From: Clostridia bacterium
GTDB lineage: Bacteria > Bacillota > Clostridia > UMGS1883
Assembly: GCA_017411435.1 (NCBI GenBank)
Contig: JAFQQD010000063.1
Coordinates: 1-55,466 of the forward strand
Reading direction: 5' to 3'
DNA: 55,466 nucleotides
Shown here: positions 1 through 55,466 of the stretch, one piece after another
Layout of the letters: each line of letters opens with the position of its first letter
How positions within the stretch are numbered: the stretch's first letter is position 1
Program-made: the position numbers and the translations under genes
Notes under the pieces: model-generated
Told to the model about the DNA's origin: nothing
What the model saw: only the letters and a program-made list of their open reading frames with translations
Databases searched by the model: none

Positions 1-447
1 AATGGTACATCAGGTCAGGAAACAGAATATTCCTACGATGGAGAGGGAAATATATCTTCCTTTGCAACAGGTGCAATAGGAGATAACAATAAGCATATCT
101 ATCAGTATGAATTAGATGCCCTCGGCAGGTGCATTAAAGAAACGGACCCGATGGGAAGCATCATTCAGTATGCTTATGAAACGGACGGAAACCTGTCACA
201 AACTATTGATAAAAACGGTGTAGTCACAAACTATACCTACGACGGTCTTGGACGACTGATTCAAGAATCAAACAGTAAAGGTCAAAACCTCTGCTATACA
301 TATAACGGATTCGACGAAGTTACAGGCATAACTGATGGTAAACTTACCGTAAAAACCAGTTATAACAAATTCGGAGAAACTGTAAAAATAACTCGTGACA
401 GAAACGAAGAAAACTTTACCTACGATATCGCAGGCAGAGTAAAATAA
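1..447 (+). pseudogene. RHS/YD-repeat protein, 3' fragment open at the window edge
   Basis: Frame 1 is open from the first base and reads repeated Tyr-Asp motifs (YSYDGEGN, YQYELDALGR, NYTYDGLGRL, CYTYNGF, FTYDIAGRVK), the signature of RHS/YD-repeat wall or toxin-delivery proteins. The start lies outside the window; the first in-frame ATG at 151 is internal. The reading frame stops at a TAA (445-447) whose last two bases are the first bases of a REP-like hairpin at 446, so the hairpin insertion appears to supply the stop codon. RHS proteins are normally over 1000 residues with a variable toxic C-terminus; none is visible here. I infer a broken gene. A second RHS gene start lies at 652, so an RHS array has decayed here. 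Confidence 0.75.
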
Positions 448-488
448 CACAAGGGGACGGTTCTATTGTGTTGACAACTTTAGCATTA
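446..488 (+). repeat. REP-like hairpin, copy 1 with tail
   Basis: The core at 446-472 has arms aacacaa and ttgtgtt around a 13-nt loop beginning ggggacggttct. The next 16 bases (gacaactttagcatta) also follow the copy at 1497. A second REP-like head (ggggatgtacatt) lies at about 512-524. It is the type of repeat found with RAYT transposases; one such gene is at 1570. Confidence 0.8.
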
Positions 489-550
489 GGACGAGAGCCA
501 TTTGGGGATGTACATTTTTTGGCACATTTTATCAATAACTAAATAAAGAA

Positions 551-620
551 AGCAGAGGGATAGTTCTGCTGCGTCTGTCTTCGAAGGAAGAAGACAAGGC
601 AATAGGTCTGTCCCTCTGCT
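551..620. repeat. REPIN-like palindrome (two REP heads in inverted orientation)
   Basis: The outer arms agcagaggga and tccctctgct are perfectly complementary. Each end reads inward like the REP loop motif (agggatagttct on the plus strand, agggacagacct on the minus strand), as in paired REPs (REPINs). It sits 30 bp upstream of the RHS start at 652 and could also act as a transcription terminator. Confidence 0.6.
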
Positions 621-651
621 ATATTTTTACAATAACGAAAGGAGCAAATAA

Positions 652-1373
652 ATGTTTTCCTTCTCACAAAAACACAAAATAAGTTGCATATTGTTATGTA
701 TCCTGCTCTTTTTATGCGGCAGTATAGCCTTAGCTGATTATGATACGGTAATAGACGAGATTACAAACAGCCGTAAGGAGAGTATATATAACCTCGAGCT
801 CAACGCACCCTTCAGCAAAGATACAAGCGGAATCCGAGAGGTCATTGACCCTGAAACGGGAAACCTCTCGGCAAGCATAAACCTCTTTTCTCTGCAAGGT
901 CGAGGCGGTGTTGAAAGCACATCAATTTCACTTACATATTCCACAGCTTATGCGTCATTAAAAGAAGAATCCGTAGAATATAATGGTACATCATATGTAA
1001 ATGCACTTGCAGAAAAAAGCACATTCCTGCAATCGGTTGAAAACTTTGGTATAGGTTGGAGACTTCATCTTCCATATGTTGAAAAGCCTGACGGAAGAAA
1101 CAGTACGGTAATATATGTTCATCTTGCAGACGGAAGTGTATATAAAAAAGGAGAAGACGGTCTTGAAGATTACAAACTGACCGATGTAACTTTCACCCAA
1201 CGAAATGAAACACGAAATGGTGTTGAAACAGCATATGTTCTTCGCTATGAAAAAACACAAGGGGACGGTTCTGTTGTGTTAACCAACCTTGTGTTTACAT
1301 TCCTACGATATCTTCGGCAATGTTACATATACCTTGCTTCCTGACGGAACTGAAAACTTCTTTGAATATAGGA
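652..1373 (+). pseudogene. RHS/YD-repeat protein N-terminus, broken by a REP insertion
   Basis: ATG at 652 follows a good AAAGGAG site. Residues 1-28 form a signal peptide (hydrophobic CILLCILLFLCGSIALA, cut after ALA). Then comes a domain typical of RHS N-termini (VIDPETGNLSASINLFSLQG, then NFGIGWRLHLP). The frame stops at 1342-1344. A REP-like hairpin (1254-1280) is inserted after about residue 200. Downstream, another frame continues as YDIFGNVTYT then LPDGTENFFEY to about 1373, which is clearly the original RHS sequence. So the insertion plus a frameshift ended the gene. A secreted 230-residue stub could still be made. Confidence 0.75.
1254..1280 (+). repeat. REP-like hairpin, copy 2, inside the RHS gene
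   Basis: Arms aacacaa/ttgtgtt and a 13-nt loop match copies 1 and 3 except one base (ttctg instead of ttcta). It is read in frame as TQGDGSVVLT within the RHS stub. Confidence 0.8.
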
Positions 1374-1455
1374 CAATGGGGACGTACATTATTTATCAAC
1401 TTTTAATTGAATAATTAAATTTAATGTGATATAATACATTTGAGAGGTGATTAAT

Positions 1456-1563
1456 GTGGCTAGACTAGCACGTGAAATCAGCGAAAATGGATTAACAACA
1501 CAAGGGGACGGTTCTATTGTGTTGACAACTTTAGCATTATATGATAAAGTTTGGTTGAGGTGA
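1456..1563 (+). pseudogene. Remnant of a RAYT transposase N-terminus
   Basis: A GTG at 1456, 8 nt after a GAGAGGTGA ribosome site and below a TATAAT-like box (1429-1434), opens a 35-codon frame. It begins VARLAREISENGL, close to the start of the intact transposase at 1570 (MPRIPRQKSESGI). After 15 residues it runs into the REP-like hairpin (TQGDGSIVLTT) and stops at TGA 1561. I read it as the 5' end of an earlier RAYT copy cut by a REP. It could instead now serve as a leader peptide for the intact gene. Confidence 0.5.
1497..1539 (+). repeat. REP-like hairpin, copy 3, upstream of the RAYT gene
   Basis: The 43 bases are identical to copy 1 (446-488): the 27-bp hairpin at 1497-1523 plus the gacaactttagcatta tail. 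It lies 31 bp before the transposase start. Confidence 0.85.
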
Positions 1564-1569
1564 AATGAT

Positions 1570-2316
1570 ATGCCAAGAATACCAAGACAAAAAAGTGAAA
1601 GCGGAATATATCATATGATGCTCAGGGGGATTAACCAACAAGTAATATTTGAAGACGATGAAGATTACACGAAATTCATCAATACTCTAGAAACATATAA
1701 GGCAGTAAGCGGATATAAAGTATTCGCTTACTGCCTTATGTCTAATCACATACATATATTGATAAAAGTAGAAAAAGAAGATATTGATTTGATAATGAAA
1801 AGAATAGCGGGAAGTTATGTGTATTGGTATAACTGGAAGTATTATCGAAAAGGACATTTGTTCCAAGATAGATTCAAAAGTGAGCCAGTAGAAAATGATG
1901 AGTATTTTTTAACAGTACTCAGATATATACATCAGAATCCGATTAAAGCAGGCATAGTGGAAAAGATTGACGAATATGAGTATAGCAGCTATAATGAGTA
2001 TGTAATTGGAGAAAGTTCTTTGCTTGATATGGAATTTGTTTATTCGATACTGAGTAAAGAAAAATTTGAGGAGTTTAACAAAGAAATAACAGAAGATGTT
2101 TGTTTGGATGTAGAAGAACTAAATTTCAGATTGAGCGATAACGATGCGATGAAGATTGTCAAAGAAGTGTCAAAATGCGAAAATGCTACCGAATTTCAAA
2201 CCTTAGATCCAAACAATCGTGATAAATACATCCGTAGACTGAAAAAAAGGGGATTGTCGTATAGACAAATCAGCCGACTAACGGGAATTAGTTTTGCTAT
2301 TGTGAGAAAAGCGTAA
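1570..2316 (+). CDS. REP-associated tyrosine transposase (RAYT, Y1_Tnp/IS200-like)
   Basis: A 248-residue HUH-family single-strand DNA transposase. The metal-binding HUH motif is in SNHIHILI (His60, His62), and the nucleophile is probably Tyr119 in LRYIHQNP. The RAYT-typical GHLFQDRFKSEPVEND follows the central helix. The C-terminus (about 215-248, YIRRLKKRGLSYRQISRLTG) is a helix-turn-helix often seen in Firmicutes RAYTs. ATG 1570 follows GAGGTGAAATGAT. The gene is flanked by hairpins of identical 7-7 bp arms and 13-nt loops on both sides (1497-1523 and 2317-2343), the right one starting directly after the stop codon. RAYTs are thought to spread REP/REPIN repeats. The copies in the two RHS fragments agree with past activity. 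Confidence 0.92.
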   Translation: MPRIPRQKSESGIYHMMLRGINQQVIFEDDEDYTKFINTLETYKAVSGYKVFAYCLMSNHIHILIKVEKEDIDLIMKRIAGSYVYWYNWKYYRKGHLFQDRFKSEPVENDEYFLTVLRYIHQNPIKAGIVEKIDEYEYSSYNEYVIGESSLLDMEFVYSILSKEKFEEFNKEITEDVCLDVEELNFRLSDNDAMKIVKEVSKCENATEFQTLDPNNRDKYIRRLKKRGLSYRQISRLTGISFAIVRKA

Positions 2317-2343
2317 AACACAATAAAAGCACCCTCTTGTGTT
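2317..2343 (+). repeat. REP-like hairpin at the RAYT 3' end
   Basis: It has the same arms aacacaa/ttgtgtt and the same 27-bp length as the left copies, but a different 13-nt loop (taaaagcaccctc). It begins one base after the transposase stop codon and may double as its terminator. Confidence 0.7.
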
Positions 2344-2511
2344 AAACTAGAGTTGCCTTTCTGCTGTTCTTCTGTGTTTTCTTGCAGATATGTACTCTTC
2401 ATAATAAACTGATTGATATAGTATTAGCAGGACATGATACCATCCTGCATGCGGACTTTAAGTGGTGAAGGGCAAAAAACAGTAATAAAAATATCTTGAG
2501 TAGGTGAATAA

Positions 2512-3108
2512 ATGTTTAAATGGATAAAATCAAATGCCATAAATACGGCTATCGAGAAAATATCTGATGGTGTAATTGCGAAAATGAATATTAACGAAGA
2601 AAGAAGAAACAGAGAGTTTACATATCAATTAAAAGAATTGGAATTTTATAAAAGTAATTATGAAAAAGACCTAAAAGAAATTTTTGATTATTGGTTTGAA
2701 CTTGTTAGAGTTACTCAAATTAAAGATAATGATAATTTAACTGTACAAGAAAAGCAAAAATATCAAAGGAAATATGCCGATTTGATAAGCACAGATAAAA
2801 TTTCCCAGTTTCAAATGAAAACATTGAAATATGGAGGAAAAGAGACAAGCAGAATATTAGCTTTGCAGAAAAAATTACTACAGGAGAATCATTATTCTGA
2901 TAAACCGAATGAGACGGCTATTTTCATATTTTCTGTAATTCTTTCTGCTTTGAAAAAAGAAATTTTGGGACAAGACCTTGATCCAATAGATGTTATACAA
3001 GTAATGGTTAATGACTTTGATGATAACGAAGACAAAATAAAATTAGCGAAAGAATACATAGTTAAACTTTACAAAAAGGTTTATGGAGAAGAACCTTTTT
3101 GGTCTTAA
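2512..3108 (+). CDS. Hypothetical protein, 198 residues
   Basis: Not recognised. The start ATG follows a weak site (gagtaggtgaataa). The protein is highly charged (Lys/Glu rich) and probably mostly helical: an amphipathic N-terminus (MFKWIKSNAINTAIEKISDG), a coiled-coil-like stretch at about 25-60 (EERRNREFTYQLKELEFYKS) and a helical C-terminus with DFDDNEDKIKLAKEYIVKLY. There is no signal peptide and no clear membrane segment. It lies alone in the decayed mobile region between REP elements, so it is probably an accessory gene. Confidence 0.55.
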   Translation: MFKWIKSNAINTAIEKISDGVIAKMNINEERRNREFTYQLKELEFYKSNYEKDLKEIFDYWFELVRVTQIKDNDNLTVQEKQKYQRKYADLISTDKISQFQMKTLKYGGKETSRILALQKKLLQENHYSDKPNETAIFIFSVILSALKKEILGQDLDPIDVIQVMVNDFDDNEDKIKLAKEYIVKLYKKVYGEEPFWS

Positions 3109-3143
3109 AAGGTTATACCGTCTAAAAGCCTAAAGTAAAATAT

Positions 3144-3240
3144 AGACAGGGGGATGGCTCTATTGTTTTGACGAGTCTCAGAGAAAGGAGCCGTTTAGGG
3201 AGTACATTTTTTAGCGCAATTTATTGACCGTTAAATAAAG
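3144..3240 (+). repeat. Degenerate REP-like unit
   Basis: The sequence gggggatggctctattgttt resembles the REP loop and right arm. The following 60 bases (gagccgtttagggagtacat, then a tail ending aaataaag) match the sequence after REP copy 1 (gagccatttggggatgtaca, ending aaataaag at 548). So 446-548 and 3144-3238 are two diverged copies of one longer unit. Confidence 0.55.
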
Positions 3241-3273
3241 ATGCGTCATTTTGAAAATACGTTAATAAATCAA

Positions 3274-3320
3274 AACGAAAACAGACCTTGAGAGTTATAT
3301 CTTGAGGTCTGTCTTTCGTT
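3274..3320. repeat. Module-spacing palindrome, copy a (AGACCTTGAG family)
   Basis: The stem aacgaaaacagacct pairs with aggtctgtctttcgtt around a loop containing agttatat. It shares its core (agaccttgag ... atctt-aggtct) with copies at 4445 and 7689. It could work as a bidirectional terminator. Confidence 0.6.
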
Positions 3321-3415
3321 ACGGGACAACATAAGTCGTGCGTTAGTTCTTTATATTTGTACGACACGACAAACCGCCACCGAGATGATATAATACAAAA
3401 AAGGAGGAGTAGAAA

Positions 3416-4096
3416 ATGAGCGAATTTGCAAATCAAAGTGGTGTGGAAAAATCGGTGGTGTATAATTTCTTTCTGGAAGAAAAATTGGCGAAGGTTACTG
3501 AAGGACATATTGAATTTTTGAATGATAATTATTTCGCAAAAAGGCTTTCTGAAAATGTTGTTGAGGCAAAGCTTATTGATTTGAAAGGGGTGGACTATAA
3601 AAGCTTGGGTAACACAGTCGATAAAATATGTATATCGGAATTTTGTGATGGAGAAAAAGTGCAATTTGCAGAAGGTCAGGTATGTGGAAGGGACGCTCTT
3701 AGTTCGCAGGAGGGTCATATAATTACCGAAAAGGCGATAAGAATGGCGCGCTCAACTTTAGTAAAAGCGCACACCAATAAGATTGATGGTTATTATGTAC
3801 TTCTTGTTCATCCGGACATCGCTGACAGGCTTATAAAAGAGAAGCATTTTTCTTGTATGCAAGATGCAAGTGCAGAAGACGCGTTTAACATGGCCTTAGT
3901 AGGAAAAATTAATGATGTGTTAATTGTAGAAATTGATATGCTCCCAATTAATAAAAATGCAAAAGGAGAAAACATTTATTCTTCATTTATTTTTGGTGAT
4001 TATGCCTTTGGCATTAAGTTTATAGAAAGTCAATCAGTGCTCGGGTTTGGTAGAATAAATGAAAGGCACATGGTGAGGATTGAAACGGTTGCGTGA
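3416..4096 (+). CDS. Phage major-capsid-like protein (possibly N4 gp56 family)
   Basis: A 226-residue protein with a good AGGAGGAG ribosome site. Residues about 105-140 (ITEKAIRMARSTLVKAHTNK, then YYVLLVHPDIADRLIKE) and the later stretch ending in the GYG-like FGDYAFGIKF resemble the core of N4 gp56-type major capsid proteins, where a Tyr-Val-x-x-x-His-Pro strand precedes the spine helix. This is a resemblance seen by eye. Those proteins are usually about 280-400 residues, so this may be a shortened or cargo-shell relative. No portal, terminase or other phage genes are next to it, so it would be an orphan phage remnant. Palindromes of one family lie on both sides (3274 and 4445). Confidence 0.35.
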   Translation: MSEFANQSGVEKSVVYNFFLEEKLAKVTEGHIEFLNDNYFAKRLSENVVEAKLIDLKGVDYKSLGNTVDKICISEFCDGEKVQFAEGQVCGRDALSSQEGHIITEKAIRMARSTLVKAHTNKIDGYYVLLVHPDIADRLIKEKHFSCMQDASAEDAFNMALVGKINDVLIVEIDMLPINKNAKGENIYSSFIFGDYAFGIKFIESQSVLGFGRINERHMVRIETVA

Positions 4097-4440
4097 AACT
4101 TTTTTATTGAAATAGAATAACAAGCTAATTTAATTTCCTTGCAAAACATGAAAGAATGTGCTATTATATGATTGGTAACAAAATGATAACAAAAAAACAA
4201 TAACATAGAATTATTTAAGTAAATAGAATAAGGACAGTGCTAAAAAAGACCTAAAAACAGAGTGAAAAATGGAAACAACAATATGACGCACCGAGTGGGA
4301 GTAAGAACCAAAAACCTCTCAAACCCCATTATAATGCGGTTTGCGAGCGCTTTCAAAGCGAAAAGCGTACTAAAAGTGCTGGCGATTTGAGTGAATTATC
4401 ATATTTCTCTTATTTTATCATCAGTATCTAAAAGATATCA
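4097..4440. other. Intergenic region without a gene
   Basis: No coding frame of note. A short palindrome (cgctttcaaagcg) lies at about 4350, next to a G/C-richer stretch (gcggtttgcgagcg) unlike the surrounding AT-rich DNA. This could be a leftover attachment site or gene end, but there is no duplicate in the window to prove it. Confidence 0.3.
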
Positions 4441-4444
4441 TAAA

Positions 4445-4489
4445 CGAGAAAAGACCTTGAGATTTACAATATCTTGGGGTCTTTTCTCG
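4445..4489. repeat. Module-spacing palindrome, copy b
   Basis: Arms cgagaaaagacc and ggtcttttctcg are perfectly complementary. The inner sequence (ttgagatttac, atcttgg) matches copies a and c. It lies directly before the promoter of the Fic module. Confidence 0.65.
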
Positions 4490-4523
4490 CTTATAGTGGT
4501 AAAATGTTTGCAAAGTGAAAATG

Positions 4524-4552
4524 TTGACATCGTTCTATTTGTGGTATATAAT
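4524..4552 (+). promoter_or_regulatory. Sigma-A promoter of the antitoxin-fic operon
   Basis: TTGACA (4524-4529), a 17-bp spacer and TATAAT (4547-4552), 22 bp before the start codon at 4574. It is close to consensus, so strong basal expression is expected unless the HTH antitoxin represses it. Confidence 0.75.
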
Positions 4553-4573
4553 ATAGATAAATGAGGTGTTAAT

Positions 4574-4945
4574 ATGGATATACTAACAATAAAAGAAGCA
4601 AGTTTAATGTGGGGAATTTCTGTAAGAAGAATTACTGTTTTGTGTAACGAAGGCAGAATTGTTGGGGCAAAGAAAATCGCAGGTGCGTGGCTTTTACCCA
4701 AAGATGCAGAAAAACCCGCTGATGCAAGAGTTAAATCAGGAAAATATACAGATTGGAGAAATAAATCAGATATGTCATCTAATGATTTTGAAAGCAATTT
4801 AAAAAATCTGAAAGGAACATTTAGGGTTGAAAATATGACTGTTAGTGAAGACGGTATAAAAAACCTCAAAAGAATTGATAGCGGCAAAGTAAGTTATACA
4901 GATGTAATTGAAGAATTAAAGCTTAAATATATGCAGAGGGCGTAG
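4574..4945 (+). CDS. Fic antitoxin: MerR-type HTH fused to a VbhA-like inhibitory segment
   Basis: 123 residues. Residues 1-45 (LTIKEASLMWGISVRRITVL, then GRIVGAKKIAGAWLLPKDAE) form a helix-turn-helix of the excisionase/MerR type that reads a single DNA site. The C-terminal 35 residues (VSEDGIKNLKRIDSGKVSYT, then IEELKLKYM) resemble VbhA-type antitoxins. TFRVEN (about 80-85) fits the Fic inhibition motif S/T-x-x-x-E-G/N, whose Glu blocks ATP gamma-phosphate binding. It is 2 bp upstream of fic, so the pair is cotranscribed. I infer that one protein both inhibits the toxin and represses the operon from the promoter at 4524. Confidence 0.7.
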   Translation: MDILTIKEASLMWGISVRRITVLCNEGRIVGAKKIAGAWLLPKDAEKPADARVKSGKYTDWRNKSDMSSNDFESNLKNLKGTFRVENMTVSEDGIKNLKRIDSGKVSYTDVIEELKLKYMQRA

Positions 4946-4947
4946 CT

Positions 4948-5544
4948 ATGTTTTCAAAATATGATGTTTATACGACTACACAATCAATCTATTGCTATCC
5001 TGATAGTAATGTGTTAAAAAACAAATTAAATATAAGAGAAAATAAGCTTCTCAAAACTGCTGAAGAAGAAATTACATTGATTAAGCAAATGGAACTTTTG
5101 AAAAATCCGATTAAGGGTAATTTCTCAAAAGCACATCTTATGAATATACACAAGTTTATTTTTGAAGATATTTATTCCTTTGCCGGTAAAATCAGACGAG
5201 AGCAAATCAGCAAAACAGACACATTGTTTTATCCGCCAAATTTGATTGTTAGAGAACTTGACAAGGTGTTTTCTAAAATAAAAGAGAAAAATATGCTTAA
5301 AGAAACTGACAAAGAAAAGGTTTTTGATAATTTGGCTTATGTTATGGCAGAACTTAATATCATTCATCCCTTTAGAGAAGGTAATGGTCGTTCGATCCGT
5401 GAGTTTATCCGCCTTATGGCAAAGCGTATGGGCTATAACCTGAATTGGGGAAATCTAGATAAAGAGGAACTCCTAGAAGCGTCAATATTGTCTGTTGATA
5501 ATTATAAGGTATTGATAAGAATACTTGAAGCTTGCGTGGATTAA
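4948..5544 (+). CDS. fic: Fic family toxin (AMP-transferase)
   Basis: 198 residues, the usual length of small Fic/Doc-like toxins. The catalytic loop HPFREGNGRSIR (140-151) has every canonical residue: catalytic His140, Glu144 for metal, and Gly/Asn/Arg for ATP phosphates. The target-docking flap lies at about 85-100 (ISKTDTLFYPPNLI). Fic enzymes transfer AMP from ATP to Ser/Thr/Tyr of target proteins such as gyrase. ATG 4948 lies 2 bp after the antitoxin stop; an in-operon pair of this kind is typical of class I Fic systems, where inhibition comes from a separate protein. Confidence 0.92.
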   Translation: MFSKYDVYTTTQSIYCYPDSNVLKNKLNIRENKLLKTAEEEITLIKQMELLKNPIKGNFSKAHLMNIHKFIFEDIYSFAGKIRREQISKTDTLFYPPNLIVRELDKVFSKIKEKNMLKETDKEKVFDNLAYVMAELNIIHPFREGNGRSIREFIRLMAKRMGYNLNWGNLDKEELLEASILSVDNYKVLIRILEACVD

Positions 5545-5559
5545 TTTAGTGAGTACATT

Positions 5560-5751
5560 TTGAGTACAAAAATTTTTGGAAATCAAATCACCATGATAAA
5601 AATGCAAAATGTGGATAATAAAATCACGAAAAAGCAAAGAAAAACACAAAGATTAACATTCACACCTCTTTCAGAAGAAATAAAAGAGGGTAAAATCCTG
5701 CAAAAAATTTTTGAGGCTGCAGTTTTGAACGGTTTGAAAGATAATATTTGA
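5560..5751 (+). CDS. Small basic hypothetical protein downstream of fic
   Basis: 63 residues if the TTG at 5560 is used; the next ATG gives about 50 residues (MIKMQNVDNKITKKQRKTQR). The N-terminus is basic and the C-terminus helical (EEIKEGKILQKIFEAAVLNG). There is no strong ribosome site before the TTG. It may be a third small gene of the Fic module or a chance frame. Confidence 0.3.
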   Translation: MSTKIFGNQITMIKMQNVDNKITKKQRKTQRLTFTPLSEEIKEGKILQKIFEAAVLNGLKDNI

Positions 5752-6017
5752 TTTGCATCGCGTCGGCAGTTAACAGAATCGATTTCCTAACAGCTATCGA
5801 ATTTTTGTTTTGATGCAACAATATTGTTGTTTTGACAACGAAGATCTTGATAATGCGAATAAAAAAGCTTAAACAAAATTGTATGGTTGCCAGTGTGAAG
5901 CGAATATGAACTCATCATATGTGTATAAGTACGCTGATAAATATATGGGTTTCGATAGTATATTGGTCATAAATCACTAAAAATGTATGATGATAAAAAC
6001 TAATAGGAGGAGTAAAT

Positions 6018-7607
6018 ATGATAAACAAGTTTTCGTCAGCTGGGCTTTTGTATGTGTACATCAATGGATATGAGGATAATGGAAAGTTGCTCATACAGCA
6101 GTATGACACTTACCGCTACATCGAAGAAGATCTATACTGCACAATAATGGAAAAAGCCAACTTAGCTGATGAAGACGAAAAATATGTTCATGTTTTTGCT
6201 ATAGTGGGATCAAAAGATAAGGCTGATAGCGTAATTTCGATTTTTGAAAATGAAATGAAAGCTAATTTCCAGAAAATACTGGCTAATAAAAAAATCAAAA
6301 TCAATACACAAAAGTTGGATAGTACCGGTAATACTTTCTTTCGTTGCGTTCAGGAGTTCTACTGTGCTCAACCTAATCATTTTCCTAAGAGAATTTATCA
6401 TGATTATGGTGATATTGTGTTTGGCGCTATATGTTGCAATTGCATGTCCAACGAAAACGGTGATTCGCTTATAAATGCAGTGGTTTCTCTTTGGTTAGAA
6501 ACAGAACAGCCTGAACTTTGTGGAAAGCAATTGATGACGCAGTCTTTTTTTATGCGTGATTTTACTGGTAGAAAAGTAGTCGCATCGATTCCAAATTCAG
6601 AGTCTGGCTCGTGGAGATTGGTTTTCGAAGGAGGTCATCAACTGTACATACGTGAAAATATACCTTATACTAAAAATACTCTTCACCCTAATGATATAGG
6701 GATGTTTTGCTCATCAAACCTACAATCTATATTATTGAATCCAATCTACGCCTACGGAAAATGGTTTCAGCCTAATGACATCTGCGAAGAGTGGCACAAA
6801 GTATTTCTATATTTGTGTGCTGTATCGAGTAACAAGTGGGATCAAACCAGTATCCGTAGAGTTTACGAAGAATTTTTAGAGTTCTTGGAGAAAAATATCT
6901 GTCTAAGATTAGATGCTCCAAATTTAATTTCCATAGAGCAATATTGTTCAGTGTTGCTTATACAAGTAAATAATTTCCGTGAATTTCTTAAAGGCGATGA
7001 TGAGCCAGTAATATCTAAAGATTTGCACCAAACTCTAAACTCTCGTTATGTTTATTTGCCTTATATATGGTCGTTGATTAAGATGAAAGCTCCTCATAGC
7101 GAGTTTTCTTATCATAAACTTCAAGAATTGATTGATAAGTCTCTCTGTGAAATTGATGCTCATAATAAAGGGGTTTTTTGGGAAGATGTTGCTGAGTATG
7201 TTCTAAAGAATGTTGCAGGATGGAGAGTTATGGGGCGACGTATTAGGGCAGGTGCGCAAGAAATAGATTTGAGTATTTCTAATGTTTCTTTGGATAATGA
7301 GCTTTGGCAATTAGGAGCATACATTTTAGTAGAATGCAAAAATTGGAATACTCACGTAGATATTCATCAAATTCGCAATATTGCCCACATTTCTAGTATG
7401 AAAGGGAATAAAACAGCAATTTTATTTGCATCACATGGAGTTACAGCAGATGCACAAGAAGAAATACAGCGACTTGCTGCAAGTAATATTAGCATTATTT
7501 GCATTACTGCAAGTGACTTAAGAAAACTATATTCTGCTAGTGATTGTCGGAATTTAATTTTGATACATTGGAAAGAATTGCAGGACACTACTGAACTATC
7601 AATTTAA
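6018..7607 (+). CDS. Restriction-endonuclease-like (Mrr-type) protein, probable defence nuclease
   Basis: 529 residues with a clear AGGAGGAG ribosome site. The C-terminal 145 residues carry a PD-(D/E)XK nuclease fold of the Mrr type: Glu389 in FWEDVAEYVL, Asp417 in AQEIDL, and ECK (439-441) in YILVECKNW, then HVDIHQIRNIAHI and the beta-alpha end AILFASHGVTADAQEEI. The N-terminal 370 residues are not recognised and have no membrane segment; they may sense a trigger or bind DNA. It stands alone between the Fic module and a decayed gene, with no methylase, so a modification-dependent or abortive single-gene defence system is the likeliest reading. The function is inferred from the domain and context. 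Confidence 0.7.
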   Translation: MINKFSSAGLLYVYINGYEDNGKLLIQQYDTYRYIEEDLYCTIMEKANLADEDEKYVHVFAIVGSKDKADSVISIFENEMKANFQKILANKKIKINTQKLDSTGNTFFRCVQEFYCAQPNHFPKRIYHDYGDIVFGAICCNCMSNENGDSLINAVVSLWLETEQPELCGKQLMTQSFFMRDFTGRKVVASIPNSESGSWRLVFEGGHQLYIRENIPYTKNTLHPNDIGMFCSSNLQSILLNPIYAYGKWFQPNDICEEWHKVFLYLCAVSSNKWDQTSIRRVYEEFLEFLEKNICLRLDAPNLISIEQYCSVLLIQVNNFREFLKGDDEPVISKDLHQTLNSRYVYLPYIWSLIKMKAPHSEFSYHKLQELIDKSLCEIDAHNKGVFWEDVAEYVLKNVAGWRVMGRRIRAGAQEIDLSISNVSLDNELWQLGAYILVECKNWNTHVDIHQIRNIAHISSMKGNKTAILFASHGVTADAQEEIQRLAASNISIICITASDLRKLYSASDCRNLILIHWKELQDTTELSI

Positions 7608-7688
7608 ATACATTATCAATCACTTCGGATGGTTTGATTGAATTATTGTGTTTTTATGATTTTATCAACGACGTAGAAAATCTTATAG

Positions 7689-7735
7689 ACGAAAAAAGAC
7701 CTTGAGGTTCATATGAAATCTTCAGGTCTTTTTTG
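7689..7735. repeat. Module-spacing palindrome, copy c
   Basis: gacgaaaaaagaccttgagg and cttcaggtcttttttg form a stem with a run of T. The core matches copies at 3274 and 4445. It lies 80 bp after the nuclease gene and could terminate its transcript. Confidence 0.6.
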
Positions 7736-7750
7736 TTTGAGGTGTTGTTT

Positions 7751-7888
7751 ATGGGAGTTAAGGTAAGTAAAAGATGGTGTTCAGAATTATTTTTTCACGC
7801 TGAACAAGTTTTAAGTTCATTAAGTGACAATATAAGAGAAAACTTATATTACATTCGTGCACCAGCAGTTGGTGTTTTTTGCATTTAG
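7751..7888 (+). CDS. Short hypothetical ORF or gene fragment
   Basis: A 45-codon frame starting MGVKVSKRWCSELFFHAEQV, after a weak GAGGTG site. Its stop follows an in-frame tail (APAVGVFCI). It looks like the start of a longer gene that has been cut. Not recognised. Confidence 0.25.
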   Translation: MGVKVSKRWCSELFFHAEQVLSSLSDNIRENLYYIRAPAVGVFCI

Positions 7889-7971
7889 ATTTTAGGAGAA
7901 AAAATTCAGATTGTATGTAAAATTTCAAACTAATTTAATGTATTCTTACAAATGAAAGGAGACTTACAACA

Positions 7972-8478
7972 GTGAAAGATAAATTATGTGTAACCGATCG
8001 GCGATTAAAAATCATTGATTTGCTTATAGCAAATGGTCAGATGACAAGAAGTGAACTTGCTCAGGAGTTTAATGTAACAATGGATACAATAAGCAATGAT
8101 ATCTTGTTCCTTAGTAGTCATATTCCGTTATACACAAAAGCAGGGGTAGGTGGAGGAATATTTATTCTCAACGGATACAAAGGTTACAGCTATTATTTTG
8201 ATAGAAGAGAAACAGAAGTAATGTTATCTCTTTTAGAACATGTGCCTAAAAAAGATAGAAAAGTATTACTAGGCATCATTGCAATTATGTCAAAAGGGCA
8301 TTTTACATCAAACAGTCATTTTATTGTTCTTTGTGGTATAACTACAGACGGAAAAGTGCTTGTTGCTAATTCTGCGAGTTATAGACGAAGCGAGTAGGAA
8401 TAGAGTATGTCAATCATACTTAATGAAGCAAGAAAGGATGCAAGTGCAGGAGGTCCATTTTGGAGTATATCAAAATGA
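7972..8478 (+). pseudogene. Chimera: DeoR/WYL-type HTH regulator start joined to a C39-peptidase tail
   Basis: The start is unusual: the open frame begins at GTG 7972 after an AAAGGAG site. Residues 1-100 are a winged HTH regulator start (RRLKIIDLLIANGQMTRSEL, then a GGGIFILNGYKGY wing). From about 8290 the text changes to the C-terminal part of a C39-like cysteine peptidase: GHF with its catalytic His, HFIVLCGITTDGKVLVANSA. The frame then meets TAG at 8395 and TAG at 8401. The peptidase reading continues in the same frame as SMSIILNEARKDASAGGPFW to TGA 8476. So two genes were joined by deletion, and the tail then decayed (probably AAG and TGG codons mutated to TAG). Confidence 0.65.
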
Positions 8479-8502
8479 TAACTAAAAAGTTATCGAAAAG
8501 TG

Positions 8503-8531
8503 TTGACATTTTGATAACTTTAAAGTATAAC
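8503..8531 (+). promoter_or_regulatory. Sigma-A promoter
   Basis: TTGACA (8503-8508), a 17-bp spacer and TATAAC (8526-8531). It lies inside the end of the decayed gene and reads towards 8574 and the serine hydrolase at 8839. Confidence 0.65.
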
Positions 8532-8573
8532 ATTAGTGAGAGGAGCGAAAACATTGCAGAAAGAGAAGAAGCT

Positions 8574-8795
8574 ATGTTTGTTGAAAGCGCAAGGAAGCAG
8601 TTATGCATACCTGACGGCTTTGCTTATAAATATAATATCAACGAGCCTTCTTACTGGGAAGGTGCAGGGTTTTGGACAGTGTATATATTGTTTGAAAGCC
8701 CTTATACAAATGAGGTAATTGCGGGTGCATCATTCGATATATATGAAGGAGAAGTGGCGCGCTCGATACTTAATTTCATGCCTGAAAACTATTAA
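8574..8795 (+). CDS. Small acidic hypothetical protein
   Basis: 73 residues from ATG 8574 (ribosome site AGAGAAGAAG). A longer frame from a TTG at 8460 exists, but its first part overlaps the promoter at 8503, so I prefer the inner start. The sequence (CIPDGFAYKYNINEPSYWEG, then VIAGASFDIYEGEV) suggests a small mixed alpha/beta protein. Not recognised. Its stop lies 43 bp before the hydrolase start, so the two are probably one transcript. Confidence 0.5.
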   Translation: MFVESARKQLCIPDGFAYKYNINEPSYWEGAGFWTVYILFESPYTNEVIAGASFDIYEGEVARSILNFMPENY

Positions 8796-8838
8796 GAGAA
8801 AAAAGCCATATAAAGAATTTATATACAGGAGAAAAATT

Positions 8839-10023
8839 ATGGATTTTCAATATCTTAAAAACTTTATGGATATGATGGCGGAGGAAAGAACCAGCGGAAA
8901 TGCTGTTGAGATAAGAATCGGAAACGAATGTGTCTTCAAGTATGCAGCAGGATATTCTGACCTTGAAACCAAAACAAAACTTACTGGGGATGAATATTTC
9001 AACATTTACTCCTGCTCGAAAATAACTACTATGACAGCGGTTATGCAACTCCTTGAGAAAGGGAAAATTCTCGTAACCGACCCTCTGTACGACTATATTC
9101 CCGAATACAAGACGATGTATGTCGATGACGGAGAGGGGAATATTCGTGAGGCAAAGCGCCACATTACAATCGGCAACCTTATAACGATGACGGCAGGCCT
9201 TACATATAATTTCAAAACCAATGCTGCTGAAAAGGCACGCAAGCTGACAAACGGCAAAATGAATACCGATGTTTTTGCGCGTTGCAAGGCGGAAGACCCG
9301 CTTATCTATGATCCAGGTGACAAATGGCGTTACAGTATGGCTCACGATATCCTTGCAGGACTCATCACAATAATTGAGGGAAAACCTTTCCGCCAGTATG
9401 TAAAGGAAAATATATTTACTCCACTTGGTATGGATAAAGCAGTATATCATGCAACCGATGAAATCAAATCAAAGATGGCATCTCAATATACTTTTGTGCC
9501 TGATGGTGCCGACAGCAACCTTGACATTGTTGAGGCGCAAAAATACGGGCGCAGTAACAAAGGAACATTTGTAAATATAGGTAAAGAAGTTTCTCATGTC
9601 CTTGGCGAAGAATTTGACAGTGGCGGTGCAGGTATAACAACCACGGTTTCTGATTATATGAAACTTTTAGAGGCGCTTGCAAACTTCGGTATAGGCAGGA
9701 CAGGAGAGCGGATTTTAACTGAAAATACGGTTGAACTTATGCGCACAAATACACTCACCGAAGAACAACTTAAATACCTCAACTGGAGGCAACTTGCAGG
9801 TTACGGCTATGGTTATGGTGTGAGAACTCTTATGGACCGCGCAAAAGCAGGCTCTATCGGTAATGTTGGAGAGTTTGGATGGGGAGGTGCAGCAGGTGCA
9901 ACAGCACTTGTTGACCCGAAACTTAATCTCTCAGTTTTCTATGTTCAGCATTGTCTTAATCCGAGAGAAGAATTTTATCAGCCAAGACTTCGAAATGCAG
10001 TCTATACATCCATAGGAAGATAG
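8839..10023 (+). CDS. Beta-lactamase-family serine hydrolase (class C-like fold)
   Basis: 394 residues from ATG 8839, which has AGGAG 7 nt upstream; the longer open frame from 8719 has no such site. The fold is that of class C beta-lactamases, DD-peptidases and esterases. The SxxK motif with the nucleophile is SCSK (about residue 59) in NIYSCSKITT. The second motif is the Tyr of WRYSMAHDILAG (Y-S-M instead of Y-x-N). The third, usually HTG or WGG, is FGWGGAAGAT. There is no signal peptide, so it is cytoplasmic. Such enzymes are mostly esterases or peptidases of unknown substrate rather than antibiotic resistance enzymes. A terminator follows at 10027. Confidence 0.85.
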   Translation: MDFQYLKNFMDMMAEERTSGNAVEIRIGNECVFKYAAGYSDLETKTKLTGDEYFNIYSCSKITTMTAVMQLLEKGKILVTDPLYDYIPEYKTMYVDDGEGNIREAKRHITIGNLITMTAGLTYNFKTNAAEKARKLTNGKMNTDVFARCKAEDPLIYDPGDKWRYSMAHDILAGLITIIEGKPFRQYVKENIFTPLGMDKAVYHATDEIKSKMASQYTFVPDGADSNLDIVEAQKYGRSNKGTFVNIGKEVSHVLGEEFDSGGAGITTTVSDYMKLLEALANFGIGRTGERILTENTVELMRTNTLTEEQLKYLNWRQLAGYGYGYGVRTLMDRAKAGSIGNVGEFGWGGAAGATALVDPKLNLSVFYVQHCLNPREEFYQPRLRNAVYTSIGR

Positions 10024-10026
10024 ATA

Positions 10027-10062
10027 AAAATGCGTCCATCACAGGGATGGATGCATTTTTAT
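10027..10062 (+). terminator. Intrinsic terminator after the serine hydrolase
   Basis: aaaatgcgtccatc pairs with ggatggatgcattttt (one G-U pair) around acag, ending in a T run. Confidence 0.8.
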
Positions 10063-10110
10063 TTACACACGGTAAATTTGTCGAAACTGGCAATATTAAG
10101 GGGAAAAATG

Positions 10111-10138
10111 TTGACATCAAATTTATATAGTATATAAT
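10111..10138 (+). promoter_or_regulatory. Sigma-A promoter of the zinc-ribbon operon
   Basis: TTGACA (10111-10116), a 16-bp spacer and TATAAT (10133-10138), followed by a 55-nt leader and GAAGGAG before ATG 10201. Confidence 0.75.
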
Positions 10139-10200
10139 ATTATTGTAAGATATTGTGGCTAATTACACCGTCTTACTAAAAATAGCGAAGGAGTATACAT

Positions 10201-11940
10201 ATGTTTTGTTCAAATTGCGGTACAAAAAATTCTAATGATGCACAATTTTGTACAAATTGTGGAGCCAGGCTTTCTGCAGCTGTAATCCAGCAGAGTAGTG
10301 CTGAACAGGTAACTTTGGGTAATCAGACAGCGTCTAATAATCAAGTGGGACAGTCTCCGGTAATCACAGAAGCTCCCAAAACTGATTTTGAATTCAACCC
10401 GGAACCCAAGAAAAAGAGCGCAATGGCACCGCTTATAATTATTGCGGCAGTTCTTATCTGCGTAATTGGATTTTTGTTCAAGGATATAGTTCTTGCAGCA
10501 GTTGCTCCTAAACTTTATGCAAGTAATGTTCTTACGAAAACGGTTGAACAAATCGCAGACGAATCTGAAGAGGCTGAGAAGAATATTCTTGGATTCAACA
10601 TTGGAAAAGAAAAAGATCTCACGGTAGATCTTGAAGCTACTCTTAATGAGATAGGGTCACTTGACCTTGAAAATACAGGTTTCAAAATTACTGCAGCTAA
10701 ATCTGATAGCAAGAAGAAGCTTATGTATGGTGGCGAATTTATATATGATGGAAAGAGCATTATTTCCGCTTTGGCAATGCTCGATAACAAAAATATTTAT
10801 GTTGATGTTCCCGAGCTTTTCGAAAAAAGCCTCGGCGTTCCTTCTAAAAAATTCGGTAAAGCATGGAACGAGAGTGAGATTGCAAAAGAAAGCGGTGTTG
10901 AACTCAGTGAGGACCTTGATTTATCATACAGCAATCTCATGAAAAAAGATGAGTTCTTTACGAAGGATACAATAAAGGCTCTTGAAAAAGAAATCAAGAA
11001 TCTGATACAGGTATCAGAACTTGAAAAATCAAAAGGAAGTGCAACTGTTAACGGCAAGTCTGTAAAGACTAGAACGCTTGCAATTGCTATTGATCCTGAC
11101 GAGCTTTCTGATTATTTCACAGAATCAATCAACATCATTGAAGACGATGAAAACCTTCAGGAGCTCTTAGCGAATTCTGATGCAGAAGACACATTGGATG
11201 AAGCTTTTTCTGAAATGAAGACCGGTCTTAAGGAAGCTTGCAATTATATTGATGACGCTGTAGTTCTTAAAATGCAGGTTTATAAAGGAAGAGTTGTAGA
11301 ATTTGCAGTAGAATTAAAAGTTGAAGATGTAGAAGTCAGAGTGGGAATAGCCTTTGAAGACAGTTCAACCTTTATAAATAATGTAGTAGTCCGCATAGAA
11401 GTTAAAGAATATGACGAAGAAATGCTTGTAGAAGCTATTTCAAAGGGTAATCATATCGGCAAAGGAAAAGTTTACACAGATGAAACTGTAGTAAAAGTGA
11501 TTACACCGGATGGCGAAGAGATGGAATTGGTAGAGCATACTCTGACTATTGATATGAAGAAGAATGTATATGAGCAGGCACTTACTGTTAATGCTGACGG
11601 TGAAGAAGGCGGAATAGCTTTAGAAGGAACATGCTCAAACAAGAAGGAATTCAAACTCACATTAGAGAAAATCAAGTTCAAGGGTGAACTTGATGATGAA
11701 GTTCCTGCTGTGAAGGGTAAACTTGGAATTACAATCAGACCTAAGGCAAAATTTGAGAAGGTTAATACATCCAAGACACTCAATATTCTCGAGGCTGATG
11801 AACAAGAACTTGAAAATTGGGCAGAGAATGTAGAAGAAAATGCCGAAAAGTTTATGGAAAAGAATGAAGAGCTTTTCGAATCTGATTTTGGCGAAGCTTT
11901 TGGGTTTGATTCTGGTTATGACGACTATTATTACAACTGA
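10201..11940 (+). CDS. Zinc-ribbon membrane-anchored protein, 579 residues
   Basis: Residues 1-25 are a cytoplasmic zinc ribbon (MFCSNCGTKNSNDAQFCTNC) with two CxxC knuckles. A Gln/Asn-rich linker and one membrane segment follow at about 78-100 (MAPLIIIAAVLICVIGFLF). About 480 residues outside the membrane remain, very rich in Glu/Asp/Lys and beta-strand patterns, ending in a Tyr-rich tail. This is a common layout of cell-surface proteins in gut Clostridia, of unknown role. It is first in an operon of three zinc-ribbon genes (11983 and 13952 follow at short spacing). I infer a surface or envelope-sensing role only from topology. Confidence 0.75.
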   Translation: MFCSNCGTKNSNDAQFCTNCGARLSAAVIQQSSAEQVTLGNQTASNNQVGQSPVITEAPKTDFEFNPEPKKKSAMAPLIIIAAVLICVIGFLFKDIVLAAVAPKLYASNVLTKTVEQIADESEEAEKNILGFNIGKEKDLTVDLEATLNEIGSLDLENTGFKITAAKSDSKKKLMYGGEFIYDGKSIISALAMLDNKNIYVDVPELFEKSLGVPSKKFGKAWNESEIAKESGVELSEDLDLSYSNLMKKDEFFTKDTIKALEKEIKNLIQVSELEKSKGSATVNGKSVKTRTLAIAIDPDELSDYFTESINIIEDDENLQELLANSDAEDTLDEAFSEMKTGLKEACNYIDDAVVLKMQVYKGRVVEFAVELKVEDVEVRVGIAFEDSSTFINNVVVRIEVKEYDEEMLVEAISKGNHIGKGKVYTDETVVKVITPDGEEMELVEHTLTIDMKKNVYEQALTVNADGEEGGIALEGTCSNKKEFKLTLEKIKFKGELDDEVPAVKGKLGITIRPKAKFEKVNTSKTLNILEADEQELENWAENVEENAEKFMEKNEELFESDFGEAFGFDSGYDDYYYN

Positions 11941-11982
11941 TGATATGAAAATCTAATCCATTTATCAAGAAGGAGGAAAATT

Positions 11983-13923
11983 ATGTTCTGTACAAAATGT
12001 GGAGCAGAAAACGAAGATGGCTCAAAATTCTGCGTTGGTTGCGGAGCTACTTTCGAAGAAGAACCTGTAACTAATTTGGCTGAAATGCCTCAGGAGGCAC
12101 CTGCCTGTGTAGAAGAGGATACAACCTTTGACGAGGTAAACGCTGAAAAGAAAGAAAAAACCAAGAAGATAATTACCGTTGCGGTTATCGCTGTTGTGGC
12201 AGTAGCAATTGTGCTTGGTGCTGTTAAGCTCATTGGCGGATTATTTGCTGACGATGAAATAGATATGAGCAAGTATCCACTGCTTTATGTCAAGGATGGC
12301 GAAATGAATGTCCTTCCCGAGGGAAAGAAGGATTCATATAAAATTGCAGATGCATCAGCATACTCTGCTCAGTACTATACTTCAAGAATACAGCTTACAG
12401 ATGATGGAAAAGGAATCTTCTTTGCAGATGAACTTGACAGTTCTTCCGAATTTGACCTTTATTTCAGAAAAACCAACGATACTAAAGGCAAAGACGGTAA
12501 AGGTAAGAAAATAGCCAAGGATATATCGGGATTTGCTATTATTCCGGGAACAACAGAAGTTATCTACCAGAAAGACGAAAAACTTTGCTACAACAATCTT
12601 AAGGATGAAAGAGTAATTGTTGAAGAGGTGGGTGATGTTAACGGAATCTCACAAGACGGTAAAAAGCTTTTCTATGAAGATAAAGACGGAGTATCATATA
12701 TTCGCGGATTCGGAAAGAATGATAAGCCTGAAAAGATAGATTCTGATGTATCATATGTTTCGAATTATATAGAGGATTATAAAACAATCTATTATACTAA
12801 AGAAGATAAGCTTTACAAAAAAGAGCTTGGCAAGAAAAAGGAAAAGCTTGCATCCGATGTAGACTCTGCTTTCATTCTTGGCAAAAAGGTTTTCGTTATC
12901 AAGGCAGATGTTAAGGAGTATAAGTTTGATGACCTTTTCATAAACGATGTTAAAGATGAAATAAAGTCTCTTATAGATCCGGACAGCATTAAAAAGCCCA
13001 ACCGCGAAGACTTTGAAGATTACGAGGATTACTCGAAAGCCAACGAAAAGTATTGGGATGAATACTATGAAGCTCGGGAAGAATGGAATAAGTACGATTA
13101 TATTGAAGACCTTGAAAAGTCCCTCAACGAAACTCCTAAGGAAATCACAACTTATTCTATCCATGAATTAAAAGGTAAAAAGCTTAAGTTGGTAGACGAA
13201 AATATCGCAGGCTTCAACTCAAAAGACTATTACGAGAATACCTTGTACTATAAGAATTCAGAAAAAGGCTTCAAAAGAATCAAGCTCAGTGATGCTGACA
13301 GCAGATGGGATGCAGAAAGTAAAGTTAATGAACAGATTTATTCCGGCGGAGAAGACAGAAGCCTCCATATAATTACAGCTGCAGGCAAAGGCTTCCTTGC
13401 TCTTGAAAGTGCAGAAGATGTGTATGACTACAAAATAACCGAAGACGGTAAGAAAATTTACATTCTTCACAGAAAGGATGATCAGGAAGAAGGAACCCTT
13501 GCAAAATATAATATAGGTTCTTCCAAACTTTCCGGAAAGAAGATTGTAGCTGAGGATATCGCAACATTCGCATTATATCAGGATGAAAAAATAACCGCCG
13601 ATAACAAAGACAACGAAAAGTATGTACTTAAGGGTAAAAAGAAGATTTCTCTTGGAGAAAATGTTCCCTATGTCACATATAATGAAGGAGTATTCTACTT
13701 CATTAAGAATTTCGAAGACATCGCCGGAGAACTTTGTGTTTGCGAAAACGGTAAGATTAAGAAAATCTCCGATAATGTAACTATCTACAAGGTGTTTGGC
13801 GAAAAGAGAATTGCTTATATTGCTAATTACGATGAGGAAGAAGGAAAAGGCGAGCTTTTCATGGGGAAAAAGAACGGAAAAGCAAAGCTCATCGATGGCG
13901 AGGTTTCAGCAATAGTTTGGTAA
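11983..13923 (+). CDS. Zinc-ribbon membrane-anchored protein with propeller-like ectodomain
   Basis: 646 residues with an AAGGAGG site. It starts with the same ribbon as the gene before it (MFCTKCGAENEDGSKFCVGC). A membrane segment follows at about 64-88 (ITVAVIAVVAVAIVLGAVKL). The extracellular part repeats short strands such as YVKDGEMNVL, KKLFYEDKDG, IYYTKEDKLYKK, FYFIKNFED. This repeated kind of blade recalls DUF5050/TolB-like beta-propellers; I could not confirm it. A highly charged helical insert lies at about 320-385. It probably works with 10201 at the cell surface. Confidence 0.7.
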   Translation: MFCTKCGAENEDGSKFCVGCGATFEEEPVTNLAEMPQEAPACVEEDTTFDEVNAEKKEKTKKIITVAVIAVVAVAIVLGAVKLIGGLFADDEIDMSKYPLLYVKDGEMNVLPEGKKDSYKIADASAYSAQYYTSRIQLTDDGKGIFFADELDSSSEFDLYFRKTNDTKGKDGKGKKIAKDISGFAIIPGTTEVIYQKDEKLCYNNLKDERVIVEEVGDVNGISQDGKKLFYEDKDGVSYIRGFGKNDKPEKIDSDVSYVSNYIEDYKTIYYTKEDKLYKKELGKKKEKLASDVDSAFILGKKVFVIKADVKEYKFDDLFINDVKDEIKSLIDPDSIKKPNREDFEDYEDYSKANEKYWDEYYEAREEWNKYDYIEDLEKSLNETPKEITTYSIHELKGKKLKLVDENIAGFNSKDYYENTLYYKNSEKGFKRIKLSDADSRWDAESKVNEQIYSGGEDRSLHIITAAGKGFLALESAEDVYDYKITEDGKKIYILHRKDDQEEGTLAKYNIGSSKLSGKKIVAEDIATFALYQDEKITADNKDNEKYVLKGKKKISLGENVPYVTYNEGVFYFIKNFEDIAGELCVCENGKIKKISDNVTIYKVFGEKRIAYIANYDEEEGKGELFMGKKNGKAKLIDGEVSAIVW

Positions 13924-13951
13924 TAAAAGTCAATAGGAAGGGGTTTATTAA

Positions 13952-14353
13952 ATGGCAGATTTTTTTGACAAAGTTATAGACGGTGTTAATAAGGGCGTTG
14001 CAACAGTAAGCACCGGCTCAAAAACAATTCTTGAAAAGACAAAAATAAACACTGTTATAAAGACACTTACAGACGAGAAGAAACAGCTTCTTGAAATCCT
14101 TGGAAACAAGGTGTATACACTTGCTGTACAGGAGAAGAAGGATATACCTTTATCGGAGGTAGAGCCTATCTGCGAACAGATTACTCAGCGTCTTTCTCAG
14201 ATTGCAGAGCAGCAGGCAAAGATCGAAGCACTTGATGAAGAAATGAATAGGATAACTGGTTCTTCAGGTGTTTCAAATATAGTTTGTTCATGCGGTAACA
14301 TTAATAAGAGCGGCGCAAAGTTCTGTGCAGCATGCGGAAATAAGTTGTCTTAA
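13952..14353 (+). CDS. Small cytoplasmic protein with C-terminal zinc ribbon
   Basis: 133 residues, AGGAAGGGG site. The first 100 residues are helical and coiled-coil-like (IKTLTDEKKQLLEILGNKVY, then QRLSQIAEQQAKIEALDEEM). The last 25 form a zinc ribbon (CSCGNINKSGAKFCAACGNK). It is the last gene of the operon, 28 bp behind its neighbour. Similar small proteins accompany zinc-ribbon membrane proteins in other Clostridia, which would fit a cytoplasmic partner. The terminator at 14356 closes the unit. Confidence 0.7.
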   Translation: MADFFDKVIDGVNKGVATVSTGSKTILEKTKINTVIKTLTDEKKQLLEILGNKVYTLAVQEKKDIPLSEVEPICEQITQRLSQIAEQQAKIEALDEEMNRITGSSGVSNIVCSCGNINKSGAKFCAACGNKLS

Positions 14354-14355
14354 AG

Positions 14356-14392
14356 GAAAAACCCCATCTTGAAACTCAAGATGGGGTTTTTT
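14356..14392 (+). terminator. Intrinsic terminator of the zinc-ribbon operon
   Basis: aaaaaccccatcttga and tcaagatggggttttt form a 16-bp stem with a 3-nt loop and a T6 tail. Confidence 0.92.
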
Positions 14393-14486
14393 ACCGTATA
14401 GGAAATTGCGTGTTTTTTCGCGAGCAGCATTTGTTGGCTTTAAGTTTGACTGGGACGCGGAATGGGTGAAGCGGCACACTTCTTTT
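14393..14486 (+). repeat. Terminator-linked repeat, copy A
   Basis: It starts right after the T run (accgtataggaaattgcgtg) and ends with a second small hairpin, gaagcggcacacttc plus T5. It matches the minus strand of 31153-31246 at roughly 85% by eye, including the position directly behind a terminator. It does not keep a reading frame between copies (one-base gap near gaatgggtgaag). A repeated small RNA or double-terminator element is possible. Confidence 0.75.
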
Positions 14487-14508
14487 TATATAAAACTAAA
14501 CTAAGCAC

Positions 14509-14537
14509 TTGCAATAATTAAGACTGTTTGGTAAAAT
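14509..14537 (+). promoter_or_regulatory. Probable promoter of the DUF2130 gene
   Basis: TTGCAA (14509-14514), a 17-bp spacer and TAAAAT (14532-14537), 46 bp before the start codon. Confidence 0.5.
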
Positions 14538-14583
14538 TATTATATAAGTAATAAATCCCATTTAATAATTAGAGGAGATAACT

Positions 14584-15774
14584 ATGCAAGAGATTAAATG
14601 TCCAAAATGCGGAGAGGTTTTTCAGGTCGATGAATCCGGTTATGCCGCAATAGTGAAGCAGGTCCGTGACAAAGAGTTTGAAAAAGAAGTGCAGGAGAGG
14701 GAAAATGCACACAAAAGCGATAAGGATTCTGCGATAAAACTTGCAGTAACTAAGGCAGAGGCGGATAAAGACAGGGAAATTGCTGAAAAAGACCTTGAAA
14801 TAGCACGGCTTAGGGGAGAATTGGAGCTTAACAGAAAAAATACCGACATCGCTGTTAAAAACGCAGTTCAGGAGAAAGAAACCAAAATACTTGAACTTGA
14901 AAATAAAATAGTGCTTAAGGACAGCGAATTTGAATTAAAAGAAAAGTCCGCGCTGGAAAAACATGCTGAGGAGTTAAGGATAAAGGAAGAGGAAATCGCA
15001 TACTACAAGGATTTCAAAACGCGTCAATCCACTAAAATGATTGGAGAAAGCCTCGAACAGCACTGTGAAATTGAATTCAATAAATTAAGAGCAACTGCAT
15101 TCCCGAACGCATATTTTGAAAAAGATAACGATGCAAAAACAGGGAGTAAGGGAGACTTTATATATCGTGAGGCTTCTGAGGACGGCACGGAATTTATCTC
15201 TATCATGTTTGAAATGAAAAACGAGATGGATACTACAGCAACAAAGCATAAAAATGAGGATTTCTTCAAGGAACTTGACAAAGACAGGCGCGAAAAGAAC
15301 TGTGAGTATGCAGTGCTTGTAACAATGCTTGAAGCAGATAACGAATTTTACAACACAGGCATAGTCGATGTTTCGTATAAATATCCGAAGATGTATGTTG
15401 TAAGACCGCAGTTTTTTATTCCAATTATAACACTTCTTCGAAATGCCGCGCTTAATTCACTTTCATATAAGCGCGAACTTGAGGTTATGCGTAATCAGAA
15501 CATAGACATAACTCATTTTGAAGAAGATATCAGCGATTTCAAAGAAAAATTCTCGCGTAACTTCAGACTCGCGAGTGAAAAATTCCAGAAAGCAATTGAT
15601 GAAATTGACAAAACAATTGACCATCTTCAAAAGACAAAGGATGCTCTTATATCTTCTGAAAACAATTTAAGACTTGCAAATAACAAGGCAGAGGACCTTA
15701 CTATAAAGCGTCTTACAAAGGGAAATCCTACGATGGCAGAAAAATTTGCAGCACTGGAAAAAAATAAAGAGTAA
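14584..15774 (+). CDS. DUF2130 domain protein
   Basis: 396 residues, GAGGAG site. The N-terminus has a zinc-ribbon-like CPKCGEVF. A long coiled coil follows at about 25-150 (repeated [20 protein letters not shown] patterns). The conserved DUF2130 block is at about 155-300 ([58 protein letters not shown]), which is a restriction-nuclease-like fold (Glu and the F-E-M-K strand in the ExK position). The C-terminus is again helical. Members are cytoplasmic and widespread; a DNA-related role is assumed from the fold. Single gene with its own promoter. Confidence 0.88.
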
Positions 15775-15788
15775 TTGCATTGGCTTAA

Positions 15789-15816
15789 TTGACACAACAG
15801 TAAAACTTAGTATAAT
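15789..15816 (+). promoter_or_regulatory. Sigma-A promoter of the secreted protein gene
   Basis: TTGACA (15789-15794), 16 bp, TATAAT (15811-15816), 22 bp before ATG 15838. Confidence 0.75.
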
Positions 15817-15837
15817 TTAATTAATCTAAAGGAAAGG

Positions 15838-17277
15838 ATGGTAGTTATGATGTCTACTTCAATAATCTCTTTTTTTCTTGCAACGGTAATGTTATTTACC
15901 CCCGTTTGTGCAGGGGCACAGGTAGATGTACTCTTTGAAAGCCCAACTAACTATGTCGAGGAAACTTCCTACAAGATCACGCTTGATAATAGCGAGGAAT
16001 TTTATCAGCTATTAAAAGATTTTGAAATTCCAGAAGAATATGAATACTTTGCCGACATCCCAAAATTCCTGGAAACACTCTTTTCTACAGACGGAAAAAT
16101 ATGTGTTCAGGCGGATATAAGTGACGATAAGAAGAAGGCGCAAATTGCCGTTACTTCGGACAATTACAATTCAGTTGATTTTAACCGCAATCTTAAATTT
16201 GATGTATCGGCAAAGCTGGGAATGTGGATAACATATGATTTTACAGATGCTGAAAATCCGGTATTCGAGATGATATATTCCATTCCGCGCATGGAAAAAT
16301 ATGTACATATAGATGTATTTGATATGTTGACAGACGGCCAGAAAGAGAAAGTGGTTTCACTGATGGATGAATCCATTGCCCTGGGAAATAATGAGATAAC
16401 AAACGCTTTTACACTTAAACTTTTTGAAAATTATGCAGATGTAAAAGCATCTCTCACAGGCGCAACAATTAAAATCGACAACAAAGGTCTTGTGGGCATT
16501 ATAAAAGAAATGCTTGAATATACTACGACAAATGCCCTTGCTTCTCTTACTGAAGAAGACCGAAAGCTTATAAAAGAAGATATTGAAGCATTTGATTTTG
16601 AAAATCTCCAGATTCTTGGGAAAGATGGCATAGTTATTAATTACAGCTTCAAAAATGGTAATATATCAGCAATTTCTACTCTGGCAGATATAAGCCTTGA
16701 TGTAGACGGGCTTTTTACATTCATTACAGGCGTTATACCTGATTTTGAGACTGAGAAAAAAATAGATTTTACATTTAATGCAGAAACGGTACTTTCAAAA
16801 ATAGGAAGTACAAAGGTTGAGATTCCAACACTTACCGAGAAAAATTCAATTTCCCTTTCAGATATGATAAAAGAAGAAATGGAATATGAACAGAGTGAGT
16901 ATCAACCGTCCTATCCCTACTACCATGTATGGGTTCCACAGGCAGAAAACCTCCCTGTAATTGACGGAGAGTTGTATGTTCCGCTCCGTAAAACGCTTGA
17001 AAATGCCTATGACAACAGCGTGAAAATTAGTTTTGAAAATGGTGTAATTACTGCAAGTTGCGAATATTTTCCAGATTTTAAGACTATACAACTTACAAAC
17101 GAAAGTGATAAAGTTTATTTTGACGGCGTTGAAAAGACAACATCGAAAGTATTTATCCTTGACGGTATAACCTATGTAAGCAACGAACTCTTTAACGAGC
17201 ATTTTGGTTGGAATTTTTATCAAGCAGTTTACGACATGCTTGAAGATGCATACAGTTATTCGTTTATAACAAAATAA
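15838..17277 (+). CDS. Secreted protein with a C-terminal stalk-like domain
   Basis: 479 residues. Three close start codons (15838, 15847, 15850) all give a signal peptide (IISFFLATVMLFTPVCAGA) cut near residue 26. AAAGGAAAGG lies just upstream and does not decide between them. The middle part repeats patterns such as IKIDNKGLVGIIKEM and ISLDVDGLFTFITG. The last 90 residues (VIDGELYVPLRKTLENA, then KVFILDGITYVSNELFNEHF) look like a copper-amine-oxidase N-terminal-type domain, common in surface proteins of Clostridia. No catalytic motif was seen. It ends at a terminator shared with the convergent gene at 17335. Confidence 0.7.
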   Translation: MVVMMSTSIISFFLATVMLFTPVCAGAQVDVLFESPTNYVEETSYKITLDNSEEFYQLLKDFEIPEEYEYFADIPKFLETLFSTDGKICVQADISDDKKKAQIAVTSDNYNSVDFNRNLKFDVSAKLGMWITYDFTDAENPVFEMIYSIPRMEKYVHIDVFDMLTDGQKEKVVSLMDESIALGNNEITNAFTLKLFENYADVKASLTGATIKIDNKGLVGIIKEMLEYTTTNALASLTEEDRKLIKEDIEAFDFENLQILGKDGIVINYSFKNGNISAISTLADISLDVDGLFTFITGVIPDFETEKKIDFTFNAETVLSKIGSTKVEIPTLTEKNSISLSDMIKEEMEYEQSEYQPSYPYYHVWVPQAENLPVIDGELYVPLRKTLENAYDNSVKISFENGVITASCEYFPDFKTIQLTNESDKVYFDGVEKTTSKVFILDGITYVSNELFNEHFGWNFYQAVYDMLEDAYSYSFITK

Positions 17278-17291
17278 ATATACGAAATTAT

Positions 17292-17324
17292 AAAAGGCAA
17301 CAGACTATAAATCTGTTGCCTTTT
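17292..17324. terminator. Bidirectional terminator between convergent genes
   Basis: aaaaggcaacaga and tctgttgcctttt form a perfect 13-bp stem around ctataaa, with A and T runs on either side. Confidence 0.88.
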
Positions 17325-17334
17325 ATATGTTTTC

Positions 17335-18441
17335 TTATGGTCTTAATGCAGTACTGTTATTCAGAAGCGCTGTGCTGTATATGAAAAGAACATCCGCATT
17401 TTCAAAATTGACAAAATTGCCTATAAAGCTACTTGACATATATCTTATATCAACGAGTGTAATTTTCTTATATCCCTCAGCAAGTAATGGTGCAAGGCAT
17501 CCACCGAATGAATCACGGAACATTACAAGCTCTTTATCAGTTTTTGACGCAGGGTTTTCAATTGTTGCAAGGGGAGTGCTTCCCGAAAGAAACATCTCAT
17601 ACGGGTCTTTGCCCTCAGCCTTTTTCATATTATACATATTGCCCGTTTTCGGCATCCCCGTATCATAATAGGTAACGATGCAGTTGTTTATTGTATCGTT
17701 TGTCAGATACTTGATACTGTCAGGCTCGACAGGAAGCGCATATTGACCGCTGTACACCCCGTAAAACGAGTTTGTGAGAGTGTTTGTGGTGTAACTGCTC
17801 TTCGCATCAGTTCCCATTTCTGAGGCTAAATGCTCTGCGATATCAGTTATATTTTCCTGCTTCCAATGTGAGTCGGTTGTGTAATAATCGTTAAGAGAGA
17901 GTAAAGGCACTACATCTATATACTTCATAGAAGAAGTTTTTTCTTTCATTCTTGAAATAAATCCTTCGTAATCGAGTGACGGATATCCGTTCTTCGCTGC
18001 AAGGAAATAGTTTTTATCAGGAACAATGGAAAAATAGATATTCGTATTTTTGTCTTTTGCGTAGCGGTCAACAATCTGTGTAAAAAGATTTGAGGCATAA
18101 TCCAGCATATACGGGTTTTCCTCATTGTCAATTTTGGAAAGATGACCTTCAGCTCTGAAAACGCCGTTGTTTTCATATTGCATCAGAATCTTTTCAACAA
18201 AAAATGCTTTGATTCCACGCATAACACCGCGCATTGGGAACTGGTCTGCGGTGTAAGTTTCAAAATTATTCATAAATTCGCCGCTAGTGACAGTTTCTAC
18301 GCTGAGCTTTGGGCGTTTCAAAAGCTCACGCCTTTCGCTGTATGAAAAATCTGTATCTGGCTTAAAATAGCAAGCAGCAGAAACAGAAAAAATGAACACA
18401 GCGAAAATAACGGTAATTATAATACTTTTTACTTTATTCAT
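17335..18441 (-). CDS. DHHW/AlgX-like polysaccharide O-acetylation protein
   Basis: 368 residues from ATG 18441, which has AGGAGA 7 nt upstream; the longer frame to 18498 overlaps the upstream gene and has no site. An N-terminal membrane anchor (IIITVIFAVFIFSVSAACYF) is followed by an SGNH-like domain of the DHHW family: FSYSERRELLKRP, the motif DSHWKQE (about residue 205) and MFRDSFGGCLAPLLAEGY, where the Ser would be the nucleophile. Such proteins sit outside the membrane and move acetyl groups to an exopolysaccharide. It lies 13 bp behind the MBOAT gene (18455), the usual partner. The target polymer is unknown. Confidence 0.85.
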   Translation of the reverse strand: MNKVKSIIITVIFAVFIFSVSAACYFKPDTDFSYSERRELLKRPKLSVETVTSGEFMNNFETYTADQFPMRGVMRGIKAFFVEKILMQYENNGVFRAEGHLSKIDNEENPYMLDYASNLFTQIVDRYAKDKNTNIYFSIVPDKNYFLAAKNGYPSLDYEGFISRMKEKTSSMKYIDVVPLLSLNDYYTTDSHWKQENITDIAEHLASEMGTDAKSSYTTNTLTNSFYGVYSGQYALPVEPDSIKYLTNDTINNCIVTYYDTGMPKTGNMYNMKKAEGKDPYEMFLSGSTPLATIENPASKTDKELVMFRDSFGGCLAPLLAEGYKKITLVDIRYMSSSFIGNFVNFENADVLFIYSTALLNNSTALRP

Positions 18442-18454
18442 AGTATCTCTCCTG

Positions 18455-19855
18455 TTAAAATCTGAAGTATAAGAACGGGTTGAAAGAACCGTCTGCAAGG
18501 TATGCTGTGGAAACTATAAGCAGAATTAAAAGAAGGGGAATTTCCAAAGCATCCATAAGATGGCGTATTTTCCTATTAGTATTAAGCTTTTCTTTTAATT
18601 TTACAAATAGGGGAGTAGCGCAAACCATTGCAATTATTAAAATAAAACCGAAGTTTCTTAAGTTGTAAACCGCACTTTCTGAAATCAGAGGAATATCTCC
18701 ATAACCAAACATTCCGCCGACATTTACAAGAGCATCTTTCATAGAGCTTCCTGCGAAAATTGCAAAACTTATTGCTGTAAAGAACAGCACATATATGTGC
18801 TTTGTAATCTTTGTTTTTTTGATGTGTTTTGCGAGAAAATATTTTTCCATAAGAAGCAATATTCCGAAATACACACCCCAGATTATAAAGTTCCATTCTG
18901 CACCGTGCCAGAAACCTGTCAGAAACCATACTGTAAAGATATTTATAAGCAGTCTTATTTTACCGACCCGGTTACCGCCCATGGGGATATATACATAATC
19001 GCGGAACCACGAGCCAAGTGATATATGCCATCTGCGCCAGAATTCGCTTATGCTTGAAGAAATAAAAGGATAGCGGAAGTTTTCCATAAAATCAAATCCT
19101 AAAATTTTACCAAGACCGATAGCCATATCGCTGTATCCGGAAAAATCAAAATAAATCTGAAGCATATAAGCTATTACAAAAAGCCAGTAAAACATAACGG
19201 ATTTATCATCGGCACTATGGAAATTTTCACAAAGCTGTCCTAAAGTATTGGCAATAATTATCTTTTTGGAAAGACCGATTATAAATCTTTGTATACCAAA
19301 TGCCGTCTTTTCAAATGTGTGTGTTCTTTTTACAAGCTGCTTTTCAACATCGACATATCTTACAATGGGACCTGCAATCAACTGTGGAAAAAGAGCAATA
19401 TATGCACCGAGTGTAATCGGGTTCTTCTGCGCGGCTACATCTCCACGATAAACATCAACAGTATAACTTAAAATCTGGAAAGTGTAAAAACTTATGCCAA
19501 TGGGAAGCGCAATTTTTAACAGAGGAATTGAAAGTCCTGTTAAAGTATTGAAATTCTTTATAAAGAAATCAGCATACTTAAAATAGCCAAGTACCGAAAG
19601 TGATGCCACAACCGAAAGTATAACAAAAAATTTAGAAAGGCTTTTGCCCCTTGTTTTTTCAATCAAAATACCGAGAATGTAATTAAAAAGCACAGTCGCT
19701 ATCATTAAAAACACATATCGGGGCTCTCCCCAGGCGTAAAAAACAAGACTAGATAGTAAAAGAACGGTGTTTTTAAGGGCTTTGGGTGTAATAAAATATA
19801 TAATTAATACGATTGGAAGGAAGTAGTATAAAAATGGAATGCTTGAAAAAAGCAT
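18455..19855 (-). CDS. MBOAT O-acyltransferase (AlgI/PatA-like)
   Basis: 466 residues with about ten to twelve membrane segments. Family marks: PFLYYFLPIVLIIYFITPK at the start, SFYTFQILSYTVDVYRG, the catalytic His in FLTGFWHGAEWNFIIWG (about residue 317), and NFRYPFISSSISEFWRRWH. It takes an acyl group (usually acetyl from acetyl-CoA) across the membrane for transfer by the DHHW protein encoded next (17335). The ATG at 19855 follows GAGGAGTGTGACAA. The pair is probably cotranscribed; a terminator (19886) separates it from the lipoprotein gene upstream. Confidence 0.93.
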   Translation of the reverse strand: MLFSSIPFLYYFLPIVLIIYFITPKALKNTVLLLSSLVFYAWGEPRYVFLMIATVLFNYILGILIEKTRGKSLSKFFVILSVVASLSVLGYFKYADFFIKNFNTLTGLSIPLLKIALPIGISFYTFQILSYTVDVYRGDVAAQKNPITLGAYIALFPQLIAGPIVRYVDVEKQLVKRTHTFEKTAFGIQRFIIGLSKKIIIANTLGQLCENFHSADDKSVMFYWLFVIAYMLQIYFDFSGYSDMAIGLGKILGFDFMENFRYPFISSSISEFWRRWHISLGSWFRDYVYIPMGGNRVGKIRLLINIFTVWFLTGFWHGAEWNFIIWGVYFGILLLMEKYFLAKHIKKTKITKHIYVLFFTAISFAIFAGSSMKDALVNVGGMFGYGDIPLISESAVYNLRNFGFILIIAMVCATPLFVKLKEKLNTNRKIRHLMDALEIPLLLILLIVSTAYLADGSFNPFLYFRF

Positions 19856-19885
19856 TTGTCACACTCCTCTCAAATTCAGCAAAGA

Positions 19886-19909
19886 AAAAGCGGGGAAGAC
19901 CCCGCTTTT
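19886..19909 (-). terminator. Intrinsic terminator of the lipoprotein gene
   Basis: aaaagcgggg and ccccgctttt form a perfect 10-bp stem with loop aaga; it can work in both directions. Confidence 0.85.
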
Positions 19910-19911
19910 AA

Positions 19912-20721
19912 TTATTCAGCATCTTCAAAGCTCTTGGGACACATTACAAAGAAAACTTTGTTTCCGGAGGTGCCGGCAACCATTTCTTCTGCAGTTGTGC
20001 AGATATTCCATCTGAGGTTTGCAGCACTCTTCAATGTTGCAATAAAATCAGATGCGTTTGTCCCATCTGCAAGAGTAAATACATAACCAACGAAGGGGAT
20101 TGTTCCAATCATAGGAGCAAACATGGCGCCTTCCTTGAAACCTTTGATTTCTGTGTTATCAAAACCTGTAAGATAGCCTTCGGAAACAGGCATTGCACCG
20201 CAGCCGATAGCGAGAGTTTCATTAGTCGCAAGTTTTTCAGCAATTGAAAGAGCAGATGCAGAGTCACTTGCCTTTGCCTTGAAATCGGAAAGAAGAGTCT
20301 GACCAACTGTTTTTGACGCCTCAGGCTTAACTTCAGGCTTTGCCTCGGGCTTAACTTCAGGCTTTGCCTCGGGCTTAACTTCGGGAGTAGTCTCAGGCAC
20401 AACTTCAGGTTTTATCTCAGGTTTGGTTTCAGGCTTTTTCTCGGGCTCTTTCTCAGGCTTCTTTTCGGGCTCTTTTACAGGCTTTTTATCAGAATCCTTT
20501 TTGTCGTCTTTTTCAGCTTCCTTTTCGTTTTCCTTTTCAGCTTCTTTTTCATCCTCTTTTTCAGAATCCTTTTCAGGTTCTTTTTCTTCAGTCGCTTCGT
20601 TTTCTATAGCCTCAGTCTGAGTATCATCCTGATTAAGAGTTTCTTCAGACTCCTTTTTACCACAAGCTGCGAGCGATAAAACAATCGCAATAGCTAAAAT
20701 AATTGAAAGAAATTTTTTCAT
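19912..20721 (-). CDS. Lipoprotein with a Glu/Lys/Pro repeat stalk
   Basis: 269 residues from ATG 20721 (site GGAGAATACT). A lipoprotein signal (FLSIILAIAIVLSLAAC) gives lipidation at Cys21. Residues about 25-135 are a low-complexity stalk: first EKE/EKD repeats, then KPE/PEV repeats encoded by a nearly exact 24-bp tandem repeat at about 20329-20385. The C-terminal domain (ALSIAEKLATNETLAIGCGA, then FTLADGTNASDFIATLKSAA) is small and probably folded, of unknown function. The same KPEVKPEAKPE stalk occurs in the protein at 35428, so the two may share a location or recombine. Confidence 0.8.
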   Translation of the reverse strand: MKKFLSIILAIAIVLSLAACGKKESEETLNQDDTQTEAIENEATEEKEPEKDSEKEDEKEAEKENEKEAEKDDKKDSDKKPVKEPEKKPEKEPEKKPETKPEIKPEVVPETTPEVKPEAKPEVKPEAKPEVKPEASKTVGQTLLSDFKAKASDSASALSIAEKLATNETLAIGCGAMPVSEGYLTGFDNTEIKGFKEGAMFAPMIGTIPFVGYVFTLADGTNASDFIATLKSAANLRWNICTTAEEMVAGTSGNKVFFVMCPKSFEDAE

Positions 20722-20764
20722 ATAGTATTCTCCTTTTGTCAAAAACTTTGTAATCTACTATTTC

Positions 20765-20793
20765 ATTATACAAAAACACAACTCTTATGTCAA
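20765..20793 (-). promoter_or_regulatory. Sigma-A promoter of the lipoprotein gene
   Basis: On the minus strand TTGACA (20793-20788), a 17-bp spacer and TATAAT (20770-20765), 44 bp before the start codon. Confidence 0.78.
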
Positions 20794-20798
20794 TTGTT

Positions 20799-21728
20799 TT
20801 ATGTTTCTAACTGAGGCAAAGAATGTATAGCCCGCATAAGCTCAGAAAGGCTTTCGGTTCTTCTTACGATTTTAAGGATTTTTTCTTCTTTCGGGAAATT
20901 CCACATCATCAGAAGCCAGATTTCCTTTAACTTGTGCATAGTGAATTTGTCCGAGGATAAAATAGCGTTATATCTGTCTTTCAGAATCTCTGTAAACTCA
21001 AGCATCTGAGTTGTTGTAATCGGTTTGCCTCCATGTATTTCGCGGAAAATCGCAGGGTTTGCTACTGCACCGCGGCCAAGCATAATGCTGTCTAAGTAAG
21101 GAAACAGAGATGCTATTTTATTATAATCTTCTTTTGAGAAAACATTCCCGTTATAGCATAAAGGATTTTGGGAAAGGCTGTATGCTTCCTTAAAAGCATC
21201 AAGATTAACTTCTCCTTTATAAAAATCAGCTCTTGAGCGGGGATGTACAGTAAGAAGCTTTATCGGGTATTTGTTGTAAAGTGCCAAAAGGTCGCTAAAC
21301 TCATCTGCGGAGGAAAACCCGATTCTTGTCTTTATGGATATTTTTATATCGCACTTTTCAAAAATTTCATCAAGAAAATTTTCAAGCAGTTCTCTTTCGC
21401 GAAGAAGTCCGCTGCCACGCTTTTTGTTAACAACTGTGGGGGAAGGACAGCCAAGATTTATGTTTACTTCATCGTATCCGTATTCCTTGAGCTTTTCGGT
21501 AAATTTCAAAAACGAAACACTGTTGTTTGTGAGAACCTGAACAGTAGGACGAATAACCGTATTATTTTCGGGAAGCATATCGCGAAACCCTTTTCTGCCG
21601 ATTTTGCTATTATCGCTCGGCGAAATAAAAGGCGTATAATACTCATCACAACAGCCGAAGTATTCTGCGTGCGTGTTGCGATATATATATCCTGTGATTC
21701 CCTCAAGCGGGGCAAATGATAACTTCAT
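20799..21728 (-). CDS. dus: tRNA-dihydrouridine synthase
   Basis: 309 residues from ATG 21728; the longer frame to 21746 would start inside a terminator hairpin. It is an FMN-dependent TIM-barrel enzyme that reduces uridines in tRNA. Marks: LSFAPLEGIT at the start (FMN site), VNINLGCPSPTVVNKKRGSG with the catalytic Cys, ISIKTRIGFS, LLTVHPRSR and the phosphate-binding LGRGAVANPAIF. The family is certain; the exact subtype and target position are not. The gene follows pflA behind a terminator, so it depends on read-through or on a promoter inside pflA that I could not locate. Confidence 0.9.
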   Translation of the reverse strand: MKLSFAPLEGITGYIYRNTHAEYFGCCDEYYTPFISPSDNSKIGRKGFRDMLPENNTVIRPTVQVLTNNSVSFLKFTEKLKEYGYDEVNINLGCPSPTVVNKKRGSGLLRERELLENFLDEIFEKCDIKISIKTRIGFSSADEFSDLLALYNKYPIKLLTVHPRSRADFYKGEVNLDAFKEAYSLSQNPLCYNGNVFSKEDYNKIASLFPYLDSIMLGRGAVANPAIFREIHGGKPITTTQMLEFTEILKDRYNAILSSDKFTMHKLKEIWLLMMWNFPKEEKILKIVRRTESLSELMRAIHSLPQLET

Positions 21729-21744
21729 AATACCAATCCTTAAC

Positions 21745-21775
21745 AAAAGAGCAATAGAGATTCTATTGCTCTTTT
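21745..21775 (-). terminator. Terminator of the pfl operon
   Basis: aaaagagcaataga and tctattgctctttt form a perfect 14-bp stem with loop gat. It overlaps the last bases of pflA and ends 17 bp before the dus start. Confidence 0.85.
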
Positions 21776-22518
21776 TTGTTTGTTCGTGTTTTTTTTATTC
21801 CTTCTAAAATATACTCCCGAGCCTCAACTGCCTTCTCGAAAGGAAGCGCAGACAATCCTTTCAGCGGATAGTCAATACCAAGTTCCTCGTACTTATTGAC
21901 TCCCATAGTATGGTAGGGAAGAACATCAAGTGCTTTTACATTTGAAAGAGAGCCAATAAACTCTCCTAAACGCACAAGGTCGTCTTTGCTATCAGTAATA
22001 CCCTCTACAACTATATGTCTTATCCATACAGGAACATTTTTCTTTTCAAGGAACTTTGCAAAGTCAAGCACAGCCTTATTTGCGTGCCCTGTCAAGCTTT
22101 TATGCTTTTCAGAATTGATATGTTTTATATCAAGCATAACAAGGTCAGTATGACTGATTAACAGTTCCAGCTTTTCTAAATATTTAGGATTATCATTATA
22201 AGTAATACCGGAAGTATCAAGGCAAGTATGGATATCCTCTTCTTTTGCTTTTATAAAAAGCTCGGTCAGAAAGTCAATCTGCAGCAGAGGCTCGCCGCCT
22301 GTTACAGTAATTCCTCCATCCTTGTAAAAAGCACGGTTTTTATTATACTGCTTCAGCAGCTCTTCTGCAGTAATTTCTTTTCCGGTGCCGATTTCCCAGG
22401 TGTCCGGATTGTGACAGTAAGCACATCTCATAATGCAACCCTGCATAAATACAACAAACCTTATTCCCGGTCCGTCAACTGTGCCGAAACTTTCGGTCGA
22501 GTGAATATATCCTGTCAT
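21763..22518 (-). CDS. pflA: Pyruvate formate-lyase-activating enzyme (radical SAM)
   Basis: 251 residues. The radical SAM cluster motif is CIMRCAYC (Cys x3 Cys x2 Cys, about residues 28-35). Family marks include STESFGTVDGPGIRFVVFMQ before it and GGITVTGGEPLLQ after it. The enzyme abstracts a hydrogen from the glycine of pyruvate formate-lyase by way of S-adenosylmethionine under anoxic conditions. Its ATG overlaps the stop of the glycyl-radical gene (TGATG), so translation is probably coupled. The substrate here would be the separate 80-residue glycyl subunit. Confidence 0.95.
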   Translation of the reverse strand: MTGYIHSTESFGTVDGPGIRFVVFMQGCIMRCAYCHNPDTWEIGTGKEITAEELLKQYNKNRAFYKDGGITVTGGEPLLQIDFLTELFIKAKEEDIHTCLDTSGITYNDNPKYLEKLELLISHTDLVMLDIKHINSEKHKSLTGHANKAVLDFAKFLEKKNVPVWIRHIVVEGITDSKDDLVRLGEFIGSLSNVKALDVLPYHTMGVNKYEELGIDYPLKGLSALPFEKAVEAREYILEGIKKTRTNKKEQ

Positions 22519-22760
22519 CAGAATTGATTGTGGAATGTTCTTGATATAACCTCATCCTGTTGTTCCTTTGTAAGCTTGATGAAGTTAACCGCATAACCGC
22601 TTACCCTTACGGTAAGCTGAGGATATCTTTCAGGATGTTTTTGCGCATCAAGAAGGGTTTCTTTAGTAAAAACATTTACATTAAGATGGTGACCGCCCTT
22701 TTCAACATATCCGTCAAGGAGAGACACCAGGTTATCTATCTGATTTTTTGTTGCTGCCAT
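22518..22760 (-). CDS. Separate glycyl-radical subunit of pyruvate formate-lyase
   Basis: 80 residues, the length of the C-terminal glycyl-radical domain alone (compare GrcA/YfiD). RVSGYAVNF (52-60) holds the radical glycine, Gly55. [20 protein letters not shown] is the sequence that in ordinary enzymes directly continues the catalytic chain. It has its own start with a perfect AGGAGG 8 nt upstream and lies 20 bp behind pflB, so this is a true split and not a frameshift. I infer that it docks on the 699-residue PflB to form the active enzyme; it could also act as a replaceable part after oxygen damage. Confidence 0.9.
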
Positions 22761-22780
22761 ATGATTTCCTCCTTTATTAA

Positions 22781-24880
22781 TTAATCTGTATCAAGTCCCT
22801 GTAAAAGAGTGGGAGAGATGCATGCCCCGCTTGCACAGTCAAAGTTTACCTCAAGGTCGCCAAGAAAGATTCGATCATCTTTACCAAGTGCATCGGGGAT
22901 AATTGAGAATGTATTTGAAATACCGTCCTGCGCATCAACAAACGGAAGTTTTGCAACACTGGCAAGAGAAGCAACCGCACCGTTTGTATCTCTCCTGTGC
23001 ATGGGATTTGCACCGGGAGCAAAGGCTTCACCCTTTTTACGGCCATCAGGTGTAGCACCCGTGTTTTTGCCGTAGACAACATTTGAAGTGATTGTGAGAA
23101 TTGATGTTGTCGGGATGCTTTCGCGATAGGTTGGATTCTTTCTGATATGTCTCATAAACTTATGGACAACATCATATGCGATAGAGTCAACTCTGTCATC
23201 GTCATTTCCGTATTTCGGGAAATCTCCCTCAACCTCATAATCAACTGCAATACCAGCTTCATTACGGATAGTCTTAACCTTTGCATACTTGATTGCGGAA
23301 AGAGAATCTGCAACAACAGAAAGTCCTGCAATACCTGTCGCAAACCAGCGGGTAACCTTCTTGTCGTGAAGTGCCATCTGGAGTTTTTCATAACAGTATT
23401 TATCGTGCATATAATGAATGACATTAAGCGTATTTACATATACGCTTGCAAGCCACTCCATCATATGGTCATATTTTTCCATAACCTCATCAAAATCGAG
23501 GTATTCGCTTGTTACGGGACGGTAGCGCGGAGCAATCTGCTTGCCTGAAATTTCGTCAACGCCGCCGTTAATTGCGTAAAGAAGACATTTTGCAAGGTTT
23601 GCTCTTGCACCGAAGAACTGCATTTCCTTGCCGACTCTCATTGAAGATACACAGCAGGCAATAGCATAATCATCACCGTGTATCGGCCTCATAAGGTCAT
23701 CATTTTCGTACTGAATTGAAGATGTTTCAATAGAAAGTTTTGCACAATATCTCTTAAAATTAAGCGGAAGCCTTGTTGACCACAAAACTGTAAGATTAGG
23801 CTCCGGAGCAGGACCGAGGTTGATAAGCGTATGAAGATAACGGTAGCTCATCTTTGTAACCATATGTCTGCCATCAATCGCGATACCTCCGATGGATTCG
23901 GTAACCCACTGAGGGTCGCCGGAGAAAAGCGAATTATATTCAGGTGTACGCGCAAACTTTATAAGACGAAGCTTCATTATGAAATGGTCAACCATTTCCT
24001 GAATTTCTTTTTCGGTAAAAGTCCCTCTCTCAAGGTCGCGCTCAGCATAGATGTCAAGGAATGTAGAAGTTCTGCCAAGTGACATTGCTGCGCCGTTCTG
24101 CTCCTTAACTGCGGCAAGATAACCAAAGTAGAGCCACTGAATAGCTTCTTTAGTGTTTTTTGCAGGTACCGAAATATCAAAACCGTAGCTCTCTGCCATA
24201 GTCTTCAGATCCTGGAGAGCACGAAGCTGCTCTGAAAGCTCTTCTCTTATGCGGATTGTGTTTTCGCTCATAGCAGAACCGGTAGTCTCTTTCTGTGCAA
24301 GCTTATCATTTATAAGGAAATCGACACCGTAAAGAGCTACTCGTCTGTAGTCACCGATAATTCTTCCGCGGCCATAAGCATCGGGAAGACCTGTAATAAT
24401 GTGACTTGAACGGCAGGCTCTCATTTCAGGAGTGTACACATCAAAAACACCTGCATTATGAGTCTTTCTGTGTCTTGTGAAAAACTCCTTAACTTCAGGG
24501 TCTATTGTATAACCGTTATCAGCGCATGCCTTTTCCGCCATACGAATACCGCCGTAAGGCATAAGAGCGCGCTTAAAGGGCTTGTCCGTCTGGAAACCGA
24601 CAATAGTTTCCTTGTCTTTGTCAAGGTAAGCAGGGCCGTGTGAAACGATAGTCGAGATAACCTCAGTATCCATATCAAGTACACCTCCGGACTCACGCTC
24701 TTTTTTAGAAAGTTCAAGAACCTGGTCCCAAAGGTCTATTGTGTTTTGCGTGGGCGATTCAAGGAAATTTTCATCATCATCGTAAGGGGTGTAGTTATGT
24801 TTTATAAAGCTTTTTACATTAACTTCTTTTTCCCATACGCCGCTTTTGAAGCCATCCCAGAATTCAGAATTGGTATACAT
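22781..24880 (-). CDS. pflB: Pyruvate formate-lyase, catalytic chain without glycyl domain
   Basis: 699 residues against about 750-760 for the usual enzyme; the missing part is encoded by the next gene. The catalytic pair Cys409-Cys410 is in [12 protein letters not shown], followed by [18 protein letters not shown]. The N-terminal [20 protein letters not shown] and the C-terminal [19 protein letters not shown] fit the family. The enzyme converts pyruvate and CoA to acetyl-CoA and formate. It is first in the operon pflB - glycyl subunit - pflA, behind the promoter at 24987 and the palindrome at 24938. Confidence 0.95.
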
Positions 24881-24937
24881 AGAATTCCCTCTTTCAGAAA
24901 AGTAAGTATCTAAAACATTACTGTAATATTAACTAAT

Positions 24938-24984
24938 ATATGCGGCAAAATGTGAAAGAAAAAATCACATTCTGTCGCATATAA
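24938..24984 (-). promoter_or_regulatory. 47-bp palindrome in the pfl leader
   Basis: Two 19-nt arms (tatatgcggcaaaatgtga and tcacattctgtcgcatata) agree at 17 of 19 positions and are spaced by 9 nt. On the minus strand it begins 2 bp behind the -10 box, so it covers the transcription start and the first 40 nt. It may be an operator for a dimeric repressor (the inner TGTGA/TCACA recalls the CRP/FNR/Rex kind) or an RNA stem-loop that protects the leader. Confidence 0.65.
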
Positions 24985-24986
24985 AA

Positions 24987-25015
24987 TTATAACATATTAA
25001 TTCTATTAAGTAAAT
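24987..25015 (-). promoter_or_regulatory. Promoter of the pfl operon
   Basis: On the minus strand TTTACT (25015-25010), a 17-bp spacer and TATAAT (24992-24987). The transcript has a leader of about 100 nt before pflB. Confidence 0.65.
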
Positions 25016-25041
25016 AGAAATTTACTCTAAAAATGAAAGTT

Positions 25042-26022
25042 TTATACCGGAGTTTTTATAACCTTTTCTATAAACAGTGCAGTATTAAAAAGGTCATTTT
25101 TATCAATGACTTCATTTGCACTGTGAATATATCTTGTAGGGATGGAAACAGTGCCCGAGGGAATGCCTCCTCCGGTGAGATGAATAGCGCCCGAGTCAGT
25201 TCCTCCAAAGCTTGCCGCTTCAATCTGATAGGGGATACCGCTTTCCTTTGCCGCGTTAAGAAGAAGGTTTTTTACCTTTTCGTGAATTATAAATGATGCA
25301 TCCTTAATTTTAATTGCAGGACCTTTACCGAGAGACAGATTAAGCTCAAGCGACTTTGGAGTATCACCGACATTTGAAACATCAACCGCAATGGCGATAT
25401 CGGGGTTAATAAGTGCTGCAGCAGTTTTTGCACCGCGGCAACCGACCTCCTCCTGAACAGTAAATACTGCATATACATCATTAGGAGTTTCTTTTGCGTT
25501 TTGCATTGCACGAATCAGCGCCCAGCAACCGGCTCTGTCATCAAGAGCTTTCGACATAATTTTATCTCCTGTTTGAGCAAAATTACTGCCATATGTCGCC
25601 ATATCTCCAATCTGCACACGCTTTAAGGCATCCTCTTTTGAGGATGCACCGATGTCAATATACATCTTATCAAAACCAACGGATGACGGATTTTCCTTGT
25701 TTTCATAGGAAATTTTACCTTTTTCTCCGTTTGTAAATTCAATTGTTGAATTTATGCTGTTGTACTTGAGAATACCGCCGATAGGAGAAAAACGAATGAA
25801 ACCGTTTTCATCAATATAATTTACCATAAATCCGATTTCGTCCATGTGTGCAGCAAGCATCAGCTTTTTGCCACTGCCTTTTCTATGGCAGATGAGGTTT
25901 CCAAGGGTGTCGGTAAATATTTCGTCACATACATCCAAAATCTCCTCGCGGATTATATCGGTAATAGCACTTTCTCTGCCTGACGGAGAAATGCACATTG
26001 TGAGCTTTTCTAAAAGTTTCAT
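25042..26022 (-). CDS. M42 family metallopeptidase, paralogue 1
   Basis: 326 residues of a two-zinc aminopeptidase of the M42 family (glutamyl aminopeptidase/deblocking type, forming tetrahedral dodecamers). Metal and catalytic residues are in place: His in LAAHMDEIGF, Asp in KALDDRAGC, the Glu pair in TVQEEVGCRGA, Asp in AVDVSNVGDTP and the late His in YIHSANEV. It overlaps the stop of the next paralogue by 4 bp and is the last gene of the set of three. M42 enzymes trim peptides left by the proteasome or other proteases, or come from food peptides. Confidence 0.93.
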   Translation of the reverse strand: MKLLEKLTMCISPSGRESAITDIIREEILDVCDEIFTDTLGNLICHRKGSGKKLMLAAHMDEIGFMVNYIDENGFIRFSPIGGILKYNSINSTIEFTNGEKGKISYENKENPSSVGFDKMYIDIGASSKEDALKRVQIGDMATYGSNFAQTGDKIMSKALDDRAGCWALIRAMQNAKETPNDVYAVFTVQEEVGCRGAKTAAALINPDIAIAVDVSNVGDTPKSLELNLSLGKGPAIKIKDASFIIHEKVKNLLLNAAKESGIPYQIEAASFGGTDSGAIHLTGGGIPSGTVSIPTRYIHSANEVIDKNDLFNTALFIEKVIKTPV

Positions 26023-27035
26023 ACGAGATTGCTCCTTTCGATGTTTTTGAGTACCGCTTTAGAGAGAAGATACACACTTTCTGCATCTTCATTGTGCATA
26101 ACACTGACGGGGGAGTGAATATACCGGCAGGGCACAGCAAGAACTGCAGTTTTTACTCCGCAGCCGCTACGCTGAATAACACCTGCATCCGTACCGCCCA
26201 TGGTAGTTTTCTTAATCTGCAATTTGATACCGTTTTCCTTTGCGGTATTCATAATAAAATCGTAATATCCCTTGTCGGAAATTGCTGCACCGTCAACGGC
26301 TGTCATAACTGCGCCTTTTCCCAAATTAGTAACCTGAGTGTGGGGCTCGCTTCCGTATACATCAGAGCAGGTTGTTCCTTCGATTACAAGGGCGATATCG
26401 GGATTTATATTGCCTGCGGCAACAAGCGCCCCTCTGCATCCAAGCTCTTCCTGAACTGTAAAGGTGAAATAGATGTCACTGTCATATTCTTCTTTCATAA
26501 GCTCAAGAAGTATTGCACAGCCGACTCTGTCGTCAAGAGCTTTGCTTTTTATAAGATTGTCGCCAAAAGGAGTATATTCTCCGTCAAATACCGCAAAATC
26601 ACCAAGTGAAACGAGCTTTTCGGCGCTTTCCTTATCCTTTGCACCGATGTCAATATATAAATCTTTGATTTTAGCGGGAGAATTAATCTCTTCCGGCTTT
26701 TGCAGATGAACTGCCTTTGTTCCAATAATTCCGCAGAGTTTGTCTTTGCCTATCAATACCCTTTTGCTGACCAGAACAGCGGTTTCAATTCCGCCCAGGG
26801 TAGCAAATTTCAAAAATCCCTGTTCGGTTATTTCAGTAATTATAAGTCCGACTTCATCCATGTGAGCCGCAACCATAACTTTTTTCCCGTTTCCTTTTTT
26901 GTGGCAGATGAGATTACCCATAGTATCGGTGTAAATCTCGTCACAATTTGCGTGATTTCTTATAAAATCGCGCACTTCATCTTCAAATCCCGAAGGGGCA
27001 TTCAGTGATGCTAATTCCTTTACCAGCACAGACAA
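26019..27035 (-). CDS. M42 family metallopeptidase, paralogue 2
   Basis: 338 residues. Zinc and catalytic motifs: VAAHMDEVGLI, KALDDRVGCA, TVQEELGCRGA, and CRYIHSPVSV near the end. The start is a TTG (27035) with GGAGGG 4 nt upstream; a GTG 6 bp further in is an alternative. The start lies inside the 3' end of paralogue 3, so translation is probably coupled. It is clearly related to its two neighbours, but their sequences have diverged strongly, which suggests different peptide preference or mixed complexes. Confidence 0.92.
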   Translation of the reverse strand: MSVLVKELASLNAPSGFEDEVRDFIRNHANCDEIYTDTMGNLICHKKGNGKKVMVAAHMDEVGLIITEITEQGFLKFATLGGIETAVLVSKRVLIGKDKLCGIIGTKAVHLQKPEEINSPAKIKDLYIDIGAKDKESAEKLVSLGDFAVFDGEYTPFGDNLIKSKALDDRVGCAILLELMKEEYDSDIYFTFTVQEELGCRGALVAAGNINPDIALVIEGTTCSDVYGSEPHTQVTNLGKGAVMTAVDGAAISDKGYYDFIMNTAKENGIKLQIKKTTMGGTDAGVIQRSGCGVKTAVLAVPCRYIHSPVSVMHNEDAESVYLLSKAVLKNIERSNLV

Positions 27036-28054
27036 TCACCCTCCTTTAAGGAAACTGCAAATTCGCTTATGAGCTTTGCAGCGCTTTCCATATCCAAAGT
27101 ATCAGCAACCTCAAAATTTCCGTGCATATATCTTACAGGCACGGAAAGGAGCGCCGTTGGAACACCTGCGCCTGATACCTGTATTTCCCAGGCATCTGTG
27201 CCTGTGTTTGACTGACATACCTCAATCTGGAAATCTATATTGTTACACTTTGCAAGGTCAATTATCCTGCGAGTCATTTTGGAATGAAGATTGGGACCGA
27301 TTGAAATAACGGGTCCCTTACCGCAAGGAAAAGCCTCTTCTGACACATCAAGGCTTGTACCGTGACAAACATCGAGCGCAATAGCACACGATGGCTTGAT
27401 ATGTGCTGCTGCAGTTTTTGCACCTCGCAGACCAACCTCTTCCTGAACAGTTGCCACCGCAATAATGTCATTTTCAATATTTTTCCCACAGAGCAGTTCC
27501 AGTGTTCTTAAAACTGCAGCAAGTCCACCTCTGTCGTCAATACAGCGTGATGCCACCATAGTAGAATCGAGCTGTGTGAAGCCTGTGTTAAATGTAATAA
27601 TATCGCCAACGGAAACCTTTTTTTCGGTAATTTCTTTCGAAAAACCTATATCAACACACAGTTCATCCAACTTTACGGCCTTAGTTCTGTCAGCTATAAG
27701 ATGAGGAGGCATAAAGCCTATTACACCGAAAAGCTTTTCTTCGCCCCATACAGTAACTTCTGTGCCTGGAAGAATCTTTGCATCAAATCCTCCAATGGAA
27801 ACAAATTTAAGGCTACCTTCATCGGTTATACCGCTTACCATAAGACCAAGCTCGTCCATATGAGCTTCAATCATAAGCGATGGGGAGGAAGGATTTGTAC
27901 CTTTTTTTATTCCGATTACATTCCCGAGATTATCGGTTGTAATTTCGTCACAGAATTCGGAAAAGAGCTTTTTAACACACTGCGCTACTTTTCCTTCACT
28001 ACCGCTTACACCGAATTCTCCGTCAAGAATTTTGAGATATTCAGAAGCTGTCAT
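27020..28054 (-). CDS. M42 family metallopeptidase, paralogue 3
   Basis: 344 residues, first of the three. Motifs: IEAHMDELGLM, SRCIDDRGGLA, TVQEEVGLRGA, RYMHGNFEVAD. The extra residues lie in the middle domain (KAVKLDELCVDIGFSKEITE) that in this family controls oligomer shape. The ATG at 28054 starts 5 bp after the murD stop, so it is cotranscribed with murD. Confidence 0.92.
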   Translation of the reverse strand: MTASEYLKILDGEFGVSGSEGKVAQCVKKLFSEFCDEITTDNLGNVIGIKKGTNPSSPSLMIEAHMDELGLMVSGITDEGSLKFVSIGGFDAKILPGTEVTVWGEEKLFGVIGFMPPHLIADRTKAVKLDELCVDIGFSKEITEKKVSVGDIITFNTGFTQLDSTMVASRCIDDRGGLAAVLRTLELLCGKNIENDIIAVATVQEEVGLRGAKTAAAHIKPSCAIALDVCHGTSLDVSEEAFPCGKGPVISIGPNLHSKMTRRIIDLAKCNNIDFQIEVCQSNTGTDAWEIQVSGAGVPTALLSVPVRYMHGNFEVADTLDMESAAKLISEFAVSLKEGDCLCW

Positions 28055-28058
28055 AAAA

Positions 28059-29438
28059 TCAACCCTTCAAACTATTTACTATTTCCTTGAATAAATTGCC
28101 GCGTTCCTCAAAGTTTTTGAACATATCGAAACTAGTGCTCGCATTTGAAAGAAGAACGATGTCTCCATCTTTCGCTGCATTTTTAGCGCAATTAACGGCC
28201 TCTTCATATGTTGCGCAGAACTCGACCGGGATATCCTTGCCGACACCGGTTTTTTCTGAATATTTAGTAAGTGCATCTTTAATAAGAGGACCTGTTTTCC
28301 CGATAAGTACAATATGCTTGGTTTTTGTAGCAAGCGACTCGCCAAGCTCATCATATGGAATACCTTTATCCTTGCCGCCTGAAATAAGAATTACCTTATC
28401 AAATACTTTAAGAGTATTTATTGTTCTGTTGGGACTTGAATCAATAGAACTGTTATAATATTTTACCCCGTTAAGCTCGCGTACAAACTCAATTCTGTGT
28501 GCAACACCGCCAAATGTCTGTGCGACCTTTTTTACGGCATCTTCCGTGTACAAGGGATAAGTCACGGCAATAGCTGTCATATAGTTCTGGACATTATGCT
28601 CGCCGGGTATACGGATGTCTTTTTTGTCAAGTACTTTTTTGCCAAAGGCATATATGCTTTTGCCGTCACAATAGACAGAGCAATTTTCATCATATCCGAA
28701 AACGCGCACTTCACCGCTTGCACTGTCCTTACATTCATATGATTTGTCGTTTGTCTTATTTACAACGAGAACACTATCCTTTCCGGCATGAAGATAGATG
28801 TTGCGCTTTGCCTCAATATATTCTTCATACGATTTATGCATATCGAGGTGATTGGGACTGATATTTGTGATTGCAGCCACATCAGCACTCTTTTTCATTG
28901 TGTGAAGCTGAAAACTTGAAAGCTCAAGAACGACAATGTCATCAGGAGAAATTTCGCCTGCATTACAAAGCAGGGGATTGCCGATATTTCCGCCAAGATG
29001 GCACTTATGACCGCTTTCGGTAAGTATTTTATGAATAAGTGTAGTGGTGGTGGTTTTTCCGTCACTTCCTGTAATTGCAATTATTTTTGCAGGGCATACT
29101 TCAAAGAAAACTTCCATTTCGCTTGTTATTACACTGCCGTTTTCACGAGCCTTCTGAAGATCAGGCAGGTCAAAGCGCATTCCGGGTGTTTTGAATATAA
29201 TTTCGCCTGCGAGGTTATCAAGGTAGTTTTCACCGCAGTTAAGCTTTACACCAAGAGATAAAAGTTCTTTACCTGTTTCCCCAAGCTCATCGCTTGATTT
29301 TCTGTCGCAGGCAGTCACAATTGCTCCGTTTTCAGCGAGAAATTTTATAAGCGGCAAATTACTTATACCAATACCCACAACAGTGATGTTTTTTCCGTTT
29401 ACATATTTTTTGAAAGCTTCAAATTTTGGATTATTCAA
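28059..29438 (-). CDS. murD: UDP-N-acetylmuramoyl-L-alanine--D-glutamate ligase
   Basis: 459 residues, the normal length. An N-terminal Rossmann-like domain (NITVVGIGISNLPLIKFLAE), the ATP loop ITGSDGKTTTTTLIHKIL (about 112-129), the central ALTNISPNHLDMHKSYEEY motif (here AAITNISPNHLD) and the C-terminal VLISGGKDKGIPYDEL that marks MurD are all present. It adds D-glutamate to UDP-MurNAc-L-Ala in the cytoplasm. It is outside the usual mur/division cluster; it is followed by the three M42 genes. Confidence 0.95.
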   Translation of the reverse strand: MNNPKFEAFKKYVNGKNITVVGIGISNLPLIKFLAENGAIVTACDRKSSDELGETGKELLSLGVKLNCGENYLDNLAGEIIFKTPGMRFDLPDLQKARENGSVITSEMEVFFEVCPAKIIAITGSDGKTTTTTLIHKILTESGHKCHLGGNIGNPLLCNAGEISPDDIVVLELSSFQLHTMKKSADVAAITNISPNHLDMHKSYEEYIEAKRNIYLHAGKDSVLVVNKTNDKSYECKDSASGEVRVFGYDENCSVYCDGKSIYAFGKKVLDKKDIRIPGEHNVQNYMTAIAVTYPLYTEDAVKKVAQTFGGVAHRIEFVRELNGVKYYNSSIDSSPNRTINTLKVFDKVILISGGKDKGIPYDELGESLATKTKHIVLIGKTGPLIKDALTKYSEKTGVGKDIPVEFCATYEEAVNCAKNAAKDGDIVLLSNASTSFDMFKNFEERGNLFKEIVNSLKG

Positions 29439-29449
29439 GTCTATCCCTC

Positions 29450-30067
29450 TTATCTGATAAAATTTGTTTTAATTTTTTCTTCAGGTTCAGGCTTTTTAAC
29501 TCCTGCCTCTGTGCCTTTTTCTATACATTTAAGAAGCCATGCCATATTTTTACCGATACAGCGCATAACCTGTATTCCCTCAAGGTCCTGCACAGTTTCT
29601 TCGGGAGTATTTCCATGCACCATTGCCCAGTAAGGACCGTTTACAATGGGCATTTCGTTAAATTCAGGATATTTCAGAAGCTGGTCAAGTGTGGCAGTTG
29701 AACCTCCGCGTCTGCAACTTGCAATAACTGCACACGGTTTATGTTTCAGAAGTGATGAACTACTGAAAAACAGTCTGTCAAGGAAGGAAGTCATCATTCC
29801 TGATGCTGCAGCGTAATGGACGGGAGAACCAAAAACAACCCCATCTGCATCGCGAAGCAGCTTTATCGCTTCATTGACACAGTCGTCCGTTATGCATTTT
29901 CCGTTTTTTCTGCAATATCCGCAGCCAAGGCATCCCTTGGTAGTTGCACCTGCATGGAAAACTTCAGTTTCAATACCTTCTTTATTAAGCTCTTTTTCAA
30001 TCTCACAAAGGGCTGTGTATGTACAGCCGTTTTTCTTTGGACTACCGTTGAAAAGAATAACTTTCAT
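29450..30067 (-). CDS. Flavodoxin-like NAD(P)H-dependent FMN reductase/iron-sulfur flavoprotein
   Basis: 205 residues from ATG 30067 (site AAAGGAC); the frame to 30085 adds six residues without a site. MKVILFNGSPKKNGCTYTAL is the FMN phosphate loop of the NADPH-dependent FMN reductase family. CLGCGYCRKNGKC (about 48-60) is the cluster-like cysteine motif of iron-sulfur flavoproteins. GVVFGSPVHYAAASGMMTSF binds the flavin ring. It probably carries electrons or reduces quinones or small oxidants in the cytoplasm. It is 11 bp upstream of murD in the same direction. Confidence 0.85.
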   Translation of the reverse strand: MKVILFNGSPKKNGCTYTALCEIEKELNKEGIETEVFHAGATTKGCLGCGYCRKNGKCITDDCVNEAIKLLRDADGVVFGSPVHYAAASGMMTSFLDRLFFSSSSLLKHKPCAVIASCRRGGSTATLDQLLKYPEFNEMPIVNGPYWAMVHGNTPEETVQDLEGIQVMRCIGKNMAWLLKCIEKGTEAGVKKPEPEEKIKTNFIR

Positions 30068-30090
30068 AAAAAACAGTCCTTTCAAAATAT

Positions 30091-31131
30091 TTACGGATTA
30101 CAGTTTCCGCATGGTTTATAGCCTGAGTTTAGAGCATCCTCACGCGAAAGAAAATCAAATCGGTTTTTATCAGATGGAAGATTTGCACACGCTTCGCAGT
30201 GGAATACCTTAGACTTTTTATTTCCAATATAAATTATTTCAAGTGTTGAAGAATCCGTTTTCTCAAACTCTTCTCCGTCAACTTTCTTCACTGTTTTACC
30301 ATCCGTTTTGAGTATAACGGTTTTATCCTTGTCAGTTCGAAATACACCCGAAGAAGCGTCCTCAAGCCTTTCAAGCGCTTCGTCATGCGGATGTCCGTAT
30401 GAATTTCCCTCTCCGCACTGAATTACAGATACAGAAGGGGAGACCGCGTTTAAGAATGCAGAAGATGACGCATAACGACTTGCATGATGACCGACTTTTA
30501 ATATGTCGGAATCAAGCTCCTTCTTATTTCCCAGAAGCTCTGCCTCAACACTTCTTTCAGCATCTCCCATAAATAGTGCCTTTACTTCTCCAAACTGGAC
30601 AGAAAAAACGAGAGAATTGTCATTTTCATTACCAAAATCCTTTTTTGGAGAGAGGAACTTCAAACGAAACTGACCAATCTCGTATATACAATCCATGTCA
30701 GGAATTTTGGGAGTGATATCTTTTTTTATAAGGGTATCGATAAATTTTTCATAAAAATATGACGAAGAAGCCTCTCCGTTTATAAAGATTGTACCGACAT
30801 CAATAGAGGATAAAACAGCGGATGCTCCGCCCATATGGTCCTCATGCGGATGTGTGCCGATAAAATAATCAATGTAGTTTACATCAAGGCTTTTCAGGTA
30901 CTTATAGACTGTGCTTCCGCTTTGCTCTGTTCCGGCATCTATAAGTATACATTTATTCTCTGCCTGAATGAAAACACAGTCCCCCTGACCGACATCAATA
31001 AAGTGGAAAACAGCTTCACCAGAAACTGGTGAAGAGTTATTGAGAGATGCTTCCTGGTTAAAGTAAAGAGAGCAGGAGGAAAAAAGAAGTGCTACTATAA
31101 GAACTATTATTATAGTTTTAGATTTATTCAT
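30091..31131 (-). CDS. ComEC-like metallo-beta-lactamase lipoprotein with Ada-type zinc tail
   Basis: 346 residues from ATG 31131 (a GTG at 31140 is also possible). The lipoprotein signal TIIIVLIVALLFSSC gives a membrane-anchored extracellular protein. The hydrolase domain has HFIDVGQGDCVFIQ, the zinc motif THPHEDHMGG (about 96-105), the Asp in ALFMGDAE and the HHAS motif, as in the soluble nuclease domain of ComEC. The C-terminal 45 residues (IYIGNKKSKVFHCEAC, then GYKPCGNCNP) resemble the Ada metal-binding domain found on many secreted nucleases. It is probably a surface DNase or nucleotide hydrolase rather than a transport channel, as there are no channel segments. Confidence 0.85.
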   Translation of the reverse strand: MNKSKTIIIVLIVALLFSSCSLYFNQEASLNNSSPVSGEAVFHFIDVGQGDCVFIQAENKCILIDAGTEQSGSTVYKYLKSLDVNYIDYFIGTHPHEDHMGGASAVLSSIDVGTIFINGEASSSYFYEKFIDTLIKKDITPKIPDMDCIYEIGQFRLKFLSPKKDFGNENDNSLVFSVQFGEVKALFMGDAERSVEAELLGNKKELDSDILKVGHHASRYASSSAFLNAVSPSVSVIQCGEGNSYGHPHDEALERLEDASSGVFRTDKDKTVILKTDGKTVKKVDGEEFEKTDSSTLEIIYIGNKKSKVFHCEACANLPSDKNRFDFLSREDALNSGYKPCGNCNP

Positions 31132-31152
31132 AATAACCACCTGTTAAAAGTT

Positions 31153-31246
31153 AAAAAAGAAGCGTGCCGCTTCACCATTTCGCGTCCCAAACAAACTTAA
31201 AACCAACAAATCTTGCTCGCGATAAAGGCACGCAATTTCCTATACG
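31153..31246 (-). repeat. Terminator-linked repeat, copy B
   Basis: Read on the minus strand it starts directly after the ptsH terminator (atcgtataggaaattgcgtg) and ends with gaagcggcacgcttc plus T6, a 6-bp hairpin with a 3-nt loop. It matches 14393-14486. The hairpin stem is perfect here, while copy A has one mismatch. Confidence 0.75.
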
Positions 31247-31277
31247 ATAAAAAAGGTCTGACGCGCGGTCAGACCTT
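31247..31277 (-). terminator. Intrinsic terminator of ptsH
   Basis: aaggtctgac and gtcagacctt form a perfect 10-bp stem around gcgcg, with a T run on the minus strand. Confidence 0.88.
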
Positions 31278-31283
31278 GATAAT

Positions 31284-31547
31284 TCATTCTGCAAAGTTAG
31301 ATTCAACAAGATTTGTCAATCCTTCGATAGCTGCTTCCTCATCTGCGCCGTCAGCTGTCAAAGTCACAGCAGTACCGCGTGTGATACCCAAGGACAAAAC
31401 ACCTAAAAGACTTTTTGCATTTACCTTTCTTTCATCCTTGGAAATCCATATAGATGCGCTGAACTCATTCGCTTTCTGTATAAAGAATGTTGCAGGGCGC
31501 GCATGCAGTCCTACCTGATTCTGCACAACAATCTCTTTTGAAACCAT
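31284..31547 (-). CDS. ptsH: Phosphocarrier protein HPr
   Basis: 87 residues. His15 in GLHARPA takes the phosphate from enzyme I and passes it to sugar-specific PTS enzymes II. Ser46 in NAKSLLGVLSLG is the site of HPr kinase, as in Firmicutes with CcpA-type catabolite control. The catalytic His separates it from Crh. It stands alone without ptsI, with its own terminator. Confidence 0.95.
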   Translation of the reverse strand: MVSKEIVVQNQVGLHARPATFFIQKANEFSASIWISKDERKVNAKSLLGVLSLGITRGTAVTLTADGADEEAAIEGLTNLVESNFAE

Positions 31548-31624
31548 AAAATAATGCTCCTTACTAAAAACTTGTATATAATTATATAACTTTTTAGGCT
31601 GTTAGTCAACAAGTTTTTGCAAAA

Positions 31625-32245
31625 TTATTTTTTATTAAAATATGCGTCAGGAACGCTACCCACGATAAGTGTCTGGGCAATGGGCATCTGCGATTCTACA
31701 GTGATACTGCTGTATGCAAACGGGAGCAAAATTTCAATGTCTATTGATATAGACAGTATTATAGTGTGAAGTGTCTGATTGATTGCAGTTTCCTCAAAAG
31801 TATGCATAATATCGGCGTGTGTTACTGAAATAGGCTCGAATCTTATGGGAACTTTCGGGCCAATGCCTGCAAAAAGGTCGAATCCCATAAGAGATGACAG
31901 ATAAACCCTATTTTCAAAAAGCTCGTTTTCTTCAATAAGGTCTCCTATTTTAATATCAAGCTCATTTGCAAAATTATTGATAAGAACTGAATTTGTACTG
32001 ACAGATGTAACTTTGCCATTTGCGTCACGGGAAATAATAGTTATTTTGTCATAACTTAAGAACTCTTCAAGCATCAGATTTTTGACCTCACGGTCAATCA
32101 TGTTTGAAACTTCATTCTCGACAAATTTTTGTGATATAGTTATGATTTTAGGTCTTAAATATTTTGTATAGGCATACATCGAAACGAGGCATAAAACCCC
32201 CGAAACGATAAGAATGAGGGCAATCAATCTTTTTAATCTGTTCAT
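31625..32245 (-). CDS. yunB: Sporulation protein YunB
   Basis: 206 residues, the family length. One N-terminal membrane segment (LIALILIVSGVLCLVSMYAY) and a domain of the YunB family: SNMIDREVKNLM, VTSVSTNSVLINNFANEL, VYLSSLMGFDLFAGIGPKVP, RFEPISVTHADI, AINQTLHTIILSISIDI. In Bacillus subtilis yunB is under sigma E and K and needed for normal spore formation. Its presence supports an endospore former. A GGAGTGG site precedes ATG 32245. Confidence 0.92.
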   Translation of the reverse strand: MNRLKRLIALILIVSGVLCLVSMYAYTKYLRPKIITISQKFVENEVSNMIDREVKNLMLEEFLSYDKITIISRDANGKVTSVSTNSVLINNFANELDIKIGDLIEENELFENRVYLSSLMGFDLFAGIGPKVPIRFEPISVTHADIMHTFEETAINQTLHTIILSISIDIEILLPFAYSSITVESQMPIAQTLIVGSVPDAYFNKK

Positions 32246-32300
32246 GCTACCACTCCTTTTTTCATTCTATGCTGAAAAAAGGAGGATAGTTCAAGTATCA

Positions 32301-33605
32301 CTATTTTATATCTTTTGTAGCTGGATTATCGATAACATTACCGTCTTTATCAAAACGCGAGCCGTGACAAGGACAGTCCCATGTATGCTCAAACTTATTC
32401 CACTTGAGAGAGCACCCCAGATGCGAACACCTCTTTGCAGTTGGCGTTAAAAGGTTTATTGCAGCTTCAATACCGTTTGCAAAGAGCTGAGGGTGAAGTA
32501 TCTTCCTCTGTGGCGAAAAAATATGAGCGTAACCGTTCTTTCTACCGCTCAGAATGTCAGAAAGTATCATTGCAGAAACCATGGAAGATGACATGCCCCA
32601 TTTGTTAAAGCCTGTTGCAACATACAGGTAGGGTGTGCTTTTTGAATATTGTCCTATATACGGAATTGAATCAAGACTCATACAGTCCTGTGCCGCCCAC
32701 TCGTATTTAAGGGGTAATCCATGATAGTATTTATCGGCAAAATCCCTGATTCCGCGCCATGCAAGGCTTTCTTTTCCTGTGCGATGACCGCTTCCGCCTA
32801 TCAGCAGAAGATTTTCGTAACTTCTCAGGGAAAAGCCGCTTTTATCTTCATCAACATACATTCCCTGAAGCTCTTTTTCGTATTCGTATGCACAGACATA
32901 GCTTCTGTCCTGATAAAGCTTCAGAAAATAGCTTCCGTGCTTGTTTATGAAAGGGAAGTGGGTTGCGACTATAATTTGTTTTGCAAAAATTTCCCCTTTA
33001 TCAGTAAGAACATATTCAGGTGTAAGGCTGAGAACAGCGGTATTTTCATAAATTGTAAGATTCTCACATATACCTGACAAAAATTTCAAAGGGTGAAACT
33101 GCGCCTGATTTTTGAATTTTACAGCACCTTTTATATCAAAAGGAAGCTCGGTATTCTCTTCAAACGATGCGTCAAAACCAATGCTTTTAAGAAAATTCAC
33201 TTCGTCTTCAACTTTTTTGCGATCAGTAGTTGAATAGGTGAAAGCGTCTTTTTTTTCAAAATCACAATCGATGGTCTTTGTAAGCTTTTCAAACTCTGCA
33301 ATGGCTTTTTGATTTATATCAAGATACATACGCGCTGTTTCCTTGCCATATTCTTTACTTATTTTACTGTAAATAATCCCGTGCTGAGAAGTTATCTTAG
33401 CAGTTGTGTTTTCTGTAATTCCCGAACAAATTCTGTTTTTCTCGACTATAACGCACTTTGCTCCGTTTTGTGTGAGATAATACGCGCAAAGGATTCCGCA
33501 TATACCACCACCTATGACTAAAACATCTGTTTTAATGTCACGCGATAAACTTTCAAAACCTTCTAATTTAACTGTATCTGCCCATACTGATTTTTTCATA
33601 GCCAT
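32301..33605 (-). CDS. FAD-dependent oxidoreductase with C-terminal Rieske domain
   Basis: 434 residues. FAD is bound by TDVLVIGGGICGILCAYYLT (about 28-47), continuing with VIVEKNRICSGITENTTAKI, of the DAO/glycine-oxidase kind. The middle has YIGQYSKSTPYLYVATGFNK. The C-terminus holds a Rieske [2Fe-2S] site: CSHLGC and CPCHGSRF (two Cys-x-His pairs). This is the YhfW-like family; the substrate is not known. Related proteins are about 480-510 residues, and the last strand after the Rieske motif looks short here (ends KDIK). Confidence 0.88.
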   Translation of the reverse strand: MAMKKSVWADTVKLEGFESLSRDIKTDVLVIGGGICGILCAYYLTQNGAKCVIVEKNRICSGITENTTAKITSQHGIIYSKISKEYGKETARMYLDINQKAIAEFEKLTKTIDCDFEKKDAFTYSTTDRKKVEDEVNFLKSIGFDASFEENTELPFDIKGAVKFKNQAQFHPLKFLSGICENLTIYENTAVLSLTPEYVLTDKGEIFAKQIIVATHFPFINKHGSYFLKLYQDRSYVCAYEYEKELQGMYVDEDKSGFSLRSYENLLLIGGSGHRTGKESLAWRGIRDFADKYYHGLPLKYEWAAQDCMSLDSIPYIGQYSKSTPYLYVATGFNKWGMSSSMVSAMILSDILSGRKNGYAHIFSPQRKILHPQLFANGIEAAINLLTPTAKRCSHLGCSLKWNKFEHTWDCPCHGSRFDKDGNVIDNPATKDIK

Positions 33606-33649
33606 CCCCGTTTTTTGATAATTTTTTATAGTATGCGCAAAAATGACAA

Positions 33650-33740
33650 AAAAATCAGCTGAGTAAACATGAACCGACCTCCCAATCGTTAGATTTTAGG
33701 TCTAACTTTTGGGGGTCGGTTCAACACTCAGCTGATTTTT
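33650..33740 (-). terminator. Terminator of pyk, split by a 54-bp insertion
   Basis: The outer arms 33650-33664 (aaaaatcagctgagt) and 33726-33740 (actcagctgattttt) are perfectly complementary. If the element at 33670-33723 and one copy of aca are taken out, the loop is just aaac. The inserted element is itself a hairpin, so the structure is longer but still a terminator. Confidence 0.88.
33670..33723 (-). mobile_element. 54-bp mini-element made of the IS3-family end
   Basis: Read on the minus strand its first 52 bases are identical to the left end of the IS3-family element at 55328. It begins TG and ends CA, its two ends are inverted repeats (tgaaccgacc), and it is flanked by a direct 3-bp duplication aca (33667-33669 and 33724-33726), the size IS3-family transposases make. 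It has no coding content and could be moved by the full element's transposase. Confidence 0.8.
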
Positions 33741-33742
33741 GC

Positions 33743-35167
33743 TTATTTTCTTTTTGAAATCTTTTCAAGTCTTATCGTGTTATTTTCTCCGCGTTTTCCG
33801 CTTGTAGTACCGCCGATAATTATGATGTTATCGCCGTCTTTGAGGTTGAGAATCTTTGAAGTTTTTCTGCTTGCATTATAAAACATTACTTCTGAAGATG
33901 GAAATTCCTCACAAAGAACGGGGATAACGCCCCAGGAAAGAGCTAATTTACGCCATACTTTTTTGCTTGTTGTAAGGGCGACAATATCAGCTACAGGACG
34001 AAAGCGGGAAACAAATCTTGCAGTAAGACCGGATATTGAGCAAACTGCAATTGCTTTTGAGTTAACGCCTATGGCCATTGAGCAGGCGGAATTTGAAATA
34101 GCGTCAATATTGTCCTTTATCTTAAAATCGCTTCGGAAGAAACGCTTGTTGTAATGAATGTTCTTTTCGGTTTCTTTGCAGATATCGCTCATTATTTCGA
34201 TTGTTTTTACAGGATATTTACCTACGGCAGTTTCGCCCGAAAGCATTACCGCACTTGTTCCGTCATAAACTGCATTTGCAACATCTGAAATCTCCGCACG
34301 GGTCGGACGCGGATTATATATCATTGTTTCAAGCATTTCTGTTGCAGTAATAATTCGTTTTCCGAGCATACGGCAAGCAGTAACAAGCTTTTTCTGAACG
34401 GCAGGGAGCTCCTGAAAAGGTATTTCAACACCAAGGTCTCCGCGTGCTATCATAACACCCTCACAATGCTTGCAAATGTCGTTAAGATTATCAACGCCAA
34501 ATCGGTTTTCGATTTTTGCAACAAGGCCGATTTCATCACCGCCGTTTGCCTCGAGAAATTCCTTTATGTCAACAATATCCTGCTCACATGAAACGAATGA
34601 AGCTGCAATATAGTCGATATCATTTTCGATGCCGAAAAGAATATCCTTTTTATCCTGATCGCTCAGGAAAGTCTGCTTAAGAATTTTGCTTGGGAAACTC
34701 ATACTCTTCTGATTTGAAAGCTCTCCGCCGTGGATAACGGTGCAGAGTGCATCTTTATCTGTAAGTTCTTTAACCTTGAATTCAACAAGTCCGTTGTTAA
34801 CAAGAATGGTGTCCCCAACTTCAAGGTCATTCATAAGCCCCTTGTAGTTTACGCTGACTTTTTCTTCATTACCTACGATATCATCGATTGTAAAAATAAA
34901 ACTGTCTCCGTCACTAAGCTGAATTTTTCCGTTTTCGAATTCTTTGATTCTGTATTCAGGGCCCTTGGTATCGAGCATAATAGCGATGGGCATATCGAGA
35001 CTCTCACGAACCTTTTTTATAAGGTCAATCATTTTTTTATGAGCCTCATGCGTGCCGTGTGAAAAATTAAGTCTTGCAACATTCATACCTGCCTTGCACA
35101 TCTGTGTCAAAGTTTCTTCATTGTTGCAGGCAGGGCCTAATGTACATATGATTTTGGTTTTGCGCAT
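33743..35167 (-). CDS. pyk: Pyruvate kinase
   Basis: 474 residues without the extra PEP-utiliser-like C-terminal domain that some Bacillus enzymes have. RKTKIICTLGPACNNEE at the start, NVARLNFSHGTHEAH, IMLDTKGPEYR, the active-site signature LVAKIENRFGVDNL (Lys) and VMIARGDLGVEIP, and MLSGETAVGKYPV are all present. It makes pyruvate and ATP from PEP and ADP in the last step of glycolysis, supplying PflB. It has its own terminator (33650). Confidence 0.97.
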   Translation of the reverse strand: MRKTKIICTLGPACNNEETLTQMCKAGMNVARLNFSHGTHEAHKKMIDLIKKVRESLDMPIAIMLDTKGPEYRIKEFENGKIQLSDGDSFIFTIDDIVGNEEKVSVNYKGLMNDLEVGDTILVNNGLVEFKVKELTDKDALCTVIHGGELSNQKSMSFPSKILKQTFLSDQDKKDILFGIENDIDYIAASFVSCEQDIVDIKEFLEANGGDEIGLVAKIENRFGVDNLNDICKHCEGVMIARGDLGVEIPFQELPAVQKKLVTACRMLGKRIITATEMLETMIYNPRPTRAEISDVANAVYDGTSAVMLSGETAVGKYPVKTIEIMSDICKETEKNIHYNKRFFRSDFKIKDNIDAISNSACSMAIGVNSKAIAVCSISGLTARFVSRFRPVADIVALTTSKKVWRKLALSWGVIPVLCEEFPSSEVMFYNASRKTSKILNLKDGDNIIIIGGTTSGKRGENNTIRLEKISKRK

Positions 35168-35208
35168 TGGGAAAATCCTTTCAAATGATATTTGGAAAAT
35201 AAGGAATG

Positions 35209-35415
35209 CTAGTTCCTTTTAATTTTGTTGTCGACAAGACCGTAACCTTTTGCAATCCTGTTTGTGTAGTATTCAGTATCCTTTTTCTCGTCAACAAGAG
35301 CCTCTTCATCAATATCAAGCTCCTCGTAAAGCATATCCTCGGGAATATCCGCCATTTCGGCATATTCACGGTCAATCATTTTGCTGATGAGCTTTTCTGC
35401 ACCGTTGTGTTTCAT
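35209..35415 (-). CDS. Small acidic hypothetical protein
   Basis: 68 residues with the pattern MKHNGAEKLISKMIDREYAE and then DELDIDEEALVDE-like acidic runs (YEELDIDEEALVDEKKD). No known domain. It lies 12 bp behind the membrane protein gene at 35428 and 41 bp before pyk on the same strand. The ATG at 35415 overlaps no other gene; only a weak AGGTGCAAT site precedes it. Confidence 0.5.
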   Translation of the reverse strand: MKHNGAEKLISKMIDREYAEMADIPEDMLYEELDIDEEALVDEKKDTEYYTNRIAKGYGLVDNKIKRN

Positions 35416-35427
35416 ATTGCACCTGTA

Positions 35428-36039
35428 TTATTCAAAAACTATGGCCTCTTTCTTTGTTCCCTGTTCAGGAGCAGGTTTCGCTTCAGGCTTTGCTTCAGTC
35501 ACTGTTTCAGAGTTGGTTTCCGGTTTTGCTTCGGGTTTAACCTCGGGCTTTACTTGAGGCGCGGGTTTTGTTTCAGGTTTCTGGCTTCCTGAAGAAGGCT
35601 TTTCATCATCTACAGATGAGCTTGTGCCTTCAGGCTCGTCTTCTGTTTCTTCTTCTGTTTCGTCAAAAGGAATAGACACACCGGGTTCTTTCGGGTCTTC
35701 GAAAGTTTCCTCTGAAGTATCATCTTTATCGGGGATAACAGGTTCAGCCGATTCTTCGTATTTAGTATCGGTATCAGAATTACTGTCAGATGGAGAAGTA
35801 AGGAACTTATATGCACCAAGGAAAGATAATACGAAAACCAATACGAAAGCAAGCACGACTATAAGAACATAAAGTCCTGTCTTACTCTTCTTTTTTCTCT
35901 TTTTCTTTCTGGGTCTTACGGGGGTTGTGGTTTCTCTCACAATTTCGCCTCCCTTTAGATTTCCTTCAACAAGTTGCTCAACTGTCTCTTCATCAATGTT
36001 TCTTTTTATAAGTTTTGTGTCATCCATTTTATCTGACAT
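35428..36039 (-). CDS. Membrane-anchored protein with acidic and KPE-rich tail
   Basis: 203 residues. A cytoplasmic N-terminus ends in a very basic stretch (RPRKKKRKKKSK). One membrane segment (about 54-79, YVLIVVLAFVLVFVLSFLGA) follows. The outside part is low-complexity: Ser/Asp/Glu rich, then KPEVKPEAKPE repeats like the lipoprotein at 19912. No folded domain is visible. GGAGGTAATT precedes ATG 36039. It is probably a wall-spanning or spacer protein. Confidence 0.7.
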   Translation of the reverse strand: MSDKMDDTKLIKRNIDEETVEQLVEGNLKGGEIVRETTTPVRPRKKKRKKKSKTGLYVLIVVLAFVLVFVLSFLGAYKFLTSPSDSNSDTDTKYEESAEPVIPDKDDTSEETFEDPKEPGVSIPFDETEEETEDEPEGTSSSVDDEKPSSGSQKPETKPAPQVKPEVKPEAKPETNSETVTEAKPEAKPAPEQGTKKEAIVFE

Positions 36040-36074
36040 TCTAATTACCTCCGGATCTTTAGTAGTGTTTGTTT

Positions 36075-39000
36075 TTATTGCAACTCTATTATATCATTTT
36101 TATACATTAAGTAAAGATATTTTTGTATTATTTTTTGCTTATAGCGTTTCTTAAGAGCCAATTCGTAGAAATAAAGCTGTTTAGCGTATTTCTCTGTGAT
36201 TTCTGCAGGATTTTCATACACATCGGTTTTATAGTCGATCAGAATAATCCTGTCTTCGTATTCAAAATAGCAGTCGATAATACCCTGAATACAGATGGAT
36301 TCGCTTTCAGGAAGAAGTGGTGAAATTTCATTTGCACCTACACTTATAACAAAGGATTCTTCGCGGCAAATTTTGTCTGCTTTTTTGAGCATTTTGCCAA
36401 GGTCGCTATCCATAAATCTTTCAATCCTGTCCGCATCAATTACGGCAAATTCATCCTCGGAAAGGATTCTTTTTTCAAGGAGCGCTCTGCACTGAACTAT
36501 AACAGAATCGCCGTTATAATCAATGTATTGCAAGACCTTATGGTGCACCGTGCCGAAAAATGTTCCATGCCCCTCTTTTTTACCGAAATCAGGGCGTTTC
36601 AGCATGATTTTCTTCGAAGAAGGAACGCCAAGTAAGGGGATTTGGCCGTCATCTGACGGAGCAAGGTTTATATCAAGCGATTTCAAAAATGTTACTGATG
36701 CCTTATTCGGGAGGCTTACACAATCTTTGTAAGGATATTCGTATTCAAGCATAGAAGAAATGACTTTATCCTCCGAAAACTTGTAATCTGCGTTTTCCGC
36801 CTCATGGACATCTTCGCATATTTCGGGGGGAGAAACAATCTCAAGATTCCATGCCTCGTCTGCTCCACGCACATATGCAAGTGCCATAAGTGAAAAATAG
36901 CTGGCGGCACCAAGAATTTCATTGGCGGTAAGGTTTTCCAAGACGGAAAGTCCGCTTTCTTCAAATTTGTCAGCATTCTGAAGTGCGCCTACCACATACA
37001 GCTTTTCACGGGCACGGGTAAGAGCAACATAGAAAAGCCGCATCTCCTCTCGTGCATTTTCCTTTGATTCGATATCTTTAAGAACCGTTTGTACAGGGGA
37101 GGAGTACTTGCAACGAAGCACGGGATTAATAACATTCATTCCTATGCCTGCGTGACTGTTCATAATAAGACCGCCTGCTTTTGTTTTTACACTTCCGTAT
37201 GTGTTGGCACATCCGGTTACAAAAACAATCGGGAATTCAAGACCTTTTGACTTGTGAATTGTCATTATGCGCACTGTATCCATACGGTCAGAAACGGATT
37301 TAGCTTCGCTTGTCGTTTCTGAGGTTTTCTTAATCTTTTCAATATAGTTTACAAAGTTGAAAAGCCCCGTATATGACGAGCGTTCAAATTCCTCTGCCTT
37401 TTCAAGGAGCAAATCAAGATTTGCCCTGCGAATAGCGCCGTCAGGAAATGACAAAACATTGCTGTAAAGGTTTGTGTCAGTATATATTCTGCGGATAAGC
37501 TCCTCAACAGTGATGAATCCTGAAGCATTTCTCCACGAGGTTAATGTTTTAAGAAACTTCCTGCATTTTTTTGCAAGCGAGGCAGAAGAGGGATACTTTG
37601 ACGAGCATATTCCGTAAAACGCGTCACAGAAACTTTCCTTACTGCAAAGTCGGATTTTCAGAAGTTCATTCTCATCAAACATAAACATCGGACTGCGAAG
37701 TGCACAGGCGAGTGAAATGTCACTTTGCGCGTTATCAATAAGGCGCAGGATTTCAAGGACTTGACCTACCTCAACAGTCTCGTAAAGATCACTGTTTCCG
37801 TCAACACAGCAGGGAACTCCTTCAAGTGAAAAAACACTCTCGAAAATATCCGCTGAATTTTTAACACTGCGGGAAAGAATGGCAATGTCACTGTATTTTA
37901 CAGCGCGCTGCTTGCCGCTTTCCTTGTCCCATACAAGCCTTTTTGACTTTATAATTTCCTTTATTTTCTGCGCAATATATTTTGCTTCGCTGTATCTTCT
38001 TTCTTCAGCATTTCCCTCATCTTCAATTATGACGATGTCGCATTTTTCGCCTTGGATGCTTACAGGCATAAAGTCAGTGCCGAAATCAAGCCTTTGCTCT
38101 TTTTTATAATCAACACCACACGATGGTAGAGTCATCACAACATCGAAAATACTGTTTACACCGTCAATTATGCTTTTTGCGCTGCGGAAGTTCTTGGCAA
38201 GAAAAATCTTGCGTTTTTTGGAATCTTCATCAAAAAATGACTCTTCACATTTTTTCATAAAGATTGAAGGGTCAGCATTACGGAACCCGTAAATACTTTG
38301 CTTGACATCTCCAACCATAAAACTTTGTCCGCTTGAGATGAGTGAGAAAAGCATATCCTGCAGGTCATTTGAATCCTGAAATTCATCTATGTATATCTCG
38401 TCATATTTGTTTTTAAGTGCTAATCCTGTATCGCTGAGATTGGCTCCGTCTGAGGAAATTATATCAAGTGCCAGATGCTCACATGTTGAAAAATCGATAA
38501 TCTTTCGCTCGGTCATCTTCTCATAATAAATTTTACCAAGAAGAATTGTTGCGCTGCAAAGCGCCTTTATCTGCGGATAAAGTTGATTTCGGAGGGATTC
38601 ACATTCTTCAAGTGAAAATTCCAGATACATAGGAAGTCGTTTTTTTATATTGTTTTTGATAACCGTACGAGTCGCAGTAATTTTCTTTTTAAGCTCCTTA
38701 TCGCAATCGGTGTTTTTGCCCGTGATTGTCGGGAAAAGCTTAGTTGTCTGATAGTAATCGTAAAGTGCTTTATAATCATTGCATCTTGCAAATTCATAGA
38801 ACTGTTGTGCCTCGTTACGCAGAAATTCTGCGTATCCGATGTTATTGGCCTTGCAAACTTCTGCAAGTGAGTTTATGGCATCGCCCGTATTTTTGAGGAC
38901 GATTTTACACATATCGCAAACATACTTGTATACTACAGTGTCGGTATAGGGCACTTTTGCGCTATTGTACATATCTGCTACTTCGCAGAGCCATTTTTCA

Positions 39001-39692
39001 GGATAAGCCGCGGACTGAGCCTTGGTATAAAGCTCAGAAATCATAGTCGTATAATCTCCGCCGCCTTTTATGTTTTCAGAGAATTCACTGTCACGATTAT
39101 CATATGAACATGCATTTGTAAGTGCCTCGAATCCGTTGAGAATAAAACTGAGCTCTTCTTTATCAGGGAAGGCTTTTTCAGCAATGAGCGCAAGCTGCAT
39201 GTTTTCTTCATTCAGGGGATTTCCCTTGCTTTTTTCAAGAGCACAGTAAAGAGCGTTTACTGTTTCTTCAAGTGCAGAAAGCTTAAGAAGAGACAACTCG
39301 CCAGTTTCACCTATAGAAATATCAGAAGGAAGATTTACCTTGAAAAAGTTTTGCTTTACAACATCGTAACAAAAAGAGTCAATCGTACAAATTTGCGCGC
39401 TGCCCAAAAGTGCAAGCTGACCCTTAAGATGCTTGCGTAAAGATGCGTCATCGGATTCATTTATAGCTTTCTTCAGCGCTTTGCTGATACGCTCCTTCAT
39501 TTCTGCAGCAGCTGCCTTGGTAAATGTTACGACAAGGAGCTTTTCTACAGAAACAGGAGAGGAGGCATCCTTGATTCTTTCAATAATTCTTGTTGTCAGA
39601 ACCTGCGTTTTGCCGCTGCCCGCAGCGGCACTTACAACTATTTCGGAAGGCTTGGCAAATATACATTTTTCCTGGTCGTTAGTCCATTTCAT
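36075..39692 (-). CDS. addA: Helicase-nuclease subunit AddA
   Basis: 1205 residues from ATG 39692, which has AGGAGG 9 nt upstream; the longer frame to 39740 lies inside addB. It is a UvrD-type 3'-5' helicase: Walker A SAAAGSGKTQ (21-30), VEKLLVVTFTKAAAAEMKER, DEFQDSNDLQ, VGDVKQSIYGFRNADPSIF, LFYVALTRAREKLYVV. The C-terminal nuclease is RecB-like: HKVLQYIDY and ILIDYKTDVY (catalytic Asp and Lys). With AddB it resects double-strand breaks and degrades unprotected phage DNA, loading RecA at Chi. The start overlaps the addB end by 14 bp. Confidence 0.96.
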   Translation of the reverse strand: MKWTNDQEKCIFAKPSEIVVSAAAGSGKTQVLTTRIIERIKDASSPVSVEKLLVVTFTKAAAAEMKERISKALKKAINESDDASLRKHLKGQLALLGSAQICTIDSFCYDVVKQNFFKVNLPSDISIGETGELSLLKLSALEETVNALYCALEKSKGNPLNEENMQLALIAEKAFPDKEELSFILNGFEALTNACSYDNRDSEFSENIKGGGDYTTMISELYTKAQSAAYPEKWLCEVADMYNSAKVPYTDTVVYKYVCDMCKIVLKNTGDAINSLAEVCKANNIGYAEFLRNEAQQFYEFARCNDYKALYDYYQTTKLFPTITGKNTDCDKELKKKITATRTVIKNNIKKRLPMYLEFSLEECESLRNQLYPQIKALCSATILLGKIYYEKMTERKIIDFSTCEHLALDIISSDGANLSDTGLALKNKYDEIYIDEFQDSNDLQDMLFSLISSGQSFMVGDVKQSIYGFRNADPSIFMKKCEESFFDEDSKKRKIFLAKNFRSAKSIIDGVNSIFDVVMTLPSCGVDYKKEQRLDFGTDFMPVSIQGEKCDIVIIEDEGNAEERRYSEAKYIAQKIKEIIKSKRLVWDKESGKQRAVKYSDIAILSRSVKNSADIFESVFSLEGVPCCVDGNSDLYETVEVGQVLEILRLIDNAQSDISLACALRSPMFMFDENELLKIRLCSKESFCDAFYGICSSKYPSSASLAKKCRKFLKTLTSWRNASGFITVEELIRRIYTDTNLYSNVLSFPDGAIRRANLDLLLEKAEEFERSSYTGLFNFVNYIEKIKKTSETTSEAKSVSDRMDTVRIMTIHKSKGLEFPIVFVTGCANTYGSVKTKAGGLIMNSHAGIGMNVINPVLRCKYSSPVQTVLKDIESKENAREEMRLFYVALTRAREKLYVVGALQNADKFEESGLSVLENLTANEILGAASYFSLMALAYVRGADEAWNLEIVSPPEICEDVHEAENADYKFSEDKVISSMLEYEYPYKDCVSLPNKASVTFLKSLDINLAPSDDGQIPLLGVPSSKKIMLKRPDFGKKEGHGTFFGTVHHKVLQYIDYNGDSVIVQCRALLEKRILSEDEFAVIDADRIERFMDSDLGKMLKKADKICREESFVISVGANEISPLLPESESICIQGIIDCYFEYEDRIILIDYKTDVYENPAEITEKYAKQLYFYELALKKRYKQKIIQKYLYLMYKNDIIELQ

Positions 39693-42600
39693 TTTCCAAA
39701 GCCTCCTTTTCAAGAATTGCCCAGATTGCCTCATCGTCAAGGTCGGGGGATGACTGCGTCATGCAACCGATAAACGAGGTATCAAACCGGCAAAGCTGAT
39801 TGTATTCACACCATGTGCAGGCATCATCACTGCATCGGATGGGGAATTTTCCACCATAAATGTCCTGCGCAGTTTTCCTGATGACCTTGTTGATGTGTGT
39901 GAACATTGAATTGAAATTTTTCGCAGTAACTGCTTTTTTTGTTTTTAGTATTTCATCTCCGCCCATATGTTCAAGCATAGAATGTTCAGAAAGAATAATT
40001 CCATCCATTCGTCTTGCTTTTGATTTCAGGGCAAGTATTTCTTCCTCTGTTGCATCTGATTTAACTGCAACCATCGGGTCTGAAAGGTTGCAGTAGAGTA
40101 TTCCGGCAGGTGAATAACCATTGTCACAAAGTGCAGACAGATATACGAAAAGCTGGAGCTGTACACCTTGGTAAACATCCGCGAGGGAGATGGTTTTATC
40201 ACTGCTCTTGTAGTCGACAATCCGTACGAACTTGCCTTTCGTTCCGTCAGGCATAGTTACGCTGAATTCATCGGCCCGGTCAATTCGTCCGCGCAGAATA
40301 ACCTTCTGTCCGTCAGGCAGAGTGATTTTCCGTGGCTTGAATGTCCCGTCCTCATCAAAGCTGATTTCATATCCCATAGGGATAAAATCGCTTTTTACAA
40401 TATGATTTCGCACCGCAAAAACTGACTGCATTGCAGTATGGCACAACCTGTCGAAAAGTGCCTTTATTCGCGGAGTTTCAAGCATATGAGAATTAACTCC
40501 TGCAAGAACTTCTTTAAGTATGAGGAGTGTGTTTTTCTTTATAAATTCATCGTCAATCGTTTTCCAGGATAGGGGGCTTCCTTTATCATCAACACTTCCT
40601 GCCACGAAACCTGAGAATATATCCAGAAAATCATGCAGGAATGAGCCACTGTCGGATGCATTGATTTCAAATCTCCGTTTTGGTTCAAGTTTGAGAATGT
40701 ATTTTGCAAAATACGAGAACGGGCACTTGTTGTAGGATTCAAGTCGGGTAATGCTTGTTTTCATTTCGCTTCCGACTGCTTTTTCAACAAGGTCGGAGTA
40801 AATTATACTTGACGCGTTCGTGAATTTAGTCATACGGATTGCTTCGTCAAGCAGAGGTGCATAAATTTCATCTTTGCTGAAATAGTATGCCGCTGCACTC
40901 AACTCCGGAGAAAGCGGTTTACCCTCAGTGACATTCTCGCGAAGTCGCGCGCAAAGTAAATCAAACACCGCTTTTTTCGATGTGATTGCATTTATACCAT
41001 CAGGGCTTGATGTAATATCGTCAGTAAATAAAATATCGGGGAAAAGCTCCATAACGCGTTCTACGAGCTCGCTCGGCATCATGGCACCCGATGAACTGTC
41101 TGCCATAGAATAACTGATTACAAGTCTATCTCCGGCGCAGGTAATTGCATCATAAATCAGAAGCTCCTCACTTTGTGCCATGTGAAGCAGATTGGGAGGC
41201 ATTTCAATCCCCATTTTTGTAAGAGCATTTTTATCGTCATCGCTGAAAAGACCACTCTCTGAAGGTGAGGCCGGGAATACACCGCTGTTTACACCAATCA
41301 GGAACACAACTTTTGCACCGTGTCCTTTGATTCTGTCAATACTTCCTATTGTAACACAGTCAGAAGAACTTGGAATTGTGCCTATTTCAACAGAGTCGAG
41401 CCCTGAGCGGATTGTGGTATAAAATTCTCTGAGAGTGAGCTCCTTATGACCTAAAACTGAGCAGATGTCGTTAAAAATATCAATCAGAATGTTATAAACC
41501 TGCATCGTCTGGAGCGCATAAAGGTTTTCGCCTGCTTCCTCAAGTTTCGAGGTATGATATTTAATTTTCTTTTCAAATCCGATTTCGTTTAAGAAATCAA
41601 AAAGATATCTGCAAAGCTCAGAAACCGTGTTTTTGCGTTTTAGCCTTGTGATAAGTGCGTTTAAGGGAGTATAAACCCTTTCGCGCAGAGAGTTTATCTT
41701 TTCCATGCGCTCAGGCGTGAATTCATCGCCACGCACACCATTTTCACTGCTGTATGCGCCTGCTTTTACGGAAAACGGCTTGCCCCACGAATACTGCCTG
41801 ACACCTGTTGCAAGGCAGTAATTTTCAAGCTCGTCCGATTCATCAGAAGAAAGAGGGGAGAAGGGGCTTTTGATATAGCTGAATATATTTTCATAAGTAA
41901 ATCCACCAAGAGCAATATCAAGAATACTCGTTAAAAACATTGAGGCACTGTGGCTTGAAAGAGAAATTTTTCTATCAAGGAAAACAGGAATTTCATAAAA
42001 CGGGAAAACTCTTTCTATGATACCTTTGTACTGTTCTACATCGCGTGCGACAATTGAGATGTCGCGGTAACGCATTTTTTCGTCACGGATAAGCCGAACT
42101 ATCTCGCGAGCGGCATTGTGAATTTCAGAAAACCTATTCTGTCCGCAGAATACACTTATGCTGCCGTCATTACCTGCAAACGGGGAAGTTATATCTGAAA
42201 AATATGTCTTTTCAAGATGCGAAAGCATCGGCGTAGCACCAATCATAGCAGAAGAAAGATTTTCTTCAGGCTCAATTTCAGCACCGATTTCCTGTGCAAT
42301 GTGCATCAATGTGTTATATGTGCGGTTTACAGTTTCAAACTGCTCACCGCCATCGGTACAGAGTGCAACACATACTCTCTTTGCGCGTTTAAGCATCCAT
42401 TTTATACATTCACACTCGCTTGGATCGAAATCTGAAAACTGGTCAATGTAAATGCTTTTGTCGTCAAGGAAATCACAGTCTGAGTCTGCAAAAATATCTG
42501 CAAGTACACTAAGTTTATCGCATATATCGGAAACATTCGCCAAGGATAATTCGCGCAGATATTCCTCGTATATTACAAGAGAATCAGAAAGTTTCTTTTT

Positions 42601-43035
42601 AAGTAGTGCATCATCGGTTTTTTCGATTGCAAAACGCAATTTTTCAGGCGTAATTCTGTACCGCTTGAAAGTCGTGATAATTGCAGATGCCGTGCTTGAA
42701 AGTTCGCTCTTTTTAACAAGTCCGTCAAAAAGGCGCAGATTCTCAGGGGTGATTGAGTTAGCGCAGTAGCTTACGAGCATCTCATAAGATGCGTTATCCG
42801 ACACAAATTCAGGCGAGCCGTATCTTGAAAATACCATATCTGCAAGGCGCATAAAACTAAGGACTTGTGGATTTCCAAGCCCTGCTGTGCCAAACTTTTC
42901 AATTATTTTCTTTTCGGCAGAAAAGGAAAACTGCTCAGGCACAATATAGATTGCATTTTCATTTTCAAGCATATCGTCAAGCATATATGTACTTTTTCCG
43001 CTTCCTGCACGACCGCAAATGATTTTAAGCGACAT
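39679..43035 (-). CDS. addB: Helicase-nuclease subunit AddB
   Basis: 1118 residues from ATG 43035 (AAGGAG 8 nt upstream; a GTG at 43044 is an alternative). Walker A is ICGRAGSGKSTYML (about 6-19). The helicase-like part recognises Chi but does not unwind. The C-terminal RecB-type nuclease is at IVDYKSSDKTI (Asp, Lys). The iron-sulfur cluster cysteines are spread as in the family: one at CPFSYFAKY and three in CSDDACTWCEYNQLC. First gene of the addB-addA operon. Confidence 0.95.
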   Translation of the reverse strand: MSLKIICGRAGSGKSTYMLDDMLENENAIYIVPEQFSFSAEKKIIEKFGTAGLGNPQVLSFMRLADMVFSRYGSPEFVSDNASYEMLVSYCANSITPENLRLFDGLVKKSELSSTASAIITTFKRYRITPEKLRFAIEKTDDALLKKKLSDSLVIYEEYLRELSLANVSDICDKLSVLADIFADSDCDFLDDKSIYIDQFSDFDPSECECIKWMLKRAKRVCVALCTDGGEQFETVNRTYNTLMHIAQEIGAEIEPEENLSSAMIGATPMLSHLEKTYFSDITSPFAGNDGSISVFCGQNRFSEIHNAAREIVRLIRDEKMRYRDISIVARDVEQYKGIIERVFPFYEIPVFLDRKISLSSHSASMFLTSILDIALGGFTYENIFSYIKSPFSPLSSDESDELENYCLATGVRQYSWGKPFSVKAGAYSSENGVRGDEFTPERMEKINSLRERVYTPLNALITRLKRKNTVSELCRYLFDFLNEIGFEKKIKYHTSKLEEAGENLYALQTMQVYNILIDIFNDICSVLGHKELTLREFYTTIRSGLDSVEIGTIPSSSDCVTIGSIDRIKGHGAKVVFLIGVNSGVFPASPSESGLFSDDDKNALTKMGIEMPPNLLHMAQSEELLIYDAITCAGDRLVISYSMADSSSGAMMPSELVERVMELFPDILFTDDITSSPDGINAITSKKAVFDLLCARLRENVTEGKPLSPELSAAAYYFSKDEIYAPLLDEAIRMTKFTNASSIIYSDLVEKAVGSEMKTSITRLESYNKCPFSYFAKYILKLEPKRRFEINASDSGSFLHDFLDIFSGFVAGSVDDKGSPLSWKTIDDEFIKKNTLLILKEVLAGVNSHMLETPRIKALFDRLCHTAMQSVFAVRNHIVKSDFIPMGYEISFDEDGTFKPRKITLPDGQKVILRGRIDRADEFSVTMPDGTKGKFVRIVDYKSSDKTISLADVYQGVQLQLFVYLSALCDNGYSPAGILYCNLSDPMVAVKSDATEEEILALKSKARRMDGIILSEHSMLEHMGGDEILKTKKAVTAKNFNSMFTHINKVIRKTAQDIYGGKFPIRCSDDACTWCEYNQLCRFDTSFIGCMTQSSPDLDDEAIWAILEKEALENEMD

Positions 43036-43064
43036 CAGAGCCACTCCTTAGTGTATGATATATG

Positions 43065-43093
43065 ATTATACTATATATTGTTTTAACTTTCAA
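43065..43093 (-). promoter_or_regulatory. Promoter of addBA
   Basis: On the minus strand TTGAAA (43093-43088), a 17-bp spacer and TATAAT (43070-43065), 29 bp before the addB start. It diverges from the MATE promoter. Confidence 0.72.
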
Positions 43094-43133
43094 TAAAAAA
43101 CTCAAATTATTGTAAAATAAAGGGTTAAAATTA

Positions 43134-43162
43134 TTGCATTTATTAAACTTGTGGAGTATAAT
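43134..43162 (+). promoter_or_regulatory. Promoter of the MATE gene
   Basis: TTGCAT (43134-43139), a 17-bp spacer and TATAAT (43157-43162), 46 bp before ATG 43209. Confidence 0.65.
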
Positions 43163-43208
43163 ATATCTTGAGTTATTATGATTATCAGAATAAGGAATGG
43201 ATTTACGG

Positions 43209-44579
43209 ATGAAAAAGGCAAAACTTACAAAAGATTTTACAAACGGAAGCATTGCTAAACAGCTATTTTTTCTTATGATACCCTTCATGCTGTCAAATGC
43301 ATTGCAGGTTTTGTATTCAACAATAGATATGATTATTGTCGGCGAATATGTAGGTACCGCAGGACTTTCTGCCGTTTCACAGTCAAGTTCAATACTTAAC
43401 TTTGCCACAATGGTTTGTCTTGGCTTTTCAAATGGCGGGCAGGTACTTATTGCGCAGGCAATAGGTGCAGGCAAGAAAAAGGAGACTAACAGTATTATCG
43501 GAACTCTTTTTACAGTAATTCTTTCAATGGGACTTGTTTTTTCGGTTATAATTCTCCTCGCAAAGAACCTTGTAATAAAAGTGATGAACATACCGCCAGA
43601 ATCAGTTGCCATGTCTGATGATTATCTTGTCATCTGTGGACTGGGTATGATATTTACTGCGGGATATAATATGGTATCCGCAATTTTAAGAGGAATGGGA
43701 GATTCGAAAAGACCCCTCCTTTTCATAGCTATTGCATCAGTTGTAAATCTTGTGCTTGATATTATCTTTACAGGATTCTGGGGATGGGGCGTTGCAGGTG
43801 CTGCGTGGGCAACAATTATCGGACAGGCGGCATCGTTCCTTTTCTCTATTTATTATCTTTACAAAAATAAAGAAGAGTTCGGCTTTGATTTCAAGCCTGT
43901 AAGTTTCAGGCCTGTTCTTAAATATGTCAGAATGATTCTGAATCTCGGCACACCAATGGCAATTCAGTCAGGGTTCATTAATATTTCAATGCTGTATGTA
44001 AATTCAATGATAAACTCGCTTGGCGTTGTAGAATCTGCAACATTTGGCGTTGGCGTCAGGATTGATGATATCATGAACAAAATCTCGATGGGTATTCAGT
44101 ACGCGGCACTTCCGATGATCAGCCAGAATGTTGCTGCGAAGTGGTCCAAACGCGCCCAAAAGGTTGTGTACTGGGCATGGATTTACTCCACAACTTTTAC
44201 TGTGATTTTCCTTTCAATGTATTTGTGCTTCGGCAAGGAACTCTTTATGATGTTTTCTGATGATGCGAGCGTGCACGCTCTTTCTGTTACCTTTATCAAG
44301 GCGATTGTGTGGATGTTTATTCCGTTTGCTATAATGCGCGGAACAGGTGCTTTCATACAGGGAATAGGTAATGTAAAATTCGGTATGGTGCTTTCCATTC
44401 TGGACGGTGTAGCACTCAGAATAGGCCTCAGCTGGCTTTTCGGTATTTATTTTGGCTTTGGGTTCTACGGCTTTGTGCTTGGTTATGCGCTTGCACCGTA
44501 CGGCTACGCAATCCCTTCGCTTATTTACTTCTTAAGCGGAATATGGAAAAAACGCAGAACACTTGCTGATGATATTTAG
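43209..44579 (+). CDS. MATE family exporter
   Basis: 456 residues from ATG 43209; an ATG at 43197 is only 2 nt behind the AAGGA site, so the second is more likely. Twelve membrane segments in two related halves. The start has the family pattern GSIAKQLFFLMIPFMLSNAL, then YSTIDMIIVGEYVGTAGLSA and GQVLIAQAIGAGKKKE; the second half repeats GTPMAIQSGFINISMLYVNS and QNVAAKWSKRAQK. It exports drugs or metabolites by Na+ or H+ antiport; the substrate is not known. It is followed by the ClC gene 33 bp later. Confidence 0.93.
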   Translation: MKKAKLTKDFTNGSIAKQLFFLMIPFMLSNALQVLYSTIDMIIVGEYVGTAGLSAVSQSSSILNFATMVCLGFSNGGQVLIAQAIGAGKKKETNSIIGTLFTVILSMGLVFSVIILLAKNLVIKVMNIPPESVAMSDDYLVICGLGMIFTAGYNMVSAILRGMGDSKRPLLFIAIASVVNLVLDIIFTGFWGWGVAGAAWATIIGQAASFLFSIYYLYKNKEEFGFDFKPVSFRPVLKYVRMILNLGTPMAIQSGFINISMLYVNSMINSLGVVESATFGVGVRIDDIMNKISMGIQYAALPMISQNVAAKWSKRAQKVVYWAWIYSTTFTVIFLSMYLCFGKELFMMFSDDASVHALSVTFIKAIVWMFIPFAIMRGTGAFIQGIGNVKFGMVLSILDGVALRIGLSWLFGIYFGFGFYGFVLGYALAPYGYAIPSLIYFLSGIWKKRRTLADDI

Positions 44580-44612
44580 GTTTATTATATTAGCTTGATG
44601 AGGATAATGAAA

Positions 44613-45857
44613 ATGAATACAACAAAAGAAATTTATAAAAAATCTTTTCAATATATCAAAACATTTCTGAAATGGATTTTTATTGCAACTGTCGTGGGGA
44701 TAATCGGGGGAATAGTGGGGAGTGTTTTTCACAAATGTCTTGACTATGTGACTGATTTACGCATGAATAATTCATATATAACATATTTTATGCCTCTTGG
44801 AGTGTTAGTTATAGTTGCAATGTACAACACCTTTTGCAATAAAGGAACACTTGATACAAATCTTATTATAACATCTGTAAGAAAAGAAGAGGAAATCCCC
44901 TTTATAATAGTTCCGTTTATATTCTTAGGAACAGTTATAACTCAGCTTTTCGGTGGTTCTGCCGGAAGAGAAGGCGCAGCGCTCCAACTAGGTGGAGGAA
45001 TAGGATATAATCTTGGGAAAATTTTCAAATTAAACAAAAATGATATCCATATCATAACAATGGCAGGAATGAGCAGCGTTTTTTCAGCACTCTTCGGGAC
45101 ACCGGTTACGGCGGCAATTTTTTCGCTTGAGGTAATAAGTGTAGGTGCATTTAACTTTACAGGGTTATTGCCGTGTCTTCTTGCATCGGTAACGGCATAC
45201 TGCATTTCAACACTGTTTGGAATTTCCGGAGAATCTGTGGCTATAAAAATTGAACCGATATCTACTGTAATGATTCTAAAAGTGATTTTACTTGCAATCT
45301 GCTGTGCGCTTATAAGTATACTCTTCTGCGTAACTATCAAAAAGTGGGGATGTTTTATGAAGAGATACTTCAAAAATCCTTACTTACGCGGAATTGTTGG
45401 TGCATCACTCGTTGTTCTTTTGACAGTAGCGTCAGGAACTTTTGATTATAACGGCGCAGGTATGAACATCGTTGAGAGGGCGCTTTCAGGCGAGACAGGA
45501 GCCTATGATTTTATTATGAAAATCATATTTACGGCAATCACGATAGCAGCGGGATTCAAAGGCGGAGAGATTGTTCCTGCTTTCTTTGTAGGAGCGACCT
45601 TTGGCTGTGTAATTGGCCCGATTCTGGGGATAGGCAGCGGATTTGCAGCAGCGATTGGTATGGTAGCCGTTTTCTGCGGAGTTGTAAATTGTCCCATCTC
45701 TTCAATTATTCTGTCAGTTGAAATGTTTGGAGCTGATGGCTTGGCTTTATTTGGAATTGCCTGCGCTGTAAGTTATATCCTATCCGGTCACTCAGGACTT
45801 TATAAAAGTCAGAATATTTTATATTCGAAAATTACAGCAGATATTGTGAATGATTAA
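44613..45857 (+). CDS. ClC family anion channel/antiporter (possibly fluoride type)
   Basis: 414 residues from ATG 44613 (GAGG 9 nt upstream; TTG 44595 and ATGs at 44598 and 44607 are less well placed). About ten to twelve membrane segments. The anion-site motif is GGSAGREGAALQLGGGIG, with the gating Glu of GREG. The second is GFKGGEIVPAFFVGATFG. GREG followed by a non-Pro residue and the KGGE-x-x-P form are closer to the fluoride-exporting CLC-F group than to chloride types such as EriC (GREGP, GGIFAP), but this is by eye. I found no fluoride riboswitch upstream. Confidence 0.85.
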   Translation: MNTTKEIYKKSFQYIKTFLKWIFIATVVGIIGGIVGSVFHKCLDYVTDLRMNNSYITYFMPLGVLVIVAMYNTFCNKGTLDTNLIITSVRKEEEIPFIIVPFIFLGTVITQLFGGSAGREGAALQLGGGIGYNLGKIFKLNKNDIHIITMAGMSSVFSALFGTPVTAAIFSLEVISVGAFNFTGLLPCLLASVTAYCISTLFGISGESVAIKIEPISTVMILKVILLAICCALISILFCVTIKKWGCFMKRYFKNPYLRGIVGASLVVLLTVASGTFDYNGAGMNIVERALSGETGAYDFIMKIIFTAITIAAGFKGGEIVPAFFVGATFGCVIGPILGIGSGFAAAIGMVAVFCGVVNCPISSIILSVEMFGADGLALFGIACAVSYILSGHSGLYKSQNILYSKITADIVND

Positions 45858-45890
45858 AAACGACAAAACATGTAAAATGGAGGGAAATAT

Positions 45891-47552
45891 ATGGCGTGGT
45901 ATGACGAGGCGATATTTTATCACATATATCCGCTCGGAATGACAGGCGCACCAAAGATAAATACTTACGGACAGCCACAGCACAGATTAAACACCTTGCT
46001 GCCTTTTATTTCTCAAATAAAAAAACTTGGCTGCAATGCACTCTACATTGGACCTCTTTTGGAATCCGTGGGGCACGGTTATGAAACAACTGATTACAAA
46101 AAATTAGACACCAGACTTGGTACAAACGAAGACCTGACAGAATTTGTATCCCGGTGTCACAAGGAGGGCATACGAGTAGTTTTAGACGGCGTATTCAACC
46201 ATACAGGACGGGATTTCTTTGCTTTTCAGGATATTAAAAAAAACAGAGAATTGTCAAGCTACAAGGATTGGTACTGTAATGTAAATTTTTACGGAAATAA
46301 CGAGTATAACGATGGCTTTTCTTATGATAACTGGGGCGGATACGATTTGCTGGTTAAGTTAAATCAGCATAATCCGCAGGTCAGAGAGTACATTTCCGAT
46401 GTAATCCGTTTTTGGGTAAAGGAATTCGATATTGACGGAATCCGTCTTGATGCTGCCGATGTTTTGGATTTTAGTTATATGCAGATGCTTCGTCAGGTAG
46501 CAAATGAGGTAAAACCTGATTTCTGGCTTATGGGCGAAGTTATACATGGGGACTATATCCGCTGGGTAAATGAAGATACACTGCACTGTGTTACAAACTA
46601 TCACTTGCATAAGGCGCTGTATTCAGGTCATAACGACCATAACTACTTCGAAATTGCCCATACGGTGAAGCGCCTGTATGAAATGGGAGGAAATAAACCT
46701 GACGGACTTAAATTATACAATTTTGCGGATAATCACGATGTTGAACGAATTTATACAAAACTGAGTGACAAAAGACATTTTACCCCACTTCACATTCTTC
46801 TGTATACTCTGCCCGGTGTAGCATCTCTTTACTATGGTTCAGAATTTGGAATTGAAGGAAAAAAAGAATATGGGTCTGACGATTCTTTAAGACCTGCTAT
46901 TTCATATGAAGAATACATCAAAGCTACTGATAACAATGACCTGACAAATCTGATTTCAAGACTTGGGAAAATACGAACAGAAGAAAAAGCGCTGTCATAT
47001 GGAGGCTACAAGGAACTGTTTTTAACAAACTGCCAGTATGCATTTTCAAGAGAATATAATGGAAAGGTCGTAATTGTAACTGTAAATAACAGTGACAGCG
47101 ATTTTACAATAAGCCTTCCATCTCAGAATACAAAAACATATGTAGGCGGAATTTACGGCACGGAAGCACCTGTAACAGATGGTCATATATCTGTGAATAT
47201 AAAGGCAAATTCCGGAGAAATCTGGTTGCCATTGTGTCAAAAAGAAGAAAGGTCAGCACCGATTGAAACTGATGCTGAAGAAAAGAAAAATCAAAGATTT
47301 GAAGCTTTGGCTGAGGGGTTAAAGGTGGAAAATCATCCTGATGCAAATTGGGAAAGCATATTGGAAAAATTAGAAACTAACGAGGAAAAAAGCACAGGTA
47401 AAACCTTTGAAGAAATGACTGTTGAGGAACTTCAGGAGGCAATACTGGAGAAAATGAAACAAAATGGCCCTGTTACAGAGCAAATGAAAAAAGATGTTAT
47501 GGAAAATGTCTATCACAATTCTTTAGTAACATGGGTTAAGAGTTTTATCTGA
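45891..47552 (+). CDS. GH13 alpha-amylase-family glycoside hydrolase
   Basis: 553 residues, cytoplasmic (no signal peptide). The four family regions are intact: DGVFNHTG (99-106), GIRLDAADV with nucleophile Asp187, GEVIHG with acid/base Glu216, and NFADNHDV with Asp283. A beta-sandwich domain ends at about residue 450. The last 100 residues (EKKNQRFEALAEGLKVENHP, then MTVEELQEAILEKMKQNGPV) are a charged helical extension not usual in the family. It probably cuts maltodextrins inside the cell. AGGGAAATAT precedes the ATG; a GNAT gene follows after 28 bp. Confidence 0.93.
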   Translation: MAWYDEAIFYHIYPLGMTGAPKINTYGQPQHRLNTLLPFISQIKKLGCNALYIGPLLESVGHGYETTDYKKLDTRLGTNEDLTEFVSRCHKEGIRVVLDGVFNHTGRDFFAFQDIKKNRELSSYKDWYCNVNFYGNNEYNDGFSYDNWGGYDLLVKLNQHNPQVREYISDVIRFWVKEFDIDGIRLDAADVLDFSYMQMLRQVANEVKPDFWLMGEVIHGDYIRWVNEDTLHCVTNYHLHKALYSGHNDHNYFEIAHTVKRLYEMGGNKPDGLKLYNFADNHDVERIYTKLSDKRHFTPLHILLYTLPGVASLYYGSEFGIEGKKEYGSDDSLRPAISYEEYIKATDNNDLTNLISRLGKIRTEEKALSYGGYKELFLTNCQYAFSREYNGKVVIVTVNNSDSDFTISLPSQNTKTYVGGIYGTEAPVTDGHISVNIKANSGEIWLPLCQKEERSAPIETDAEEKKNQRFEALAEGLKVENHPDANWESILEKLETNEEKSTGKTFEEMTVEELQEAILEKMKQNGPVTEQMKKDVMENVYHNSLVTWVKSFI

Positions 47553-47580
47553 CTAAAGAAAACATGGAGATGAAATAAAT

Positions 47581-48018
47581 ATGAAAACTACCATAAGAAA
47601 TATGACAAAGGAAGATAAGCCCGAAGTTTTTGAGATGATGAGAACATTTTACACTTCTCCGGCGGTATATACTGATGGCTCAGATGAAATTTATTCTGAC
47701 GATATAGACAACTGCATTAATGCTAATCCATATCTGGAAGGATATATCTTCGAAAATTCAAATGAGATACAAGGCTATGCAATGATTGCGAAAAGTTTTT
47801 CAACCGAATTTGGAAAACAGTGTATCTGGATTGAGGATTTGTATATAAAAGAAGAGTATCGTGGACTTGGAATCGGGAAAATGTTTTTTGATTTTATAAC
47901 AAAAAAGTACACTGATTGCATTTTCCGACTGGAAGTAGAAGAAGAAAATGAGCGGGCAGTTAAGCTCTATAAAAAATGCGGATTTACTGTATTGCCATAT
48001 ATGGAGATGAAAAAATGA
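47581..48018 (+). CDS. GNAT family N-acetyltransferase
   Basis: 145 residues, the size of a single GNAT domain. The acetyl-CoA loop is YIKEEYRGLGIGKMFFDFI (R/Q-x-x-G-x-G/A form), and the conserved end is RAVKLYKKCGFTVLPYMEM. TMIKNMTKEDKPEVFEMM-like N-terminus (TIRNMTKEDKPEVFEMMRTF). The substrate cannot be told. GGAGATGAAATAA is the ribosome site. It is inside a run of closely spaced plus-strand genes. Confidence 0.92.
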   Translation: MKTTIRNMTKEDKPEVFEMMRTFYTSPAVYTDGSDEIYSDDIDNCINANPYLEGYIFENSNEIQGYAMIAKSFSTEFGKQCIWIEDLYIKEEYRGLGIGKMFFDFITKKYTDCIFRLEVEEENERAVKLYKKCGFTVLPYMEMKK

Positions 48019-48033
48019 AGGAGGAGCTAATGT

Positions 48034-48918
48034 ATGAAAAAAATAGATGTTCATGCACATTCTACAATGTGGGGCGATAACCTTCCGACTTTTGGCACTC
48101 CTTTGATTTCTCCCGAAAAGCTAAAGGAAAGATATAATGAGCTTAATATTGAAAAAGGCTTCATTTTGCCCCTTTTAAGTCCTGAATCGCGGAATTTTGT
48201 GCAGTCTAACGAGGAAATTGAGTATATTGCAAATAATAACGCAGACACATTTTTCTGGTTTTGCAATATTGATGCGAGAATGGGCGGAAACAATAAAGAA
48301 AGTGACCTTTCCAAATTGCTCAATTACTATAAAGAAAAGGGCGCAAAGGGGGTAGGCGAAATTACCGCAAATATGTATATTGACGAGCCTTTTATGGATA
48401 ATTTATTTTATCACTGTGAAAAATGTGAAATGCCCGTGACAATACATATGTCACCTGAAAAATATGGTTGCTACGGGGTTATTGATGACCTTGGACTTGG
48501 TCGGCTTGAAAAAATGTTAAAGAAGTATCCAAAGCTGAAAATTCTCGGTCATTCTCAGTGCTTCTGGAGTGAAATCGACAGTGGAGTTACCGTGGAAAAC
48601 AGAAACGGTTATCCGAAAGGAAAGGTGGTTGAAGGCGCCGTTATACGCATTATGCGTGAGTGCCCCAACCTTTATTGCGACCTCTCGGCAGGAAGCGGTT
48701 ATAATGCACTCTCTCGTGATGAGGATTTCGCCTATAAATTTATCGAGGAATTTGGTGAAAGACTACTTTTCGGTACCGATTTTTATATGCCTGCGCAGAA
48801 TATCCTTCTTGCCGAGTGGCTTGATGCAGCTTATAAAAATAGCTGTATAACAGAAGAAAATTACAAAAAAATATGTCGCGAAAACGCAATTAAAATCTTT
48901 GATTTAAAGGGAGAATAA
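48034..48918 (+). CDS. Amidohydrolase (ACMSD-like TIM barrel)
   Basis: 294 residues. The metal motif at the start is DVHAHSTMWG (His-x-His after the first strand). Then follow KGVGEITANMYIDEP (Glu), PVTIHMSPEKYG (His), ILGHSQCFW (His) and LLFGTDFYMP (Asp), in the order seen in amidohydrolase_2 proteins related to ACMSD. Such enzymes decarboxylate or hydrolyse small aromatic or other acids; the substrate is unknown. GGAGGAG lies 7 nt before the ATG, and the DUF896 gene starts 3 bp after the stop. Confidence 0.88.
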   Translation: MKKIDVHAHSTMWGDNLPTFGTPLISPEKLKERYNELNIEKGFILPLLSPESRNFVQSNEEIEYIANNNADTFFWFCNIDARMGGNNKESDLSKLLNYYKEKGAKGVGEITANMYIDEPFMDNLFYHCEKCEMPVTIHMSPEKYGCYGVIDDLGLGRLEKMLKKYPKLKILGHSQCFWSEIDSGVTVENRNGYPKGKVVEGAVIRIMRECPNLYCDLSAGSGYNALSRDEDFAYKFIEEFGERLLFGTDFYMPAQNILLAEWLDAAYKNSCITEENYKKICRENAIKIFDLKGE

Positions 48919-48920
48919 TA

Positions 48921-49088
48921 ATGGATAAGAAAAAAATCGACCGTATAAATGAGCTTGCGCACAAGAAAAAGGCAGAAGGACTTACCGAGGCAGAACTTCA
49001 GGAGCAGGCACAGCTTCGTCAGGAATATCTTGCAAGCATCCGTGCAAATTTCAGACAGACCCTCGAAAGTATAGAATACAAAGATTAA
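48921..49088 (+). CDS. DUF896 (YnzC family) small protein
   Basis: 55 residues, short but clear: MDKKKIDRINELAHKKKAEG, TEAELQEQAQLRQEYLA and then RANFRQTLESIEYKD. The family forms a two-helix hairpin in the cytoplasm; B. subtilis YnzC is linked with the SOS operon yneA-yneB-ynzC. GGGAGAATAAT precedes the ATG. The stop TAA shares a base with an ATG at 49088, so it is read together with the following gene. Confidence 0.92.
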   Translation: MDKKKIDRINELAHKKKAEGLTEAELQEQAQLRQEYLASIRANFRQTLESIEYKD

Positions 49089-49102
49089 TGGAGAGGCAGA
49101 CT

Positions 49103-51385
49103 ATGGAAAAAGGATTTTCGCTCCTTAACGGGTACGATAATGAGAATCTTCGTTATGAACACGATTTTCCGCCATCGTTTCCCTGGAATCACGACCGCAA
49201 GGAAGACAAGCCTCGCTATATAAAAGGTGAAGACGGGTACTACTATGCCCCGACTCAGCGAGATAGCGGAAAAGCGATTCTTTCTCTTACGGGAGACCTT
49301 ATGTGTGAGCCTAAAATGTGCCGTGAAAATCAGTACGGCGACGCATATTTCTTTCATCCGTGTTTTCAGTATGTAAGAAATATTTTCAAGTCGTCCGATT
49401 TTGTTATCGGAAACCTTGAAACAACCATTACCGACCAGACACCTTATGCGGGTGAATACCATGTAATTCCCGTAGGTGACAGATTGAAATATCATTGTAA
49501 CGGCCCCGAATGTTATCTTGATGCGGTGCGCTATGCAGGTTACGATGCTTTCGTAAACGCGAACAACCACAACTGTGATTCGGGTGTATCAGGCCTTTTT
49601 GAAACTCTTCGCCGAATGGATGCGCATAATTTTATGCGTACGGGCGCATTCCTTCCCGGTGATGACCGTGTGCTTTTTGTAAAGGTCAACGGAATCAAGA
49701 TAGCAATACTTTCTTATGCAAGTCGTTATAACGACCTTGATACTCATTTTTGGACACAGGAAGGCATTGATAATGTCCTTAACTATTTCTCTCCCGAAAA
49801 AGCGCGTGCAGATGTAAAATATGCCCGCGAAAAGGGTGCGGAATTTGTTTTGGCGTATATTCACTGGGGAATTGACTATCAGCTTGAGCCGAACGAACAA
49901 CAGCTATCAGTTCTTCCCGAACTTGCCGAATCGGGTGTCGATTACATAGTGGGTAGTCACACACATTGTCTTCAGCATTTTGATACATATACCACAAAAA
50001 GCGGAAAAGTAGTTCCTCTCATTTTCTCAATGGGTAATTTTGTAACGAATGAAGTTAAGGAACTTTGCAAGCATACGGGCATCCTTCAGCTTGCTTTACA
50101 GCGTGTTGACGGAGAAATTAAGGTTAAGCAGTATTTTATGCCTGCCTATGTATTTGACAAAATGGGAAGCGGTAAATATACCGTTGTTCCCGTTGACAGT
50201 TTCTACAGCGGTGTTGACTGTCCTAAACTGCGCGATGTTCGTGAATATGTGCGTGAACGCATCAGACTTGATGTTCCCGAGCCTGCATCTTCATCAATAA
50301 CGCTTAAAGAAGTTTGCGACATAATCGGTGTTGTCGCTCCCGAAAATAGCGATTTCGCACCGATAACAAAGCTTTGTGTTCGACCGTTTGCTGTAGTGAA
50401 AGGTGCGCTCTATTTTGAAAACGGAAACGAAACAGAACAGGAAAAATTTCTTATAAAAGCATATTTTGCAGAGGCGATAATTGCCAAAGAAGAGTGGGCA
50501 GGAATAAAAACACTCATCTGTGATGAACCGATGAGTGCATACGAAAAAGTTGCAAAGCACCTTCGCGCTCGTTTTGATGCTAAAACTGTACTTGTTGCAG
50601 GTGGATATGATAAAACAGAAACTCGTGAAAAAATAGCGTATGCTCTTTCTTCAAAATATGCAGTTCTTACCCAAAAGGATGAATATCATATCGATTCCTC
50701 CGTTTGGCAGAATCTTCATCCTTATCATGAATATTGCGTAATGGAAATCCGTCCCGACGAACCTACCGAAGTTTTAAGTCGTGTTATAAATCCTGAAATT
50801 ACAGTTTTCACAGGTGCGGTTTCAGTAAATCAGGAAGAAAACGATTCCTATGTTAAATTAATCGCACAGGGAATGAAAAGTGATGCGACACTCTTTTACA
50901 ACGCAGACGATGAAATGCTCACTTCTTCAGTAGAAAAACTTGATGTTAAGAAAGCTCCCTTTACATATGAAGAGTTTGCCGAAGAAACAGGAATAAGCGT
51001 GGATTCATTTAATGGCTATATAAATGAAAATTATAATAAAAATGAAACCGAAATCGACGGATTCAACCTTATCTTTGATACTCGCGCAAAATTAGGCAAG
51101 GATGTTGAAACTGCTATTGACAAGGCTGCCGAAAAGGGCGAATTTATTGCAGTAATCGGCACAACCGATATTGATAACGCCGACCTTACCGAGCATGCAC
51201 TAAAAAAAGGAGCAAAACTTATCATAAACGCCGAAAAAGACGAGCGAGAAAAGGAAATAATGCTTCTTGCCAATATGAAAGCAGGGGATACCATTGTTAT
51301 CTGTGGCGGCAGAAAGCACGAACTCGGCATTCTTGTACGCAGAATGTTCGGTATAACAGACCACTATATTAAGAACGGAAGATAA
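49103..51385 (+). CDS. CapA-like metallophosphatase fused to a degenerate Mur-ligase-like part
   Basis: 760 residues from ATG 49103 (GGAGAGG 6 nt upstream; ATG 49088 overlaps the previous stop and has no site). Residues about 50-385 are a CapA/PgsA domain: LSLTGDLMC, VIGNLETTI, NANNHNCDSG, LAYIHWGIDY, IVGSHTHCLQ, FSMGNFVTNE. CapA proteins take part in poly-gamma-glutamate capsules. Residues about 415-755 resemble a Mur ligase: VRPFAVVKGALYFENGN is like the MurF N-domain, VLVAGGYDKTETREKIAYAL sits where the ATP loop should be but has Asp for the last Gly, and IVICGGRKHELG fits a C-domain end. There is no signal peptide. Activity of the second part is doubtful. Confidence 0.8.
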   Translation: MEKGFSLLNGYDNENLRYEHDFPPSFPWNHDRKEDKPRYIKGEDGYYYAPTQRDSGKAILSLTGDLMCEPKMCRENQYGDAYFFHPCFQYVRNIFKSSDFVIGNLETTITDQTPYAGEYHVIPVGDRLKYHCNGPECYLDAVRYAGYDAFVNANNHNCDSGVSGLFETLRRMDAHNFMRTGAFLPGDDRVLFVKVNGIKIAILSYASRYNDLDTHFWTQEGIDNVLNYFSPEKARADVKYAREKGAEFVLAYIHWGIDYQLEPNEQQLSVLPELAESGVDYIVGSHTHCLQHFDTYTTKSGKVVPLIFSMGNFVTNEVKELCKHTGILQLALQRVDGEIKVKQYFMPAYVFDKMGSGKYTVVPVDSFYSGVDCPKLRDVREYVRERIRLDVPEPASSSITLKEVCDIIGVVAPENSDFAPITKLCVRPFAVVKGALYFENGNETEQEKFLIKAYFAEAIIAKEEWAGIKTLICDEPMSAYEKVAKHLRARFDAKTVLVAGGYDKTETREKIAYALSSKYAVLTQKDEYHIDSSVWQNLHPYHEYCVMEIRPDEPTEVLSRVINPEITVFTGAVSVNQEENDSYVKLIAQGMKSDATLFYNADDEMLTSSVEKLDVKKAPFTYEEFAEETGISVDSFNGYINENYNKNETEIDGFNLIFDTRAKLGKDVETAIDKAAEKGEFIAVIGTTDIDNADLTEHALKKGAKLIINAEKDEREKEIMLLANMKAGDTIVICGGRKHELGILVRRMFGITDHYIKNGR

Positions 51386-51390
51386 ATGAT

Positions 51391-51418
51391 AAATGGCGAG
51401 GTGAAAACCTCGCCATTT
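51391..51418 (+). terminator. Terminator after the CapA fusion gene
   Basis: aaatggcgaggt and acctcgccattt form a perfect 12-bp stem with loop gaaa and a short T run. Confidence 0.85.
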
Positions 51419-51546
51419 TATTGCAGAAAATTTATTCCCATTACTAAAAAATAATGTGTAATGGCTAAAATGTTAAAATCTCGCAACGGAATTAAATTGA
51501 CCTATACCATTTAGGGCAAAAGTTGGCTGTGTGACCGATTTTGACA

Positions 51547-51734
51547 TTTATAAATAAAGTTAAATATTTTATAAATCTATTTCAAACTTTTATAAAAAGT
51601 GCGGAAAGTTTTATAAAACATCGGTACAGTTTTATAAAAGGCTGTACCTTTTTTATAAAACCGATTATAAACAATCCGAATTATTTTATAAAATAACTTT
51701 ACATTTTTATAAAACATAACAATCCTTTTATAAA
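51547..51734. repeat. Array of ten TTTATAAA boxes on an exact 21-bp period
   Basis: TTTATAAA begins at 51547, 51568, 51589, 51610, 51631 and 51652, each exactly 21 bp after the last. A one-base variant (ATTATAAA) begins at 51664, and from there the 21-bp step goes on at 51685, 51706 and 51727. The 13-bp spacers differ from each other. Most boxes extend to TTTTATAAAA. Spacers four and five hold ggtacag and ctgtacc as an inverted pair around the fifth box. The array ends 20 bp before the -35 box of the transposase gene. It looks like a protein-binding array facing one side of the helix. Confidence 0.92.
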
Positions 51735-51753
51735 AACTGTTGAAAATGCAGAA

Positions 51754-51782
51754 TTGACAAGATTTAGCAAACTTTATATAAT
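51754..51782 (+). promoter_or_regulatory. Promoter of the transposase gene
   Basis: TTGACA (51754-51759), a 17-bp spacer and TATAAT (51777-51782), followed by AAAAGGGGGTG before the GTG at 51811. Confidence 0.8.
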
Positions 51783-51810
51783 ATAATCACCGAGAAAAGG
51801 GGGTGTAATT

Positions 51811-53466
51811 GTGAGGTTAAAGGATATTATGAAAGACAAGCCCAGAATAAGCAAAGAAGTCAAGGAATTAAGGGCAGAACTCAAAGATATTGAGAAAAGA
51901 ATAAAAGCTTTGTCCGAAACCGATAAAGAGTTTGTTTTGCGTGACTATGTGAAGAAAGAACCAAAGAAAAGACAGCCCACAGAGTGGGAACTATTTATGG
52001 AAAAGCACGGGATAAGGGCAGTATGTGACAAGTGTGGCTGTGTTCAAACCTATATGCACGCTTTGGAAAATGGCAAACCACGCCGACGCTGTGTGGATTG
52101 CGGTCATACATTCAACCCCTTTGTCGGCACTATTGCACAAGGGTCACACCTACCCCTTAATGTTCAAATAGCCCTTGTTTATTATACAATCAATAACTTT
52201 TCCCTTACAGATATTCAGCAAAACCTTAGAACCGATTACGGGATAGAACTGACACAAGGGTCAATTATCAGCAACAGACACAAAATCCTTGCCGCTATTG
52301 AACACCGCTTTGCTATGCCGAAATTGTCGGGAGTTATCAAGGTTGACGAGTGCTGTTTCAGGGAATGTCAAAAAGGTGCAAAAACCCTTATAAATACTGT
52401 ACCTACGGCAGTTGCGGAAAGAATAGCAAGAACAAAGGAAAAGAAAGTGCCTTCACAGTTAGGGACTTTTGGTAACGAGTTTGTCTGTGTAGTAACAGCG
52501 ATTGATAATAAAGGTCATATTGCCGCCGTTGTAACAGGCTTGTCAAGGATTAGTGCATTGGATTTTGAGAGTTATTTCGGGGATTATCTTGGGGATATTA
52601 GCTTTTTGTGTAGTGACGGCTTTTCAGCATACCACAAATATTGTGAAGAACACGCAATCCCTCACTATATAAAGCCTTCCACTATGGATAAAGAAATCCG
52701 AAAAGAGGAACGGGAATGGGAAGAAACTCACAATGGCGATAAAATAAGCAAAGAGGATATAAAGAAAAGCAAGTATGAAAATCAGGAACTTGACCGCATA
52801 GAAAATTACGGCAGACTTACACAAGCAGAGTTTGAAGAACTGAAAAGCAGAAAACGACTAACTCTTGACGATATAGACGCATTTCATAGGCAACTAAAAA
52901 GGCATATAAACAAGAATATGACGGGAGTTTCTGCGGTATATCTGCACCTATATATTTCCCTTTATGTTTTCAAGCATAACTGGAAGATAGACCACAAAAC
53001 CCCTTTAACTTCTTATGCCGATGCGGAAATGCTTTATGCTGAACTTATCGGGGCAAATGGCAGATTTATTCAATCCGCTGATTGGAAAAACAGAGATATA
53101 CTTGCTATGAGGAGAACACCCACACAGCATATTACAAGGCTAAATACATTTACAGAAAAGGCAAGAGAACTGTCAAAGGAACGGGGATTTGTATTTGACG
53201 GGAATAACAAACTGACACACTTTAACAAAAGGGTGTATTTCCGTACTGCAACCTTAACACAACTGAGAGCAATCTGCAAAGAGTATAAAGTCAAAGATTA
53301 CACAACCATAAAGAGCAAGGAAGAACTTGCAAAACGGATATGTGCATTACCAGAAGTCAATGAGATTTTTGTACGGCTCATAATGGCAGATGATGTTAAT
53401 GCACCGCATACAGACCGAATAGTGGAATTATTGAGGGAAGAAGGACAGAGCAACCAATTCCGTTGA
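51811..53466 (+). CDS. DDE transposase, IS1595/ISXO2-like, with zinc ribbon and SAP-like tail
   Basis: 551 residues from a GTG. Residues 1-50 are a charged coiled coil. A zinc ribbon follows (Cys72, Cys75, Cys94, Cys97 in CDKCGC and CVDCGH). The catalytic domain has Asp179 in VIKVDECCF and Asp269 in FLCSDGFSAYH; the third residue should be in the helix around HINKNMTGVSAVYLHLYIS. A Lys/Glu-rich insert lies at about 295-340. The tail at about 480-515 (LTQLRAICKEYKVKDYTTIK) looks like a SAP DNA-binding hairpin, which usually prefers AT-rich DNA. IS1595-type transposases are about 300 residues, so this one is large. The array before it (51547) may be its binding site. It may instead be a domesticated gene. 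Confidence 0.78.
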   Translation: MRLKDIMKDKPRISKEVKELRAELKDIEKRIKALSETDKEFVLRDYVKKEPKKRQPTEWELFMEKHGIRAVCDKCGCVQTYMHALENGKPRRRCVDCGHTFNPFVGTIAQGSHLPLNVQIALVYYTINNFSLTDIQQNLRTDYGIELTQGSIISNRHKILAAIEHRFAMPKLSGVIKVDECCFRECQKGAKTLINTVPTAVAERIARTKEKKVPSQLGTFGNEFVCVVTAIDNKGHIAAVVTGLSRISALDFESYFGDYLGDISFLCSDGFSAYHKYCEEHAIPHYIKPSTMDKEIRKEEREWEETHNGDKISKEDIKKSKYENQELDRIENYGRLTQAEFEELKSRKRLTLDDIDAFHRQLKRHINKNMTGVSAVYLHLYISLYVFKHNWKIDHKTPLTSYADAEMLYAELIGANGRFIQSADWKNRDILAMRRTPTQHITRLNTFTEKARELSKERGFVFDGNNKLTHFNKRVYFRTATLTQLRAICKEYKVKDYTTIKSKEELAKRICALPEVNEIFVRLIMADDVNAPHTDRIVELLREEGQSNQFR

Positions 53467-53635
53467 CAGCGGTATTCCCCGAAAATCCAAAAAGTGTCAT
53501 TTATAAGTGTTGGAAAAATGCCGAACTTTTTCCGAACCCCTATTTTTTATTAATTTTCAGCCTCAAAACAGGTGTTTTTTGAAAAATATACAAAGTTGAT
53601 TTTGTAAAAATAGTCATAAGTGTCGGTTTTTAAAC

Positions 53636-53743
53636 CCAATTACCGGAATTGTTGCTATTGCAGTATTTAGTGAAAATATCATCGGCAAAAATGCTGGAAT
53701 GGTGTGGTTTGTATTGACGGCAACGGATTTGGGTGTTAGATAG
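53636..53743 (+). pseudogene. 3' fragment of a membrane protein gene next to the transposase unit
   Basis: A frame without a start reads NPITGIVAIAVFSENIIGKN and AGMVWFVLTATDLGVR, with hydrophobic segments like a membrane protein end, to TAG 53741. Just before it, agtcataagtgtcggttttt partly mirrors gtgaccgattttgaca near 51525. I infer that the transposase unit ends near 53635 and left the tail of an older gene. Weakly supported. Confidence 0.3.
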
Positions 53744-53772
53744 TTAAATAATTACAAATTTCGTCAAATATA

Positions 53773-53801
53773 TTGATATTATTCTCGTTATGTGTTATAA
53801 T
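53773..53801 (+). promoter_or_regulatory. Promoter of the structured leader RNA
   Basis: TTGATA (53773-53778), a 17-bp spacer and TATAAT (53796-53801). The expected start, about 53808, is exactly the first paired base of the RNA structure. Confidence 0.72.
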
Positions 53802-53807
53802 CAGTAT

Positions 53808-53996
53808 GCTACATACTATACTTACTATGGATAAGTATATTTTTTATCGCAAAGTGTACGCTATATAGGTAAAAGCGTACACTCTGGCAACAACCTTTGC
53901 GATAAAAGTGTATGTAAGTAAGTGTGTAGCAACCTTATGTCAGAGTTGATGCGTTTTTCGGTGCATAACTTTGAAATACAGGTTATGCACTTTTTA
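53808..53996 (+). ncRNA. Structured leader RNA with probable pseudoknot (riboswitch-like)
   Basis: P1 pairs 53808-53816 (gctacatac) with 53922-53930 (gtgtgtagc), extended by 53820-53825 with 53914-53919. P2 pairs 53842-53854 with 53895-53907 (13 bp, ttttatcgcaaag). P3 pairs 53855-53862 (or from 53854) with 53874-53882 (gtgtacgct/agcgtacac) and has an 11-nt loop. The 12-nt bulge between P3 and P2 starts ctggc; 53882-53888 (ctctggc) can pair with 53939-53945 (gtcagag) as a pseudoknot. Behind it 53945-53952 (gttgatgc) can pair with 53963-53969 (gcataac), which excludes the terminator hairpin. It is directly upstream of the lipoprotein gene. It fits no riboswitch class I know. Confidence 0.68.
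53961..53996 (+). terminator. Intrinsic terminator in the leader of the lipoprotein gene
   Basis: gtgcataac (53961-53969) and gttatgcac (53982-53990) form a 9-bp stem followed by tttttatt. It ends 5 bp before the ribosome site (ggagg) of the gene at 54011, so it would switch the gene off unless the competing hairpin forms. Confidence 0.85.
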
Positions 53997-54010
53997 TTAT
54001 GGAGGAACAA

Positions 54011-55111
54011 ATGATGAAAAAGTTATGTGTAGTGGTAAGTTTAATAATCTGTTTAATTATGTCTGCTTGTAGTAGTACGGAAGAAAAAAGCAATTCTCAA
54101 GTACAAGAATTGACAAAATACAATATTACATTAAATATTGAATGTGTTGAAAATTTGCTTTTTAGTCGTTATGATGTTGATGTTTTAGTTGATAGTAAAG
54201 AAATTGCTACACTTGAACACGGAAGTCAAGATACATATAGTATAGAATTAACAGAGGGCGAACACACAATTTCATTTAAAAAAGAAGACGATAATAGTGT
54301 GGATGGGAATATTAAAATTAGTGTTTCGGAAGATAGTGTTTATAAATATAAAATTTCTTGTACGAGTGACCAAATAAAAATTGAAGAACTTCAATCGGAT
54401 AAAGGAACTGTTGAAACTGAAAAAGAAAAAGTGGAAACGGAGAGCAAGTCTAAAGATAATTCTAACACTTCAACAATTACAATGCCATATTCTTATACCT
54501 ATTATATAGGCCGGCAGTATAAAGAAGTTGAAAAGGAATTAAAGAAATTAGGCTTTAAAAAATATGATTATAATGAAGTTGAGATTGATGATGAAAATGA
54601 AGTTGCTGGCGAAATAAAAGAGATATATGTTGAGGATTGGATTTTTACAGACAAATTTAAGAAGGGAGATACCTATGATTCAGACTGTACTATAAAGGTA
54701 TATTACTATGTTAATCCTCCCAAACTTGAAACCTTAACTATTGAAAATTGTCCTGATTTGAATAGCCTTTTGTATGGTAATGAAGATTATTCCGTTTATT
54801 CAAATTTTGCAAGCAAATATAATGGTCAACTTATAGAGTTTGATGGTCGTATTGACTATGTAGTGAATTATAAAGATTATGACACTCGTTATGAGTTGCT
54901 TGTAAGTGCGGGGGATTATGACCCAGATTCTCAAACTGGACCTTCATTCAAGTTTGAGGATGTAAATAGTTTTGATTTGGGTTTAGATACTATGTATTTG
55001 GATGATGAAATTTGGGTTGGCAGAAATGTTCACATTATTGCAGAGGTGGAAGAATTTAATAGCAACACAGGACTGTTTTTCCTTGACCCAGTATCGGTAA
55101 TTGGAAGATAA
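54011..55111 (+). CDS. Lipoprotein with PASTA-like and DUF4839 domains
   Basis: 366 residues from ATG 54011 (GGAGG 6 nt upstream; ATG 53999 comes before the site). Lipoprotein signal KLCVVVSLIICLIMSAC gives a lipidated Cys at about residue 19. Residues 30-120 look like a beta-sandwich of the PEGA kind (LTEGEHTISFKKEDDNSVDG). A Glu/Lys/Ser linker follows. A PASTA-like unit is at about 160-235 (QYKEVEKELKKLGFKKYDYN). The C-terminal 120 residues match DUF4839 (TIENCPDLNSLLYG, KYNGQLIEFDGRID, TRYELLVSAGDYDPDSQTGP, VHIIAEVEEFNSNTGLFFLD). It is surface-anchored with unknown role, and appears to be controlled by the leader RNA. Its codon use is AT-rich, as in accessory DNA. Confidence 0.82.
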   Translation: MMKKLCVVVSLIICLIMSACSSTEEKSNSQVQELTKYNITLNIECVENLLFSRYDVDVLVDSKEIATLEHGSQDTYSIELTEGEHTISFKKEDDNSVDGNIKISVSEDSVYKYKISCTSDQIKIEELQSDKGTVETEKEKVETESKSKDNSNTSTITMPYSYTYYIGRQYKEVEKELKKLGFKKYDYNEVEIDDENEVAGEIKEIYVEDWIFTDKFKKGDTYDSDCTIKVYYYVNPPKLETLTIENCPDLNSLLYGNEDYSVYSNFASKYNGQLIEFDGRIDYVVNYKDYDTRYELLVSAGDYDPDSQTGPSFKFEDVNSFDLGLDTMYLDDEIWVGRNVHIIAEVEEFNSNTGLFFLDPVSVIGR

Positions 55112-55123
55112 GGTGTGAAGTAA

Positions 55124-55330
55124 ATGGGGATATTTAAATTTATAGTACAAGAAACAGCGATTAAAGCGGCAGAAAATGTTGCATTAAAAACCGCAGAGGT
55201 AGTTGCTGATTACCTTGAAAAAAACGAATGTAGTAGAGAAAATTCTGGAATAGTTTATTATAAAGTACCTACTAATGCAGATGAATATATCGGAGAAGAT
55301 AAAGAAACAGTATTTGGAGAACTTAAATGA
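55124..55330 (+). pseudogene. Short protein gene cut by the IS3-family element
   Basis: The frame starts MGIFKFIVQETAIKAAENVA 12 bp after the lipoprotein stop (site AAGGTGTGAAG). It goes on LKTAEVVADYLEKNECSREN for 68 residues, helical at first. The TGA stop (55328-55330) is the first three bases of the inserted element, so the natural C-terminus is lost to the right. Not recognised; probably a partner of the lipoprotein gene. Confidence 0.65.
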
Positions 55331-55466
55331 ACCGACCCCCAAAAGTTAGACCTAAAATCTAACGATTGGGAGGTCGGTTTTTTCATGGCAAAATATAGTT
55401 ATGAATTTAAAATCAAAATTGTTCGAGCATACTTAAACGGCGAAGGAGGGTATATCTATCTTTCGA
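55328..55466 (+). mobile_element. IS3-family insertion sequence, left end (runs off the window)
   Basis: The end begins tgaaccgacccccaaaag, a form known from IS3-family (IS150 group) elements of Firmicutes. Bases 55331-55379 form a hairpin (accgacc...ggtcggt) with a T6 run, a terminator that would shield the transposase from outside transcription. The same 52 bases make up the mini-element at 33670. The right end is outside the window. Confidence 0.85.
55385..55466 (+). CDS. IS3-family transposase OrfA, N-terminal part
   Basis: Starts at ATG 55385 and is open to the end of the window (27 codons). MAKYSYEFKIKIVRAYLNGE is the usual beginning of the helix-turn-helix OrfA protein of IS3-family elements, which binds the element ends and is joined to OrfB by a programmed frameshift. 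No ordinary ribosome site is seen because the terminator hairpin of the element end lies directly upstream (T run at 55378-55383); low expression is usual for such genes. Confidence 0.85.
   Translation, partial: MAKYSYEFKIKIVRAYLNGEGGYIYLS

Follow-up and report, generated by a model that had tools for sequence, protein, structure and literature searches.

A helically phased palindrome array in the left end of an IS1595-related transposon of a Clostridia bacterium is probably a cis-acting subterminal site

The window (the whole stretch of DNA analyzed, 55,466 nucleotides) carries towards its end a transposase gene preceded by a regular array of short boxes and followed by a probable passenger gene. 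Several boundaries were set by alignment with relatives, above all with L032, whose transposase is 94% identical. The features are listed by position.

51429..51436, no strand: 8-bp left flank AATTTATT, where relatives lead one to expect the left copy of the target-site duplication
51437..51448, + strand: left transposon tip CCCATTACTAAA, where the alignment with L032 breaks between two unrelated flanks
51471..51500, + strand: inner conserved end motif TGTTAAAATCTCGCAACGGAATTAAATTGA, common to the left ends of relatives and, in L032, to the right end
51547..51659, no strand: array block 1, six TTTATAAA boxes (51547, 51568, 51589, 51610, 51631, 51652) at 21-bp steps
51664..51734, no strand: array block 2, after a 12-bp step, with ATTATAAA at 51664 and TTTATAAA at 51685, 51706 and 51727
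51754..51782, + strand: transposase promoter predicted from sequence, TTGACA at 51754-51759, 17-bp spacing, TATAAT at 51777-51782
51811..53466, + strand: 551-residue IS1595-related DDE transposase with a zinc ribbon (C72, C75, C94, C97) and a SAP/Rho_N-like tail, from NCBIfam, Pfam and alignments
53467..53757, + strand: non-coding stretch 3' of the transposase gene, common to L032; the alignment stops at 53757 and the passenger region starts thereafter
53999..55111, + strand: probable passenger gene, DUF4839 lipoprotein-like (Pfam PF16127, E=4e-37), unlike the L032 passenger

The array at 51547-51734 consists of ten boxes of TTTATAAA, nine exact and one variant (ATTATAAA), separated by mutually unrelated spacers. 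All steps measure 21 bp except for a single step of 12 bp from 51652 to 51664. A preliminary description of this DNA had reported ten 8-bp boxes with this period and one break, and all were confirmed at their positions. It had also held that chance could not produce the arrangement, and this was borne out by 20,000 dinucleotide-preserving shuffles of 51437-51810: seven exact 21-bp pairs were observed, where no shuffle exceeded one, and nine exact boxes, where no shuffle exceeded four. A chance origin of the array was thereby ruled out. Across the 2.0-Mb host genome, the window array is the sole site with more than two in-step boxes; the remainder holds two two-box sites, of which one is exact and overlaps a malQ-like gene at its end, and the other has a mismatch.

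The transposase, present as one copy in the host genome, scored 73 bits against the NCBIfam model NF033547 (cut-off 75) and thus did not reach the curated IS1595 model. Because of this score, and because the Pfam IS1595 domains were weak in 7-9 of 12 relatives, it is labeled IS1595-related. A structural model (mean pLDDT 65.8) gave no significant match in a comparison with PDB structures, the best weak matches being the ISCth4 transposase. The C-terminal tail had been put forward as a candidate binder of AT-rich DNA. It gave a weak Pfam Rho_N match (E=0.026, below cut-off), shared by 3 of 12 homologues, and two helices were predicted with low confidence at residues 482-491 and 503-511. The tail region is also present in homologues without the array and therefore fails to track it. 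In genome G024 (L029:2619-4260, minus strand) the transposase is split into two overlapping open reading frames in different frames, which may reflect a frameshift mutation, a sequencing error or a programmed shift.

Relatives with 26-94% identity were collected by a genome-collection scan and whole-genome searches. All those with at least 41% identity and readable upstream DNA had 3-20 boxes at 21- or 22-bp steps. The left array of L032 has the same ten boxes. At 47-52% identity (L034-L036, L039, L012, L025), 18-20 boxes were found, with the 12-bp break and its ATTATAAA box and with a middle stretch at 22 bp, whereas L043/L008 (41-43%) and L037, L038 and L040 (43-46%) had about three boxes plus scattered variants. 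The sequence of L033 starts inside its own array; that of L042 starts within the gene and was left out of the array count. No such array was present in four relatives at 26-34% identity (L014, L015, where the region was inspected in part, L026 and L041), and no other phased repeat was seen in the distant homologues L041, L014, L016 and L017. Since it is present at 41% identity or more and absent from the four relatives at or below 34%, the array is a property of one transposase clade. Pooling of eleven arrays gave the site TTTTATAAAA, of which the TTATAA part is strict, and the boxes are separated by steps of 21 bp (40 cases), 22 bp (20) and 12 bp (4). In the window, as in L032 and the relatives with long arrays, 19 bp separate the last box from TTGACA.

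Comparison of copies across different flanks defined the element tips as CCTATAAC...GTTATAGG or, in the window type, CCCATTAC...GTAATGGG; the tips are inverted and begin with CCTATAAC or CCCATTAC. In L032 the mirrored tip is GTAATGGG, and the target duplication is TTTAGCCGT. Target duplications of 8 bp were found in L034, L035, L037, L039, L070, L150/L151 (one shared site) and L156, and of 8-9 bp in L032 and L040. The right end of the window element is absent from its contig, and a search of the host genome for the exact tip pattern TTTAGTAATGGG returned the left tip alone. An alternative left tip, CCTATACC near 51502, was overturned by the comparison with L032, which places the tip at 51437. 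The array had originally been described as standing in front of the transposase gene. Its position was correct, but its scope is different: the array lies inside the left end of the transposon, 110 bp from the tip. Whether it belonged to the element had been left to a comparison of ends, and across copies the array was found within the tips, at a near-constant offset.

The passenger region between transposase and right tip varies among copies. It encodes a radical-SAM protein in L032, a DUF4180 protein in L034, a small protein without a match in L035, a 1200-residue repeat protein in L037/L040 and probably the DUF4839 protein in the window. No Rfam family matched within the element. After the transposase gene, a conserved non-coding block is found at L035:7560-7880 and also in L033, L034, L036, L039, L012, L070 and L156. 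This block, also without an Rfam match, ends in a promoter-like TTGACT...TATAAT right before the variable passengers and may serve as an expression source for any cargo.

The first box lies 110-145 bp from the tip in the majority of array ends, regardless of the interior. In L039, L070, L078 and L156 the first scored box is further in, since the outer boxes are more changed or decayed. The right end of L032 carries a mirrored array of 11 boxes, 111 bp from the tip and behind the last passenger gene, and no open reading frame of at least 80 residues starts from it. Because every other readable right end is without an array, two arrays are unnecessary and one suffices. In L070, L150, L151 and L156 the transposase is absent, but both tips, the target duplication and the boxes are kept, those of L156 in partly decayed form. 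Three perfect boxes are present in L150 and L151 at a tip type that carries no array in L037/L040; L145 has an array at that tip type too. The passenger genes of L150/L151 read towards the array, and thus no gene promoter adjoins it. Array ends without the transposase also occur in L071, L074 and L145, in these cases without a confirmed duplication. The preliminary description had named arrays without the transposase as a refuting condition. Such arrays did occur, but mainly in these non-autonomous relatives and, rarely, in a resolvase context.

Two side observations were made on these derivatives. L150:5292-6538 and L151:6021-8000 occupy the same site (duplication TATTGCAT) and have the same ends but carry a GNAT acetyltransferase and an MFS transporter, respectively, as if cargo had been exchanged in place. 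At L070:6760-6890, L071:5350-5490 and L074:5890-6030, the same short inverted-repeat sequence (CTTCTCCTTGAGGAGAGGCTCCGCC...) replaces the transposase gene and has the look of a small repeat element in its own right.

Divergence was compared between box columns, spacers and the terminal repeat, taken as the element's first 70 bases, in 8 long-array copies. Pairwise differences amounted to 2.2% in the boxes, 11.3% in the spacers and 2.5% in the terminal repeat. Only 13 of 160 box columns were variable, compared with 33 expected and a minimum of 20 in 2,000 random draws. The boxes are conserved as tightly as the terminal repeat and diverge five times less than the spacers.

An unbiased search for a three-box pattern was performed in 391 genomes of the class, together with a search of the relatives of G337. 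The pattern matched in 15 of the 391 class genomes, compared with 3 for the reversed control; among 290 genomes outside the class there was no match. The matches comprised transposon ends, a few plain tandem repeats and arrays adjacent to resolvase genes. The same boxes and step adjoin serine resolvase genes in L072, L073, L076, L146 and L152, with tyrosine integrase genes nearby in all five; L072 and L073 represent one element in two genomes. No transposon tip was seen by eye at the expected distance in L072 and L076, and a profile search of the open reading frames in the integrase-type loci detected no transposase domains. In L146 the array lies at the 3' end of the resolvase gene, without an adjoining gene start. 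Resolvase-linked arrays are rare, as among 30 related resolvase loci just two had a clear array, both previously found, and one more had a weak one. A homologous small open reading frame (~75 residues, no Pfam match) lies between resolvase and array at L076:6570-6800 and L152:1136-1363. Near another resolvase, L170:2263-2312 has three boxes at 21-bp steps, one of them changed, which is too weak to count. A phage origin was rejected: the exact three-box pattern was absent from viral contigs, where a looser pattern gave isolated three-box or tandem cases alone.

Since the integrase elements share the boxes, the motif is not confined to this kind of transposase, and the recurrence of boxes and step in these loci makes a host protein a serious candidate ligand. 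A shared host ligand would be the simplest link between both contexts; alternatively, the transposon and resolvase arrays may have converged.

Our interpretation is based on the location of the array, its offset and phase, the selection on the boxes, the symmetry of L032 and the retention without transposase. On these grounds, the array is probably a cis-acting subterminal part of the transposon left end, a row of putative protein-binding sites. A dimeric protein, either the transposase itself or a host protein, would bind each near-10-bp palindrome TTTTATAAAA. Because the boxes lie two helical turns apart, the bound proteins would align on one face of the DNA. Aligned neighbors could bind cooperatively, and cooperativity would be the reason why the helical phase is kept. 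The bound row might bend, wrap or stiffen the end and so bring the transposase to the tip ~110 bp away or position it there. As the row ends 19 bp before the promoter, binding could also regulate the transposase gene.

The preliminary description had offered a transposition end, an autorepression operator and a nucleoid-protein filament site, and the transposition end emerged as the best supported of the three. A site needed in cis is preferred to a promoter operator because the offset is near-constant, the array is mirrored in L032 and transposase-less ends keep their boxes. Against a transposition end, the transposase-less copies may be recent losses, and the distance of the array to the transposase promoter is constant as well. 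If the array were an operator alone, the transposase or another regulator bound there would switch the transposase promoter, which is near consensus and, in the window as in L032 and the long-array relatives, keeps its 19-bp distance to the last box. However, the right array of L032 and the arrays of L150/L151 and L146 have no adjoining gene start, and arrays persist where the transposase gene is gone. As several arrays face no promoter, we consider it quite unlikely that this is the sole role; a side role at the transposase promoter may be retained. UP-element-like sites for the RNA polymerase alpha subunit, boosting transposase transcription, would account for A+T-rich boxes in helical phase with the promoter, the last of them having its center at about -58 relative to the predicted start. 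The number of boxes, as many as 20 and extending ~400 bp upstream, and the arrays without any promoter make this very improbable, and we know of no UP element of that size.

A host nucleoid protein could instead nucleate on the array and silence or insulate the mobile DNA, separately from the transposition reaction. The A+T-rich, flexible TATAA cores and the arrays beside serine resolvases (L072, L073, L076, L146, L152) would suit such a protein, and the restriction to the class could fit a class-specific host factor. But the host genome has hardly any further two-box sites, selection equal to that on the terminal repeat suggests a benefit to the element, and the clear resolvase cases are few. 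We regard this reading as unlikely; the recurrence in unrelated integrase elements keeps a host ligand in consideration, although a transposition end is better supported. That the row arose passively by tandem duplication and has no function is barely credible. The step is regular, and tandem arrays whose spacers are themselves repeated are found elsewhere (G316, G120), but here the spacers are unrelated and drift while the boxes stay fixed, and this divergence contradicts the explanation. It is conceivable, though less likely than not, that unrelated mobile elements (DDE transposons on the one hand, serine-resolvase/tyrosine-integrase elements on the other) independently adopted the TTTTATAAAA array at 21-22-bp steps as a handle for moving or being kept, read by one DNA-binding protein of gut Clostridia.

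One end of a compact element keeps up to 20 helically phased sites whose distance from the tip is fixed, and they persist where the transposase is lost. Should these sites have a role in transposition, they would provide a simple, very regular system for studying the number, phase and spacing of sites that an end requires. That elements of an unrelated type carry the array too suggests that gut bacteria of an important group have a novel DNA-binding protein.

The usual view of bacterial insertion sequences is that short tips are all they require. No published description of TTTATAAA arrays or of IS1595 subterminal repeats was found in the open-access literature, and we are not aware of another strict two-turn lattice with as many as 20 short palindromes or of an array in IS1595-related elements. 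Plasmid iterons and centromere-like arrays also have repeats about two helical turns apart, but iterons are direct repeats of greater length that adjoin a replication gene, whereas here 8-10-bp palindromes alternate with unrelated spacers. Tn7-like elements (TnsB sites) and phage Mu resemble the present element in having several transposase sites per end and asymmetric ends, and Mu has an internal site near its early promoter. Their sites are longer and in few copies. No Tn7-type TnsABC genes or Mu proteins are present here; the element consists of a single transposase gene and passengers. With the IS1595 family (NF033547; PF12760, PF12762) it shares the DDE core, the zinc ribbon, the 8-bp target duplication and passenger genes, the last of which are attributed to the family by Siguier et al. 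2009, as cited in PMC12888890. It differs in scoring just below the model cut-off, in its 551-residue length with a long C-terminal part, in tips of the CCTATAAC/CCCATTAC type as opposed to the GGC type (GGCT) of the more typical relatives L016 and L017, and in the phased subterminal array. In the hAT transposons Hermes, Ac and Tol2, subterminal repeats aid asymmetric end recognition (PMC10368747). As here, short repeats lie inside the ends, with more of them at one end, and in hAT they are needed beyond the terminal repeat (PMC10368747); unlike here, the elements are eukaryotic, and their repeats form no strict helical lattice and are read by transposase BED domains (PMC10368747).
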